Shown: positions 1 to 64,000 of the stretch, piece after piece
Layout: each line of letters opens with the position of its first letter
Numbering within the stretch: position 1 is the stretch's first letter
From: Basidiobolus meristosporus CBS 931.73
Lineage: Eukaryota; Basidiobolomycota; Basidiobolomycetes; Basidiobolales; Basidiobolaceae
Reading direction: 5' to 3'
Assembly: GCA_002104905.1 (NCBI GenBank)
Contig: MCFE01000320.1
Span: forward strand, 31,521-95,520
Length of the DNA: 64,000 nt
Translations under genes and position numbers: made by a program
The notes under the pieces: model-generated
Databases searched by the model: none
What the model was told of the DNA's origin: nothing
The model's input: only the letters and a program-made list of their open reading frames with translations

Positions 1-1
1 T

Positions 2-3000
2 ATCAAGGACAAATTGCTAATTCAATGCTCAAGAGCAAAAACGGCAAAGAATGCCTGGAAGGCATTCAAAGACACCTACCAGTCATGTTCAGCTGCCAAG
101 AAAATGTATCTGAGAAGAAAATTCTTTACTACAAAGATGCTGCCAGGAGAAGAAATGAAAAATCTAATTAACAGAATTACCCTGCTGGTAGATGAGATGG
201 AATCTGTGGGCGTACCAACTACTGATGAGGATGTGATAGTTACCATCCTGAATAGCCTGACAGACAAGTTTCAGGGCCTTGTATCAGCCCTAGAGTCCAG
301 AACTGAAGATTTGACCTTAAATTACGTATATGGAAGGCTCCTGGATGAGGAATTAAGAAAATCAAGCGCCAATAAGAAGGAAGAAGAAAATGCTTTAATA
401 AGCAATGATAACCAACAAAGGAGGAACCCAAGACCCTACAAAGGCAACAGCAATCTATTTTGCAACTACTGCAAAAGGAAAGGACACACATCAGACCGGT
501 GTTTCAAAAAGAGAGATTATCAGCAAAAGAAGCCTGAATATGGAAATGCTGCAACAACTGAAGATAGACTATTCATATCTGCACTAAATATGACCACAAA
601 CAAGGATTCTCAGACGTGGTATATTGACTCTGGAGCTTCTTAACACTTTACACACCAAAAAGAACTTTTTACCCAATATGAAGAAATTCCAATTAAGAAG
701 GTTTTCATGGGTGACAATAGAACACTTGATGCAGTGGGAGTAGGAACTATCCAAGTAAACCTTAGAAGCAGTGAAGGAAGCCATACACTGACCTTTAAAG
801 AAGTACTCTATGTACCAGAAATAGCCAAGAACCTACTCTCTGTAAGCAAGGCCACAGCAGAAGGACTCAGTTTCAATTTTGACAATTCTGGATGCAGGAT
901 CACTGATCAAAATGGTGCTCATATTGCTTCGGGCATCAGAGATCAGAATCTATACAAGTTGACTTATATTCCATCATATCTGGAAGCCAATATAAGTAAC
1001 TTAAATGAAGAAACACCAATGCTTTGGCACAGGAGATTTGGGCACATCAATTTTGATTATTTGCGCAAAATGATCAAAGATCAGCTAATTTCTGGAGTAA
1101 AAATTGATCCCCCAGCTAATTTGGAGCACTGTGAAGCCTGCATATATGGGAAACAAGCCAGACAACCGTTCAAGAGCTCTGGGTTAATCAAAACTAAGAA
1201 AAAATTAGATCTAATTCACTCAGATCTGTGTGGACCTATGCAAAATTTATCCTTAGGCGGGATGAAGTATTTAATCACTTTTATTGATGATTATACAAGA
1301 TACACATGGGTCTACTTCATGGAGAGAAAGGAAGAAGCTCTGTCTAAGTTCAGGGAGTTTACAGCCATGGTGGAGAGAGAAACTGGTGAAAAAATCAAGA
1401 AAATACGCTCTGACAATGGTGGAGAATATACCTCAAAACTCTTCATCCACTTCTGCAAAATTCATGGGATAATGCAAGAGACTACTGTACCATACTCCCC
1501 ACAGCAAAATGGAGTGGCAGAACAAGCTAACAGATCAATAATTGATATGGCAAGATCTATGATCCATGATCAAAAATTATCCTATGATTTTTGGGCGGAA
1601 TCAGTTGCCACTGCTGTATATCTTAAAAATAGGAGTTATAACAGAATACTTTGTGATTCTACTCCATTTGCAGCATGGTATGGGTACAGACTAAGTGCAG
1701 AACATCTAAGAATATTTGGGTGTACAGCATATGCCAAAAAACTGGCCGGAAATCAGTCAAAATTTGAGCCAAAAAGTGTAAAATGCATATTTTTGGGCTA
1801 CTGCAATGAGAGTAAGGCATACAGACTCTACAATACCAAAGCAAAGAAGCTGATCAAGTCCAGGGATGTGTTGTTTAATGAAAATTCAAAATTTTCACAA
1901 AAAATGACATCAGATGATGACAAAAATTTGATCTCATGTCCACCAATTGTCAGGATTGAATCAGAGCAAAACAATGAAAATTTTTTCACTCCAGAGGACT
2001 CTACAACCGTGGTTCAGCCAGAATCAGTGCCCAGGAATATCCCAGAAGTGATCATTCCAGTATCAAATGCCTGGAGATCAAATCGGACAAGAAATAGCCC
2101 AAATTACTATATTAATGAGGGTACAAACTTAGCCTATGCCTATTCAGTCCATATTGATGAACCTCAGACTGTAAAAGAGGCCCTAAATAGCCCTCAGACA
2201 AAGTTTTGGAGATCTGCAATGACTGAGGAATATCAGGCCCTGATGGAAAATCAAACTTGGGACTTAGTCAAATTACCAATCAACTGAAAATCAATTGGAT
2301 GCAGATGGGTCTTCAAGACAAAGTACAAGGCTGAAGGTACAATTGAAAGATACAAAGCAAGACTTGTAGCCAAAGGATACTCTCAAACAAAAGGACTTGA
2401 CTATACTGAGACCTTTGCACCGGTAGCCAAGTTTAATTCCATCAGATTAATATTGGCTATTGCAGCCAAATATAAGTTTTTTATTCATCAAATGGATGTA
2501 AAAACTGCATTTTTGAATGGAGAACTTGATGAGGACGTGTATATGGACCAGCCTGATGGGTTTGCTGACCAAGATAACCCCCATTTGGTCTGCAAGCTTA
2601 AAAAGTCACTATATGGTCTCAAACAATCACCAAGAGCCTGGAATTGCAAGATAGATTCTTATTTGGAATCTTTGAGTTTCAAAAGGAGTAATGCTGACTA
2701 TAGTATATACTATAAGCCAGATAGAGCAAATCCAGTTCTATTAGCTCTATATGTGGATGATCTTATTATAGCCACCAATAACCTAGAAACATTAGAAGAG
2801 ACTAAATCCAGCCTATCTAAGGAGTTCAAGATGTCCAATCTAGGAGAACTCAGTTACTACTTAGGGATTAAGTTCTCCATAGACAGAAGTACCCAGACTA
2901 TTACCCTAAGCCAATCCAAGTATATTCAAGATATACTAAAGAAGTACAAAATGGAAGACTGTAAACCGGCAGCTACCCCAATGGAGACAAACCTTAACTT

Positions 3001-3730
3001 GGTCAAAACTCAACCAAATCAAGAGAGCTTGGTGCCATCTGAAAGCCCTGACTTTCCTTATCAATCTATGGTTGGCAGTCTGATGTATATCATGCTTGGA
3101 ACACGTCCAGATATCTCATATTCAGTGGGAGTTGTCAGCCAACATTATCAGAATTATGGATCTGATCATATTGCAGCAGTTAAGCGGATTTTTAGATACC
3201 TAAAAGGAACTGCTGATATCTGTTTAAGATACACTTATAAGGATTCAGAACAGGATCTTGTGGGATACTCTGATGCTGATTGGGGACAAAATTTAGAAGA
3301 CAGAAGATCCACCACAGGATACACCTTTCTTTACTGTCAAGGAGCAATTTCATGGAATTCAAGAAAGCAACCAACCGTAGCACTTTCTACTACAGAGGCA
3401 GAGTATATGGCAGCCTGTGAAGCTACAAAAGAAGCAATGTGGTTAAGAAAGCTCTTTACAGATTTAGGCTTATGTCAAAAAACGCCTATTACTTTATTTC
3501 AAGATAATCAAGGATGTATACAATTAGGTAGAAATCCAACTTTTCATGCTAGAACCAAGCACATAGATATTAGACATCATTTCATACATGAAGCTATAGA
3601 GAGTAACTTAGTTAGCTTAGTTTACTGTCCTACAGATGAAATGATTGCAGACATATTTACCAAACCATTAGCTAGAGACAAGTTTGAATATCATAGGTCA
3701 AAATTAGGACTAGTCAGTATGAGCATTTAG
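2..3730 (+). pseudogene. Copia gag-pol polyprotein, truncated at window edge and broken by two stops
   Basis: One continuous reading frame runs from the window edge to the TAG at 3728-3730, interrupted only by TAA at 641-643 and TGA at 2285-2287. Visible parts in order are: gag; a CCHC zinc knuckle (CNYCKRKGHTSDRC) near 470-510; the protease motif WYIDSGAS near 620; a GAG-pre-integrase motif (LWHRRFGH); the integrase D,D,E core (FIDDYTRYTWVYF, SDNGGEY, QQNGVAE); the RT motif YVDDLIIA near 2750; and RNase H (GYSDADWG). Against the copy at 7845-11816 both stops are single C-to-T changes (CAA to TAA, CGA to TGA). No frameshift is seen, so the inactivation is young. Confidence 0.92.
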
Positions 3731-3741
3731 CTAAGTGGGAG

Positions 3742-4090
3742 TGTTGTAAGAATTTGTATTTCCAGCTAAATATTCACCTAACTTAGTCACTTAGATCATT
3801 ACCTTCAAATCTCAGAAAATACTGACCAAATTCCTTGTCGGGATTTACTTAGAATATTTTCACCAAAATACCAGGTACCCAGAACATGAAAATTCTCAAA
3901 GTTGTCCAAACAGCCCCAAACTTTGCACACATGTTCTTGGGACCTTCCTTAACCTATTCTATGTGTTTGTAATGCCATGTCCATGTAAAAGTATAAATAC
4001 TACTTTTACATTCAATAAATCATTAAGTGAAAACCACATAATCTACTTGTTCTCCCAATCACTTCCAATATCTCCAAGACTCTTACAACA
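3742..4090 (+). repeat. 3' LTR of Copia copy 1
   Basis: This 349-bp LTR begins TGTTGTAA and ends TTACAACA, an 8-bp terminal inverted repeat with TG...CA ends. It is highly similar to the LTRs at 7491-7840 and 11828-12177. A TATA-like TATAAAT and an AATAAA lie close together near its 3' third. Confidence 0.92.
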
Positions 4091-4534
4091 GCTTAGTCAC
4101 TTAGATCATTACCTTCAAATCCTAGAGAATACTGACCAAAATCCTTGTTGGGATTTACTTAGAAGATTTCTGCAAAAATATCAGGTACCCAGAACATAAA
4201 GATTTGATAAGTTGTCCAAACAGTCCCAAACTTTGCACACATACTGTTAGGACCTTCCTAAACATATTCTATGTGCTTGTTATGCCAAGACCATGTAAAA
4301 GTATAAATACTACTTTTACATTCAATAAATCATGAAGTGAAAACCACATACTATACTTGTTATGCCAAACACTTCCAGTATCTCCAAGACTCTTACAACA
4401 TATCTTGTCAAGTCCATGTGAAAGTATAAATACTACTTTTACATTCAATAAAGCACTTAGTGAAAGTCACATGATCTATTCGTTCTCTCAATCATTTCCA
4501 ATATCTCCCAATCTCCCACAACCAGACTACCAGC
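4091..4534 (+). repeat. Older LTR remnant with a duplicated 3' portion
   Basis: Bases 4091-4400 match the LTR interior from the CTTAGTCACTTAG motif to the TTACAACA end. Its first ~45 bases are missing because copy 1 inserted there. Bases 4401-4534 then repeat, in diverged form, the LTR 3' third (TATAAAT, AATAAA, CAATATCTCC) and end at CTACCAGC. The same extended arrangement follows the 3' LTR at 14375-14717, so the extended form is a shared LTR variant and not a local accident. Confidence 0.75.
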
Positions 4535-4883
4535 TGTTGTAAAAGTTTGTAATTCGACCTACATATTCACCTAACTTAGTCACTTAGGTCATTATATTCA
4601 AATCCTAGAGAATACTGACCTAATTTTTTTATTGGGATTTACTTAGAATATTTTCACCAAAATACCAGGTACCAAAAACAAGAAAATTCTCAAAGTTGTC
4701 CAAACAGCCCCAAACTTGCACACATGTTCTTGGGACCTTCCTTAACCTATTCTATGTGTTTGTAATGCCATGTCCATGTAAAAGTATAAATACTACTTTT
4801 ACATTCAATAAATCATTAAGTGAAAACCACATAATCTACTTGTTCTCCCAATCACTTCCAATATCTCCAAAACTCTTACAAAA
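4535..4883 (+). repeat. 5' LTR of the old Copia element
   Basis: It begins TGTTGTAA and ends TTACAAAA where the intact copies end TTACAACA. The primer-binding-site sequence GGTTATGAGCCCC follows directly at 4884, as in the intact copy. Confidence 0.85.
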
Positions 4884-5890
4884 GGTTATGAGCCCCAAGC
4901 TGTCACTCTATGCAATATCTACTACTGCTATAACTGGAATTTTTCCCTCTGCTGAAAAGTTGGATGGATTTAACTACCAAGTGTGGAAGGTGAAGATGAA
5001 GATGCTGCTACAAGAAAGAGGCCTTTGGGATCTTGTCATGGGAGAAGAATGCCATCCTAAAAATGTGGGAGAGGAAGCCTTAAAGTACCAGAAGAAAGAA
5101 CAATCTACCTTTAACTGCATTTGCCTTGATGTTGAGGACAAATTGCTAATTCAATGCTTAAGAGCAAAAATGGCAAAGAATGCCTGGAAGGCATTAGAAG
5201 ACACCTACCAGTCATGTTCAGCTGCTAAGAAAATGTATCTGAGATAAAAATTCTTTACTACAAGGATGCTGCCAGGAGTAGAAATGAAAAATCTAATTAG
5301 CAGAATTACCCTGCTGGCAGATGAAATGGAATCTGTGGGCATACCAACTTCTGATGAGGATGTGATAGTTACCAACCTCAGTAGCCTGACCAACAAGTTT
5401 TTGGGCCTTGTATCAGCCCAAGAGTCCAGAACTGAAGATTGGACCTTAAATTACGTATATGGAAGGCTCCTGGATGAAGATTTAAGAAAATCAAGCACCA
5501 ATAAAAAGGAAGAAGAAAATGCTTTAATAAGTAATGATAACCAACAAAGGAGGTACCCTACAAAGGCAACAGAACCTGTTTTGTAACTACTGCAGAAGGG
5601 AAGGACACACATGCAACCAATGCTTCAAAAAGAAAGACAGTCCGCAGAAATAGCCTCAATATGGAAATGCTGCAACAACTGAAGATAGACTATACATATC
5701 TGCACTGAATATGACCACAAACAAGGATTCTCACACATGGTATATTGACTCTGGAGCATCTCAACACTTTACACACCAAAAAGAACTTTTTACCCAATAT
5801 CAAGAAATTCCAATTAAGAAGGTTTTCATGGGTGACAATAGAACACTTGATGCAGTGAGAGAAGGAACTCTTCAAGTAAACCTAAGATGC

Positions 5891-6707
5891 TGTGGTGGTG
5901 TAGAGGTACTCCTGGGAGAAGCTACACAACTCAAGGTGTGTGAGGTGTCTGATGGGTGCAATAACCTCTGTGTCTAAACTGCTGGTGTCTTTGTCAATAT
6001 GTCACTATGTCACTATGGTAAAAGCTCCTGCTTCTCTAGCTTCCTAGGTGCGCCAAGTGTCTCCAAAGGCCTCTGTGTGTCTTGTGCACTACCATGAAAA
6101 GCTCCTTGATGGCAGGTCTGAGATGTACTGTTGAAGGCAGGCGCAGTGATCAACTGCTAATCAATAAGGTAGAAGTGTTACTGATAGAAGGGATGATTTA
6201 TTGATGAGGGATTGCTTTCCCTTAAATACTTTTCCTGATTTCCAAGTGATTACTAATGACAAGGTTCTAGAAGATTCTAGGCATCAGTGGAATTCTTGAT
6301 GACATCACTATGAGCTAAAAGTATGCCAAGAATGTCCTGGAAGGTTCTAAAGGGCGCAGCACATCCAACCAATCAGGAATCAGTAGGCTGAAACCTGTGC
6401 AACATAAAAATACCATATATGGTATTGAAATGGTAGGGATGGTAACACAGACCTAGGTTATGTGTCACGGGTACTGATGCGGGTACTTGCCTTATGTAGA
6501 TACATATAATGATCACAAAGCTGAATAACATCTGGGATAACTAATGCTAATAACTAATCAGTGTAAACATCATATAGGGATAATACTGATAATATGGGCA
6601 AAAGAAGAATGGGATAATACTGATAAGATAAAATATGGATAAGTATATCATAATGACTATATGAATAAACTTGTCTGTGCGAGGTATGTTTACCCTACCT
6701 CAACACA
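5891..6707. mobile_element. ~0.8-kb non-Copia insertion in the old element, possibly a solo LTR
   Basis: Aligning the old element to the intact copies shows about 817 extra bases between the protease region and the segment GGCCATACACTGACC. The insert starts TGTGGTGGTG and ends CCTCAACACA, so it has TG...CA ends with imperfectly inverted termini. It contains no long ORF and carries ATATAA/AATAAA-type signals. A solo LTR of another retrotransposon family fits best. The target duplication is unclear, perhaps 3-5 bases around CTG. Confidence 0.5.
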
Positions 6708-7485
6708 CTGAAGGAGGCCATACACTGACCTTTAAAGAAGTACTCTATGTACCAGAAATAGCCAAGAACCTACTATCTGTAAGCAAGGCCACAGCAGAAG
6801 GACTCAGTGTCAGCTTTGACAATTCTGGATGCAAGATCACTGATCAAAATGGTGCCCATATTGCTTTGGGTATCAGAGATCAGAATCTATACAAGTGGAC
6901 TTATATTCAATCATATTTGGACGCCAATATAAGTAACTTAAATGAAGAAACACCAATGCTTTGGCACAGGAGATCTTGACACATCAATTTTGATTATTTG
7001 TGCAAAATGATCAAAGATCAGCTAATATCTGGAGTAAAAATGGATCCTCCAGCTAATTTGGAGCACTGTGTAGCCTGCATATATGGGAAACAAGCCAGAC
7101 AATTGTTCAAGAGCACTGGGATAATCAAAACTAAGAAAAAATTAGATCTAATTTGCTCAGATCTGTGTGGACATCCGCAACATTTATCCCTAGGCTGGAT
7201 GAAGTTTTAATCACCTTTATTGACAATTATACTGGATATTCCTAGGTCTGCTTCCTGGAGAGATAGGAAGAAGCTCTGTCTAAGTTCAAGGAGCTTAGAG
7301 CCATGGTGGAGAGAGAAAGTGGTAAAAGAATCAAGAAAATACACTCTGAAATGGTGGAGAATAAACCTCAAACTCTTCATCTACTTCTGCAAAATTCATG
7401 GGATAAAGCAAGAGACTACTGCACCATACTCCCCCCCCAGCCAAATGGAGTGGTAGAATGTGCAAACAGAACAATAGTGGATGTG

Positions 7486-7490
7486 GCAAG
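7486..7490. repeat. Target-site duplication GCAAG, left copy
   Basis: The five bases GCAAG precede the 5' LTR and recur at 12178-12182 after the 3' LTR. Removing the element and one GCAAG restores the integrase reading of the old Copia element. Confidence 0.9.
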
Positions 7491-7840
7491 TGTTGTAAAA
7501 ATTCGTATTTTCCACCTAAATATTCACCTAACTTAGTCACTTAGATCATCACCTTCAAATCCTAGAGAATACTGACCAAATTCCTTGTCGGGATTTACTT
7601 AGAATATTTTCACCAAAATACCAGGTACCCAGAACATGAAAATTCTCAAAGTTGTCCAAACAGCCCCAAACTTTGCACACATGTTCTTGGGACCTTCCTT
7701 AACCTATTCTACGTGTTTGTAATGCCAAGACCATGTAAAAGTATAAATACTACTTTTACATTCAATAAATCATTAAGTGAAAACCACATAATCTACTTGT
7801 TCTCCAAATCACTTCCAATATCTCCAAGACTCTTACAACA
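7491..7840 (+). repeat. 5' LTR of Copia copy 2
   Basis: The LTR is 350 bp with ends TGTTGTAA/TTACAACA. An imperfect palindrome GTAAAAGTA...TACTTTTAC (7735-7759) overlaps the TATA-like TATAAAT. An AATAAA follows within about 10 bases, so promoter and polyadenylation signals lie almost on top of each other. Confidence 0.95.
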
Positions 7841-7852
7841 GGTTATGAGCCC
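7841..7852 (+). promoter_or_regulatory. Primer-binding site complementary to the anticodon arm of initiator tRNA-Met
   Basis: The bases GGTTATGAGCCC directly follow the 5' LTR. Their reverse complement GGGCTCATAACC matches the anticodon stem-loop of eukaryotic initiator tRNA-Met, not its 3' CCA end. Drosophila copia and yeast Ty5 are known to prime from such a half-tRNA. The ATG inside the site (7845-7847) is also the first in-frame start of gag. Confidence 0.75.
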
Positions 7853-10800
7853 CGAGCTGTCACTCTCTGCAATGTCTACTACTGCTATTACTGGAATTTT
7901 TCCCTCTGCTGAAAAGTTGGATGGATCTAACTACCAAGTGTGGAAGGTGAAGATGAAGATGCTGCTACAAGAAAGAGGCCTTTGGGATATTGTCATGGGA
8001 GAAGAATGCCCTCCTAAAAACGTGGGAGAGGAAGCCTTAAAGTACCAGAAGAAAGAACAAAGTGCCTTTAACTGCATTTGCCTTAATGTCAAGGACAAAT
8101 TGCTAATTCAATGCTCAAGAGCAAAAACGGCAAAGAATGCCTGGAAGGCATTAGAAGACACCTACCAGTCATGTTCAGCTGCCAAGAAAATGTATCTGAG
8201 AAGAAAATTCTTTACTACAAAGATGCTGCCAGGAGAAGAAATGAAAAATCTAATTAACAGAATTACCCTGCTGGTAGATGAGATGGAATCTGTGGGCGTA
8301 CCAACTACTGATGAGGATGTGATAGTTACCATCCTGAATAGCCTGACAGACAAGTTTCAGGGCCTTGTATCAGCCCTAGAGTCCAGAACTGAAGATTTGA
8401 CCTTAAATTACGTATATGGAAGGCTCCTGGATGAAGAATTAAGAAAATCAAGCGCCAATAAGAAGGAAGAAGAAAATGCTTTAATAAGCAATGATAACCA
8501 ACAAAGGAGGTACCCAAGACCCTACAAAGGCAACAGCAACCTATTTTGCAACTACTGCAAAAGGAAAGGACACACATCAGACCGGTGTTTCAAAAAGAGA
8601 GATTATCAGCAAAAGAAGCCTGAATATGGAAATGCTGCAACAACTGAAGATAGACTATTCATATCTGCACTAAATATGACCACAAACAAGGATTCTTAGA
8701 CGTGGTATATTGACTCTGGAGCTTCTCAACACTTTACACACCAAAAAGAACTTTTTACCCAATATCAAGAAATTCCAATTAAGAAGGTTTTCATGGGTGA
8801 CGATAGAACACTTGATGCAGTGGGAGAAGGAACTATCCAAGTAAACCTTAGAAGCAGTGAAGGAAGCCATACACTGACCTTTAAAGAAGTACTCTATGTA
8901 CCAGAAATAGCCAAGAACCTACTCTCTGTAAGCAAGGCCCCAGCAGAAGGACTCAGTTTCAGCTTTAACAATTCTGGATGCAGGATCACTGATCAAAATG
9001 GTGCTCATATTGCTTCGGGCATCAGAGATCAGAACCTATACAAGTTGACTTATATTCCATCATATCTGGAAGCCAATATAAGTAACTTAAATGAAGAAAC
9101 ACCAATGCTTTGGCACAGGAGATTTGGACACATCAATTTTGATTATTTGCGCAAAATGATCAAAGATCAGCTAATTTCTGGAGTAAAAATTGATCCCCCA
9201 GCTAATTTGGAGCACTGTGAAGCCTGCATATATGGGAAACAAGCCAGACAACCGTTCAAGAGCTCTGGGTTAATCAAAACTAAGAAAAAATTAGATCTAA
9301 TTCACTCAGATCTGTGTGGACCTATGCAAAATTTATCCTTAGGCGGGATGAAGTATTTAATCACTTTTATTGATGATTATACAAGATACACATGGGTCTA
9401 CTTCATGGAGAGAAAGGAAGAAGCTCTGTCTAAGCTCAGGGAGTTTAAAGCTATGGTGGAGAGAGAAACTGGTGAAAAAATCAAGAAAATACGCTCTGAC
9501 AATGGTGGAGAATATACCTCAAAACTCTTCATCCACTTCTGCAAAATTCATGGGATAAAGCAAGAGACTACTGTACCATACTCCCCACAGCAAAATGGAG
9601 TAGCAGAACGAGCTAACAGATCAATAATTGATATGGCAAGATCTATGATCCATGATCAAAAATTATCCTATGATTTTTGGGCGGAATCAGTTGCCACTGC
9701 TGTATACCTTAAAAATAGGAGTTATAACAGAATACTTCGTGATTCTACTCCATTTGAAGCATGGTATGGATACAGACCAAGTGCAGAACATCTAAGAATA
9801 TTTGGGTGCACAGCATATGCCAAAAAACTGGCCGGAAATCAGTCAAAATTTGAGCCAAAAAGTGTAAAATGCATATTTTTGGGCTACTGCAATGAGAGTA
9901 AGGCATACAGACTCTACAATACCAAAGCAAAGAAGCTTATCAAGTCCAGGGATGTGTTGTTTGATGAAAATTCAAAATTTTCACAAAAAATGACATCAGA
10001 TGATAACGAAAATTTGATCTCAAGTCCACCAATTGTCAGGATTGAATCAGAGCAAAACAATGAAAATTTTTTCACTCCAGAGGACTCTACAACCGTGGTT
10101 CAGCCAGAATCAGTGCCCAGGAATATCCCAGAAGTGATCATTCCAGTATCAAATGCCCGGAGATCCAATCGGACAAGAAATAGCCCAAATTACTATATCA
10201 ATGAGGGTACAAACTTAGCCTATGCCTATTCAGTCCATGTTGATGAACCCCAGACTGTAAAAGAGGCCCTAAATAGCCCTCAGACAAAGTTTTGGAGATC
10301 TGCAATGACTGAGGAATATCAGGCACTGATGGAAAATCAAACTTGGGACTTGGTCAAATTACCAATCAACCGAAAATCAATTGGATGCAGATGGGTCTTC
10401 AAGACAAAATACAAGGCTGATGGTACAATTGAAAGATACAAAGCAAGACTTGTAGCCAAAGGATACTCTCAAACAAAAGGACTTGACTATACTGAGACCT
10501 TTGCACCGGTAGCCAAGTTTAATTCCATCAGATTAATATTGGCTATTGCAGCCAAATATAAGTTTTTTATTCATCAAATGGATGTAAAAACTGCATTTTT
10601 GAATGGAGAACTTGATGAGGACGTGTATATGGACCAGCCTGATGGGTTTGTTGACCAAGATAACCCCCATTTGGTCTGCAAGCTTAAAAAGTCACTATAT
10701 GGTCTCAAACAATCACCAAGAGCCTGGAATTGCAAGATAGATTCTTATTTGGAATCTTTGAGTTTCAAAAGGAGTAATGCTGACTATAGTATATACTATA

Positions 10801-11816
10801 AGCCAGATAGAGCAAATCCAGTTCTATTAGCTCTATATGTGGATGATCTTATTATAGCCGCCAATAACCTAGAAACATTGGAAGAGACTAAATCCAGCCT
10901 ATCTAAGGAGTTCAAGATGTCCGATCTAGGAGAACTTAGTTACTACTTAGGGATTAAGTTCTCCATAGACAGAAGTACCCAGACTATTACCCTAAGCCAA
11001 TCCAAGTATATTCAAGATATACTAAAGAAGTACAAAATGGAAGACTGTAAACCGGCAGCTACCCCAATGGAGACAAACCTTAACTTGGTCAAAACTCAAC
11101 CAAATCAAGAGAGCTTGGTGCCATCTGAAAGCCCTGACTTTCCTTATCAATCTATGGTCGGCAGTCTGATGTATATCATGCTTGGAACACGTCCAGATAT
11201 CTCATATTCAGTGGGAGTTGTCAGCCAACATAATCAGAGCTATGGATCTGATCATATTGCAGCAGTTAAGCGGATTTTTAGATACCTAAAAGGAACTGCT
11301 GATATCTGCCTAAGATACACTTATAAGGACTCAGAACAAGATCTTGTGGGATACTCTGATGCAGATTGGGGACGAAATTTAGAAGACAGAAGATCCACCA
11401 CAGGATACACCTTTCTTTACTGTCAAGGAGCAATTTCATGGAATTCAAGAAAGCAACCAACCGTAGCACTTTCTACTACAGAGGCAGAGTATATGGCAGC
11501 CTGTGAAGCTACAAAAGAAGCAATGTGGTTAAGAAAGCTCTTTACAGATTTAGGCTTATGTCAAAAAACGCCTATTACTTTATTTCAAGATAATCAAGGA
11601 TGTATACAATTAGGTAGAAATCCAACTTTTCATGCTAGAACCAAGCACATAGATATTAGACATCATTTCATACGTGAAGCTATAGAGAACAACTTAGTTA
11701 GCTTAGTTTACTGTCCTACAGATGAAATGATTGCAGACATATTTACCAAACCATTAGTTAGAGACAAGTTTGAATATCTTAGGTCAAAATTGGGACTAGT
11801 TAGTATGAACATTTAG
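7845..11816 (+). pseudogene. Copia gag-pol polyprotein, one in-frame stop
   Basis: It has 1324 codons from the ATG inside the primer-binding site to TAG 11814-11816, broken only by TAG at 8697-8699, where copy 1 has CAG. Order: UBN2-type gag; CCHC knuckle CNYCKRKGHTSDRC (near 8540); protease WYIDSGAS (near 8710); pre-integrase LWHRRFGH; integrase core FIDDYTRYTWVYF / SDNGGEY / QQNGVAERANRS; RVT_2 reverse transcriptase with YVDDLIIA (near 10840); RNase H GYSDADWG and STTEAEYMA. The protein would make virus-like particles and the cDNA/integration enzymes. The single stop lies just before the protease. Programmed readthrough is possible but unlikely, because neither related copy has a stop at this base. 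Confidence 0.9.
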
Positions 11817-11827
11817 CTGAGTGGGAG
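11817..11827 (+). promoter_or_regulatory. Polypurine tract of Copia copy 2
   Basis: The purine-rich CTGAGTGGGAG abuts the 3' LTR start at 11828, the usual position of the plus-strand primer. Confidence 0.75.
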
Positions 11828-12177
11828 TGTTGTAAAAATTCGTATTTTCCACCTAAATATTCACCTAACTTAGTCACTTAGATCATCACCTTCAAATCCT
11901 AGAGAATACTGACCAAATTCCTTGTCGGGATTTACTTAGAATATTTTCACCAAAATACCAGGTACCCAGAACATGAAAATTCTCAAAGTTGTCCAAACAG
12001 CCCCAAACTTTGCACACATGTTCTTGGGACCTTCCTTAACCTATTCTACGTGTTTTTAATGCCAAGACCATGTAAAAGTATAAATACTACTTTTACATTC
12101 AATAAATCATTAAGTGAAAACCACATAATCTACTTGTTCTCCAAATCACTTCCAATATCTCCAAGACTCTTACAACA
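11828..12177 (+). repeat. 3' LTR of Copia copy 2
   Basis: This 350-bp LTR is nearly identical to the 5' LTR at 7491-7840 and is followed by GCAAG (12178-12182), the right target duplication. Confidence 0.95.
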
Positions 12178-14363
12178 GCAAGATCTATGCTCCATGATCA
12201 TAAATTATCCTATGATTTTTGGGTGGAATCAGTTGCCACAGCTGTATACCTCAAAAATAGGAGTTATAACAGAGTACTTTGCAATTCTACTCCATTTGCA
12301 GCATGGTATGGGTACAGACCAAGTGCCAAACATTTCAGAATATTTGGGTGTACAGCATATGCCAAGAAACTGCCTGGAAATCAGTGAATATTTGAGCCAA
12401 AAAGTGTAAAATGCATATTTTTGGGCTACTGCAATGAGGGTAAAGCATGCAGACTCTACAATGCCAAAGCAAAGAAGCTAATCAAGGCCAGGGATATGCT
12501 ATTTGATGAAAATTCAAAATACTTACAAATTATGGCACTAGATAATGACAAAAATCAGAGCTCAAGTCCACTAATTGTCAGAATTGAATCACAACAAAAC
12601 AATGAGAGTTTTTTCACTCCAGAGTACTCTATAGCCATTTTCAGCCTGAATTAGTGCCAAGGAATATCCCAGAAGTGATCATTCCAGTATCAAATGCATG
12701 GAGATCCAACAGGACAAGAAATAGCCCAAATTATTATATCCATGAGGGTACAAACTTAGCCTATGCCTATTGAGTCCATATTGATGAGCCAAAGACTGTA
12801 AAAGAGGCCCTAAATAGCCCTCAAACAAAGTTTTGGAGATCTGCAATGACTGAGAAATATCAGGCCCTGATGGAAAATCAAATTTGGGGCTTAGTCAAAT
12901 AACCAATCAACCAAAATCTATTGGATGCAGATGGGTATTCAAAACAAAATACAAGGCTGATAGTAATATTGAAAGATAAAAAGCAAGACTTGTGACCAAA
13001 GGATACTTTCAAACAAAAGGACTTAACTATACTAAGACCTTTGCACTGGTAGCCAGGTTTAATTCCATCAGATTAATATTGGTTATTGCAGCCAAATATA
13101 AGTTTTTTATTCATCAAATGGATGCAAAAACTGCTTTTTTGAATGGAAAACCTGATGAGGACATGTATATGAGCCAGCCTGATGGGTTTGCTGACCAAGA
13201 TAACCCCATTTGGTCTGCAAGCTTAAAAGTCTTTATATGGTCTCAAACAATCACCAAGATCCTGGAATTGCAAAATAGATTCTTATTTGAAATCTCTGAG
13301 TTTCAAAAGGACTAATGCTGACTATGGTATATACTATAAGCCAGATAGAGCAAGTCTGGTTCTATTAGCTCTATATGTGGATGATCTTATTATAGCCATC
13401 AGTAACCAAGCAACATTGGAAGAGACTAAATCCAGCCTATCAAAGGAGTTCAAGATGTCCAATCTAGGAGAACTCAGTTACTATGTAGAGATTAAGTTCT
13501 CCATAGACAGAAGTACCCAGACTATCACCCTAAGCCAATCCAGATATATTCAAGATATACTAAAGAAGTACCAAATGGAAGACTGTAAACCAGCAGCTAC
13601 CCCAATGGAGACAAACCTTAGCTTGGTCAAAACTCAACCAAAGCAAGAGAGCTTGGTGCCATCTGAAAGCCCTGACTTTCCTTATCAGTCTATGGTTAGC
13701 AGACCAATGTATATCATGTATATCATGCTTTGAACACAACCAAAATTCTCATATTCAGTGGGAGTTGTCAGCCAGCATAATCTGAACTATGGATTTGCTA
13801 ATTTTGCAGCAGTTAAGCAAATTTTTAGATACCTAAAAGGATCTGCTGACATCTGCTTAAGATACACTTATAGGGATTCTGAACAGGATTTTTTGGGATA
13901 CTCTGATGCTAAATGCGGTCAAAATTTGGAAGACAGAAGATCCACCACAGGATACACATTTCTTTACTGTAAAGGAGCAATGTCATGGAATTCAAGAAAG
14001 CAACCAACTGTAGCACTTTCTACCACAGAGGCAGAGTATATGGCAGCCTGTGAAGCTACAAAAGAAGCAATTAGGCTCAGGAAGCTTTATAAAGATTTAG
14101 GCTTATGTCAAAAAACACCTATTACTTTTTTTCAAGATAATTAAGGATGTATAAAATTAGGTAGAGATCCAACTTTTCATGCTAGAGCTAAGCACATACA
14201 TATTAGACACCATTTCATATGTAAAGCCATAGAGAATAGCTTGGTTAACTTAGCTTACTGTCCTACAGAAGAAATGATTATAGACACATTCACCAAGCCA
14301 TTAGCTAGAAAGATGCTTAAATATCTTAGGTCAAAATTAGGACTAGTCAGTGTGAGCATTTAA
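12178..14363 (+). pseudogene. Old Copia integrase-RT-RNase H, 3' part
   Basis: It continues the old element's integrase from the GCAAG target site. The RT box YVDDLIIA is readable near 13375 and the RNase H motif near 13895, where GYSDA is followed by a damaged WG. Stops and frameshifts occur near 12385, 12655, 12770, 12900, 13230, 13315, 13730 and 14142. The reading ends at the TAA 14361-14363, equivalent to the end of the intact polyprotein. Confidence 0.87.
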
Positions 14364-14374
14364 TTGTGCAGAAG

Positions 14375-14835
14375 TGTTGTAGAGTTTGTAATTCCACCTG
14401 AGTATTCACCTAACTTAGTCACTTAGATCATTACCTTCAAATCCTAGAGAATACTGACCAAAATCCTTGTTGGGATTAGAAGATTTCTGCAATAATATCA
14501 GGTACCCAGAACATAAAGATTTGATAAGCTTTCCAAACAGTCCCAAACTTTTCACACATGCTCTTAGGACCTTCCTAAACATATTCTATGTGTTTGTTAT
14601 GCCAAGACCATGTAAAAGTATTTATACTACTTTTACATTCAATAAATCATCAAGTGAAAACCACATAATCTACTTGTTTGGCCAATCACTTCCAGTATCA
14701 CCAAAACTCTTGCAACATATCTTGCCAAGTCCATGTGAAAGTATAAATACTACTTTTACATTTGATAAATCATTTAGTGAAAGTCACATGATCTACTTGT
14801 TCTCCCAATCACTTCCAATATCTCCAAATCTCCCA
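14375..14835 (+). repeat. 3' LTR of the old Copia element with the extended end
   Basis: Bases 14375-14717 are the LTR (TGTTGTAG...TTGCAACA). Bases 14718-14835 repeat the diverged LTR 3' third, exactly the arrangement seen at 4401-4534. Confidence 0.78.
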
Positions 14836-14839
14836 TAAC

Positions 14840-15167
14840 CAAACTACCAGCCAACCAAAAATCCATTGGATGCATATTGGTCTTCAAGACAAAATATAAG
14901 GCTGATGGGGAATATTACTTTTGAATGGTCCTGGCAAAGGAAACCCATAAAATATGTTAAGGAAGGTTTGAAAAACGTGTGTGCAAAGTTGGGTGCTATT
15001 TGGATAGCTTACAACATTTTCACCAAAACATTAGGTACCCAGAACATGAAGAATTGTAAAGTAAATCCCAACCAGGAATTTGGCCAGAATTCTCAGAGAT
15101 TTGTAGGTAATGATCTAAGTGACTAAGTTAGGGGAATATTTAGGTGGAATTCCGAATTTTTACAACA
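14840..15167 (-). repeat. Scrambled Copia scraps: RT fragment plus antisense LTR
   Basis: Bases 14850-14910 match the conserved start of the RT domain in sense orientation (IGC-WVFKTKYKADG region). Bases 14955-15167 match the LTR in antisense, ending at 15167 with CAACA, the complement of the LTR start. A short stretch near 15010-15050 matches the LTR in sense, so an inversion lies inside the scrap. This is the right border of the retrotransposon nest. Confidence 0.65.
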
Positions 15168-15353
15168 CTTCCGATCACTCCCAATATCTCCAATACTCCC
15201 ACAACATTTATAAGACTACTGATAAGGTGTAGCAGGGGCGAGGTGGTGGAGAAGGGAAAGAGCAAGGGATAGGGATAGCTGACGGGAATGCGGGAGGAAG
15301 GGAAGGGAAAGGGATGAAGGATTGAAGATGTTGGCTGAAATACCATGTGTGCC

Positions 15354-16284
15354 TTACATGTAAGAGCTGGTGGCCAGGCCCAGTGCAAAAGTGTAGAGCC
15401 TAGAATCGATCACCAGACTCGGATCGTCAGCTTGAATACCTATCGAAGAAGTTACATCAAGTGAATCACCCAACCAAGTGGAAGCTTCATACCAGTCAAG
15501 ATATTCAAGAGGGTGTGGTCACACGGCAGAACGATTGTCTTCAGACTCCATTCGTCCGCTTCGAGAGTAGGCTGTGGATTCTGATTCTCCTTCCGGTGCA
15601 CGTCAATCTGGGAATGTAAGGAATGAAACGGGCCGAACCCATGGTGAGCACATTACCTACCAACCAACCTTCCACACACACTCCCTACACGCACACATTC
15701 TTACCTTGACATAAGCTACTCTGCAACAGGAATCAGTCAGCCCTGGTTCGTAGCAGATGACGGGTCCGATATTGACCACCTCCCCGACGTACCCGGTCTC
15801 TTCTTTTAATTCTCTTAAAGCGGCAGACTTCACATCCTCGCCCTCATCGATCAGCCCTAGTGGTATGCAAGTGAGCTCTTCAACGGTGTTTGGAAGAACG
15901 ACGTAGAAACTCAAAGGAAACTACCTGAGGGAAACTCAATGGTGTACGCATCCACAGCCGGCCGGTACTGAACCACCAGAACAATGCTTCTTTGCTCCAG
16001 TAGGTGAAAGGTCGCCACTACATCTACAGCTGGGAGTGGGTCAGGCTGGGAGGCTATTTGAAGTGAGAGAACCGGGGGACCACTTTACCATTAATTACTC
16101 TCTTCTCCGACTCGATTTTCTTGTTAACGGTAGTTCTACGACACACCTCCCATTGTCGGGTTTCTCCTGTGTGTGCTGGAGTGTAATAGATCCTTTCCAA
16201 GTTCAACCACTGCCCGTTCCCAAGCCTCTCGGAAGGCTTGGAGTCTCGAATAACTTGAGTAAGGTTGAAGGTGTTGTTGGTCAT
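15354..16284 (-). CDS. YSA1: NUDIX hydrolase, ADP-ribose/ADP-sugar pyrophosphatase (Ysa1/NUDT5-like)
   Basis: It is predicted to cleave ADP-ribose and related ADP-sugars to AMP and sugar phosphate. Five exons fit with GT-AG junctions and correct phase: 16284-16089, 16029-15925, 15856-15705, 15607-15493 and 15439-15354, giving 217 aa, close to NUDT5. The NUDIX box is complete across exon 3: GLIDEGED, then AALRELKEETGYVG, with the REXXEE core. VQYRPA before the box, PG in YEPGLTDS after it, and the C-terminal TFALGLA are family hallmarks. The start ATG at 16284 is the first Met before the conserved ERIYYT region; an upstream in-frame Met exists at 16578 but would add a non-conserved extension. 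It is divergent from the Atos-like gene. Confidence 0.9.
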
Positions 16285-17013
16285 TTTGCCGGTGAAGTGA
16301 GAACACCAGCAAGGGATGGGAGGAGAACAGTATAATATGTAAGATGCAAGCCACTGAACTCTGGAATGATCAATACCCCAATCCGATATTCCAGAGCGGA
16401 TGGATGTGGCATCAATCGAGATGCGATCTGAAGTCACAAACCGCAAATGCCGGTGAAATCCAGGAGCCAACATGCATGCATGAAAGTCTCGGCTTGTCTG
16501 GAAATCGGGTGGTGAGGGCCAATTTGGAAGCGAGTGTGACAATCCCAGCTCCGATATGGTTAGAGAGCATCCAAACAATGCAATAGAATGGGCTCAGCAC
16601 GTAACATCTGTTCATCCATGCTCTCCCTATAATGAGCCATTCCATTCAATGCATGTATAAATCGAGGGGGGGGGGCCGCATAAAAAAAGATCAAGAAAAA
16701 ATTTCTTTTTTTTCCTACGGGATCTGGGGTCGATTGGAAACACTGTTCAACAAGTATATCTCTATGAATCGAGTAATCCAAACCCCTACCACTTCTCTGG
16801 GCGGGCCCGAGGTATATAAGCGATCCTCTAGGTTGATGGGATTTTTTTTGACACGCGTGTATACAAGATTTCCTTGATCACCTCGCTTGTTTCTAGTTTT
16901 CGAAGTTGAAGTTACTTTTTCAGTTGCAACAACAGCCCAACTGGAGATCTACCTCATCTCCCTTCCTCCGACCGAACCAACTGTCCACTCTTGGAGTTTA
17001 GCGTGCCAACAGT
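16285..17013. promoter_or_regulatory. Divergent promoter region between NUDIX and Atos-like genes
   Basis: No supported gene is seen here. There is a G-run at about 16667-16676, and a TATA-like GTATATAAG near 16811-16819 lies about 200 bases before the Atos-like ATG. Pyrimidine-rich sequence near 16960-16975 may be the transcription start zone of that gene. Confidence 0.45.
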
Positions 17014-19316
17014 ATGCCGAGTGCTCTCGAGTTCGTTTCTTGTACGTGTTGTTTGACCGGTCGAACCTAAGCGTGTTACTTCCCGACTAACCCCTCACTC
17101 TCCATGTTTAGCTGGAGGCCAACACTTTGGCAAAGATACTGGTTTGGAATTCGTGAACAAGATCGGCCAGATAATTTTGAAGGCGAGGGTCGGTCAGTCT
17201 ACGGCCACCCAGCAGGTGGAGGATACTTCGGCCTCCCTGAAACCCAAGGTTCGTGTGCTCGGGAGTGGTGTCGCTGGAACAGACCTGAACTAACCAGAGT
17301 TTTCTATGTAGCGTGCCACGAGATCTCTTGCGAAGGCGCTTCACGCTTGGAATTCCGGTGTACCCATTCACATCCATGTGTTCAAGAAGAGCGATCATGC
17401 GTTGCTGGAGTGTTGGACGATCAATTTTGAGAGTTGGTAGGTGGCCTCGTCACGTCGACGCGATATCGTCCGGGCCCAAAACTAACCTATCCGCACCTAT
17501 TTTCAGGGACAGCAAACCGAACGAGCGCAGCAAGTTGGATTCGACGCAGCTCGTGTTGCTTCTACAGTCGATCTATTCGCAGATCCGATATTTGCCATTG
17601 CACTCACTGATCACTCGAGGTATCTTCCCCAAGGAGGAGATCGAATACTCTATCGCGTCGTACAGCAGCGTCTGCTCCACTGACTGCTTTCCGTCGGGAG
17701 TGGATCTCACCAATCATCAGTTCAAAAGCGCCGCGACGTCCTTTGGGACCTTGAAGGTTGGGGTGATATACGAGAAAAATCTAGAGGTGATGAAATTGGC
17801 CGAGGGCAAGGATAGCTTCGAATCATCTCCTGAGCAACCAACTCACCAGCAATTGGAGGGGCATCAACACCCACAACTCAAACGCAGATTCTCTGCACTG
17901 AATCGTCCAAGCAAATGCATCACCAAAAGTATCCATCTGTCATCTATGAAGATGCTGGCAACTCTGGAAGAAGAGGAGAGAGAAGATGCTGCGGAATTGA
18001 ATGGGGTGGACATCGAGTCTGAGAAGAGACATGATGCGGCCAGCGAAGATAAATCGCCAACCTGGCTTTCTCGACCGGTCAGTATACCTGCGGCCTCACC
18101 GATTGCCAATACTCCCTGTCAATCTCTCAGCCATTTGTTTGCGGCGAGACATCATTACCCTCACAAGCCCGACGCTGTTGGTTCCGGGCTTGGTGGTTCG
18201 GCCGACATTAGACCCACCCACTTCCCTCGCAAGTCCTACAACTGCCAGCTCAATGTGACCCCTCCCCATTCGCCCCTTTCGCCCTTCAAGAATCACCATC
18301 AGCACAGCGGCTTCAGTGGAATGCATCTCCCCAAGTTCGGAGGTCGTCGATCCAGCATCTCTAGTCTAAATCCATCAGAGCTATTTGGATCACTGGTGGG
18401 AAGCTACGAGGAGTCCATTTTGAGCGGAAGAATGTCGGCCGTCCCGTCAAAACCCATTCACTTTACGGCACAGATCGGGGTGCTTGGTAAAGGGAAATGC
18501 AAACCGTCGCTCAAGTGCCCACCGCACCTCAACATGGATTTCCCCGCCTACTTCTATCAGCACGGGAATACGGAGTCGCCGTCGCCCTACGTGGGGACGG
18601 TCGACCTGGATCACCAAGACACGATAGACAAGCGATTCCCACACGGCTATAGGATTCCACCCAAGGGGCAGCTCCAGGTGATCATCAAGAATCCGAACAA
18701 GACCGCGGTCAAGTTCTTCCTGATCCCGTACGATTTCTCGGACATGCCGGAGAACTCGAAGACCTTCCTGAGGCAAAAGTCGTACTCGGTCCCGGGGGCA
18801 TGCAAGGAGAACCCAACGCTGCGATACGCGATCCACCTGCAATTCTGCTCCCCCTCGAGGAAGCGGATCTATCTGTACAAAAACATCCGACTCGTGTTCT
18901 CCCATCGGGTCCCGGACGGCAGTGAACGGCTAAAGGTTGTGTGCGAAGGGCCGGGGGAGCCCAAATACATCCCCGCCCTGAACCTACCCTCGAAACCAAG
19001 CCTCGCCCCCAAAGCCCCTGCGGTGGCGGACGATCCACCACCCATGGATGTGAATGGGAACCCCATACCACCTTTCTCGGCCGCCGACGCGTTCGCTAGA
19101 CGCGAACTCCGCAAGCCCTCGATTACGTCCACCATCTCCGAAAGCTTGCTGAAGATGAAGCTAAGTGGAGAGGACCTACGGGTCGACCACGACCACGGCC
19201 ACGGCCACCGTCACTATGAAAACCATGTGGAAATATCGGCGCCTTCCGAGAACGGGAGGCGGTCAGAGGGCCGGGAGTTTGCGGTGGTAGAGCCGGGCAA
19301 GGTATTGCCTAAATGA
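17014..19316 (+). CDS. Atos (FAM214)-like transcriptional regulator with HORMA-like N-terminal region
   Basis: Four exons fit in phase: 17014-17041, 17112-17248, 17312-17436 and 17507-19316, giving 699 aa. The C-terminal half has the Atos conserved block: SYEESILSGRM, then SPYVGTVDLD, GYRIPPKGQLQVIIKNPNK, MPENSKTFLRQKSYSVP and the final IYLYKNIRLVFS. In animals Atos/FAM214 proteins are nuclear regulators; Drosophila Atossa acts in macrophage invasion. The first ~180 residues (KIGQIILKAR, HIHVFKKSDHALLECWTI, LVLLLQSIYSQIRYLPLH, FKSAATSFGTLKVGVIYE) resemble the Atg13 HORMA fold. The middle is Ser/Pro/His-rich and probably disordered. The downstream ATG at 17313 gives an open frame but would lose the first two exons and misread exon 3. 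Confidence 0.85.
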
Positions 19317-19930
19317 GAGGGGCAAGATTCCGAACATGTAAATAGCATATTAGATATTGTATTCTTAGTCACATAAATACGAAACTTATATAAAATAGAG
19401 GGTTTGCCCAACCCAATCCAATCCGATCCAACCTAACATACACCCGAGTGTGAATCTCGAGGTCAGATTCGTGTCTTACGGGGTCCAAATGGGATCCCGC
19501 TTCCAACCCGAAAGGGTTCTATCGCTCTCATCACTGGCGAGAAAGCCGGTGCCTGGATTTCGTGCTCTGCATGCAACACAGCGTACTGCGCTCCAAGATG
19601 GCCCGGATTATTTGATTGGAGCCAGTAAAATCCCAACCCAAGCACCGGTCGTCTTGGCGACAGGAGCATATTAGTGGCGTTCTAGGAGCAGAAGTGGGGG
19701 CGGGCTGCGGGGAGATTCAAGAGTAAGTAGCGGGTCGTTTATTTGGATGGAACATGGGATATCAAGGAAAACAGTGCAACAAACATCTAATGGGCCTGGG
19801 GAGGGGAAAATCCCATCTAACAAAAATTCTAGGAAATCTCGGCGGGAGGGAAAAGCCTTCATTCGCGGGGATGGTGAGAGGAATGGGGGGGAGGGGGAGG
19901 CGGAGGCGGAGGCGGTGGCGGTGGCGGACA
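19317..19930. other. Intergenic region between convergent genes
   Basis: The 3' flanks of the Atos-like gene and tyrosinase 1 meet here. I see a polyadenylation-like ACATAAATACG near 19371 and a GGA/GGC triplet tract at about 19880-19927. No supported gene. Confidence 0.6.
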
Positions 19931-21379
19931 TTAAAGCAGGATCTCGGTGGAATCTGAGTTGGTATCCGAGTTCGAGTCGGTGCTGGGAGTGCCGTTCAGT
20001 TGGTCGTTGAGCTGTTTGATGAACAGGGCGTTTTCAACCTCCAAAGTGCGTACCTTGCGCGCGTCGAAACCATACATTTTGATGTACTCCAGGTCAATGG
20101 CGCTGGGAACGTTCATCCCCTTCTGGTTTCGCTCCAAGGGGCCGGGTACTCCCAGGAGGGCGGCGTAATCTGGCTGGTTGACTTGGATCACCTGATCTAT
20201 GAGTTGATTGATGTCGATCTTCTCGTTGACGGAGTTGACAATGTTCTTCATGTCGACCAGGTCCCGTTTCTCGATTTCGGTGGATCGTCTGCTTCTACCT
20301 CCGTTGTACCGGTAACACAGGGAGGTGGTGCTTAGGATCTCTTCGACCCGATAGCCAAATGGTTCCAGAGTGTCGCTTAGCGCCACTGCACCCCCGTTCA
20401 TGTGATTGACTCCGCTATAGTCATTGGCCACGGTGGGATTTGCGTCTTGCCAATCGGCCCAGATCTTGTCTACAAAGGCATGGTGCATCCAGAATAGTGG
20501 GCTAGCGATGAGCAGGATAGAGAATGTGAGTCTCAGGCGGGAGAAGGGGAGGGGTAGACAAAGATGAAGGGCAACGATGGAAACCGCGACTTACTCGTTG
20601 GGACTTGACATCACTCTGAAGTCACCACCTACGCCAAAGTGGACAGTGGCATGGGGGCCAGGTTCAATATACTCTCGTAGTTCGTTATAGTTACGGGAGC
20701 GACGGATTATATTGTTGACCGACTGACGAGACCAGAAGGACGGGATGGTGCGACCGCCATCCCATCGTCGTGATAAGCAGTGGCGTCTTGGGAATCGCGC
20801 TTCCCAGCCACCAAATGGTCCCTCGGTCAAGCAGCTGTCGCCAACACCGTTTCCATTCCCTCCAAACCACCTCCATATCTCGCTGTTCTCCGGGCTTCCT
20901 GCCTCGATTGTCCAATCCTACATACAGAGCAAAGGTGAAACCTGGTCAGTCACTGCAGTGGAAAGGGGGTTGTGACATGCTTGACTGCACGGATCGCCGC
21001 ATTAACCAACTGCTCAGCTAGTAGGTGGGAATGATGATTGGTGGACAACATAGATACATACCCAGTATGGCAGTGTGAGGCTGGGATTGACCGCGCGCAA
21101 GGCATTCTCGAACTGGTGAATAAAGGCCCGATGCCAGGTGAAGAATGGTGCGGTGGAGTGGGCGTGTGGGACATAGGTTAGATGAACATTCACCAAGCGA
21201 TCATAAACACCGCTTTGCTTCAGAGTGTTGATCGCCTCGATGAAAGCGGTCTTTTCACCGTTGGAGAGTTGTCGGAACTCTCTTCTTACCCGGGTCCCAC
21301 CGCAGCCCTGTCCAGTGACAAGAGTGAGGGAGCTGGAGGCGAGGAGAAGGGCGACGGCGAGTTTTTTGGCTAGTTGCAT
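19931..21379 (-). CDS. Secreted tyrosinase 1 (type-3 copper monooxygenase)
   Basis: Tyrosinases oxidise phenols and o-diphenols to quinones, giving melanin or cross-linked walls. Three exons fit: 21379-21062, 20917-20595 and 20501-19931, giving 403 aa. A signal peptide of about 20 residues ends at TGQGC. The CuA site has HAHSTAPFFTWHRAFIHQFE and then LPYWDW across intron 1. The CuB site has VHFGVGG, then [21 protein letters not shown] across intron 2. The three CuB ligands would be the His of VHFGVGG and the two of MHHAF. The C-terminal tail is acidic and Ser/Thr-rich and differs from tyrosinase 2. A GTG 12 bases upstream (21391) is in frame, but ATG 21379 matches the paralogue. It is an inverted paralogue of the gene at 24716. 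Confidence 0.92.
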
Positions 21380-21499
21380 ACTGACAGACACTACAAATCA
21401 GGGGTGGGACGGAATGTGGATTCTAAGGTTCTAGCCAAAGGGCGGGTTGGGTAGGAGGAATGCACAATCAAATGTGTAAGAAAGCCTGTCACCCGCCTA

Positions 21500-21512
21500 G
21501 GGTATTTATAGG
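21500..21512 (-). promoter_or_regulatory. TATA box of tyrosinase 1
   Basis: CCTATAAATACCC reads on the minus strand about 120 bases upstream of the ATG at 21379. The paralogue has ATATAAAT about 70 bases before its ATG. Confidence 0.5.
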
Positions 21513-21858
21513 CTCGGCTGCAGCCGGTCACATTTGGAGCATCGATTGTTTTTCAAGTGCATTCTCCCCAAGCAATGGTCACTTGTTTGGGATGAATGGC
21601 CATTATGTTCGTGATGGTACGGCCCTGGAGAGGGATCGATCATGCAGAGATCAGCCTATTCCCTGTACATGTGGGTGCAATGGATCTGGTGGCCAAACAA
21701 TAAAACAATTGTGTTCACTGCGTGCAACATGGCCATGGCTATTGAAACACGGGGCTGGCTCGTTCTTCGCCAGATCGTTTTACAAACATGGGCCAGTTTC
21801 AAGCTTGCATCTGGTTAGAATATGGAAGTTCAATTTTATTGGTAGGGATTGATCAAGT
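21513..21858. other. Intergenic region between tyrosinase 1 and PRP17
   Basis: The stretch holds the distal upstream region of tyrosinase 1 and the 3' flank of PRP17. I see no supported gene. Confidence 0.6.
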
Positions 21859-24178
21859 CTAGTCCCAATATTTGATGGTGCCGTCCCAACTGCAGGTCGC
21901 TACTTTGGAGGTCTCTTGCGGATGCCATTCGCAGCCGATAAGTACGCTGTCGTGCGCCTTGAATCTCCTGGAGTGATTGTTAGTGGATTCCGGTCAGCGT
22001 CCATGTGGGGCGGTGTACTTACTTGAGAACCTTGGTCGTTTTCCAATCCCAGAACCAGAGCTTTCCTTCCGCATCGCCCGACATGATGAACCTTCAAGGT
22101 GAAGATTTAGTGTTGGTCATGCCACCCGACAAGTTTGAACTGTCACTCACCTGCCGTCAGCAGAGAAATTCGGTTGGCACGCATAGCCGGCAATCACGTG
22201 GCCGGTGAACCTCTTCTTCCCGTTCAGTCGGAATCTATCCTTGGCGCCGTACACCACGATCTGGTTGTCCAGGGATTGGCACGCAAGCCATTTTTCTAGA
22301 AGCAGTTCAAGGTCAGCCGATGGTTCGGGCCAAGTCCAAGTTGGGCGGCCACTTACTGTTAGGATGCAGGGAGACACTGGGCATACTGTGCATATAAGGT
22401 TCGGCGATGTACTTGATCACCACTGGAATATCGAATTCCCAAGCTCTCAGGGTTTTGTCGTCCGAGGTGGTCACGAAGCGGCGGTTTTCGTCGACAAACG
22501 TGATCGAATTGACAGCGCCCAGATGCTGGTCATACTCCTGCGTAATCTCCCCGGTGTTGATGTCGAACTGGACAACAGGCAGAAAGTTAGCGAGGTCGTT
22601 CGGGAGGGTGTCGAGGCTACGCCAAACAAACAAGTACCTGTACGATTTTCTTATCCGAGCACCCGGCCAAGAAGATGTGCTGTTTGTCCTCGTCTGGGTT
22701 GAACTTGACGCAGTATGGAATCTTCTTGGTGGTGAAGGATCTGATGCATTGGCCGGTTTCCGTGTCCCAGAGCTTAACAAATCGGTCGTAACTGGCAGTA
22801 AGGAATCTTCTACCATCGTTGCTGAATGTAATATCGCGGACCGCCTTGCTGTGGCCGATGAATGTTCTCAGGCATTGACGCTCGTGATAGACATCCCAGA
22901 TCTAGCGTACCAAAGTCCCGTCAATATATGTGGTAGTAGTGGTGATCGGTGTGCTGTGTATGGTTACCTTAACTTTGGAATCCATGCCAGCAGAAAGCAA
23001 GAGATGTCCAGATCTTGGGAAGAACCGAATAGCAGAGACACCCTTTGTGTGTCCAGTCCAGGTATGAATATGCTTCTTGGGCAGGAAGCAGTCTTGCTCG
23101 CCAGGTTCTCCGAGCAGGTTGATGTCCAGGTCTTGTGGGATATGAATGTATGTTCTGCCTTGGTAATCATACTCAGATTTCCCTACACAAACTGTTAGCT
23201 GGCTTATCCGTTAGAATACGCTTGCTTAATGAAACTAACCGTGGAAGATGCTGGTCTCTGTTCCAGTGGTGGGCTCGTTGCTTGTATCCTCTCCGACGGG
23301 TGTGGTTTGTACAGGAATCTCCTGAAAGTAAATTGAATCAGTCTCAAGGATAAACAGCGTGGTGGTGTTTTTGTACGTACTTCTTCATCGGGTCCAGCCA
23401 GTTCCCCAATTCTCTCGCCTTCATATCCGGCCCAAGGCCCCTTGTAAGCGTTCTCACCCTCTAATACTGAAGAGTCTCCGCGGGTCTTTCTCTTCGCCAG
23501 GTTTTTGTTCTGCTTGGCCTTTGAGTCGTATATAGTAGCACCTGACAGTAATTTGAACGTGAATACCGAGCCTGACTAAAGAGAGTGACAATGGAGGTAC
23601 CTTCGAATTGGATAGCCTTCGCTGTGTCACCAACAAAGCCGCTACCGTCTAAACCACCACCCACTTGCCCTTGAGCAGAATAAGTCAATACAGAAGGATC
23701 TCTGGCATATCCAAACGAACGGAATGTTCGCTCCTGTGTACGGAAATCATGCTCAGAAATGGCCTGCTCCTCGACATGGCCTACATAGTTGAGGGACGCT
23801 TTAATAAAAACTCAAGTGGTCTCTCGTGAAGGTCGCGAATTACCGGTCAAGATGTTTTGATTGGGAGCTCTAGTTCGAAAGGGATTGTTGGGGCCCATCA
23901 CTGGTTTCACCATGTCATCGTATGGAATGTTCACAGCCACGCTTTTGTCGGTAATGCTCGTAATGATACGCTTGGAAAGGGAAGGATCCTGTTTGGGAAA
24001 GACGAGCGGGTTGGTTGTTGTGAAGGGGATTTCGCTCAACGCCGAGGGAACTTACCTCTAAGCTAACATCGGGGGCTACGTTGATTTTGATCCGTTTGTG
24101 TGATAGATTGACTGGGGCAGTTTCGTGAAATTCCGAATCCGAACCAGAAGCCGAACCGTAACCACCTAGCAGGTCCAT
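21859..24178 (-). CDS. PRP17: Pre-mRNA splicing factor Prp17/Cdc40, WD40 protein
   Basis: It is a spliceosome component needed for the second transesterification step and acts in the nucleus. The N-terminus reads [16 protein letters not shown] from 24178. Then come a linker with [14 protein letters not shown]-like sequence and a KLF motif region, followed by WD repeats: [18 protein letters not shown]-type, [28 protein letters not shown]-type, and [12 protein letters not shown]. The end, [11 protein letters not shown], with TAG at 21859-21861, is the canonical Cdc40 C-terminus. At least eight introns interrupt it, with GT-AG junctions visible, for example at 22021 and near 24055. It lies between the two inverted tyrosinases and shares no similarity with them. 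Confidence 0.9.
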
Positions 24179-24715
24179 TATAAATTCGTGTTCGAGAGGG
24201 GAAGTATTACAAAAAGTCCACCCACCACGGAGGATCAATAAAAAGGGGATTTCGTGACAAATCCATTGGAAAATTTCCAGGATTTTTTCATCCCAAGGGA
24301 GGGTCGAGTGATTTGCCAGCGTTCACCCCAAGTGAGGATCGAGTGATTTGCAAGCCTACCGTCCATCGAGCGGATTTTGCGGGATGCGCTCAAGTGGATT
24401 TGACCACAACAGATTGTAAACGAGTCGTCTGCATCGAGTACATTGTGCTCTGCATCGGGCCACGTGTTGAGAGAGAAGGTTCGTCTCCACGTATTTCTCG
24501 CTCGGTGAGAGTGACCGCATTAATTACATGAACATTTCCCTGGCGTGGGGCCCTTGACGCACATATTTCTCTCACGTACATGTTGAGTATTCAAACATCC
24601 CGCCATTGATCTGCACGTCAATAACACTCATGGCGCTCATATAAATGTGAATTCCTCTGCGGTTCTGGTAGATCCCAAGCCCAGTCTTTCTTGATCAATC
24701 CTCTTTCCTTTAACA
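24179..24715. promoter_or_regulatory. Divergent promoter of PRP17 and tyrosinase 2
   Basis: It contains a short imperfect direct repeat (GGTCGAGTGATTTGCCAGC / GATCGAGTGATTTGCAAGC, about 24302-24355) and a TATA-like ATATAAAT at about 24640, some 75 bases before the tyrosinase ATG. No gene is seen. Confidence 0.5.
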
Positions 24716-26115
24716 ATGCAGATGGCCAAAAAACTCGCACTTGCACTTCTCTTCGCCTCCTGCTCCGTCACTCTTGTCACTGGACAGGGCTGCGGTGGGA
24801 CCCGGGTAAGAAGAGAGTTCCGACAGCTCTCCAACGGTGAAAAGACCGCTTTCATCGAAGCGATCAACACTCTGAAGCAAAGCGGTGTTTATGATCGCTT
24901 GGTGAATGTTCATCTAACCTATGTCCCACACGCCCACTCCACCGCACCGTTCTTTACCTGGCATCGTGTTTTTATTCACCAGTTCGAGAATGCCTTGCGC
25001 GCGGTCAATCCCAGCCTCACATTGCCATACTGGGTATGTATCTATGTTGCCCACCAATCATCATTCCCACCTACTAGCTGAGCAGCTGGTTTATGCGGCG
25101 ATCCGTGCAGTCAAGCATGTCACAACCCCCTTTCCACTGCAGTGACTGACCAGGTTTCACCCTTGCTCTGTATGTAGGATTGGACAATCGAGGCAAGAAG
25201 CCCGGAGAACAGCGAGATATGGAGATGGTTTGGAGGGAATGGAAACGGTGTTGGCGACAGCTGCTTGACCGAGGGACCATTTGGTGGCTGGGAAGCGCGA
25301 TTCCCAAGACGCCACTGCTTATCACGACGATGGGATGGTGGTCGTTCTATCTCGTCCTTCTGGTCTCGCCAATCACTCAACAACATAATTCGTCGCTCTC
25401 GTGATTACGACGAGCTACGCGAATACATCGAACCTGGCCCCCATGCAGCTGTCCACTTTGGCGTAGGTGGTGACTTCAGGGTGATGTCAAGTCCCAACGA
25501 GTAAGTCAGGTTTCCCACCATTCGTCTCCCTTCGGCCATGAGCCTTACACTGCTATCCTGCCCAACTTTAGCCCACTATTCTGGATGCACCATGCCTTTG
25601 TCGACAAGATCTGGGCCGACTGGCAAGAGGCAAATCCCTCCTTGGCTAACGACTACAGCGGGACAAATCAAATGGATGGAAATCCCGCGACGGCCAACGA
25701 TCCATTGGATCCATTTGGATACAGTGTTCAAGATATTCTGCACACCAGCGCTCTGTGCTATCGATATGCCGGCGGGCGAAACCGGCGCTCGATCGAGCTT
25801 GAGAAGCGGGCGGTGGCCGATGAGTCCATCGACGTGCTTCTCACCACGCAGAAGATGAACTTCACGCTTAGCGAGCTGCTGGAGAAGGTGGTCGCCATGG
25901 ATCGACCAAACTACAGCAGCATCTTCGGGCTACCAGGTTCCCTTGACCGGGATTCCAAGGAGATGAACGTCCCCGCAGCATTGGACCTTGAATACATCAA
26001 CATGTATGGATTCGACGTGCGTAAAGTACGTACGGTGGAGATCGAGAACGCCCTTTGGATCAAGCAGTTGAATCAGCTGGCTAGCACAGAGGCAGCACGG
26101 AGTCTTTTAGAATAG
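24716..26115 (+). CDS. Secreted tyrosinase 2 (type-3 copper monooxygenase)
   Basis: Same enzyme type as the gene at 19931-21379 and arranged as its inverted copy. Three exons fit: 24716-25033, 25178-25500 and 25572-26115, giving 394 aa. The exon 1 and exon 2 lengths (318 and 323 bases) are identical to those of tyrosinase 1. The signal peptide (MQMAKKLALALLFASC) differs slightly. CuA (HAHSTAPFFTWHRVFIHQFE) and CuB (VHFGVGG; MHHAFVDKIWADW) are complete. Intron 1 is also nearly identical between copies, while exon 3 has diverged (about two-thirds identical by eye) and the Ser/Thr/Asp tail of tyrosinase 1 is missing. The His of WHRV and the first-exon HAH are the expected CuA ligands. Confidence 0.92.
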
Positions 26116-26255
26116 AGTTTGCCTAGAGAGATCACATGATACCTTTGATATTGATTGAATAAATGCGTCCGTTTCAGTCCAGTGGAAGCCAGGTTTAATC
26201 CGGGTGTTTATTGATATGAGTTAGAGAGGATTGGGATTGGGATCGGGATCGGGGT

Positions 26256-28465
26256 CTACATATTCCTTGATTGCATCAAGCTAGACTGTGTGCTGGAAAC
26301 ATCCTTGAGCTGGGCATTCAGCGAGGAGGAGTTCTGATCGATCCACTCCAGTGAAGTCAAGTGGGCATTCAGGATCTGAACGATCTGCGCGATCTACAAA
26401 GAAGTCACGTTAGGAGCTGCTGAAAGACTGGGTGGGTTAGGGTCATCTACTTACCGGATCCTCATCATCCTGCGCCTCCTTGGTGCCCGAGAGTACGGCG
26501 GATTGGTTGATTTCATCGATCATGGTGGCCAGGTTCTTGGACATGTCGTCGAGCTGCTTGTTCAATCCTTCGGCCAGGTTGTAGGCCTTTTCTCTTTCCT
26601 CGTCGGCCGGCTGGACTCCCTCGCCGCGAGCCAAGCCCCCGTCGAGCAACTCACGGACCTGAGATTCGTACGCGTCGAGGATGCTCGAGAGCTCTTGCTG
26701 CTGTGAGTCGATGTATTCGAGATTCTGGTCGATGTTGGCCTGGGTGGCCTCGGCCGCCACCGTCTCGGTATAAAGCTTCGAGATCTTCTCCCCATTCTCC
26801 ACCAGGACCCGGTCCCATTCCGCCACCTCCACCGCTTGCTCATGGAACTTCTTGGTATACTGGGTGAGCTCGGAGCTCCATTTGTTCAGGATCTCGTCCA
26901 TGGTCTTGTTCTTGAAAGTGGATGTGGTGGGTGTGCTGGCGGCAGCAGTCGAGGCGCTAAGTGTACTGTCAGCCGGTTTCGAGGTGAGTGTAGGATTGGT
27001 ACTGGAAAGTGGGGAAATGGCCGGTTGGCTGGTGGTGGTGGTGGTGGAGAGGCTTGTGGCTGGCTTGGATCCTAAAGAGAATCCAGTGGTTGAAGCCGCA
27101 GTGGTAGCTGGAGCACTACTTTCTGTGGACTTGGCACCAAAGGAAAATCCTGAGGCAGCAGCGGGTTGACTGCTAGTCGTAAGGCCTGTAGAAGCGGCGG
27201 GGGCAGACGCGGCGGCGGAAACGGCTGACTTGGCACCAAAGGAGAATCCTCCAGATGTGGCAGGAGCGGCGGGCTTATCTCCCAAAGTTAGTGTGCTGGT
27301 AGTGTCGGGCTTGGAAGGAGTCGACGTAGGGGTTGTGCTGCCAAAGAGTCCAGTGCTAGGTGTAGCTGAAGGGGTCGATGGGGCTGGCGTAGATGCACCA
27401 AACGAGAATCCGCCTGCAGGTTTAGCAGCGGCTGTAGAAGTGGCTGTAGAGGTAGCTGGAGTTGCTGCGGAGGCACCAAAGCTAAAGCCGCCAGAAGTTG
27501 CCGGAGTGGTGGCTGTTGGCGTGGCAGCAGGAGCTGCTGTGGAAGTACCAAAGCTAAATCCACCGGTGGTTGCTGGAGCAGCAGTTGTATTGGTGGGGGC
27601 TGGGGTCGAAGTGGTAGCACCAAAGCCAAATCCACCAGCAGTGGCGGGTGCAGCGGCCGTAGTAGCAGCTGGTGTTGTGGTAGACGAGCCAAAGCTAAAA
27701 CCACCGGGGGCCGCAGGGGTAGTGGTTGTGGTAGCAGCTGGTGTGGAAGTAGAAGAGCCAAAGCCGAACCCGCCAGTGGTAGCAGGAGTAGCAGTTGTGT
27801 TGGAGGCTGCTGAGCCGAAGCTAAAGCCACTAGGTGCGGCGGGAGTAGCAGCAGCAGTAGTGGTAGCTGGGGTAGAGGCAGCGGCCGAAGAACCAAAGCT
27901 GAATCCGCCGGAGGCTGCAGGGGCAGTAGCGGTGGAGCCAAAACTAAAACCACCGGTGGCAGGCTTTACTGAAGATGTGGTAGTTGAAGCAGGTTGGGTA
28001 GTGTTGCCTGTGGTGGAGCCAAAACTAAAGCCTCCAGTGGCGGGCTTCGCGGCAGGAGTGGAACTAGCATTGTTGCTTGCGAAACCGCCAAATCCTGAGG
28101 CTGGCGTTGTGGACGAAGCGCCTGAACCGAACGAAAATCCGGAGGTGCCTGTGGTTTGAGTGTTGGCTGGAGTACTAGAGCCACCAAAGGAAAATCCTGA
28201 TGATTGTGTGTTGGATCCTAAGCAACAACACGAAAGTGTTAAACCCTGAACAACGACAGCGGGTGTACGGCGACTTTGCCCGATATTTGGACCGACTTCC
28301 ACTCAATCAAATAGCAAATGTCTTACCAGTGGCACTGGAACCGAAGGAGAATCCGGACGCGGGTTTACTCGTATTATTATTACCAAAGCTGAATCCGGCT
28401 TGGAAAAGGAAGAAGGGCGTTAGAATTGAGCGTAGTATCTTCGTGATGGGGATCTACTTACACAT
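26256..28465 (-). CDS. NSP1: FG nucleoporin Nsp1/Nup62
   Basis: It is a central-channel nuclear pore protein. The N-terminal ~440 residues carry over 20 GFSFG/GFGFG repeats spaced by Thr/Ala/Ser-rich linkers, the permeability barrier. The C-terminal ~180 residues are a coiled coil starting near FKNKTMDEILNKWSSEL, the Nsp1_C domain that binds Nup57/Nup49 (Nup54/Nup58) and Nup82. Exon structure: a 4-base first exon ATGT (28465-28462), a second exon at about 28400-28327 (FSFGNNN, GFSFGSS), a large exon from about 28216, then a last exon starting near 26394 and ending with TAG 26256-26258 (IAQIVQILNAHLTSLEWID). The codon repeat leaves a long open frame on the opposite strand, which is not a gene. 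Confidence 0.93.
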
Positions 28466-28724
28466 TGTCTAGAAAAATACTCAAGGAGGAATCGCTGGTA
28501 ACAACTGGTGTTAATTCAAGCAGATTATTTACAATTCAAGAAAAAAAACTAGCTCCTGATGAAGCAAACACCGTGGACGGTTGGTGATGTTTAATTTAAG
28601 CGGGGAGCAGGCAATCAATGATAAATCAAAGCTGGGTTAGTGTGAAGTTTTCTATATTTAATTAACTTTTAAGCCAAACATGATTTGGTAGATAAACCGG
28701 AAGTACAAATAAATATGCGGCTGA

Positions 28725-31360
28725 CTAGAAATCCAGATCCAGCAGATTGCCAACGTTCTGCGAGTTGGCGGACATCGCATTAATATTATTGCTGTATGGA
28801 TTGGCCATGGAGACGGTATTGGCATATGGGTTGTTCAACGGGACAGGTGCAGGGTTGGTGGTGTAGGGGTTGTCATTTGTGTTGTATAAGCTGATGTTGT
28901 AGGGATCATTGGCAGCGGAGGTGGCTTGCGGGGTAGAAATGCTAGAGTACGACGGGGATTTCTGGCTCTGGTTGAGCAATTTCGAGGCTGGTAGGTGTCG
29001 TGGCTTGACTCCCTTTATGAATGTGGTGGGGGGCTTATGGTAGATCGAGGCTAAGCTGGAGATATTCAGCAGAAGCTCGTCTAATAAGTGAGTATCCATG
29101 TTGTCGGACTCGGTGGAGATTTGTGGTTTGTCCGACAAGAGGACAGCCTGAAAGAGCGTGAATACAGCGGCCGGGACAACCTACGTAAATAAACGTACCT
29201 TGGCGGCGGCAGGGTCGGTGGACAGAAGTCTCCAATAGATATATCCACGGTCTCTGAGGTCTGGATTATCCACCTCCTCGGTGGCCCATTTCAGAACTCT
29301 GGGAACCAACTCCTGGCCAGCACTGGGCCTTTTGATGAAGAGCTTGATGGTCGCCGTGAGCAATGCTAGTTGGACCTGCTGGCGGTCAATACTCAGCCGA
29401 TACATGCAGCGCTTCTCTCATAAAGTTACCTCGGTTGTCTCCTCCAAAAAGGTATCCAGGAAGCCCTCAAGGACTTCGTAGGAGTTTTCGATTCTCTCGG
29501 CATACTGTCCAATAATCCAGATCATGGCTACCTTGGCTTCAGGCTCATCCAAGCTGTCCAAGTTCTCACAGAGCTTGTTGATGATGCTCTCGTACTGGTT
29601 GGGATACTTGCGGAAAATGTCCTAAGTGGAGGGGCTCGTCAGCAGCCGTAGGGTCCAAGGCACCGGGCAAACACTCACCTTGATGACAACGATGGCTTCT
29701 TGGACAACGTAATTCACTTTGGTTTGGATGAGGTCCAGTAGTGTTTCAATGCACCGCTCCGCTGCGGACTCGATCTTGATGGCGAGACGGCCTATGCACC
29801 GAACAGCCTTTCTTACGAAATCAACATCGACTTCAGTAGCGTATCTGTCAACAGTAAGGTGAGCGAGGTTTCGTAGGGCCGGGTGGCGTGGCATGCTACT
29901 GACTCTTTGAGCTCCATAAGCACCTGGTTCACGTTGGTGACATTGGCCAATCTAAAAATGATCTCAAGTTTGGCCAGCTTCACGTAGATCGGGTCATCGT
30001 ATCTGCAGAAGAACACCTTCATTTCATTTTTGAGAACATCGGGCCGCTTCTGGATGATCAACAGGATGTTGCGAAGGGCGACGTATTGAACCTCGGGCTC
30101 ACTAGATAGCAGGGTGACTGAGAAATGGGTCAGAGACTTGCGAGGCTCAGCGGTGAAGAGCACATCCTACCAAGCGGCGGGGAGAGTTTCTTGCACAGGT
30201 TGGTGATATCCTCCTCCTTCGTCATGTAGTTCATCAGGTACATGATTAGTTTGACAGCGGTGAGAACTACACTGGAGTTGGCGTGCTGAAGGCGAGGAGC
30301 AATGCGCTCGACTAGCAGTTCGGTGTCTCCGGGCTCCTGGGGGACCACATACATCAATGCCTCCAAGATGTAGCTTTGGCCCCACCTACAAGCAAACCAA
30401 AAGAGGTCAGAGTGCTGACGCTTGTCTCGTGCTCGCTCGCGAAAACTTACTCGGAGCATTCGTTGAGGGCGGCGATCAGCTTGGTGGCTATGGTCATGTT
30501 CAGATTCATCCCGATGTTATCGGATCTCTCCGAAATCTCCGTCAGCGCGGCTACTGAATTGGCGACAACCTTGGTATCGAGTGGGTTGGAGTTTGGTTAT
30601 GAGGCGCTGTAGCGGAGAATCGAGTAAAACCTACCGTGGGGTTAGAATCAGCAAGCATATCGCGAAGCATGTTGACAAAGCCCTCCTCTTCAACAAGCTC
30701 GCTGTCATGCATATAGAGTTTGGCTACACATATCGCTGCGGTCTTACGAACGTACGGGTCTTGATCCCGCAGGCAACGACGTAGTGGGTCGCACAAGGAG
30801 TCAATGGCTTGCTCAACGTTGATGTAGCTCATGGTACGAATGGCGAGTGCGCGAATCAGGGGGTTCGAGTCTGTGATGTCCTATAGCGGGAGGGTTTCTT
30901 AACACTCGTGATTGCGAACCTAATCCGCTTCTGGTCGAGCCACTTACCTTCAAGAAATAATTGACTGCCATACCCGCCATTTCGGGCTTGCTTCTAGCGT
31001 AGTTGATCAGGTATAGATAGACCATTTTCTTGACCTCAAGACTGGGGATTTCCATACAGGGCAGGACATCCTGATACAGCGAAGACATATCATTTCCCAT
31101 GGTCATGTTGGCGACAATCTTCTTCATGACCACTTTCTTTCTAGCATATTTGACATCTTTTTTGTCGGAATTGAGCTCCGCCCGAAGCTCCTGGATTTTC
31201 CCTGTTCAAATGGCAGTTAGTAGGGGCCTGTTTAGAATGAGTAGCGCCGAACACTGTTAGATGCACGAATGGGATGGAGGAAACCAGATGGGGAAAGGCT
31301 TAATGAAAGCTGAACGAGGCTAGAAAACGAACCTCTTTGGAAGTACTTTGCGTCAGACAT
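28725..31360 (-). CDS. APL2: Beta-adaptin, AP-1 (or AP-2) complex large subunit
   Basis: It is a subunit of the clathrin adaptor for trans-Golgi/endosome (AP-1) or plasma membrane (AP-2) sorting. It starts [10 protein letters not shown] at 31360, with an intron in the Gly codon. Order: helical trunk with [58 protein letters not shown] and DSNPTVVANS-type repeats; then [16 protein letters not shown] and [13 protein letters not shown]; then a hinge with many Asn/Tyr-Asn-Pro repeats. The C-terminus NLLDLDF contains a clathrin-box-like LLDLD. There is no appendage domain, as in other fungal beta subunits. About ten introns interrupt it. I favour AP-1 from the overall sequence feel, not from a decisive motif. 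Confidence 0.88.
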
Positions 31361-31950
31361 AGTAGGTTTTTGTCAACTGAAGCGTGTGGAAGGTGCGGAC
31401 AGGTAGTGAGTTTTGTATGGATGATTAAGAATCCCATCAAATTAACCAGCATCGATCATCAAGCGGGTTCTTAATTACAATGACTATTTATTTGAACAAT
31501 GAATCTAACAGTATCATGTTGAGCTGTCACTACTTCTAGGGTTACTGGTGGTTTACATATGGAGTTGCTGCTTCTTACTGTGCTCGAATCACTCGACTAT
31601 ATACAAAGACCCAGCCAACTGCATCTATCGCGCTTTGTGCCCAAAAACGATTATCAAGGGGAGTAAGCGAAAGAAAGGCGGCAGTGGTATCCAGTTAGCA
31701 TGTAACGTTACGGTGCGAGGTTTGCATGGATTCAACAATATGAAAGGACAAAGACAGGAAAGAGAAGTAGTTGAACAAAGATGCTGATAAAAATCACCGT
31801 GGCAGATGGTGAGTAGAGGGGGGTGGGTGGTGGATACAATTAGTTGTGGCTAGCATGAGCTCTCAGAGAAGCTCGAATCAGTTTGTTCTTTTTACGCTTT
31901 ACCTTCACCACGAAAGGGACGGATTTGAGAGAATTAAATTAATGCTATTA
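31361..31950. other. Intergenic region between beta-adaptin promoter and SepH 3' end
   Basis: It is a mixed-composition stretch with no frame that I can support as coding. An AATTAATGCTATTATTATT stretch near 31935-31955 surrounds the SepH stop region. Confidence 0.55.
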
Positions 31951-34900
31951 TTATTGCTCCACTCTCTTGGGCACGGATTGCTCCTTGAATTGCTGCAGCA
32001 TTTCTTTGGCAATCTCCCGCACAAGAACAGCAGTGTCCTCTTGGCTTAGCCTATCAACCAGTGGAAGTAGGCTGTAATCACTGACCAGTCCCTTCGGGCT
32101 CAGACTATAATCATAGACCGAACGCAAAATGCGAAGCAAGTTCAGGCGGACCGAGGCTTTTGGATGATTCAGCTTCTCCAGCAGCTTCTCCATGAAGTTT
32201 GCCTTCGCAATGCCTCGATTGACCGGCTTAGAAAGCCGCATCAGCTTATGAAGCGGCTCCAGGAGGTTGATGAAGCTGTTGTTTTTCGCGTAGATGAAAG
32301 CCTTGATGATGGTGCGGATGTTATCTGGAAGCAGCAGAACCGCTTCCACAGCCGTGGGTTCGTCTTGGACCCTGGACAAGAAACGAAAGTAAATCCGATG
32401 ATCAACAACGACATCTCCACTCCCAACCCTTACCACACGAGTATGGCCTCCATGGCGTTCACCTGCCAATAGGGGTCTAAGAGCAGGGAGATATACAGCT
32501 GCAACCCGTTGTGCCGTTGCAGAGCGTACCGACATATGCGCCCCGCATGGGCCATCTGACAAAGGATCGGAAGCGCAAACTGTCTCATGGGGCTGTTCAT
32601 CTCCACGAAGTGCTGCAGATGCGGAATCAGCCCTGAACCAGCGGCTATCTCTTGCCGGTTCTTGTTGATATGGCACAGGTTGAACATCACGTTGAGGATT
32701 TGGTTGCTGGTCTCGGTAAAGTAGATGGACGCACTACGATCGAGGCATGCGGTTAGAATCTGGATGGCGTTCACCTTCTGCAGCGTCTCGAGGGTCGAGG
32801 AGTTCATCGAAATGTTCTTGACACACTTGAGCATTTTGAGGAAGAGGTCTGGAGGCAGGTTCATCAGCTCGTTCAGGATTCCTGGAAAGACGGCGGGTAA
32901 GTATGGCAGGGAGCTCCCCGAGGCGAACACGGGACTTACTTTTGAGAACATGTCTAGTGGCCATCAACTCCCGGATGTTGTTGTCTGCCTGAGAGAAGAT
33001 GAGGAAAATGTTGGCTACCTTGGTGAGATACTTCAGCGCCAATGGGTCATCATCCATCAAAGTATGGTGCAAGACATTTGCAAGGGGCTCCAGGAAGCCG
33101 CTCTTCGCGAACAGATGGCAGAAATCGTTCTTCGGCGTGGGTCCCTTGGAGACATATCGGATTAGCCATCGTGAAGACGATGAGGGCAGCAGGACTTACG
33201 TTCAACTCAAAGATACTGGAGATGCCGTTGATTCCGATCCACACCAGCTCCTTCTCGACGCGATAGTCCTCTTCCAAGAAGTCCACCAGCACCCTTAGTC
33301 CACGGCAGGAGATGAACATCTGCAACGTCAGAGTGCTTGTGTGGCACATTTGCTTGATGAAATAGGCGGCTTCTATTCGGATGTTGCGATGGTATTTCCT
33401 GCTTGCAAAGTCCATGACCACCGGGATGCCGCCCACCAGACAGAGATACTCTTGGATCTCCTTGTTGTTGTAGATGATCTGGAGAATACACCGCTTCGAT
33501 TAAACAGGGACCCCTTAGGGAGTGCACAGCGCGACAGTACCTGGTTGATGATCTGAAGAAGCTTCCCAACTATCGACTCCTTCGTCGAGGCTTGAAGGAT
33601 CTCCATGATTGGGATAATCCCGTGGTACGAGATGAATTTGCTCCTCATCTCCGGATGGTCGATCAATATCCCGATCTAGCAAGCCGCTGGTTAGTGCGCG
33701 GGAAGGGAAGGCAAGCGGGAAAGAATTAGGAAGGGAAGGCAGGCGGGAAAGAATTAGGAAGAGAAGGCAGGCGGGAATGAATTAGGAAGGGAAGGCAGGC
33801 GGGAATGAATTACCATGCGGGAGCAGATCTCTGACACCTCCTCCTCGGACTTGTCTGACTGCAGCTCTTTGATAAGCTCGGTGATTTCGTTGCAGATACG
33901 GGCCAGCTTGTCTTTCGCCATATTTGCTTCCAAGTCTGCACGAGCGATTAGTACACAGCGCAATACGACTTCAGCTCGTGGACAGTACCCATCTCTTCGA
34001 AGTCCTCGTCAATATTCGCAAAGGGGTCATCGGAGTCGCTCTCGCACTCGTCGGTCAACTGTATGCACAAGGGTAAGCTGTGGTGCGGCTGGGAGTCGCG
34101 AATGGCGGAGCCTCTTACCATGGATTTGAACCCATATTCAGGATTGAGCTGCAGCGTTTGGAATGTGGTGGCCTCGACGTCTATGGTGGAAATGGTTAGC
34201 CCTTCCTGGCGGGAACATATGGGGGCCCGTGGATTACCGATATGCGATTTCCCGAAGAGATCGGAGTAATCATCCTCCTCCGTCTCCATGTACTGGCTTA
34301 TTCCCCTGGACTTCCTACTGTCTACGTCCAGCAAGTTGGCTTGCAGTCGCCGCTGCAGGGCGCCATTGCTGGGCATGTCCTGGTCGGCAAGCTTCACGGT
34401 GGCAAAGGCTTAGTCGGCAGCGGGGCGAATGGAGGACATGTGAGTGGTTACCCTGATTGTTTCGAGCTTGCCCACGATGATCTCGTCTGGGGGAGAGTAC
34501 TCGTCGAATTCCTCGATGTACGTCTCCACCCTGATGCAGCTTTCTTCCTGGAGGCCCCCCTTCTTCATCCTAGAGAGCGACAGGTCGGAGTCGGATACAA
34601 TGAAGTCATCGTCCCAGATGTCCTCGTCCGTCTCCGGCTCGATCGAGGTGGAGGCCAATTTGGCTTTGATCGGGGCAGGAGACGGATACGGGGAGAACGT
34701 CAGGTTGAATAGCTTCTCGGCATTTGGCCGGGTCGGGATGCCCCCGTCCATATCTAGCAAAACCGCCTGTTAGTTGCCAGGGTGATGGCGCAAGCACGAG
34801 AGGCCGGCTTACCCTCCGGCGATCGGTAAGTGGCCGCGAATTTTTTCCTTCTTTCCGAGCTGTTCATGTTCACTCGCGGGGAGGAATAGGTTTCTAGGGG

Positions 34901-36295
34901 TGGGAGTGGGTCAGGCATGGATCGGCCGATGTCCCGCGGCAACACACTCTACCTTTCAGGGCGGCGTTCCAGAGCTGGACACTGCGGACATCCTCGTCAA
35001 ATTTGCTGGAGACTTGCGACCTGAATACACTCTTGTGGAACAGTAAGTATCTCTGGTCGAGGCACAGCAGTCGATGGTCGTACCCGCTTGAGAACACTCT
35101 GGATCCAGGGATGCTTCAGCAACTTCTTGGCCGACACTCGCAGATTCTGATCCTTCTGGAAGCACTGCATCAGAAAATCCTTGACTCCCTAGATAGATGG
35201 TGGTTAGTTGGGGTGCCACCGGGCGCTATCGGCAACTTGCTTACTGATGAAGCTCCTTCCGGAAGTGGCGGATGCTCATCTTGAACTATTCTGAACAAGG
35301 CAGGCATCGGGGACAGGCTGTAGTAGGGCGGATCCCCCTCCAGCATCTCCACTACAGTACACCCTACGCTCCTGTATAGTTGATTTAATAGAAGGTTTGA
35401 CTTGCTGCAATGCAACTCAACACTTGCCATATATCGGAGGCAGTGGTAGCCCCAGACAGCTCTATCACCTCCGGCGCCACTGGATAGATTTGATGGCTGC
35501 GTTAGCCAGCATTTAGCGGGTGACAATGGCAAAAATACATACTCCAGTAGGGGGAGCCCACCACCGAGCTGTCCTTTCGATGTGCTATCGTCGCCACACC
35601 AAAGTCAGCCAATTTCACTTTTCCATCTTTAGTCGAAAGTATATTTGCGCATTTGATATCTCTGTGGATTACCCCCTGCTCGTGAAGATAAAACAGTCCC
35701 TCCAGTACCTGGGTAACGTAGACTGCAACCAAGTTTTCTGGGAATTTGCCGAAGCGCTTGCTGATGGTCTTCAACGAGCCGTTCTCGCAATATCTGCAGG
35801 TTCCAACAGAAGGTCAGTCAAAGGCACGCCAGATACAACACAAAAGACCGTAAACTGTACTCTAGAATTATGTTCAAATGATCCTCTGTCTTTATGAAGC
35901 CGCCGTATTTGACGATGTTTTGATGCTGGGCCAAGTCGAACCTGTCAGTACAAAAGAGAGATTCATAACTACCGGTGGGGTTACCTTTAACTTCTTCAGC
36001 AAGTCGATTTCCATCTAAAGGCCAAGAATAGGGTGAGTGGTGGTGAGCGGAATTAGATGACCCCCAAACCCTTTACCATTATCACATCTAGCTCTGTACT
36101 AGGGATGTTCGTTAACTTTATTTGCTTTATCGCCACCACCTCCCCATTATGAAGGTTCAGCCCTCGGTATACAGAACCGAAAGCGCCTTTCCCTATGCGA
36201 TCCCCTAATTGCTGGAGAACAAAGTAAGAAACAGCTTCCTTGCCCAAGTCGTGGATTCGGTAACTCACATAATCACGGATTAAAGTCGAAGCCAT
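31951..36295 (-). CDS. sepH: SepH/Cdc7-type Ser/Thr kinase of the septation initiation network
   Basis: It is the fungal counterpart of S. pombe Cdc7, Aspergillus SepH and plant MAP3K-epsilon, acting at spindle pole bodies to trigger septation. The kinase domain starts at about residue 25: glycine loop [23 protein letters not shown] lysine, catalytic loop [16 protein letters not shown], then [23 protein letters not shown] and [13 protein letters not shown] disordered acidic linker follows (around 34000-35000). The C-terminal half is a HEAT/ARM region ([39 protein letters not shown]-like, [23 protein letters not shown]), ending [10 protein letters not shown] near TAA 31951-31953. Start ATG 36295; roughly 1100-1200 aa. 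There are many introns; one carries a 28-bp tandem repeat. Confidence 0.92.
33702..33813. repeat. 28-bp tandem repeat (4 copies) in a SepH intron
   Basis: The unit AAGGGAAGGCAGGCGGGAAA plus GAATTAGG occurs four times in a row with few changes, filling most of the intron that spans about 33677-33812. Confidence 0.85.
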
Positions 36296-37153
36296 GCTGC
36301 ATATTTCAGAGTAAGCACACCACTCTCAAGCCTAAAGCGGCACCAATGCTCACACTCCCATTACCTTTAACGTATGGATCACTGGTGATTTGCTGGTAAT
36401 CCCAATTCAGATGACTAATTAAACTTAAATGGAAAAAGGTTATTTAATTAGAGCGGATTGATTAAACGATCCCATCAATGATTAACTTAGTTGAAACGTA
36501 ATCATAACTGCCTACCAGGGATGCCGCCCTCCCCTCACTCATGACGGGTTGTCAAAAATATGCGATTATTTGTAATTGTAAACAAGATTGGCTGGATTGA
36601 TTTGTATTGGGTTGGATACGTGATTTTTTGAACAAATTAGATTGAGTGATTCAAAATTCAATTGAAGGAGAGATACCAGGAGGGGCAAAGGAAATAAGTA
36701 ACTTGAACTGGCTGAAGGTGACCTTTCGTGTTGTTGCCACCGGTAGGTTTCTTTTAAAACTATTCTCTTTTCTCCCTTGTTCCAAAGCGCTTTCTCGTCC
36801 ATCCTTTTCTTACTCTGTCTCCCTTTCTTCCGATCACTCACCCACCTCAACATCATCGTTGCGTACGTGACCGATTTTCAACCACCACACGCTCCCACTC
36901 TAATCTATATTATGTGTCACCCCCCCCCACTTGTCAAAGCAACCACTCTACTCCATGCTCCTCCTATCCTCCCTCCACAATACCCTTTTGATCAGCCCAT
37001 AAGCAAATTCGAGTGCTTCCAACACATTTCTAATCAAACGTATAGAAATTTTTCTATTACTCTATTTTCTTGATGCTTCCTTTTTCCTGCGTGCCTTTCA
37101 TCTTATTAACAACCATACTTAGTTTTGTTTTTGGTCTTAGTTGATAATACACA
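36296..37153. promoter_or_regulatory. Divergent promoter of SepH and Ars2
   Basis: No gene is supported. Bases 36740-37130 are strongly pyrimidine-rich on the plus strand (runs such as TTCTTTTCTCCCTTG and CCCCCCCCC), a common feature upstream of fungal start sites. The 37140s read TGATAATACACAATG into the Ars2 start. Confidence 0.5.
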
Positions 37154-39989
37154 ATGTCCGGTGATCGTCAAGAAAGATCCGTTTCACGTTCTCGCGGAGA
37201 ATACCTTTCCGACGAAGAAAACTTTTACCGTGGCTCACGGGAGAAGTTCCGACGTGAGCGCCGTAGTAGCCGGGAAAGGGGGTACGACAGACCTAGAGGC
37301 GAAAGAAAAGACTACAGTAGAAGCAGAAGTAGAAGCCCCATAAATAGAGGTAGGAGGTTATGCAATCTCGTGAGAAAGTGTTGTTTCTGATCTGTGCATG
37401 AAGAGCGTCGGTATCGCCGTTCTCCCTCTCCAAGACGGGACAGAGATAGAGACAGACGGATCGAAGCAGATAGAGATGGAGATCACTATATACCCAATTA
37501 CAATAGAGATGGTTATGTCCCTGCTCCTCGCTACGGTAATAACCCTGAGGCCAATGGGTCCCAGTTTGGTTCGGGAGGAAACTATTCCTTCGGGGGGCCA
37601 GGCTCCATGATGGGCGAGGGTGCAGGCGGCGCGTTCCCACGAGGCAGAAGAGGCTCCAGGTAAGTTCGCATGGGTGATCGCAGATGACCGGTTGAATTCT
37701 TACACACTTTCACTACAGAAACCAGGACTACGATGATTACTATGGCGATTTGGATAACCCTGGTGGTGACCCGTTCTATTCGGATGACTTCAACGGGAAC
37801 CCTCCGGGCCCTGGGAACGCGTTTATGGGAAACAAGTATGTGTTCGGCTCCCTGTTGTCAACCCTAACCCTAACCCTAAACGAACCCTTTTCTCAGGCCA
37901 CACTCCATCGACCCCAACAAGCTTGACACCCTCGTGTCTTTCAAGCATTTCTCTGACTGGGTCAACTCTCAAGATCCTGGCGCCCGGCACCACGAAGACG
38001 AACTCGAGAGAAGATACGCGATTTACAAGGAGAACTTTAATGTGCGCCAACTCAACAACTTTTTCGAGCAACACAAGAACAGCGATTGGTTTCGGGAAAG
38101 ATACCACCCGAAGCTTAGCCTGGAACGCAAAAATGAGATCAAGCAACTCAAGAAGAAGCTGTACGAGCAATTTGTTGACGACTTGAATTCTGGAAAATAC
38201 GATGATATCAATCTGGATGACAGTCGCAATACCGATGCTACCAAGGGGACCGAGCACAAATCGGACGAGAAGCTGGAGTCTGAGGAATCGTCCGAGAGTA
38301 AGCCAGCTGACCCCATGGCTAACGAGGAAAACAGCAATACGTTGTTCATAAAGAGTGTGCCCCCCAGCATTAGCCGCGAGCAGGTAGTCAAGTTGTGCGA
38401 AACGGTGGATGGCTTCTCCTATCTTTCACTTTCGGAACCAAACCCTCAGAAGAAATATCATAGACTTGGTTGGATTGTGTTCAAAGAGGGCAGTAACATT
38501 CAGGAGGCATTTGAGGCATTAAACAAGTCCAAAATCGACGAATTCCAATTCCATCTGGCCCTCCATAAGCACCAGCTCACCACTCGCCCCCGTGTTGCTC
38601 CCCATATCGCCAACACACCAGAGAGACTTCGCCATGACGAGGAAAAAGTACGGAAACTGGTTGACCTGCTTGACCAGGAGGCACAGGAAGGCTTCGAGGG
38701 GGGCCGTCTTGTCCGCGAAAGATTAGCAGTGATCGAGACCCAAAACGAGAATCAAATGGCCGACGGGGATGATAGCGAACTTGTAAGATGCATTTTTTCT
38801 TCGTGTTGCCCCCGGAAGACTGCCTCTAACTTTCTTATGTAGCTGCCTACCAAGAGGTCTTTGGATTTGCATATGGAATACCTACGCAAAGTCCATCTAT
38901 TCTGCTATTACTGCGGCATTGAGGCCGACAGTCTGGAGGAATTCACAAGAAAATGCGTGGAAAGACATCTTCGTAAGACCACCCCAGAGCCAGCCACTAA
39001 CAGTGCAACAGGCAAGCCAAATAACAATGGTAAGTGTGCCTTTACGTAGCCATCCTATAGCAGCGGCTGACCTCGACCCACAGGCCAGACATGGATCAAG
39101 AATTTGGACAAGAAGATTGATATGCGCCTGAGTGACTATTCCCCCACCGAGATCGAAAAGATCGGAGGAAAGAACCCTGAAAGGTAAGCCAGCCATTGGA
39201 GCCGTCGACCATTTGGTCATTTCACTCACCATCGGTTCTTAGCGAACTTGACAAATTCACCCAGAAGAACGTGAACAAGGTGGATGAAGGAAGATACCGC
39301 TGTAGTCTGTGCAACAAGCTGTTCAAAGGGGAGGAGTTTGTAAAGAAGCACATTGGCCATAAGCATCCGGAGAACTTTGCCGAGATATCTGAGGAGGTAA
39401 TGCACCATCTTAAGCACGCATTCGGCCCATATGTACTGACACAGACTTTAGGTGGATTATTACAACAACTATGTCCGTGATCCATTCCATATCACTCTGC
39501 CAAGCACCACCAACGCCCCCGGCGCCATCGGAGCTCCCGGGGCGCCCGGTGGCCCTGGTATGCCGGGCTTCTTCCCGTTCATGCAACCACCCAACAACTT
39601 CATGTCGCCAGGTTTTGGTAAATACTGCACGCAGCTGACCCCGCGACTTGATGAACCAACTAACGCAATTACCATCGAACATAGGTATGAACATGCCGTT
39701 CATTCCCCAGGCTGCAGCTGTTGGAACACCAATGCATCAAATCCCAAGAATCGGATTCGATACGCCACGCGGCCGCGGGGCCGGTGGGCGTGTGCTTTTC
39801 GGATCGGCAGATAGGAACAAGAAGACTCCAGGAGCACCTGTGTAAGTGGACACGGGGACCAATTCTGCATGCTCAACACTAATCTCGATGCATTACAGCG
39901 ACCGCTTACCGGTGGACCCACGTCAAGTCAAGTCCTATGTAGACTTGGATGCGCCTGCCGAAGGAGATGTCGATATTCACTACGGCTAA
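37154..39989 (+). CDS. ARS2: Ars2/Serrate, zinc-finger RNA-processing adaptor
   Basis: In other eukaryotes Ars2/Serrate binds the nuclear cap-binding complex and routes transcripts to processing or decay. The N-terminus (MSGDRQERSVSRSRGE, ATG 37154) is an Arg/Ser-rich tract, followed by Asp/Gly/Asn-rich segments. The SERRATE/Ars2 N-terminal domain starts at PHSIDPNKLDTLVSFKHF, with FERYAIYKENF-type helices. An RRM-like fold follows near TLFIKSVPPSISREQVVKLCE. The C2H2 finger YRCSLCNKLFKGEEFVKKHI-GHKH lies at about 39295-39365. A Gly/Pro-rich tail ends SYVDLDAPAEGDVDIHYG with TAA 39987-39989. At least eight introns are present; one contains a telomere-like CCCTAA tract. It overlaps no neighbour. 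Confidence 0.9.
37860..37880. repeat. Interstitial telomere-like (CCCTAA)3 inside an Ars2 intron
   Basis: Three CCCTAA units sit between the GTATGTGTT donor near 37836 and the TTTTCTCAG acceptor near 37898. The C-rich strand is in the sense direction, i.e. reversed relative to the telomere of this arm. Confidence 0.9.
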
Positions 39990-40556
39990 ACAGCCCAAAA
40001 CAATGCCAGCTTTTAAAAACCCCCTAGAAAGTCTTATCGGTTCAGTTGCCCAGCGTGTCTTGGGAACTAGCCTCTCCTTCACAATTGACCTGGCCTGGGT
40101 CACGTGTAGCATATATTATTATTAGTTCTTAAAGCGTCCTGTTCTATTGTCTCTTATTTTGAAATTGCGCATTTGAAACCAATTCGTCATCTTGTATGCT
40201 TTCTTTCGTACAGTAAAGCTTCCATCCAACCTACCATCGATCATCGTCCCCGAAGCTCCATTGCGGGCTTATCATGTCTTATATGTAGACCACGCTAGCT
40301 GGATGATCTGTTTAGAACACTCCGAATGGTTCATTGTCTAGTCCTTTCAACTAGTCAATCTTTTGCGTTATCAATCTACATCGAAAAAATTCCGATCTCG
40401 CCCAATGGGGTAAGGGAACAACAGTAGCTCGAAGAGAATATTTGAATATGGCTAATCAGGGTTGGCCCATCGGTTTGCACGTGATCCTCGTCCAGCAACT
40501 GGCGGGTTGTATTAAAGTCACCGCTGGTGCCTGTTGTGTAACGTTTGCATTTGAAC
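39990..40556. other. Intergenic region between Ars2 and acyl-CoA synthetase
   Basis: It holds the 3' flank of Ars2 and the promoter of the ligase gene. I see no supported ORF or RNA gene. Confidence 0.6.
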
Positions 40557-42137
40557 ATGGCTACACTGACCCAAGCACTCTTTACCCAGACTACCGCACC
40601 TGCAGTTATCATCCCTGCAGGCGGCCCCGCTCTGTCTTATGCTGAGCTTGCCGAGCAAGTTCGCTCCTTCCAAAAGCAGCTCAGCAGCGCTGGGTTGAAG
40701 CCCGGGGATGCTGTCTCCATGGCGCTCGTGAATTCGCTGGAATTCGTGGTTGCCTTCTTCGGTATCACTGGAGCCAGAATGATTTCCGCCCCCTTGAACC
40801 CCAATTACTCGGAGGCTGAATTCTCCTTCTACCTCGAGGATTCCAAGAGCAAGGTTCTCCTGGTCCACGCTGGTTGGACCAAGGAGCAGAAGCCAGCCGT
40901 TCGCGCTGCCGCCAAGTTTAACGTTGCCGTGTACGAAATCGGCTGGTCCAAGGAGCAGAGCCGCATCCTTATCCGTCATACAGCCGGCCCTAAGGCGAGT
41001 GGCGTTGATCTCAGCACTTTGGAGGCTTGTCCCGACGATGTGGCTTTGTTGTTGCATACCTCCGGAACTACAGGAAGACCCAAGGGTAAGCTATCCGAAG
41101 AGATGGAAGGGGCTTGATGATGTACTAATCGTGTTGTATCAATAGGTGTACCACTTACCCACAGAAATATCACCAGAACAATGGGCAACGTTATCAGAAC
41201 ATACGATCTACGCAGCACAGACTGCACCTACCTCGTCATGCCACTCTTCCATGTCCACGGTATGGTGTGCGGATTGCTGTCGTCGTTGAAATCCGGCGGT
41301 ACCGTCGTCATTCCACCCAAATTCTCGGCCACCGTTTTCTGGGACCAATTCATCGAGCATGGATGTACTTGGTACACGGCTGTGCCCACCATCCACCAAA
41401 TCCTCCTTCGCCACCCCGGCCCCAAGACCAAGTCCAAGATCCGCTTCATCCGTTCCTGCTCATCCTCCCTCGCCCCGGCCACTTTCGAGCAAATCGAAAA
41501 GGCCTTCCAAGTCCCAGTACTTGAGGCCTACGCTATGACCGAGGCCGCTCATCAAATGACCTCCAACCCTCTGCCACCTGCCACCCGCAAGCCTGGGTCT
41601 GTCGGTGTCGGACAAGGCGTGCAAATCGCCATCCTTGACGAACAAGGAAACCCAACTGAATTGGGCGAGGTGTGCATCAAGGGCGAGAACGTCACCAAGG
41701 GGTATTTGAACAACCCTGCCGCCAACAAGTCCTCCTTCACACAGGACGGTTGGTTCCGTACCGGAGACCAAGGAAAGATCGATAGCGAAGGCTACCTCTT
41801 CCTCACCGGACGTATCAAGGAGCTGATCAACCGCGGCGGTGAAAAGATCTCCCCACTGGAGGTTGACGGAACCCTTCTTCGCCACCCCAAGTTGGCCGAG
41901 GTCGTGTCTTTCGCTGTCCCCGATGAAATCTACGGACAGGAGGTTCACGCCGCCGCCATCCCCAAGAGCGGCGAGACTGTGACCGAGGCGGAGTTGAAGG
42001 AGTTCTGCAAGAAGACCCTTTCCGACTTCAAGATCCCCAAGAAGTTCTACATCACCGACTTCTTCCCCAAGACCGCCACCGGGAAGATCCAAAGAAGAAT
42101 CGTCTCCGACTACTTCTGCAAGAAGGCCAAATTGTAA
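40557..42137 (+). CDS. PCS60: Peroxisomal AMP-dependent CoA ligase (Pcs60/oxalyl-CoA synthetase-like)
   Basis: It activates a carboxylic acid to its acyl-AMP and then acyl-CoA; Pcs60 and plant AAE3 act on oxalate. Two exons fit: 40557-41085 and 41146-42137, giving 506 aa. The P-loop is LLHTSGTTGRPKG at the intron. Then follow LVMPLFHVHG, the A5 motif YAMTEAAHQM, GWFRTGDQG, the hinge GRIKELINRGGEKISPLEVD, and the catalytic Lys in TATGKIQRR. The C-terminus KAKL ends in AKL, a canonical PTS1, so the enzyme should be peroxisomal. ATG 40557 is used because the stretch just upstream has only a TTG. It lies downstream of Ars2 on the same strand and convergent with the porin. Confidence 0.93.
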
Positions 42138-42317
42138 TCTATATAGAGGACCCATGTATTGTTAAACAACCCAAATAAACAAACGAATGAACTTGGACGT
42201 GGTGATGCGTTATTTATTTAATGAAAATAGAACAGCTCCGATGGGAGTACATCCAACCATTCTCCTTGGTAGTTAAGACATTATGCACTGGGGGTGAATT
42301 TAGCTTGGTGATGAAAT

Positions 42318-43237
42318 TTAGTTCTCGAAAACGACGCTCAAACCGAGCTTGTGGGCATTCTCGTTCAAACGAGCAGTATCGAAGGTACCAGCGACGGAAA
42401 CCTTGACACCACGGCGGATAGCTTGGGTGTAGGCGAGGCCGAGGATACCGGTGTTGTTGATCTTGGCCTTAACGAAGGTATCCTTGTCCAAGAAGTACTT
42501 GGTACCAACCTCAAGGGCAATAGGAGATTGAGGAGCCTTGGAGTCCCAAACGGCCTTGGCACCAGCCTCAACATCAAGGTTGACACGGTGGTAGTAGGAA
42601 GCAGAGAAGACGGAAAGGGCGCTGGTGGCTTGAAGAGTGATGGCGTGGTCAAGGGCAACGTATCCGAGGGTGGCGTTGTACTTGGTAACCTTGGCACCAA
42701 GGGTGTCATAACCAACTTCACCACCAATCAAGATACCGTCTTGGCCAACAACAGCGTCAGCCTGGAAGACGGGACCCTTCAAGAGGTCAACGTTGGCGCG
42801 GGTGAAGACCTTGGGTTGCTTGTATTCCAAGGAGACCTTGACGTTCTTGGAACCAACGGTGGGGAGGAGGGAACCGAAAACATCAACCTTCAAGCCTTGA
42901 ATTTTGTCCTTGATCTCGACTTGGGAGGTGATAAGGTTGCTGGTAGTCCAACCCTCAGTGTAGGTAACACCGTTCTTGACATCGTTGTACTTGCTCTTCA
43001 ACTCGGCATTGATGGCGCCGGTCTTGTTGTCTTGGGCACCGGAAACGGTGAAGGTCTAGGGAAACAGTGATAAGGACCTCGTCTACGACGACAGTGACGC
43101 TAGAGCAAAGCAAAACTTACAACACCGTTGGCAGCGGTGGTCTTGACCTCAAGCTTGACGGCGCCAGTGGGGTAATCTTTGCCCAAAAGGTCGTTGACGG
43201 ATTTGCCGATATCGGAGAAAGGAACAGGGATAGACAT
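42318..43237 (-). CDS. POR1: Mitochondrial outer-membrane porin (VDAC)
   Basis: It is a beta-barrel channel for metabolites across the mitochondrial outer membrane. Two coding exons, 43237-43121 and 43055-42318, give 284 aa, the usual VDAC length. The N-terminal MSIPVPFSDIGKSVNDLLGKDYP forms the pore helix; its KDYP motif is typical. The fungal eukaryotic-porin signature is near the end, followed by ARLNENAHKLGLSVVFEN. Alternating polar/hydrophobic strands run throughout. A probable intron in the 5' UTR lies at 43247-43304 (GTAAAG...TGTACAG), ending 9 bases before the ATG. Codon use is strongly biased to C/G-ending codons, as expected for an abundant protein. Confidence 0.95.
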
Positions 43238-43246
43238 TACGAAAGA

Positions 43247-43304
43247 CTGTACAAGGTTGTTAGTTGGCACGGCGCGGAGCAGCCCATGGTGAGAATGCTT
43301 TACC
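43247..43304 (-). other. Predicted 5' UTR intron of the VDAC gene
   Basis: On the minus strand CACAACAAG is followed by GTAAAG, and 58 bases later by CTAACAACCTTGTACAG and the leader TCTTTCGTA-ATG. Without splicing an upstream ATG (in CACCATGGG, near 43287) would precede the real start. Confidence 0.6.
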
Positions 43305-44348
43305 TTGTTGTGTGAGAGTTAGACTGATGAAACCTGCAGCGGGAGCGACCAAGAATATAAAAAAACTCCACCCAACGCAACCATTGATGGTTGGGTCATT
43401 TGGGACTCAGCTGAGCCAATCACCGTCGTAGTAAGGGTAGGGTTGGATTGCATAGTGGCATAGCATAAATGAGCTAATCATCGCACACCCAATACGCGCC
43501 AATTTCTCATTGCCTGGCCGAGTGAAATCAACTTCCATATCCACCTGTCCACCCCACACAGTATATTGACCATCCACCACCCCAACCGCATCTAATCTAA
43601 ACCCCAGCTGGCAAAATCACCCGAGAGGCTTGTTACACCATCATCCATGTTTCACCTTGCTCGTTTATTTTATTCAACCTGACCAACAAATCCCGGGTCC
43701 AACTTGCTTATTCTAATCAGCTTTAACCAACTAATGCCGATTCTTAATCACCCTCTAGATCGTCACCACCGTGATCGCTGCATCACCCGAATGGGATGGG
43801 ATCAGCTGACCCTTCCCTCACTTCTGGAACCACCGCTGGTCCACAGTAGCTGGGGAGCGAATTGGATTGATGGTTGGTGTAGGTTTCGATCAATGGAATG
43901 AACTTGGGGAAGTTGGATTCTAAAACTGGTTTCTTGATCTTTTAGTTACTTATACCTGGGGACGCACGGCGAGTCCCAGTAGAGTCAGGAATAGCCGATG
44001 GTATAGCCCCATGGTTTTCCCAGCTCCTTGCGGTCCTCACCGAATCAGGATGTTAAGGGACTTGGACATTGAATCCATGGATCGATAACGGAGATTAATA
44101 AATTACTAGGGGCTGTTTTATTACCTTTATATATATGTTATTTTCTTCCCTTGGATCCCATTGGCCCACTCATCCAGGGTTGTTTCCCAAGCTGAGGGAT
44201 TAAAAGGGCCATTACAAACATCGGGCAATCCGCTTTGTCGAGAATACCAAATATCCTTCCCGCCCTGAGTATTACTTTGTAGAGAACATTTGAAATAGAC
44301 TGGGCATTCTCTTTGTTGGATATTGTACACTTACCTTTACAGTTGCAA
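43305..44348. other. Intergenic kilobase with a decayed P-loop gene fragment on the minus strand
   Basis: Most of this stretch shows nothing coding. On the minus strand at about 44076-43960 one frame reads MDSMSKSLNILIR, a TGA stop, then GPQGAGKT followed by MGLYHR. GPQGAGKT is a Walker A motif, and ILI before it is the usual preceding beta strand. Without homologous flanks I treat it as a possible gene relic only. Confidence 0.35.
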
Positions 44349-45352
44349 ATGCACACTTTTGATCTTGTCAACTTCCCGGTGCACGAGACCATCCGTCTAC
44401 TTGCTGGTTTTCTCGACTGCCTGACTTCGGCCAACAATGTCCTTGTTACTCGCACTTTCGATCCAATATTGAAATCTCCAGTCTGCCCCGCCTACACCTC
44501 TTTCCACGCTCGGACGATACCCACCATCGAGATCCACTCATACCTCTCCCGGATCCTGAGGTACTGTCCGTGTCCAAACGAGTGTTTCATATCGCTGCTG
44601 GTATACTTCGATCGGATGGCGAAGGCGTCTACGCAGAAAGAGCCACTCGCCATCAATTCATACAACATCCACCGGTTGCTAATCACCGGTATCATGGTCT
44701 CGACCAAGTTTTTCTCGGACATTTTCTATACCAACTCGCGCTACGGCAAGGTAATGACCCGGACTTTTATCTACATATCCTTGGCTCTGTCTAACGGTTG
44801 TTTTTGAATTTTGAAAAGGTGGGCGGGCTCCCTATTCAAGAGTTGAACCATTTAGAAATGGAGTTTCTCGCCATGAATGATTTCTCTTTAAACGTGTCGG
44901 TGGAGGAACTTCAGTTGTATGCCAACCAGCTGCTTAGACACTCCATGAAGACCACCTCCACTACTAGTATACTTAATCCTCCCCAGGCTTTGGCCTATTC
45001 CCAGCCAAGCCCAATCAGAAAACGCGCTCTTTCAAGGACTTCCATCGAGGAGGCTGATGTAGAATTTGCCACTCGGACTCCACCCATCACACCTTCTCCA
45101 CCCGACAGGCCGGCGAACGAGAGGAAGCTCCATCGTCCAGTCCTGCCCTCGATCAATTCCATCACTTCCTCCCTGCCCATCAGGGGCGGTGCTCGCTGGG
45201 GAAGAAATATGTCGAGAAGCCTAGACAGCCGTCCAGCCTTTCCAGTCGGAAGCTTCGGATATCGCGAGACGAGCTGCAATTTCCTAAGCGATGCCATTCC
45301 TTCGCCTCAATCGGATCTTGAATATTGGAGCGGAGCCATGAAGTCATTATGA
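44349..45352 (+). CDS. Pho80/Pcl-family cyclin
   Basis: It is a regulatory partner of a Pho85-type cyclin-dependent kinase, acting in phosphate or carbon signalling or morphogenesis. Exons 44349-44750 and 44819-45352 give 311 aa. The cyclin box spans about residues 30-185: IPTIEIHSYLSRILRYCPCPNECFISLLVYFDRM, INSYNIHRLLITGIMVSTKFFSDIFYTNSRYGKVGGL, and LNHLEMEFLAMNDFSLNVSVEEL. The motif FYTNSRYGKVGGL is characteristic of the family. The intron lies inside that motif. The C-terminal 120 residues are Ser/Pro-rich with several SP/TP sites, likely disordered. Upstream in-frame TTG codons are not used; ATG 44349 is the first ATG in the frame. Confidence 0.9.
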
Positions 45353-45979
45353 GCCAGCGATTACCAAGAACAATTTTGAAGTACTACATACTTTTTAGCC
45401 ACCTTTCTCAAGTGTACATTTTTCATCACTTTGGGCGTATATTGCCTTTCGCTTCCTTATCCCCCACCATCCTGAGTAAAACATCATCGCAAATCATCCA
45501 CATGTTGTATAGAGCCGACCCCCTTTGGTGTGTGCGATTGTTTGATACTCGGCCAACCCCTAAACAAGCAATCCTCCACCCCTTTTTGTATCAGATAGAT
45601 ATGCCATTTTTGGATGGCAGAGTAACTAAAGCTTGTTTACTTACGCACTCTTCAGCCTCATTCTCATCCCAACCCCAAACTTTGGATGAGTAATAAATAT
45701 CCAATTCACCAATCTGAGAGCCAGCGAGGTTATGCAAGATGATTAGGGTCAGCCGCCAATTATGCAAGTTGTCGTATCCCTATTCACATATTTATCCAGC
45801 TGATGTCGTAGTCCATTCATGCCGGTCATGGTAGTCTCGACGATCAATCGGATTACTGTGCTGGAGCGAGTAAGGTGCGAGGCACGCTTCACATAGTACC
45901 TTGACCACCTTCCTTGACCTGTGCTCGTCTCCACCGATCTTTCAACTACCCTTTCGCCCAGTACATACCTTCTTCAAAT
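45353..45979. other. Intergenic region upstream of VPS51
   Basis: I see no recognisable gene. A further 5' exon of VPS51 could lie here, because Vps51 proteins often have 20-60 residues before the conserved start. Confidence 0.45.
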
Positions 45980-48900
45980 ATGGAGGAGAACTTCAGTGTA
46001 TCAGAGACTTTCCAGAAGATGGTGAAAAAAGATTCCCTCATCGAGCTAATCAACAAAGACAACCAATTGGTCGCAGGTACCCTTCCACCCCGCTCCGTGG
46101 GCTCGCGACCGCCTCTAACGTTTGGTTCGACCGTTTTCTAGAGATAAGGCAGCTCGACGGGGACATGAAGACTTTGGTGTACGAGAATTACAACAGTTTC
46201 ATCACGGCCACAGAGACCCTGGGGAAGGTTCTTAAACCACTCTAGACCACATTTCTTGTAACGTTCTATTAAGCAGTTCGACCCCTTCTGGCAGATGAAA
46301 AACAACACCAACAACATGGACGCCGAGATGACCCAGTTGCGTGAACGCATGTCGCGCATCACCGCTCGTTCCACCCAGATGAACGGGGAGCTTAAGGAGA
46401 AACGGCAGCAGATTAAGCAGCTGTCAGGCGTTCATAACTTGCTTAAAAAGGTTAGCCACCCAGTGGATACGCGGGTGTTATGTACGCCTTTCCCTCGCAA
46501 TAAACTAATGTTTGAGTTGACTCCAGTTGCAATTTATCTTTGAACTGCCCAAAAGACTAAACGAGTGCGTGGGCCAAGCACTGTACCCCCAGGCTATTTT
46601 GTATCACGCTAGAACCATAGATTTGCTGTCACATTACAAACACCTCTCCGTATTCTCGGGTATCGAGGAGGAATGTCGGGCAATAATGGACCAAGTGGAG
46701 CAAGTGGTGAAGGGGCGACTCGAGGATGAGAGTGTAAGTGGCATGCAGAATCCTAACCATCGTTCGAGGCATGTTGACATTGTGTATGTTTAGGCTACGT
46801 TGGAAGAGATAACCGAGTGTATTGGAATGCTCATTGGTCTTGGCAGAGATCCCAAGGAGGCACTGTGGAGGAAATATCTGACATTGTAATCCCATCTCAC
46901 ATCATCAGTTCCCTGCCCATCTCACCCGTGCTAACCGCTCCCCCTCCTAGCGGCTCGGCGAGGCTCAGAAAAGTCAAGGAGAACATGGTTTTGCAGTTAC
47001 CAGGCATCGGTAGTGAGCAGAAGCCAGGCTCAGACAAATCTCAGGTGTATCTGGACAAACTCACCTTTGTCAACGATACCCTGCTGAAGCAAACATCCTT
47101 GTTCATGGAGCGCTTTCACGAGTATTTCCTGGGGAAGAAGGTGTCTGACAAGTCGAGCGAGCAAATCACAAGCCAGTTCCAAAGCAGTCTGGATTCTGCC
47201 GTAAGTAATGGCTCACGTAGCCTTGATGTCTAGCTGCGGTTGACAAGTTTCATCACCCAGGAACGCGCCCAGGCCAAAGAGGATCTGGTCGCCACCACCA
47301 ACTCTATCATCGGGGAGTATTTCGAGATCATCGAGCAGCTGCTGGTCCTTCCGGTAAGTTTCCAGCGTAGTTGATACTTGGCCACCAGAGATCCTCATAC
47401 TGTATGGAATCAGCATCACCTGACTGAGATCGATCCACACGTTTATGTCGACGTTCTGAGCAAATTCGAGCAAGACATCGTCAATTCGGAGACCTTATGC
47501 AACAACGGGAACGTAGACGCCCGCGCCAAATCCATCCTCCAAGTCTGGATCAAGAAGCTAGTCCGGGGAATTTTCGCGAACGTCGAGAGGGATCTGATTG
47601 GTAGGCTTCTGTGCAGCCATGCGTGCATGCATCCACATTCACCAGTTACTTTCAGCGAAATTCGCCAGCCCGCCCGCAGACGACCACCTAAGCAGCCACA
47701 CCAATCTCCAGGAATTAATCTCCGATAACCGGGAGTGGCTCTCTGACAAGCTGTTGGGCCAATGCCTGCCCATATTTACGGTAAAGCCCACTCTGCATAC
47801 CACAAGAGTGTGACAAAGCCCCTAACCCCAGCTACTGAACACCAGGCAATTCTAAGCTCTGAGGCAGCATTTGTCAAACGCCCAGGCGGCAGCGAGCAGT
47901 TCATCGACATCATCGGAAAGGGGCTGCGGGATTTCTGGGAGTTTTCCTTCCAGGGCCTCAGGGTAAGTGAGCGTAGAGCCGATCAACGACGGGCGGGCTA
48001 ATTCATTGGGCTTTCTAGTACCACCAGTACCCTTCTCAGATCCGGTTGGCCCTTGCCCGGTTTTCCTCAGACTGTGGAGCATATAGCGTCTCCAACATAT
48101 TTGAAGCGTACCTCCAGAGGATCTACTGCAAGGATTCCGATTCTTCCGAGTGGAACTATGCCCAGGCCAGCTATCTGGAGGATGCAAGCCTGTTGCTGTC
48201 AGATTACCGCGGAGTGGTGAACCTGTGCATGGATTACTCTCAGGTCTGCTTTATCTGCGGGCTATCGAACTCGTGTCGAGGCTAACCTCTTTCTTCAGCT
48301 ATTTCTTAAGGAATACGTGGAGAGCGTGGCCACCGAGCTGTCAACCAAGGTCAACGCCGCCATCGAAGATTCTGATTGGCTGAATCATCCAACAAACTCC
48401 ACCACCGTCACATCCGCGTGGGAGGTGATCTTTTCCCAACTAGCTGACATCGAGGGTAGCATTGTCCTGCTGTACCCGGATATCAGCGATGAGGCCTCCT
48501 TTACCGACAGTAGAATAAGCTCAGGTAATGATATTCGACGATTACTCTGAACAAGGGTCAGGAGATTAACTTTGCTCTGGATTCCAGAATCTAGTCGACG
48601 TGCTCCCAGCGTAGCCTCGTCCCACAGACCGGCCAGCGTCATCTCGATGCAGCGCAACACCGCTGCCGACCTCTCGAATCAAGCGTCGCCCTCACTTAGC
48701 TCAGCTTCCAGCCTAAAAGTTGGCTTGGGCTCATCTCCACCCAACGATTTCCCAGAAAACCCACAGCTGTTCAACTACATTGACAAGTTGTTCATGGAAC
48801 GGATCGAGGTCTTCGGAAAGGTGGAGCCTACCAAGGCGGGTATCCTCACCGGAGTCCTGAAGATTGTATTGAAGGTAAGAAGCTGCCTCCACCCGCCCCC

Positions 48901-49221
48901 TCTTGCTCATGACTAATCCACGTGCAGGCTGCTGCCGAAACCGCTCGACTCTCCACGTTCGGTAAGGGTGGCTACCAGCAGATTCAGTTGGATGCCGAGT
49001 TCCTTAAAAGTAAGGTGGTCCGAATGCTTCCCAACTCGAGGTAATTTATGCCAGAGGCCTGATTAGCCGTGAAACCCATCTAATCTCTCTCCAGCATCCT
49101 GAAAACCCTGATCGAGGAGCTCACCACCAGCGCATATGCAAGATGTGTCGATCCGGCACCCATCGATCGCTCTATGCGGTTTAGCGGATTGCCCAGTATA
49201 GAAGACACCGCCACCCCGTAA
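45980..49221 (+). CDS. VPS51: Vps51 subunit of the GARP/EARP tethering complex
   Basis: Vps51 is part of the complex that tethers endosome-derived vesicles at the trans-Golgi network. The conserved N-terminal region reads MEENFSVSETFQKMVKKDSL, IELINKDNQLVAEIRQLD, GDMKTLVYENYNSFITATET, then MKNNTNNMDAEMTQLRERM and IKQLSGVHNLLKKLQFIFEL, joined across introns; the intron after LGK ends at TTCTGGCAG near 46282. Long helical segments follow (SVFSGIEEECRAIMDQVEQV, QVYLDKLTFVNDTLLKQ) to the C-terminus SGLPSIEDTATP with TAA 49219-49221. About ten introns are present. The start is the ATG before FSVSETF; a more upstream exon cannot be excluded. Confidence 0.87.
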
Positions 49222-49254
49222 TCCCCACCTCAATCACGATCCCGATTAATCGCT

Positions 49255-49362
49255 AATTCCAGTACAAATAATACCATCAATAAATCAGTATCTCCAGCAC
49301 CAGTAATTCCTTCAACAAATCAGTATCTGCAGTACAAACAATCCCATCATAAATCAGTTTCA
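49255..49362. repeat. Imperfect tandem repeat downstream of VPS51
   Basis: Three diverged copies of a roughly 40-base unit containing AATCAGTATCTCCAGYACMA run in sequence between VPS51 and the next gene. There is no coding potential. Confidence 0.6.
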
Positions 49363-49443
49363 TGTGCGTCAACGTGCGATGGAAGGTGATTTTACTTTGG
49401 ACTTTACAAGGGAAGGGTATCTGTACATGTGATGGCCTCTTTT

Positions 49444-50151
49444 TTACATCTGGGCGGCCCTTTTATCCCGGTCGTTTCTCTGCTGTAGGAAATACTCCAC
49501 TTTCCGATCGAACAGGCTACCGTCGCCGTCGGTCATGATGCTGATGTTGTCACTCTGTCTTCTGGTGAAGATGGCGGTGGCAGAGAGGATGGCTCCTTTG
49601 TACCTTGTTGCGGACGGGAGTGAGGAGATCATAGGGATGTGGGTGAGTGACGGCACATGGAACCTTCTCTTGCCACGATCCAGCACTTTCAGACCCACCG
49701 TGAGCAGCAGAGATTCCGTTCCCGTCGCAAACCTCTCCGCCTTGTCCAGAATGGAGATTTCTCGTTTGGACACATCCAAGATGGCCATGACCCTCCCTTT
49801 GGGACCGAAGCACAGAAATTGCTCTTTGGCGCGTTCCCAGGTGAAAAGGACATCTTTCCAGGTGAATTGGAACCACACTGGCCGGCGATCGTCATTGTCA
49901 AAGATCACCTGGGACTTGTAGCATCTGCTATCGAGGCGGAGAAAGGTGGCCCGTTTGGTTGGGTTCGACTCCCACAAGGGAATATCCTCCTTTTCCTCGT
50001 CGTCAATCACGAGATGCATGGCATCCATGTCTCTCCTGGGCCCAGTGGGTTCATTGCGATAGACGATCTCCCCAGTCAACGTGTCAACTAGGTTTGTAGT
50101 CTGTTTCGGGCCGTCCTTCAGCTTCTCAATGCGAAATACGATGTATCCCAT
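49444..50151 (-). CDS. Unrecognised 235-aa protein, possibly a tubby-like C-terminal (LURP-one) fold
   Basis: It is a single-exon gene starting MGYIVFRIEKLKDGPKQTTN. I do not recognise the family with confidence. It has alternating beta-strand-like segments (NLVDTLTGEIVYRNEP, RATFLRLDSRCYKSQVIFD, PVWFQFTWKDVLFTWERA, EQFLCFGPKGRVMAILDVSK) typical of small tubby/LURP-one-like barrels, which use the pattern of a polar strand, a turn, and W/F strands. The C-terminal 40 residues (SIMTDGDGSLFDRKVEYFLQQRNDRDKR) look helical and charged. No signal peptide or membrane segment is seen. Coding is supported by an uninterrupted frame, typical codon use, and a TATAA-like ATAAAATAAAG upstream. Confidence 0.7.
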   Translation of the reverse strand: MGYIVFRIEKLKDGPKQTTNLVDTLTGEIVYRNEPTGPRRDMDAMHLVIDDEEKEDIPLWESNPTKRATFLRLDSRCYKSQVIFDNDDRRPVWFQFTWKDVLFTWERAKEQFLCFGPKGRVMAILDVSKREISILDKAERFATGTESLLLTVGLKVLDRGKRRFHVPSLTHIPMISSLPSATRYKGAILSATAIFTRRQSDNISIMTDGDGSLFDRKVEYFLQQRNDRDKRAAQM

Positions 50152-51158
50152 GGTACTCTAGATGCACCAGGGGGATCTGGTCGGCTTATAAAATAAAGAT
50201 CCGCCCTATCAGCTGGCTAGTATTGGCCAGATAGATGAATTTTCGCAAAGCTTATTTATCTCATTCGCGGAGAGCCAGAGGTGTTGAGCTGGAGAGCAGC
50301 TTTGGTGGACAAATCCAGATGGTTTATTTCATGCTGATATCATCGAAGATGTTACTCTTCGTCATTGGTAACCGTTCTGGGTGTGATTGATCGTACTTCT
50401 GAAACTCTGATGAAACGATCAATCTGTTTCTAGCCAACTGATACAGTTGCCTGATTGGGGTGCCTTTCCGAGTTGACCCATCACATTAACGTGGCGGAGA
50501 TTCAACTGTTGAAGAATGTGGTATTTCCTAACAATTGGCGAACTATTCATAAATGCTGAAAAATGTAGGCAGAGAGCTGATGGTATTTACTAATCTTTGG
50601 CAGGGTCTGATCGCTATTGTACGTGAATACTTCAATCTTTTGCAATTATACTGACAACTGCTATAATAGCTGAAGCAGTTAGTGTCACAGCCAATACAAG
50701 CCCATCTAATTGCTTATATCCTTCCGCATCATGTTTCGGTACCAGAATAGTATTCAGCTATCTAGTGGTTAATCAAAATCTGAGTAACCCACTATAGTAG
50801 TAGCCAGATCTTTACTTCCAATCCTCCTGATCAGTCAGCATTGCACCGCTCACTTGATATGATATGCTACTCACCAGCCGCGGGGTAAACCACGCAATGG
50901 CAAATGTGGGGGAAAAAGGTTTCGCTCATTCAATTTACAGGGCAGGGGGTGGACTACCAATCGCCATTTTTGGTTAAATCTGGGTTGTTTTTGATAAACA
51001 CATTGAAATGCACCTTGGCTTGCTGAGGAGAAGGAAAGGGGCATTAGTTTGCTTATTTCTCTTGTCCATAAGGGGTAAGCAGCCAGTGGGTATAAATGGA
51101 AGCTCTAGTGAGATTTATCAAGGTATCCACTAAGTGCTATATCTCTTTTTAAAATAGA
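50152..51158. promoter_or_regulatory. AT-rich intergenic region and promoter of the first Gly/Asn-rich gene
   Basis: No gene is seen. From about 50845 the sequence resembles the region upstream of the second paralogue (52890-53194): CACTTGATATGAT, CTCACCAGCC, GGGGTA, and the GGCAGGGGGTGGACT block. A TATA-like GTATAAATGGAAGCTCT at about 51088 is followed by a conserved leader to the ATG. Confidence 0.6.
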
Positions 51159-52301
51159 ATGAAATTCTCCGCTCCTAGAATCTTGTGCTTCCTCTCTGGT
51201 TTGGCAGCAATCAACGCTGCAGCTTTCGATCGGAGATTGCAAGCTAGAAGCGGTGGGGCCTATGATGTGACGGATGTATTTGGTGGAGGTAATGGCGGAA
51301 ATGGCGATTCTAACGGCAATGGCGCTAATGATAATGGAGGAAACGGAACTGGTGCCTATGGCTCTGGAAATGCCGGCAACGGAGGAAATGGAGCTGGCGC
51401 CTATGACTCTGGAAACGCTGGTAACGATAATGGAGGAAATGGAATTGGCGCTTATAACTCTGGAAACGGAGGCAATGGTGATGATAATGGCGGTAATGGC
51501 AACGGAGGCAACGGTGATGACAATGAAGGAAATGGAGCTGGCACCTACGATTCTGGAAACGGCGGTAATGGTAACGGTAACGGAGGCAATGGCAATGGAG
51601 GAAATGGTGGTAGTAATGACAACGGCGGCAATGGGGCTAGTGCCTATGATACCGGAAATGGTGGTAATAGCAACGGTAACGGAGACAACGGTGGTGGCAA
51701 TGGCAATGGAGGAAATGGAGCTGACGCCTACGATTCTGGAAACGGCGGTAATGGTAATGGTAATGAAGGTAATGACAATGGAGGAAATGGAGGTAGTAAA
51801 GGCAATGGAGGCAATGGTGCTGGTGCCTATGATACTGGAAACGGTGGCGATGACAGCGGTAACGGAGGTAACGGTGGTGCAAATGGAGGAAATGGAGCTG
51901 GCACTTACGACTCTGGAAACGGAGTTAGTGGGGATGGTAATGGCGGTAATGACAACGGAGGAAACGGAGCTGGCACCTATGACTCTGGAAAAGGTGGAAA
52001 TGGCAATGGAGGTAATGGCGATGGAGGCAACGGAGCTGGCGCCTATGACTCTGGAAATGGTGGCAATGGCAATGGAAACGGTGATGGGAATGGAAGCAAT
52101 GGGGCTAGTGCTTATGACTCTGGAAACAGCGGCAATAATAACGGTAAAGGAGGTAACGGTGGTGGCAATGGCAATGGAGGAAATGGTGGTAGTAATGACA
52201 ATGGCGGCAATGGAGCTGGTGCCCATGATACTGGAAACGGAGCTGGCGCTTATGATTCTGGAAACGGAGGTAATGGGAATGGTAACGACGATTGCCAGTA
52301 A
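51159..52301 (+). CDS. Secreted Gly/Asn-rich repeat protein 1
   Basis: It has 380 aa. A signal peptide (MKFSAPRILCFLSGLAAINA) is followed by AFDRRLQARSGGAYDVTDVF, then about 330 residues of low-complexity GGNGGN/GNGNGGN interrupted every 20-35 residues by GAGAYDSGNGG or GAYDTGN units. It ends GNDDCQ, with a single Cys near the end. There is no known domain; it is probably an extracellular, cell-wall or matrix protein, by composition only. It is a tandem paralogue of the gene at 53195; the first 45 residues and leader are virtually identical. The codon pattern keeps all frames and the opposite strand open, so overlapping ORFs are artefacts. Confidence 0.75.
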   Translation: MKFSAPRILCFLSGLAAINAAAFDRRLQARSGGAYDVTDVFGGGNGGNGDSNGNGANDNGGNGTGAYGSGNAGNGGNGAGAYDSGNAGNDNGGNGIGAYNSGNGGNGDDNGGNGNGGNGDDNEGNGAGTYDSGNGGNGNGNGGNGNGGNGGSNDNGGNGASAYDTGNGGNSNGNGDNGGGNGNGGNGADAYDSGNGGNGNGNEGNDNGGNGGSKGNGGNGAGAYDTGNGGDDSGNGGNGGANGGNGAGTYDSGNGVSGDGNGGNDNGGNGAGTYDSGKGGNGNGGNGDGGNGAGAYDSGNGGNGNGNGDGNGSNGASAYDSGNSGNNNGKGGNGGGNGNGGNGGSNDNGGNGAGAHDTGNGAGAYDSGNGGNGNGNDDCQ

Positions 52302-53194
52302 TTATAGAGTCATATAATCTAAAATTTGCTATTGTATATAAATTCCATAAATAAAATCGAATATAGCTGATACTCACGACCCGAAGTAATACAGTGGCAA
52401 AAAGTGTGGAAAAACCCTCACTAACCACTCAGGATACAAGAAAGCAGTAAATTCCTATCTAAAAGCTGTTTGTTGATCTATGGCTCCAATAGTCATTTTC
52501 CAAGTTCAGTCGAAGATTCATCGATTTTTTGGATTATTTCCATTCTCTAATCCCTACCCAAGTAGAGAGCAATGTTCCAGAATAATGAGGTTGTCTGTAA
52601 AATGGTTGGACTATGCACTCAAACTAGAGCTAAATACTGCAATGAGTTGTGTATTTACTCGCCTTTCTTAAAACATTCTTGCGCTATACGGTGGTTACTC
52701 TACATATCAGAGTTTAGCAAAGAGTTGCTTGTCGTTTTGGTGAGAGTAATTCCCACTTTTACAATAACATCACTATATAAATAAATCCTTCCTAAACAGT
52801 TGTCCATAGTTGCAGTATATCAACATATTCTATTCGATTGGTGCAAATACCGAAATGTTATCGAGATCCTAACTCCCGATTCTCCAGAATAGCCAGTGAA
52901 ACATCGCTTACTTGATATGATGCAGCTCACCAGCCACGGGGTAGAGGAAGTTAAGGTGAATGTGGGGAAGAAGGTTTCGTTTACTCAATTCACCAGGCAG
53001 GGGGTGGACTCCTTACGATAGTTAACTCATTGAAATGTACCTTGGCTTGCTGAGACATAACTAGAAAAAGAAAGGGGCGTCAGTGTGCATATTCTTTATG
53101 TCCAAAAGGCTAATACTGTAAATTTGTATAAATAGAAGCTCTAGTGAGATATATCAAGGCATCCACTAAGTGCTATATCTCTTTTTAAAATAGA
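52302..53194. promoter_or_regulatory. Spacer and duplicated promoter of the second Gly/Asn-rich gene
   Basis: From about 52890 it matches the upstream region of gene 1 (CACTTGATATGAT or similar, CTCACCAGCC, GGGGTGGACTCC). The TATA-like GTATAAATAGAAGCTCT is near 53127, and the leader TATCTCTTTTTAAAATAGA-ATG is identical. The duplication unit is therefore gene plus about 300 bases of promoter. Confidence 0.65.
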
Positions 53195-54403
53195 ATGAAA
53201 TTCTCCGCTCCTAGAATCTTGTGCTTCCTCTCTGGTTTGGCAGCAATCAACGCTGCAGCTTTCGATCGGAGATTGCAAGCTAGAAGCGGTGGGGCCTATG
53301 ATGTGACGGATGTATTTGATGGTGGAAATGGTGGAAATGGCGATTCTAACGGCAATGGTGGTGATGGTAATGGAGGAAACGGAGCTGGTGCCTATGGCTC
53401 TGGAAATGGCGGCAACGGAAACCAAGGCGGTGGAAATGGTGGTAACGGTGCTGGTGCTTACGACTCTGGCAATGATGGTAATGAAAACGGCGGTAACGGT
53501 GCTGGTGCTTATGACTCTGGAAACGGCAATGGTGGTAATGGAGGAAACGGAAATGGCGGCAACAGAAACGGCGGTAATGGAGATAGTAATGGAGATGGAG
53601 GTAGCGGAGCCGGTGCTTATGACTCTGGCAGTGGAGGTAGTAATGGAAACGGCGGTAACGGTAACGGCAATGAAGGTAATCGAGATGATAATAGCGGTAA
53701 CGGAAACGGTGCTGGCGCTTACGACTCTGGAAACGGCAACAGTGGTAATGGAAGTGGAGGCCGTGAAGACGGCAATGGAAACGGAATCGGTGGTAATGGA
53801 AATGGAGGTAACGGAGCCGGCGCCTATGACTCTGGAAATAGGGACAACGGAGATGGAAATAGCGGCAGTAGCAACGGGAATGGAGGGAACGGAGCTGGTA
53901 TTTATGACTCTGGAAATGGAGGAAGCGGAAACGGCAGTAACGGCAACGGATTCAATGGAGATGGTAATGGAAACGATGGCAACGAAGCCAGTGCCTATGG
54001 CTCTGGAAATGGTGGAAACGAAAACGGCGGTAACGGCAACGGAGGTAATGGAGATGGTAATGGTAATGGTGCTGGCACTTATGACTCTGGTAATGGAAAT
54101 GGTAATGGTGGTAGCGGGGAAGGTAGCATTGGCAATAGAGATAGTAATAGCGGTAATGGAAACGGTAGCAACGGTGCTGGCGCTTACGACTCCGGAAACG
54201 GCAACGCTGGTAACAAAAACGGAGGCAATGATGATGGCAATGAAACCGGTGGAAATGGAACAGGTGCTTATGACTCTGGAAACGGAAACGGTGGTAACGG
54301 CAACGGGGGTAATGGAGATGGCAGTGGAAACGGTGCTAGTGCTAATGACTCGGGAAACAATGGTGGTAATGGCACCGGGAATGGTAATGACAATTGTCAG
54401 TAA
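53195..54403 (+). CDS. Secreted Gly/Asn-rich repeat protein 2
   Basis: It has 402 aa, with the same signal peptide and mature start (AAFDRRLQARSGGAYDVTDVF) as the gene at 51159. The repeat body is GNGGNG/NGNGGN with GAGAYDSGNGN units, more irregular and with more Glu/Arg/Asp (GREDGN, GNRDDN) than copy 1. It ends GNDNCQ. The N-terminus is conserved while the repeats differ in number and order, which points to slippage within the repeat after duplication. Function unknown. Extracellular location is inferred from the signal peptide. Confidence 0.75.
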   Translation: MKFSAPRILCFLSGLAAINAAAFDRRLQARSGGAYDVTDVFDGGNGGNGDSNGNGGDGNGGNGAGAYGSGNGGNGNQGGGNGGNGAGAYDSGNDGNENGGNGAGAYDSGNGNGGNGGNGNGGNRNGGNGDSNGDGGSGAGAYDSGSGGSNGNGGNGNGNEGNRDDNSGNGNGAGAYDSGNGNSGNGSGGREDGNGNGIGGNGNGGNGAGAYDSGNRDNGDGNSGSSNGNGGNGAGIYDSGNGGSGNGSNGNGFNGDGNGNDGNEASAYGSGNGGNENGGNGNGGNGDGNGNGAGTYDSGNGNGNGGSGEGSIGNRDSNSGNGNGSNGAGAYDSGNGNAGNKNGGNDDGNETGGNGTGAYDSGNGNGGNGNGGNGDGSGNGASANDSGNNGGNGTGNGNDNCQ

Positions 54404-57400
54404 CACATGGAGTTATGGTAGAATGATAATGTATTTATAATCTATATCACCCATAAATAAAATTGCTTAATTGATATCACTTCTCTATTTATAATATAAA
54501 TCTCTCGTGGGTTCGACCCCCCCCCCACCTGGGTTGCAAGTATTTTATCATATGCAATCTGTTAGGAGGGACACTACATTATTTTAACCCTCGCCAGAGA
54601 AAATACTGAATTAAAATGCCGGCAGAAGCAAAGAATAGGCCATAATCGGCAGGGTTGAGGTCCGACGCCTTGGTGATGGCAAGTAGTGCTCTGCGTGGAA
54701 GATTGGCTGGCATTAATGTGTTGTTCTGAATACCAACTAAGCCCATTGTGGCTTGGTTTTTCTCCTAATATCTATTTATTAATATGAAGAGGTGGCCAAG
54801 GCGCTGCATTCTGGTTGCAGTCTCTTCGAAGGCCTTACTGCAGTTGACATTATGGTTGCTATCCATTCCAAGATCTCCTCAATAATAATTGCTTGGGCTA
54901 TGGGTCTTTAGCTATTTTGCATTCCAAGACTAGAAATTCCACATTATTGAGTTATACCAGCATATTTTGCTATACACTTTGACACTCTTACAATATGGTC
55001 AATCAATGATAGCTACTACTGCCTGAACAGTAGACAATAAGCTCTACTGGATTAGCATGCAATATGTTACATCCTCTTTGAAGAGTATGGGTCTCCAAGC
55101 CCTTTGAGCTAGCTGAGTATGAGTAGTGGAGAGTATCTGCCAAGTTGTACTGTCTATAAAGAAGGAAGCCATTATAGAGACTGTAGTTTACATCATTATA
55201 ACTCAGTTTTTGACTGCCCTGTATTATGTTGGGTTTGACTGGTGCCTTCAGTGGACTAACTTGATTACATGACACTATCAGTAGTAATATCCACAATATT
55301 GTAGGAGTGCTAATTACAATGTTTCAATTGCATAAATATCATCAAGCAGAAAACCATATCATATCATTTCTTTGCTAATAAACTGATTCCATTCATATCA
55401 CCATCTAAATTAGTCTTCTGTCTATCTATAGTAACTACCCTTGGTTTCAAAACTACCATCCTCCAGAATGGTATAGACAACTTCTGTAAGGAACCAACTT
55501 GAGTGCATCATCATTGCAATTTGCTGTGGAATTTAGCACTTCCATTCTATGCACATCATTGGGATTCTCTACAAGTTTTATATATTACATCATTTGCAAG
55601 ATACAAATCCCTGAATCATAAAGTCCTCATCAAATGTTTATATTCCATGCTTAAAGCAATTTAACATGAATATACCTACAACCAAGATAATGCTGTCAAG
55701 GAGGGAATGGTGCAGGAGACAAAGAGGTTAATGACAAAATATTCTTAAAAATATAATTATCAGAACTCTTAAAGATTAGTCTTTTCCTTTCTTACTACAA
55801 CTCTGAACATCATTTGTTAATAAGCTAAAGCTATATTAGGTTGCTGGCTAATTCTCATAGTGTAGCAGCCAAAGTGAGTCATTTCAAGTCTGCTATTGAT
55901 TGAATACTATAGCTTAGTACTTTGGTACAGAAACAAGCATATATCTCTAGCAATGGTAGAGGCAAATCAAGTGGTAGAGCTACTGCAAATGAAAAGTGAC
56001 TCCAAGCTTTATCAATCTTGCTTACTGCAAGCCATGTACAATTGTAAGCACATTAAGTGATCTGCACAGTTTGCTCTAGGCAATCTTTAGCAGGCAATAT
56101 GCATTGTACATGTTCAGAGGGCTGCAGCAGGACATAACATGAAGGGCTATATAAAGAGTGCTCCACTCCCTCCTGCATAGCATACTCAAATGCTTTGGCT
56201 TCACCCTTCATTTCAAGACTAGGTACAGCTTGACACTTAGTGTTGAGGCAGTAACCACAGCTTAAAGAGTGGCAAGACCAAGAATCACTGCCACAGTGTC
56301 AAAGCGCAAATTGATAGCTGAATAATATGGTTGCAATTACATGGGCTACTTTATAGCATGGTGGGCTATATATTATGGTTTGTTTGGGTGAATTTTATTA
56401 GAGAGTGTTCTAGTATGGGTATTATTGAGGATAGAGTGTTGAACTCAATGTGCTACTACTCTAAAATTACCTGAAGTCTATGATTTCCATGAATAGTATG
56501 ATTCATGATCAACACCCTTACTTCTTAAAAGGTGCCATTTCAGTGCAAATATCTCCATCAATTGCAGGTTGCTTTACAATATCAATAATTCTAGTGGACA
56601 AGTTACTGCCTTTAGCACACGTTATTCACTGTCTGTTACAACCTAGAGATGCAACTCTACTAATGTTACAGAAATAGGAATCTCAAACAGCTATTAAAGT
56701 CATTGCTTTAGTAGAACATCTCAGCGTATTGGCAGTAACTTGACATGTTGAAGGAATAGCATTGAATGTGTGATGTTATCTGCAGTACTTGAAATGGATT
56801 TACACATGTTTAAACAAGTATAAATAGATACTCTGGTGGACGTAATCAATATGCATGCTTGATAGCATTTCTAATATAAAGTTTTAGATGTCACTTGGCT
56901 AATGTTGATCTTACTAGTGAGATCTTTATTGCATATGCCTGCAAATTGTGTATTGGTAGCTATATTACACATGCTACATTGCCTGAATGAACAGCCATTT
57001 GTTAATCAGCACAGACAATAGTAGTGACCATACCATGCATATTTCAGCTCAATAATCAATATCAATGAATTAGTGATTTCAGCAACTATTAATTAGTAAC
57101 ATGGCACATTTGTACTAAAATTGTGTGCATTTAGCACCAAAGTGCCTTTCACTAGTAATAACTTGATTGTAGCTGCTTTAGACAGTACAGTATGTTGTAG
57201 TATTGCAGTTTGCTCCTGTATTTGGCTCTCAGTTGTTGCAATATTGTTGAGTGATGTTGTAATCAGAGAAGCAACTCTGCTGTTGAATGGTTTGCAAATT
57301 CTGAACAGTGGTTGTGGTGGTTGTCACCCTCTTCAGTATATATTAATGGCTCCTATTTATTGCTACAACTAGCATTAGACTACAAAGTGTGAGAGCAATT

Positions 57401-57613
57401 GTTAGTGTAAGCTGCATGATGATGAGAGAGTAAGCTATTGGTGACAATGACTGAGCTGGACTTCTGTACAAATATTCCTAGGGGTGGATTATGGCTCCCC
57501 TAATAAGTGTTGCCCCCTACAGATTTCCTTGAATGTAATGAGCTGCCATCTTACACTATGCAATATGGGCTGTAGCAGTGGCAGCATAGTGCTTCAACAC
57601 AATTCTTTTCTAT
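54404..57613. other. AT-rich subtelomeric stretch without supportable genes
   Basis: There are only short frames with many stops. A few words suggest eroded Copia sequence: near 55930-55990 a frame reads KQAYISLAMVEAN, like the Copia KQPTVALSTTEAEY region, and near 56495-56520 SMIHDQ resembles the Copia integrase. A GGGTTCGACCCCCC word near 54509 resembles a tRNA T-arm but has no tRNA around it. Confidence 0.5.
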
Positions 57614-58347
57614 TAGACTTGTTCTGTTGGATAGTGCCCCATTGAGCCATGAGTGCCAAATGATGCCATAGTGTGCCAGGGAGGCCAAGTGAGCCTATAC
57701 TTGGCCACAGAGTGTGAAACATAGCACTGCATCTTCATGCAAAGTAGCCGCTGTGTTTCACCTATTGTGTTGGAGAAGATTCATTTTTTGACCTTTTTTT
57801 TGGATCAATGTTGTGCAGGATATGTAAGAGCACAGAAGGACTGAAGACATGCATCAGGTACTCAATACCTATGGCACTCTGAATCAAGCTCCTGTAGCTA
57901 GTATCATATCACAAAAATGAATGGCACTATCTTGGTCCACTGGTACTATCAGGCACTATATTTAAATATTAGCCCTAAAGTAAGACCTATACAAAGCACT
58001 TATAGTGCCAGATAGTACCAGTGGGCCAAGATAGTGCCATTCATTTTTGTGATATGATACTAGCTACAGGAGCTAGATTCAGAGTGCCATAGGTATTGAG
58101 TACCTGATGCATTTCTTCAGTCCTTGTGTGCTCTTACACATCCTGCACAACATTGATCCAAAAAAAAGGTCAAAAAATGGATCTTCTCCAACACAATGGG
58201 TGAAACACAGAGGCTGCTTTGCATGAAGATGCAGAGCTATGTTTTACACTCTGTGGCTAAGTATAGGCTCACTTGGCCTCCCTGGCACACTATGGCATCA
58301 TTTGGGACTCATGGCTCAATGTGGCACTATCCAACAGAACAAGTCTA
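57614..58347. mobile_element. Foldback (long inverted-repeat) element, 734 bp
   Basis: Left arm 57614-57960 and right arm 58001-58347 are each 347 bases and nearly perfect reverse complements, with a 40-base AT-rich spacer. Outer ends read TAGACTTGTTCTGTTGGATAG on the left and the complement on the right. Arms contain many GGCACTAT/ATAGTGCC words. The same terminal sequence (GACCTGTTCCGTTGGATAGTG) marks the inner end of the Harbinger-like fragment at 58786, so this may be a non-autonomous derivative moved by that transposase. No coding sequence. Confidence 0.85.
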
Positions 58348-58785
58348 TTGTACATACATTGAAATAGGTCACAGTTCTATTGAAGTAATTGTAAATATCA
58401 TTTCAAGCTAAATTATCTTATGCGCCTGACAATTTTACTTTTGTAGATGAGAATTGTTAGCTAGTATGTAGGTACCATAGGCCACTTTGAGTGCGGGTCA
58501 GATGAAATTTGTTTGGCCCTGGAAAGGAACTATGAAATTTACAATAACTCCAACATTGCTATCTACTTGAGTAAGTACATACACATCTCATCTATTCAAA
58601 CTTGCTCCCCACATGATCCTGAGTATATGTCCAATTTATCTGCCAAATATACACCATTAGTCAACTAAAGGCAGGGTTCATAACATTAGTAATCACTACT
58701 AAAGAACTACTGCCACCAAATGTACAGAAAAGTCCACTTGTAGTGTTAATTCTGGAGAATCAAGTCTTGATTATAATATAATAGA
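58348..58785. other. AT-rich spacer between foldback element and transposon fragment
   Basis: I see no gene or repeat that I can support here. Confidence 0.5.
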
Positions 58786-59691
58786 CCTGTTCCGTTGGAT
58801 AGTGCCACATAGTGCCAGCCTGTCTATAGTGCCAGATTGATCTGGCACTATCTGGCACTAGAATTTCTAACATCATGCCAGTGGTAGGTTATAGTTGCTG
58901 GCAATTTTACTCAATTTTAGTTATGTTGCTCAGAGTTGTGCTTTCCTTGATTTATTTACTCTTCATAATGCTCCAGACACATTTCTCTCAGTGGATGTCT
59001 TCTTGTATGAATATACTGTGCATTGATAAGTATCTTAACTATTTTACCTATTCTGCTGTTTTCTCCTATATATGACTTTCCTCTGCATTTACCTGCCAAT
59101 ATGCTGAGTCTCTTCAGATATCCAAATGTATGCTCTACCCTCACTCTGAAATGATTAAAAATCTCATTGTAGAGCTTCTGCTTCCTGCTAAGCACACCAT
59201 TCCTTGGCTTCCTATAAGCTGTAATATATCCTTATCTCTGACAATCCTCTCCTATATAAGCTAAGTCTGCCATATATTTCTCCCCTCTACTGAATTCTGG
59301 ATGATTCTCCACCCAGAGTGCTTTGGCATGGCTACTTCCAGCAAATGGCCCACTAAACCAGATGATGTTACCCTCAATGTCAGACAGTGCTTGAAACTTC
59401 AGACAGTGTGCCTTGTACTTGCCAGAATAAAAGTACCTCTGCCATCTAGAAGGTCCGTTAATCCTGACTGGGAAAGTATCCAAAATACTCCTTATATGGA
59501 ACCTGTTGCTGAACACTCTGGGATATGGAAGTCTATTGGAGCTTCTAAACCTAGTACTCCAAGCTTGCTCTAAGTCATTCATACCCTCTGCAAGGTGGTT
59601 TGCCATTGCTGTCAGCTGAGAATGAAAGCTTCTAGGACTTTTGTTGCCATGGATGGTGGGATGAAACCTTGTAAGGCAACGGTTCTTGTAA
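58786..59691 (-). mobile_element. PIF/Harbinger-like DNA transposon, 3' part, cut off at 59691
   Basis: Its inner terminus at 58786 (GACCTGTTCCGTTGG) with a nearby GGCACTATCTGGCACTA hairpin matches the ends of the foldback element. The transposase reads on the minus strand toward it. The other half of the element is missing: at 59691 it runs directly into a G-run and the 3' end of a telomeric retroelement. Confidence 0.78.
58956..59690 (-). pseudogene. DDE_4-type (Harbinger-like) transposase, truncated, one stop
   Basis: A single minus-strand frame runs from the break at about 59690 to TAA 58956-58958, interrupted by one TAA at about 59230 in ...GEDCQR*GYITAYRK. Visible catalytic region: LDTFPVRINGPSRWQRYFYS with the first Asp, YKAHCLKFQALSDIEGNI with the second Asp, and VRVEHTFGYLKRLS with the Glu, the usual place of the E in PIF/Harbinger transposases. 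The N-terminus is absent. The stop could derive from CAA by C-to-T. Confidence 0.8.
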
Positions 59692-60705
59692 GGGGGGGGG
59701 GAGACAGTCACCAACAGGTGAAATCTTTATTTCAGTAGAAACAAAGAGGCCAGCGCTACTGTTGTAGCTTTGATACAAGAGTGTGTAGCTGAGGGGAATT
59801 TGTAGGTAAGTTAATAAGAAGTGATGATAGTTCTTCAGTGCCCAAGACACTGTTCAGTGGGAAGGGGGGTAGCAAGAGAGGTAAGAATGACTTGTGAACA
59901 ACATTAATGAGGGGAATGTGATAAGAATTGATATTCATCATAAAGGGAGTGTGCTGCTGCAGATATTGCTGCCAAAGGTCTGTCAAGTACTTCAGGTAGG
60001 CCAGCTTGGGTTTTTCTGACTGCAGAATATAATGAGCAAACTTCTTGACTTCAGGATCTCCAAGTATAGTTCTCCAGCAGGAGCCAGGTGTAGTGTGGTG
60101 TGTTCTCTTCCAGGCCTTAATCAGTAAGTTGTTGCAGTGGTGGAGTCTGAGATATAATCTGGTTCTAAGGTAGAGAAGTCTGATCTTATAGGGCATAAAC
60201 CCAAAAGCACCAAGAATAGCATGTCTGTAGGGGCATTCCGGCAAATGAGGCACCAAGGAGGTAATGCACCATACTGCAAACTTGTCAAGCTTAGTGCAGT
60301 CTCTAGAGGTAAGAGAGAGAAGTGGTAAGCCAAATTCCAGGACAGGGAAGACAAACTGCATGAGTAGAAGGAGGCAGCTGGGAGCTCAAGTTGTAGGAGG
60401 AGTAACAGCCAGTAGCTTGTGGAGTGCCTGTCTTGCCAGGATAATTAACTTCTTCAGGTATGCTCCAGAGTCTAGTCCAGTGGGAAGGAAAGGAAAGCCA
60501 AGATATGTAGCAGAAACCTGAGCAGGTAGAGTGGAGCTCTCCAAGTTGATGGGAGAGCCCAAAGGTACTGTCTTTGCAATGGAAAGCTGGAGATTATTCT
60601 TCTGCACATACTGGTGGATGGTCTGGGAGTCTTGTTGCACATTGGAGGAGGATATTCTGATGTCATCAGCAAAGAGAGTAACCAGGCAGTCAGCTGGGTT
60701 AGGGG
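59692..60705 (-). mobile_element. Telomeric retroelement A1: non-LTR RT element, 5'-truncated
   Basis: On the minus strand its 3' end carries ACAGTCACC...GGTGAAATC with an AATAAAG word and is followed by a C-run (59692-59701 on plus). Its 5' side is cut inside the reverse transcriptase and joins GGGTTAGGGG at 60696. It is the most centromere-proximal of six stacked elements. The A2 copy at 63659-63785 is the same family. Confidence 0.82.
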
Positions 60706-60713
60706 GGGAGGGA
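59756..60713 (-). pseudogene. Non-LTR reverse transcriptase fragment
   Basis: It starts inside the palm: NPADCLVTLFADDIRISSSN contains the F/Y-X-D-D catalytic motif (FADD), followed by NNLQLSIAKTVPLGSP and TYLGFPFLPTGLDSGAYLKK, which match the conserved region after FADD in LINE-type reverse transcriptases. One stop or frameshift near 60385 separates this from MQFVFPVLEFGLPLLS, CITSLVPHLPECPYRHAILG and LRTRLYLRLHHCN, the LINE thumb/C-terminal region. No endonuclease domain is visible; it would lie in the missing 5' part, or the element may use chromosome ends without one. The frame ends LVSKLQQ near 59756. Confidence 0.78.
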
Positions 60714-61491
60714 AAGTCACCAAAGTAGGTGAAATCTTTACTTGATTTCAGACAAGTCTAACTACAAATAAAGTAGCCAGCTGGGAATAGAAGATTCCCA
60801 AAGTAAACACCAAGTTAAATATGAATAAATCTAAGCTAAAGTTATGGCAGTATCCCAGAGTACACTGGAGTTCAGGTTCATGGGGGAGTGAAGTAGATAA
60901 GCTTGAGAGATATAATAATCTTTTAAGAAGTGGGTAACAGCAGGTGAAGGGGAGTTTTTGATAAGTGAAGTGAATCTTGAGATCAGAGATTCCTCTAATG
61001 AGAAGGTCTTGTAAACTGGAGAATCAGGAAACTCTTTGAAGGCATGGTCAGTAGGTTCCCAGTAAAACTGGTCAGAGACATTTTGAGAGAATTGTTTAGC
61101 AATACTTTTGTCAAGTACTACCTCCAGAGTGTGATGGTTGATAAATCTCATGTTGACATTCTTGGATAAGTTGTAACCTTGTTGCTTGAGATACATCCTA
61201 TGCTCAGATATAGGAATAAACTCCACATTGGCAAAGTAGCAGACAGCCCAGTCAGTAGCAGGAGGCAAATCAGAAGTGGCAGGAAACTTTCTTTTGGTCT
61301 TGGGAGGAGCAGCAGGATGTCTTGAGGAAGCAGGAACAGACTTTTTGACAACTTCAGAGTAGGAAGAGTGAGCAGGAGCAGATGATTCTTGGTGAGTCTT
61401 GTTGGCAGGAAGAGTTGGCACAGGGACAATAGATTCTTGCAGATCAGAGAAGGCAGAAAAGAGCTTTTGAACCTGTTTCTTGAGTAGAGCA
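60706..61491 (-). mobile_element. Telomeric retroelement B1, 5'-truncated
   Basis: The 3' end has the shared tail with TCACC 60717-60721 and GGTGA 60728-60732. The 5' end is cut inside the ORF at about 61491 and joins TTAGGGG. The sequence is nearly identical to the corresponding part of B2. Confidence 0.8.
60831..61491 (-). pseudogene. Type B ORF protein, 5'-truncated copy
   Basis: Its frame is identical in register to the B2 ORF, with scattered substitutions such as EHRMYL/EHGMYL. The start codon and the first ~30 residues are lost at the telomeric junction. It is open to TAA 60831-60833, so the coding part that remains is undamaged. Confidence 0.75.
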
Positions 61492-61495
61492 TTAG

Positions 61496-62822
61496 GGGAG
61501 GGAAAGTCACCAAGGTAGGTGAAATCTTTATTTGATTTCAGACAAGTCTAACCACAAATAAAGAAGCCAGCTGGGAATAGAAGATTCCCAAAGTAAACAC
61601 TAAGTTGAATATGAATAAATCTAAGCTAAAGTTAAAGCAGTATCCCAGAGTACACTGGAGTTCAGGTTCATGGGGGAGTGAAGTAGATAAGCTTGAGAGA
61701 TATAATAGTCTTTTAAGAAGTGGGTAACAGCAGGTGAAGGGGAGTTTTTGATAAGTGAAGTGAATCTTGAGAGTAGAGATTCCTCTAATGAGAAGGTCTT
61801 GTAAACTGGAGAATCAGGAAACTCTTTAAAGGCATGTTCAGTAGGTTCCCAATAAAACTGGTCAGAGACATTTTGAGAGAACTGTTTAGCAATACTTTTG
61901 TCAAGTACTACCTCCAGAGTGTGATGGTTGATAAATCTCATGTTAACAATCTTGGATAAATTGTAACCCTGTTGCTTGAGATACATCCCATGCTCAGATA
62001 TAGGAATAAACTCCACATTGGCAAAGTAGCAGACAGCCCAGTCAGTAGCAGGAGACAAATCAGAAGTAGCAGGAAACTTTCTTTTAGTCTTGGGAAGAGC
62101 AGCAGGATGTCTTGAGGAAGCAGGAACAGATTTTTTGACAGCTTCAGAGTAGGAAGATTGAGCAGGAGCAGATGATTCTTGGGGAGTCTTGTTGGCAGGA
62201 AGAGTTGACACAGGGACAATAGATTCTTGCAGATCAGAGAAGGCAGAAAAGAGCTTTTGAACTTGTTTCTTGAGTAAAGCATTTTCAGCTTCAACAAGTG
62301 CAAACCTTTCCTTAAGGAAGGAAATCTGAAGGGAATGCAGTGAAGGCATAAGAAATGAGAAGAAGAGGGTAGGTTGGGGTGGGTGGGTGGGAGGGAAAAT
62401 TAGCAGGGAGAAGAGAAGGAAGGAGCAAAAATTCCAGAAGTCAGAATTTATAGATGGATGGACAAGGGTAGATGGATGGATTATTCCTGGGTTAGGAAGA
62501 TTAGCAGGGAGAAGAGAAGGAAGGAGCAAAAATTCCAGAAGTCAGAATTTATAGATGGATGGACAAGGGTAGATGGATGGATTATTCCTGGGTTAGGAAG
62601 ATTAGCAGGGAGAAGAGAAGGAAGGAGCAAAAATTCCAGAAGTCAGAATTTATAGATGGATGGACAAGGGTAGATGGATGGATTATTCCTGGGTTAGGAA
62701 GATTAGCAGGGAGAAGAGAAGGAAGGAGCAAAAATTCCAGAAGTCAGAATTTATAGATGGATGGACAAGGGTAGATGGATGGATTATTCCTGGGTTAGGA
62801 AGATTAGCAGGGAGAAGAGAAG
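61496..62822 (-). mobile_element. Telomeric retroelement B2, probably full length
   Basis: It is flanked on both sides by telomeric hexamer: TTAGGGG at 61492-61498 and GGGTTTAGGGTTAGGG at 62823-62838. 3' tail (TCACC 61507-61511, GGTGA 61518-61522), one ORF (62349-61621) and four-plus 101-bp monomers at its 5' end (62400-62822). It has no reverse transcriptase, so mobility would need one in trans, plausibly from type A. Confidence 0.8.
61621..62349 (-). CDS. Type B element ORF, 242-aa protein of unknown function
   Basis: It starts MPSLHSLQISFLKERFALVE at 62349. The N-terminal residues 8-45 look like a coiled coil (FALVEAENALLKKQVQKLFS). A Ser/Ala/Pro/Lys-rich linker follows (residues 50-90), then a conserved globular part: DWAVCYFANVEFIPISEHGMY, NMRFINHHTLEVVLDKSI, DQFYWEPTEHAFKEFPDSP. 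LINE ORF1 proteins also combine a coiled coil with a nucleic-acid-binding domain, so a gag-like chaperone is plausible, but I recognise no specific domain. The near-identical B1 copy preserves the frame. Upstream in-frame Met codons fall in the promoter repeats and are unlikely starts. Confidence 0.7.
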   Translation of the reverse strand: MPSLHSLQISFLKERFALVEAENALLKKQVQKLFSAFSDLQESIVPVSTLPANKTPQESSAPAQSSYSEAVKKSVPASSRHPAALPKTKRKFPATSDLSPATDWAVCYFANVEFIPISEHGMYLKQQGYNLSKIVNMRFINHHTLEVVLDKSIAKQFSQNVSDQFYWEPTEHAFKEFPDSPVYKTFSLEESLLSRFTSLIKNSPSPAVTHFLKDYYISQAYLLHSPMNLNSSVLWDTALTLA

Positions 62823-62823
62823 G
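62400..62823. repeat. 101-bp tandem monomers at the 5' end of element B2
   Basis: Units start TTAGCAGGGAGAAGAGAAGG at 62400, 62501, 62602 and 62703, plus a 20-base partial unit at 62804; copies are essentially identical. Each unit contains CCTGGGTTAGGAAGATTAG, a telomere-like word. The period is not a multiple of three, so the open frames across it are not genes. Confidence 0.95.
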
Positions 62824-62837
62824 GTTTAGGGTTAGGG

Positions 62838-63103
62838 GGGAGGAAAGTCACCAAGTGGTGAAATCTTTATTTACTTATGACAAGTATCTAAAGAAGCCAA
62901 GTTAATTTGAAGTTATTCCTAGAAAGCTAGGTCTGAGAGATATCTTCCTGGTAAGCCAGGTCTGAGAGTTGAGAAGCTGAGTGGTACTATAATTCCTAGT
63001 TAGCTAGGTCTGAGAGAGGTTTCCTGGAAAGCCAGGCCTGAGAAGTGAGAATCTGAATATATCTGAGCTAAGTTATACTGGTTTGCGGTAGCTGAATTGT
63101 GGC
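62838..63103 (-). mobile_element. Telomeric retroelement C1, 5'-truncated, non-coding
   Basis: 3' tail: TCACC 62848-62852, loop AAGT, GGTGA 62857-62861, with AATAAAG next to it. The body carries four short hairpins at 62918-62931, 62947-62960, 62995-63008 and 63023-63036. Its 5' end is cut at about 63103 and joins four telomeric hexamers. It lacks the tRNA-like head of C2. Confidence 0.82.
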
Positions 63104-63132
63104 CGGGTTAGGGTTAGGGTTAGGGTTAGGGG
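63104..63132 (+). repeat. Interstitial telomeric repeats between C1 and C2
   Basis: The tract GGGTTAGGGTTAGGGTTAGG and following G-run are in the same orientation as the chromosome end. Confidence 0.95.
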
Positions 63133-63650
63133 GGGAGGAAAGTCACCAAGTGGTGAAATCTTTATTTACTTATGACAAGTATCCAAAGAAGCCATGTTAA
63201 TCTGAAGTAATTCCTAGAAAGCTAGGTCTGAGAGATATCTTCCTGGTAAGCCAGGTCTGAGAGTTGAGAAGCTGAGTGGTACTGTATTTCCTAGTTAGCT
63301 AGGTCTGAGAGAGGTTTCCTGGAAAGCCAGGCCTGAGAAGTGAGAATCTGAGTATATCTGAGGTGAGTTGTACTGATTTGCGGTAGCTTGTTTGTGGCCA
63401 GAATGGCCAGTAGACTGGGGGAACTGAGGGGTATTTCTGGGCGATCACTGGCCAAATTTACTAGGCAAATCTGACCAATTAGCATTTCAAGGATTTCAGC
63501 CAATCAGAGCCTTTACTTTGCCCGATGGTTGATCAAGCCATCTCCCAATGAGCACACATCAATTTATTAATCAAATTTTGCTGGATCCAGGATTTGAACC
63601 CACTACCATGGGTATGGAAGGGTTAGGGATAACCACAAGGCTAAGTGTTC
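63130..63650 (-). mobile_element. Telomeric retroelement C2, SINE-like with tRNA-related head
   Basis: It is about 520 bp and non-coding. On the minus strand the 5' head has A-box-like TAGCCTTGTGG (63643-63633) and B-box GGTTCAAATCC (63600-63590), about 43 bases apart, as in tRNA-derived pol III promoters. The body carries the same four hairpins as C1 (63213-63226, 63242-63255, 63290-63303, 63318-63331). The 3' tail (TCACC 63143-63147, GGTGA 63152-63156, AATAAAG) is shared with types A and B. Both ends abut telomeric TTAGGG. Confidence 0.7.
63590..63643 (-). promoter_or_regulatory. Internal pol III promoter (A and B boxes) of element C2
   Basis: The B box matches the consensus GGTTCRANNCC exactly. 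The A box TAGCCTTGTGG differs from TRGYNNARNNG at one position. No cloverleaf closes, so it is a tRNA-derived head and not a tRNA gene. Confidence 0.6.
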
Positions 63651-63658
63651 TTGGTTAG

Positions 63659-63785
63659 GGGGGGAGACAGTCACCAACAGGTGAAATCTTTATTTCAGTT
63701 GAAACAAAGAAGCCAGCGCTACTGTTGTAGCTTTGATACAAGAGTGTGTAGCTTAGGGGAATTTGTAGGTAAGTTAATAAGAAGT
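63659..63785 (-). mobile_element. Telomeric retroelement A2, short 5'-truncated copy
   Basis: It has about 127 bases of the type A 3' end, matching 59700-59823 almost base for base: ACAGTCACCAACAGGTGAAATC, then CCAGCGCTACTGTTGTAGC. The 5' end is cut at AAGAAGT and continues straight into the terminal telomere array. It is the last insertion before the telomere. Confidence 0.88.
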
Positions 63786-64000
63786 GGGTTAGGGTTAGGG
63801 TTAGGGTTAGGGTTAGGGTTAGGGTTAGGGTTAGGGTTAGGGTTAGGGTTAGGGTTAGGGTTAGGGTTAGGGTTAGGGTTAGGGTTAGGGTTAGGGTTAG
63901 GGTTAGGGTTAGGGTTAGGGTTAGGGTTAGGGTTAGGGTTAGGGTTAGGGTTAGGGTTAGGGTTAGGGTTAGGGTTAGGTTAGGGTTAGGGTTAGGGTTA
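63786..64000 (+). repeat. Terminal telomere array (TTAGGG)n
   Basis: About 35 perfect TTAGGG units run to the window end, with one five-base TTAGG variant near 63978. The G-rich strand reads 5'-3' toward the end, as for a right telomere. The GLGL-type ORF across it is an artefact. Confidence 0.98.

Follow-up and report, generated by a model that had tools for sequence, protein, structure and literature searches.

Results

A stack of six retroelements at a chromosome end

The window, the terminal 64,000 nucleotides of a Basidiobolus meristosporus CBS 931.73 contig 95,520 bases long, ends in a stack of six elements, which very probably belong to a family of telomere-directed non-LTR retroelements primed by the chromosome end and carrying a common 3' tail. 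Telomere-targeted non-LTR elements are known from Drosophila (HeT-A/TART/TAHRE), silkworm (SART/TRAS) and Magnaporthe (MoTeR), and a sequence-only reading of the window had proposed an analogous system. The placement and orientation of the copies support this telomere-targeted reading; the kinship does not lie with MoTeR, whose endonuclease is restriction-like where the present one is of the APE type. The CBS 931.73 assembly was built from PacBio data (PMC7466969).

Six minus-strand elements lying end to end and anchored at their 3' ends had been described, and the stack was confirmed: all six tails were recovered in the same direction, starting (GTCACC, minus strand) at 59707, 60716, 61506, 62847, 63142 and 63670. 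The joins were as described, five of the six tails following TTAGGG or TTAGGGG; the exception was A1, whose tail is preceded by ten G only, adjoining ...TTCTTGTAA (59692-59701). A transposase fragment ends at that sequence, and this broken, non-telomeric DNA is the attachment site of A1. Four elements (A1, B1, C1 and A2) are shortened at the 5' side and none at the constant 3' end, again in agreement with the earlier description, while C2 extends to a tRNA-like head and B2 to 5' tandem repeats. The outermost element abuts the terminal array. The features are as follows:

58956-59691, minus strand: interrupted DDE_Tnp_4 transposase fragment (E 3.7e-5, 23.8 bits, just under the cut-off of 24.8)
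59692-60694, minus strand: A1, 5'-truncated A-type LINE with 3' tail and the end of ORF2, including the FADD reverse transcriptase motif (element end set by eye against other A copies)
59756-60385, minus strand: C-terminal portion of A ORF2, out of frame with the adjoining piece; same protein as A ORF2 of loci L039/L040
60386-60700, minus strand: A ORF2 piece with FADD box (RVT_1 E 0.0036, 17.5 bits, under the cut-off of 29.6)
60695-60709, plus strand: short telomeric junction GGGTTAGGG and G-run, A1/B1 boundary
60703-61493, minus strand: B1, 5'-truncated gag-only element
61494-62821, minus strand: B2, gag-only element with 5' tandem repeats
61624-62346, minus strand: B ORF of 241 aa with homology to the A ORF1 C-terminal domain
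62394-62823, minus strand: 101-bp tandem repeats, 4.3 copies, 5' end of B2
62822-63104, minus strand: C1, 5'-truncated SINE-like element with its telomeric junction
63105-63654, minus strand: C2, SINE-like, apparently full-length, with a four-repeat telomeric junction at the 3' side
63590-63643, minus strand: tRNA-type A box and B box at tRNA-like spacing, 5' head of C2
63655-63785, minus strand: A2, short 5'-truncated A-type LINE with TTAGGGG junction
63786-64000, plus strand: terminal TTAGGG array, 36 copies

G-quadruplex motifs were also counted. The stack holds three on the G-strand, two of them telomeric junctions, and none on the other strand; the remainder of the window holds two and one, locus L118 one, and L071 and L042 none. 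Given these uneven counts across loci, a general claim on G-quadruplexes was withheld.

Distribution and orientation of copies in the genome

The same kinds of element are present at many other chromosome ends of the genome. The tail pattern had 1566 matches in the assembly, against none for a reversed-pattern control, which excludes chance. Where three types had been claimed, at least four were counted (A, 907; C, 480; B, 258; D, 214), together with a fifth, non-coding kind in four loci. One further candidate kind, type E (L041:6296-7180), was discarded, being by eye a C element with a solo-LTR-like insert.

It had been predicted that copies would abut TTAGGG at chromosome ends and would differ between telomeres, and both expectations were borne out. 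Among the first 100 tails listed from the matches, all 100 lay no more than 22.2 kb from the contig end faced by their 5' side, including 38/38 on contigs of at least 60 kb, for which the expected share within 25 kb is about 12%. The listed tails are spread over 28 contigs and, on every one of them, face a single end, which fits extension of the G-strand. TAGGG was found within 4-14 letters of 89 of the 99 comparable listed tails (86/95 forward, 3/4 reverse) and was missing there from the other 10. For the 68 of 150 scored A rows that bear the endonuclease and have a measurable end distance, 67 faced a near end, the exception being C726:56531.

Among the 18 contig ends that the examined loci happened to reach, all on tail-bearing contigs, 13 were capped by a TTAGGG array. 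An A, B or C element lay immediately beneath the array at nine of these 13 and the fifth, non-coding kind, which fits none of the four types, at three; at one (contig end C1) about 65 unmatched letters separated an A element from the array. The terminal arrays measured about 156-240 bp, which are minimum lengths because the contigs stop there.

Most copies might instead have arisen through recombination between ends (break-induced replication or gene conversion) rather than by retrotransposition, as has been reported for the MoTeR arrays of Pyricularia (PMC7367193). An identical A truncation point was found in the window and in L040 beneath unlike distal neighbours, so that exchange between ends may account for some of the copies. 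However, truncation points and element order varied between the ends read while 3' ends stayed constant, many frames are open, and recombination alone leaves unlike bodies with one tail unexplained; as the origin of most copies it is unlikely.

Enzyme and open frames of the LINEs A and D, and junctions of the tails

A and D are LINEs with an APE-type endonuclease and a reverse transcriptase, and are the only two of the counted types to encode the latter. RVT_1 was detected in D (E 8.5e-21) and in a longer A copy (E 1.9e-24, compared with 0.0036 in the fragment at 60386-60700), with a YADD/FADD box, and the best solved relative of the enzyme was LINE-1 ORF2p (E 1.1e-12). The nearest relatives of A ORF2 (P0001-P0005, among 7996 candidates scored) were 48-80% identical to A. 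An N-terminal APE-like endonuclease was recognised by the motifs YLPPS, GDLN/GDIN, VDW and SDH, kept in D and, in an alignment with other LINEs, in the A relatives; the endonuclease Pfam matches (E 0.001 and 0.0056) both fell under curated cut-offs. The constant 3' end and variable 5' truncation are likewise typical of APE-type LINEs. In the C-terminal part of A, no Pfam domain beyond the reverse transcriptase was found and no cysteine motif was seen by eye when a restriction-like endonuclease or CCHC motif was sought. Kinship with the CRE elements (MoTeR/FoTeR) was dropped because APE motifs are present instead of a restriction-like endonuclease, and kinship with Penelope-like elements (Athena/Coprina) because the reverse transcriptase adjoins APE motifs and LINE-1 ORF2p is the best solved relative.

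Junctions were scored for 67 tails with at least 80 bases upstream, on the plus strand of 51 non-overlapping loci and the window. All end in a G-run (a C-run in RNA) rather than a poly(A) tail; the run follows TTA, in register, in 56 and lacks TTA ahead of it in 11, and the exact telomeric stretch before it is nine letters or shorter in 64, compared with the roughly 156-240 bp of the terminal arrays.

These junctions bear on the possibility that the endonuclease nicks within telomeric repeats and ordinary target-primed reverse transcription follows, the repeats being lost later to leave short junctions. SART1 and TRAS are precedents for such nicking (PMC7265360), and since most of the endonuclease motifs are kept, nicking inside telomeric DNA may occur. 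Against this as the usual route stand the missing proximal long TTAGGG tract at most copies, the non-telomeric attachment of A1, and the Asp found at the catalytic Glu position of P0001 and P0003 (the 13 further rows that show it have Glu) and, read by eye, of A and D alike; we consider it rather improbable.

A stop-free 922-aa frame was found in 69 of the 150 scored A rows, and a stop-free 949-aa frame in 14 of 90 D rows; the A rows are mostly 94-98% identical over the probed 121 aa (range 84-100%). An extinct burst whose remains are merely protected by position would agree with the 81 A rows without such a frame, which include copies cut short or running into a neighbour, but is very unlikely given the open frames, the high identity and the elements directly under the array at most capped ends.

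The UGA CUA junction between ORF1 and ORF2

ORF1 and ORF2 of both LINEs, A and D, share a reading frame that is interrupted by UGA CUA, with the UGA kept in 100/100 A matches listed and 8/8 D matches. The arrangement suggests that the UGA would be read through, CUA directly after UGA having been reported to suffice for readthrough in a fungus (PMC4207609). ORF2 could also be restarted at a non-AUG codon after termination, as in SART1, a precedent for termination-reinitiation (PMC5972666), and one relative, P0001, has an M listed close to the junction, whichever codon encodes it. In A, however, the first Met of ORF2 is residue 142, beyond the GDLN motif, and in D residue 59, beyond LIDV, and the three nucleotides CUA would be enough for readthrough; restart is accordingly the less favoured option, with a low probability. 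The junction offers a natural example, ready for study, of a LINE in which readthrough may occur.

The gag-only element B, the SINE-like element C and the shared tail

B encodes an ORF1-like protein only, the absence of reverse transcriptase being judged from B2 and a B copy in L054. Its ORF is 33% identical to A ORF1 over 157 positions (E 2e-18, two-sequence comparison); no relatives were found at E 0.001 in a set of 5.8 billion proteins (492 candidates).

C is about 0.5 kb long, carries tRNA-type Pol III promoter boxes and shares its tail with a LINE of the same genome; it is likely a SINE. The A box and B box pair occurred in two of 20,000 shuffles and the B box alone in 40, the search pattern for these generally known boxes having been set after the sequence had been viewed. 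ARAGORN detected no tRNA in the C head, and an Rfam search of L040:1700-3330 gave no tRNA up to E 1 and one sub-threshold snoRNA match (E 0.18).

The 3' tail common to A, B, C and D comprises two hairpins, both present in 11 of 12 printed folds. A C-G/G-C pair exchange between the A and the B/D tails was read off single folds because the MAFFT tail alignment misses the 5' arm of hairpin I.

Discussion

Priming of reverse transcription by the chromosome's own 3' end is likely. The autonomous LINEs A and D would supply an ORF1 protein and, via UGA readthrough, an ORF1-ORF2 fusion; B would add a further ORF1-like protein, and C, with its tRNA-like head, would be a SINE. The RNAs of all four are predicted to end in the two-hairpin tail followed by C's continuing into CCCUAA, and this common tail would allow any of them to be copied by the A/D enzyme, B and C presumably being mobilised in trans. 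Pairing of the C-rich RNA end, either to the TTAGGG 3' overhang or, where the end is broken, to a few G's, would let cDNA synthesis run outward from the chromosome 3' OH as primer. Frequent early stops would leave the 5' side, which faces the tip, cut, and the new tip would receive a telomerase cap or the next element. The elements may still be active today.

A Telomerase_RBD domain was found in the genome, over its cut-off. We tentatively propose that the tips are kept up by telomerase together with a guild of four or more retroelements acting as a second telomerase, with a one-repeat CCCUAA template, a two-hairpin handle used also by the SINE and the gag-only element, a dispensable endonuclease (Glu to Asp) and an enzyme made via programmed UGA readthrough.

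In the Basidiobolus family, an early-diverging fungus would have a telomere system of the APE type, with a Drosophila-style division of labour between gag-only and gag-pol elements and with the telomerase domain and TTAGGG kept. No precedent for a telomere-directed SINE was found in the literature searched. The system would open a test of how a retrotransposon enzyme shifts from nicking to priming on chromosome ends, a step thought to link LINEs and telomerase.

Comparison with known systems

MoTeR1/MoTeR2 of Pyricularia oryzae and FoTeR of Fusarium oxysporum resemble the present elements in occupying fungal telomeres in head-to-tail stacks with 5' truncation and short TTAGGG tracts between copies, and MoTeRs also in turning the 5' end towards the tip (PMC7367193, PMC12857005). 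The two unlike MoTeRs share their ends, much as the types described here share a tail (PMC7367193, PMC12857005), with 77 bp of MoTeR1 and MoTeR2 in common at the 3' end (PMC7367193); a common 3' tail on unlike elements, tentatively taken as new in the sequence-only reading, therefore has a precedent. MoTeR and FoTeR are members of the CRE/SLACS lineage and carry their restriction-like endonuclease C-terminally, whereas the endonuclease here is APE-type and lies at the N terminus of ORF2. The Basidiobolus set also differs in its make-up, with a gag-only and a SINE-like element beside two LINEs.

The telomeric elements of Drosophila have the 3' end towards the centromere, as here. HeT-A/TART/TAHRE attach at the 3' OH of the chromosome as well as at broken ends, as is proposed here, and include a gag-only partner (HeT-A, comparable to B) beside two-ORF elements (PMC4700185). 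Drosophila lacks telomerase and short telomeric repeats, whereas a telomerase domain and TTAGGG arrays are found in Basidiobolus, where the tail of two hairpins and C's also differs from HeT-A/TART/TAHRE.

SART/TRAS (Bombyx, Tribolium) are likewise LINEs of the APE type that occupy telomeric repeats in hosts with a telomerase gene (PMC7265360), and SART1 needs its 3' UTR (PMC3747384). Their insertions fall at fixed letters within (TTAGG)n tracts, and SART1 has a poly(A) end; the Basidiobolus elements, by contrast, have no poly(A), short tracts and one orientation per end.

Other telomere-associated retroelements, compared here by description, include GilM/GilT, Zepp1, Tx1-1_ACar and Athena, for which no SINE partner is named in the relevant passages of the source (PMC10088271). 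A parallel to the shared tail is offered by the stringent SINE/LINE pairs, in which a stem-loop 3' tail is common to SINE and LINE (PMC3747384); the Basidiobolus elements differ from these pairs in that the copies lie at chromosome ends and the tail is carried also by a second LINE and a gag-only element.

Copy number and position of the elements

Re-reading of the sequence confirmed that six tails are present in the window, with the strand and order that the sequence-only reading had described (A1, B1, B2, C1, C2, A2, all on the minus strand), and the window spans C559:31521-95520, its right edge being the last base of that contig. The window also contains a coenzyme A synthetase-like gene, two Copia-like elements recognised by eye from their proteins (707-3730 and 7713-11816, the second with a 1007-aa open frame), and neighbouring duplicated genes (51159-52301 and 53195-54403) for secreted-looking proteins with Asn/Gly-rich repeats and the same N terminus. 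A long inverted repeat was noticed by eye just proximal to the stack, at about 57600-58350.

The pattern GTCACC-N(2-8)-GGTGAAATCTTTA, which recognises the 3' tail common to the LINEs A and D, the gag-only element B and the SINE-like element C, matched the 89.0-Mb assembly at 1435 forward and 131 reverse sites, and its reversed-pattern control at none. Assembly-wide counts per type, using 30-letter tails with up to three mismatches, were 818+89 for A, 441+39 for C, 227+31 for B and 192+22 for D, with 0 for each control.

Copies had been expected to lie at chromosome ends next to telomeric sequence, and the matches listed bear out both points. All of the first 100 listed (28 contigs, the sample comprising tail-bearing contigs only) were at most 22.2 kb from the contig end faced by their 5' side, with a median distance of 3.5 kb; on contigs of at least 60 kb, 38/38 listed tails were within this distance of the faced end, against about 12% within 25 kb by chance. 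TAGGG was found 4-14 letters ahead of the tail in 86/95 forward and 3/4 reverse tails (99 comparable among the 100 listed). Among endonuclease-region copies on contigs of known size, 67/68 were within 20 kb of the faced contig end, the exception being C726:56531. This sole A copy of the 68 facing no near contig end (G000:C726:56447-56893, G000 being the whole assembly) is perhaps a relic at an internal site, or else marks where two ends have joined.

Thirteen of the 18 contig ends reached are capped by a TTAGGG array, about 156-240 bp long, while the other five end inside other sequence without an array. What lies immediately beneath the array is an A, B or C element at nine of these 13 capped ends, and at three (C45, C23 and C427) a non-coding sequence that the three have in common and that carries 86-bp tandem repeats; at the last, on contig C1, about 65 unmatched letters separate an A element from the array. 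At a fourteenth capped end, on contig C484, chosen for its D copy, the array sits on D. The (TTAGGG)3 motif had 8002+103 matches in G000, roughly 26-39 per array among the arrays listed, which suggests some 200-300 telomeric contig ends, that is, very many chromosome ends or haplotypes.

The non-coding 86-bp-repeat sequence, left out of the A-D counts, was found in four loci (L035, L044, L056 and L061). It may be a further member of the family, since in L035 it is preceded by 184 bases with 97% identity to B's 3' part.

Structure of the elements

In A, ORF1 has 502 aa from its first Met (arithmetic on loci L097 and L071) and ORF2 has 922 aa, a copy on contig C518 being about 4.5 kb long by the same kind of calculation; in D the lengths are 552 aa (from the first Met, locus L118) and 949 aa. 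ORF2 of both carries a reverse transcriptase of LINE type together with APE-type endonuclease motifs, and the two reverse transcriptases show 52% identity across 465 positions. The metal-binding Glu is replaced by Asp in P0001 and P0003, two protein relatives of A ORF2, and is Glu in the 13 other aligned rows covering the site; by eye, A and D likewise read LIDV, with Asp, and ORF1 of both opens with a zinc-ribbon-like stretch, CxxC...NGRAG...C. Stop-free frames of full length were retained in 69/150 scored A rows (922 aa; two further 922 rows had a stop) and in 14/90 scored D rows (949 aa).

ORF1 and ORF2 are in register in both A and D, with a single UGA between them. Its context, GCC UGA CUA C, was found in 27/29 A stretches at this border, the other two being joined there to other sequence. 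A junction pattern with fixed flanks and six free positions around the stop had 138 genome matches for A; the 100 listed all had UGA (UGA CUA in 99, UGA UUA in one), a conservation that says little within A alone, given that the pattern itself dictated the flanks and that the copies are of recent origin. All eight D matches had UGA CUA, and the agreement between A and D says more than conservation inside A. The first Met of ORF2 is residue 142 in A, beyond GDLN, and residue 59 in D, beyond LIDV. In one fungus, CUA directly following UGA is reported to be enough for readthrough (PMC4207609); reinitiation has been described for SART1 and proposed for LINE-1 (PMC5972666).

The ORF of B aligns with the C-terminal domain of A ORF1 at 33% identity across 157 positions (E 2e-18); B2 shows 101-bp tandem repeats on its 5' side, and no reverse transcriptase was seen in it. 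The C element is about 0.5 kb long, and in its 5' head an A box and a B box are spaced as in a tRNA (such a pair occurred in 2/20000 shuffles, the pattern having been set after seeing the sequence), although the head did not score as a tRNA. One C element (L041:6296-7180) is broken by a solo-LTR-like insert, TGTTGTAA...TTACAACA.

Among the 12 folds printed for tails of the four types, A to D, 11 contain two hairpins, and the twelfth is a composite of two tails. Hairpin I has the outer stem UCUUUA/UAAAGA (UCUUUG/UAAAGA in A), with AAUAAA inside or next to the hairpin's 3' arm, and its tenth pair is C-G in A and G-C in B and D, a double change that keeps pairing; hairpin II has a UCACC/GGUGA stem and a variable loop. 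Dinucleotide-shuffle z-scores were -5.35 for A, -2.75 for C and -1.87 for a B piece too short to include hairpin I. A stem-loop tail common to a LINE and its SINE marks stringent template recognition (PMC3747384).

Junctions and mode of attachment

The G-run follows TTA in 56/67 distinct tails and lacks it in 11/67, and the exact telomeric stretch ahead of it is at most 9 letters in 64/67 and longer in 3/67. Given this register, and stretches so short when terminal arrays are far longer, elements mostly attach after about one telomeric repeat, in register. One explanation is that the RNA carries this repeat as its template (3' end ...CCCC-UAACCC); the other is that telomeres are already very short by the time another element is added. 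A1 is joined to a cut DDE transposase fragment with only ten G's between, so attachment is also possible where the sequence is not telomeric. A itself holds telomeric sequence close to its start, as AACCCTAACCCTAA is within the 5' region of the 3/3 A copies showing that stretch (L097, L026 and L053).

Priming by the chromosome's own 3' end, which would start reverse transcription of the elements, is the likeliest route. Recombination between chromosome ends probably contributes as well, because an identical A truncation, at ...GGCAGTCAGC, is common to the window and locus L040, with differing distal neighbours.

Two stretches on contig C880 scored above the Pfam cut-off for the telomerase RNA-binding domain, one with an internal TAG that may be an intron edge; the same search found no such domain in 14 control genomes. 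Judging from this domain, the retroelements seem to add to a predicted telomerase rather than replace it.

Comparison with known telomeric retroelements

A 2023 paper names SART/TRAS, GilM/GilT, Zepp1, MoTeR1, Tx1-1_ACar, Athena and the Drosophila elements as telomere-associated retrotransposons and makes no mention of Basidiobolus (PMC10088271). Neither Basidiobolus telomere retroelements nor telomere-directed SINEs had an earlier description in the literature searched, a scope outside which most subscription papers and Repbase reports fall. SART/TRAS share the APE endonuclease with A and D, but they insert inside the arrays, and SART1 bears poly(A) (PMC7265360). Both FoTeR and MoTeR are CRE-lineage elements whose endonuclease is restriction-like (PMC12857005), a type absent from A and D. 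MoTeR stacks are the closest in build to the Basidiobolus stack: MoTeR comprises two unlike elements with shared ends and TTAGGG tracts of half a repeat to over 20, and the two systems are alike in orientation, 5' truncation, TTAGGG tracts and the possession of unlike elements with common ends (PMC7367193).
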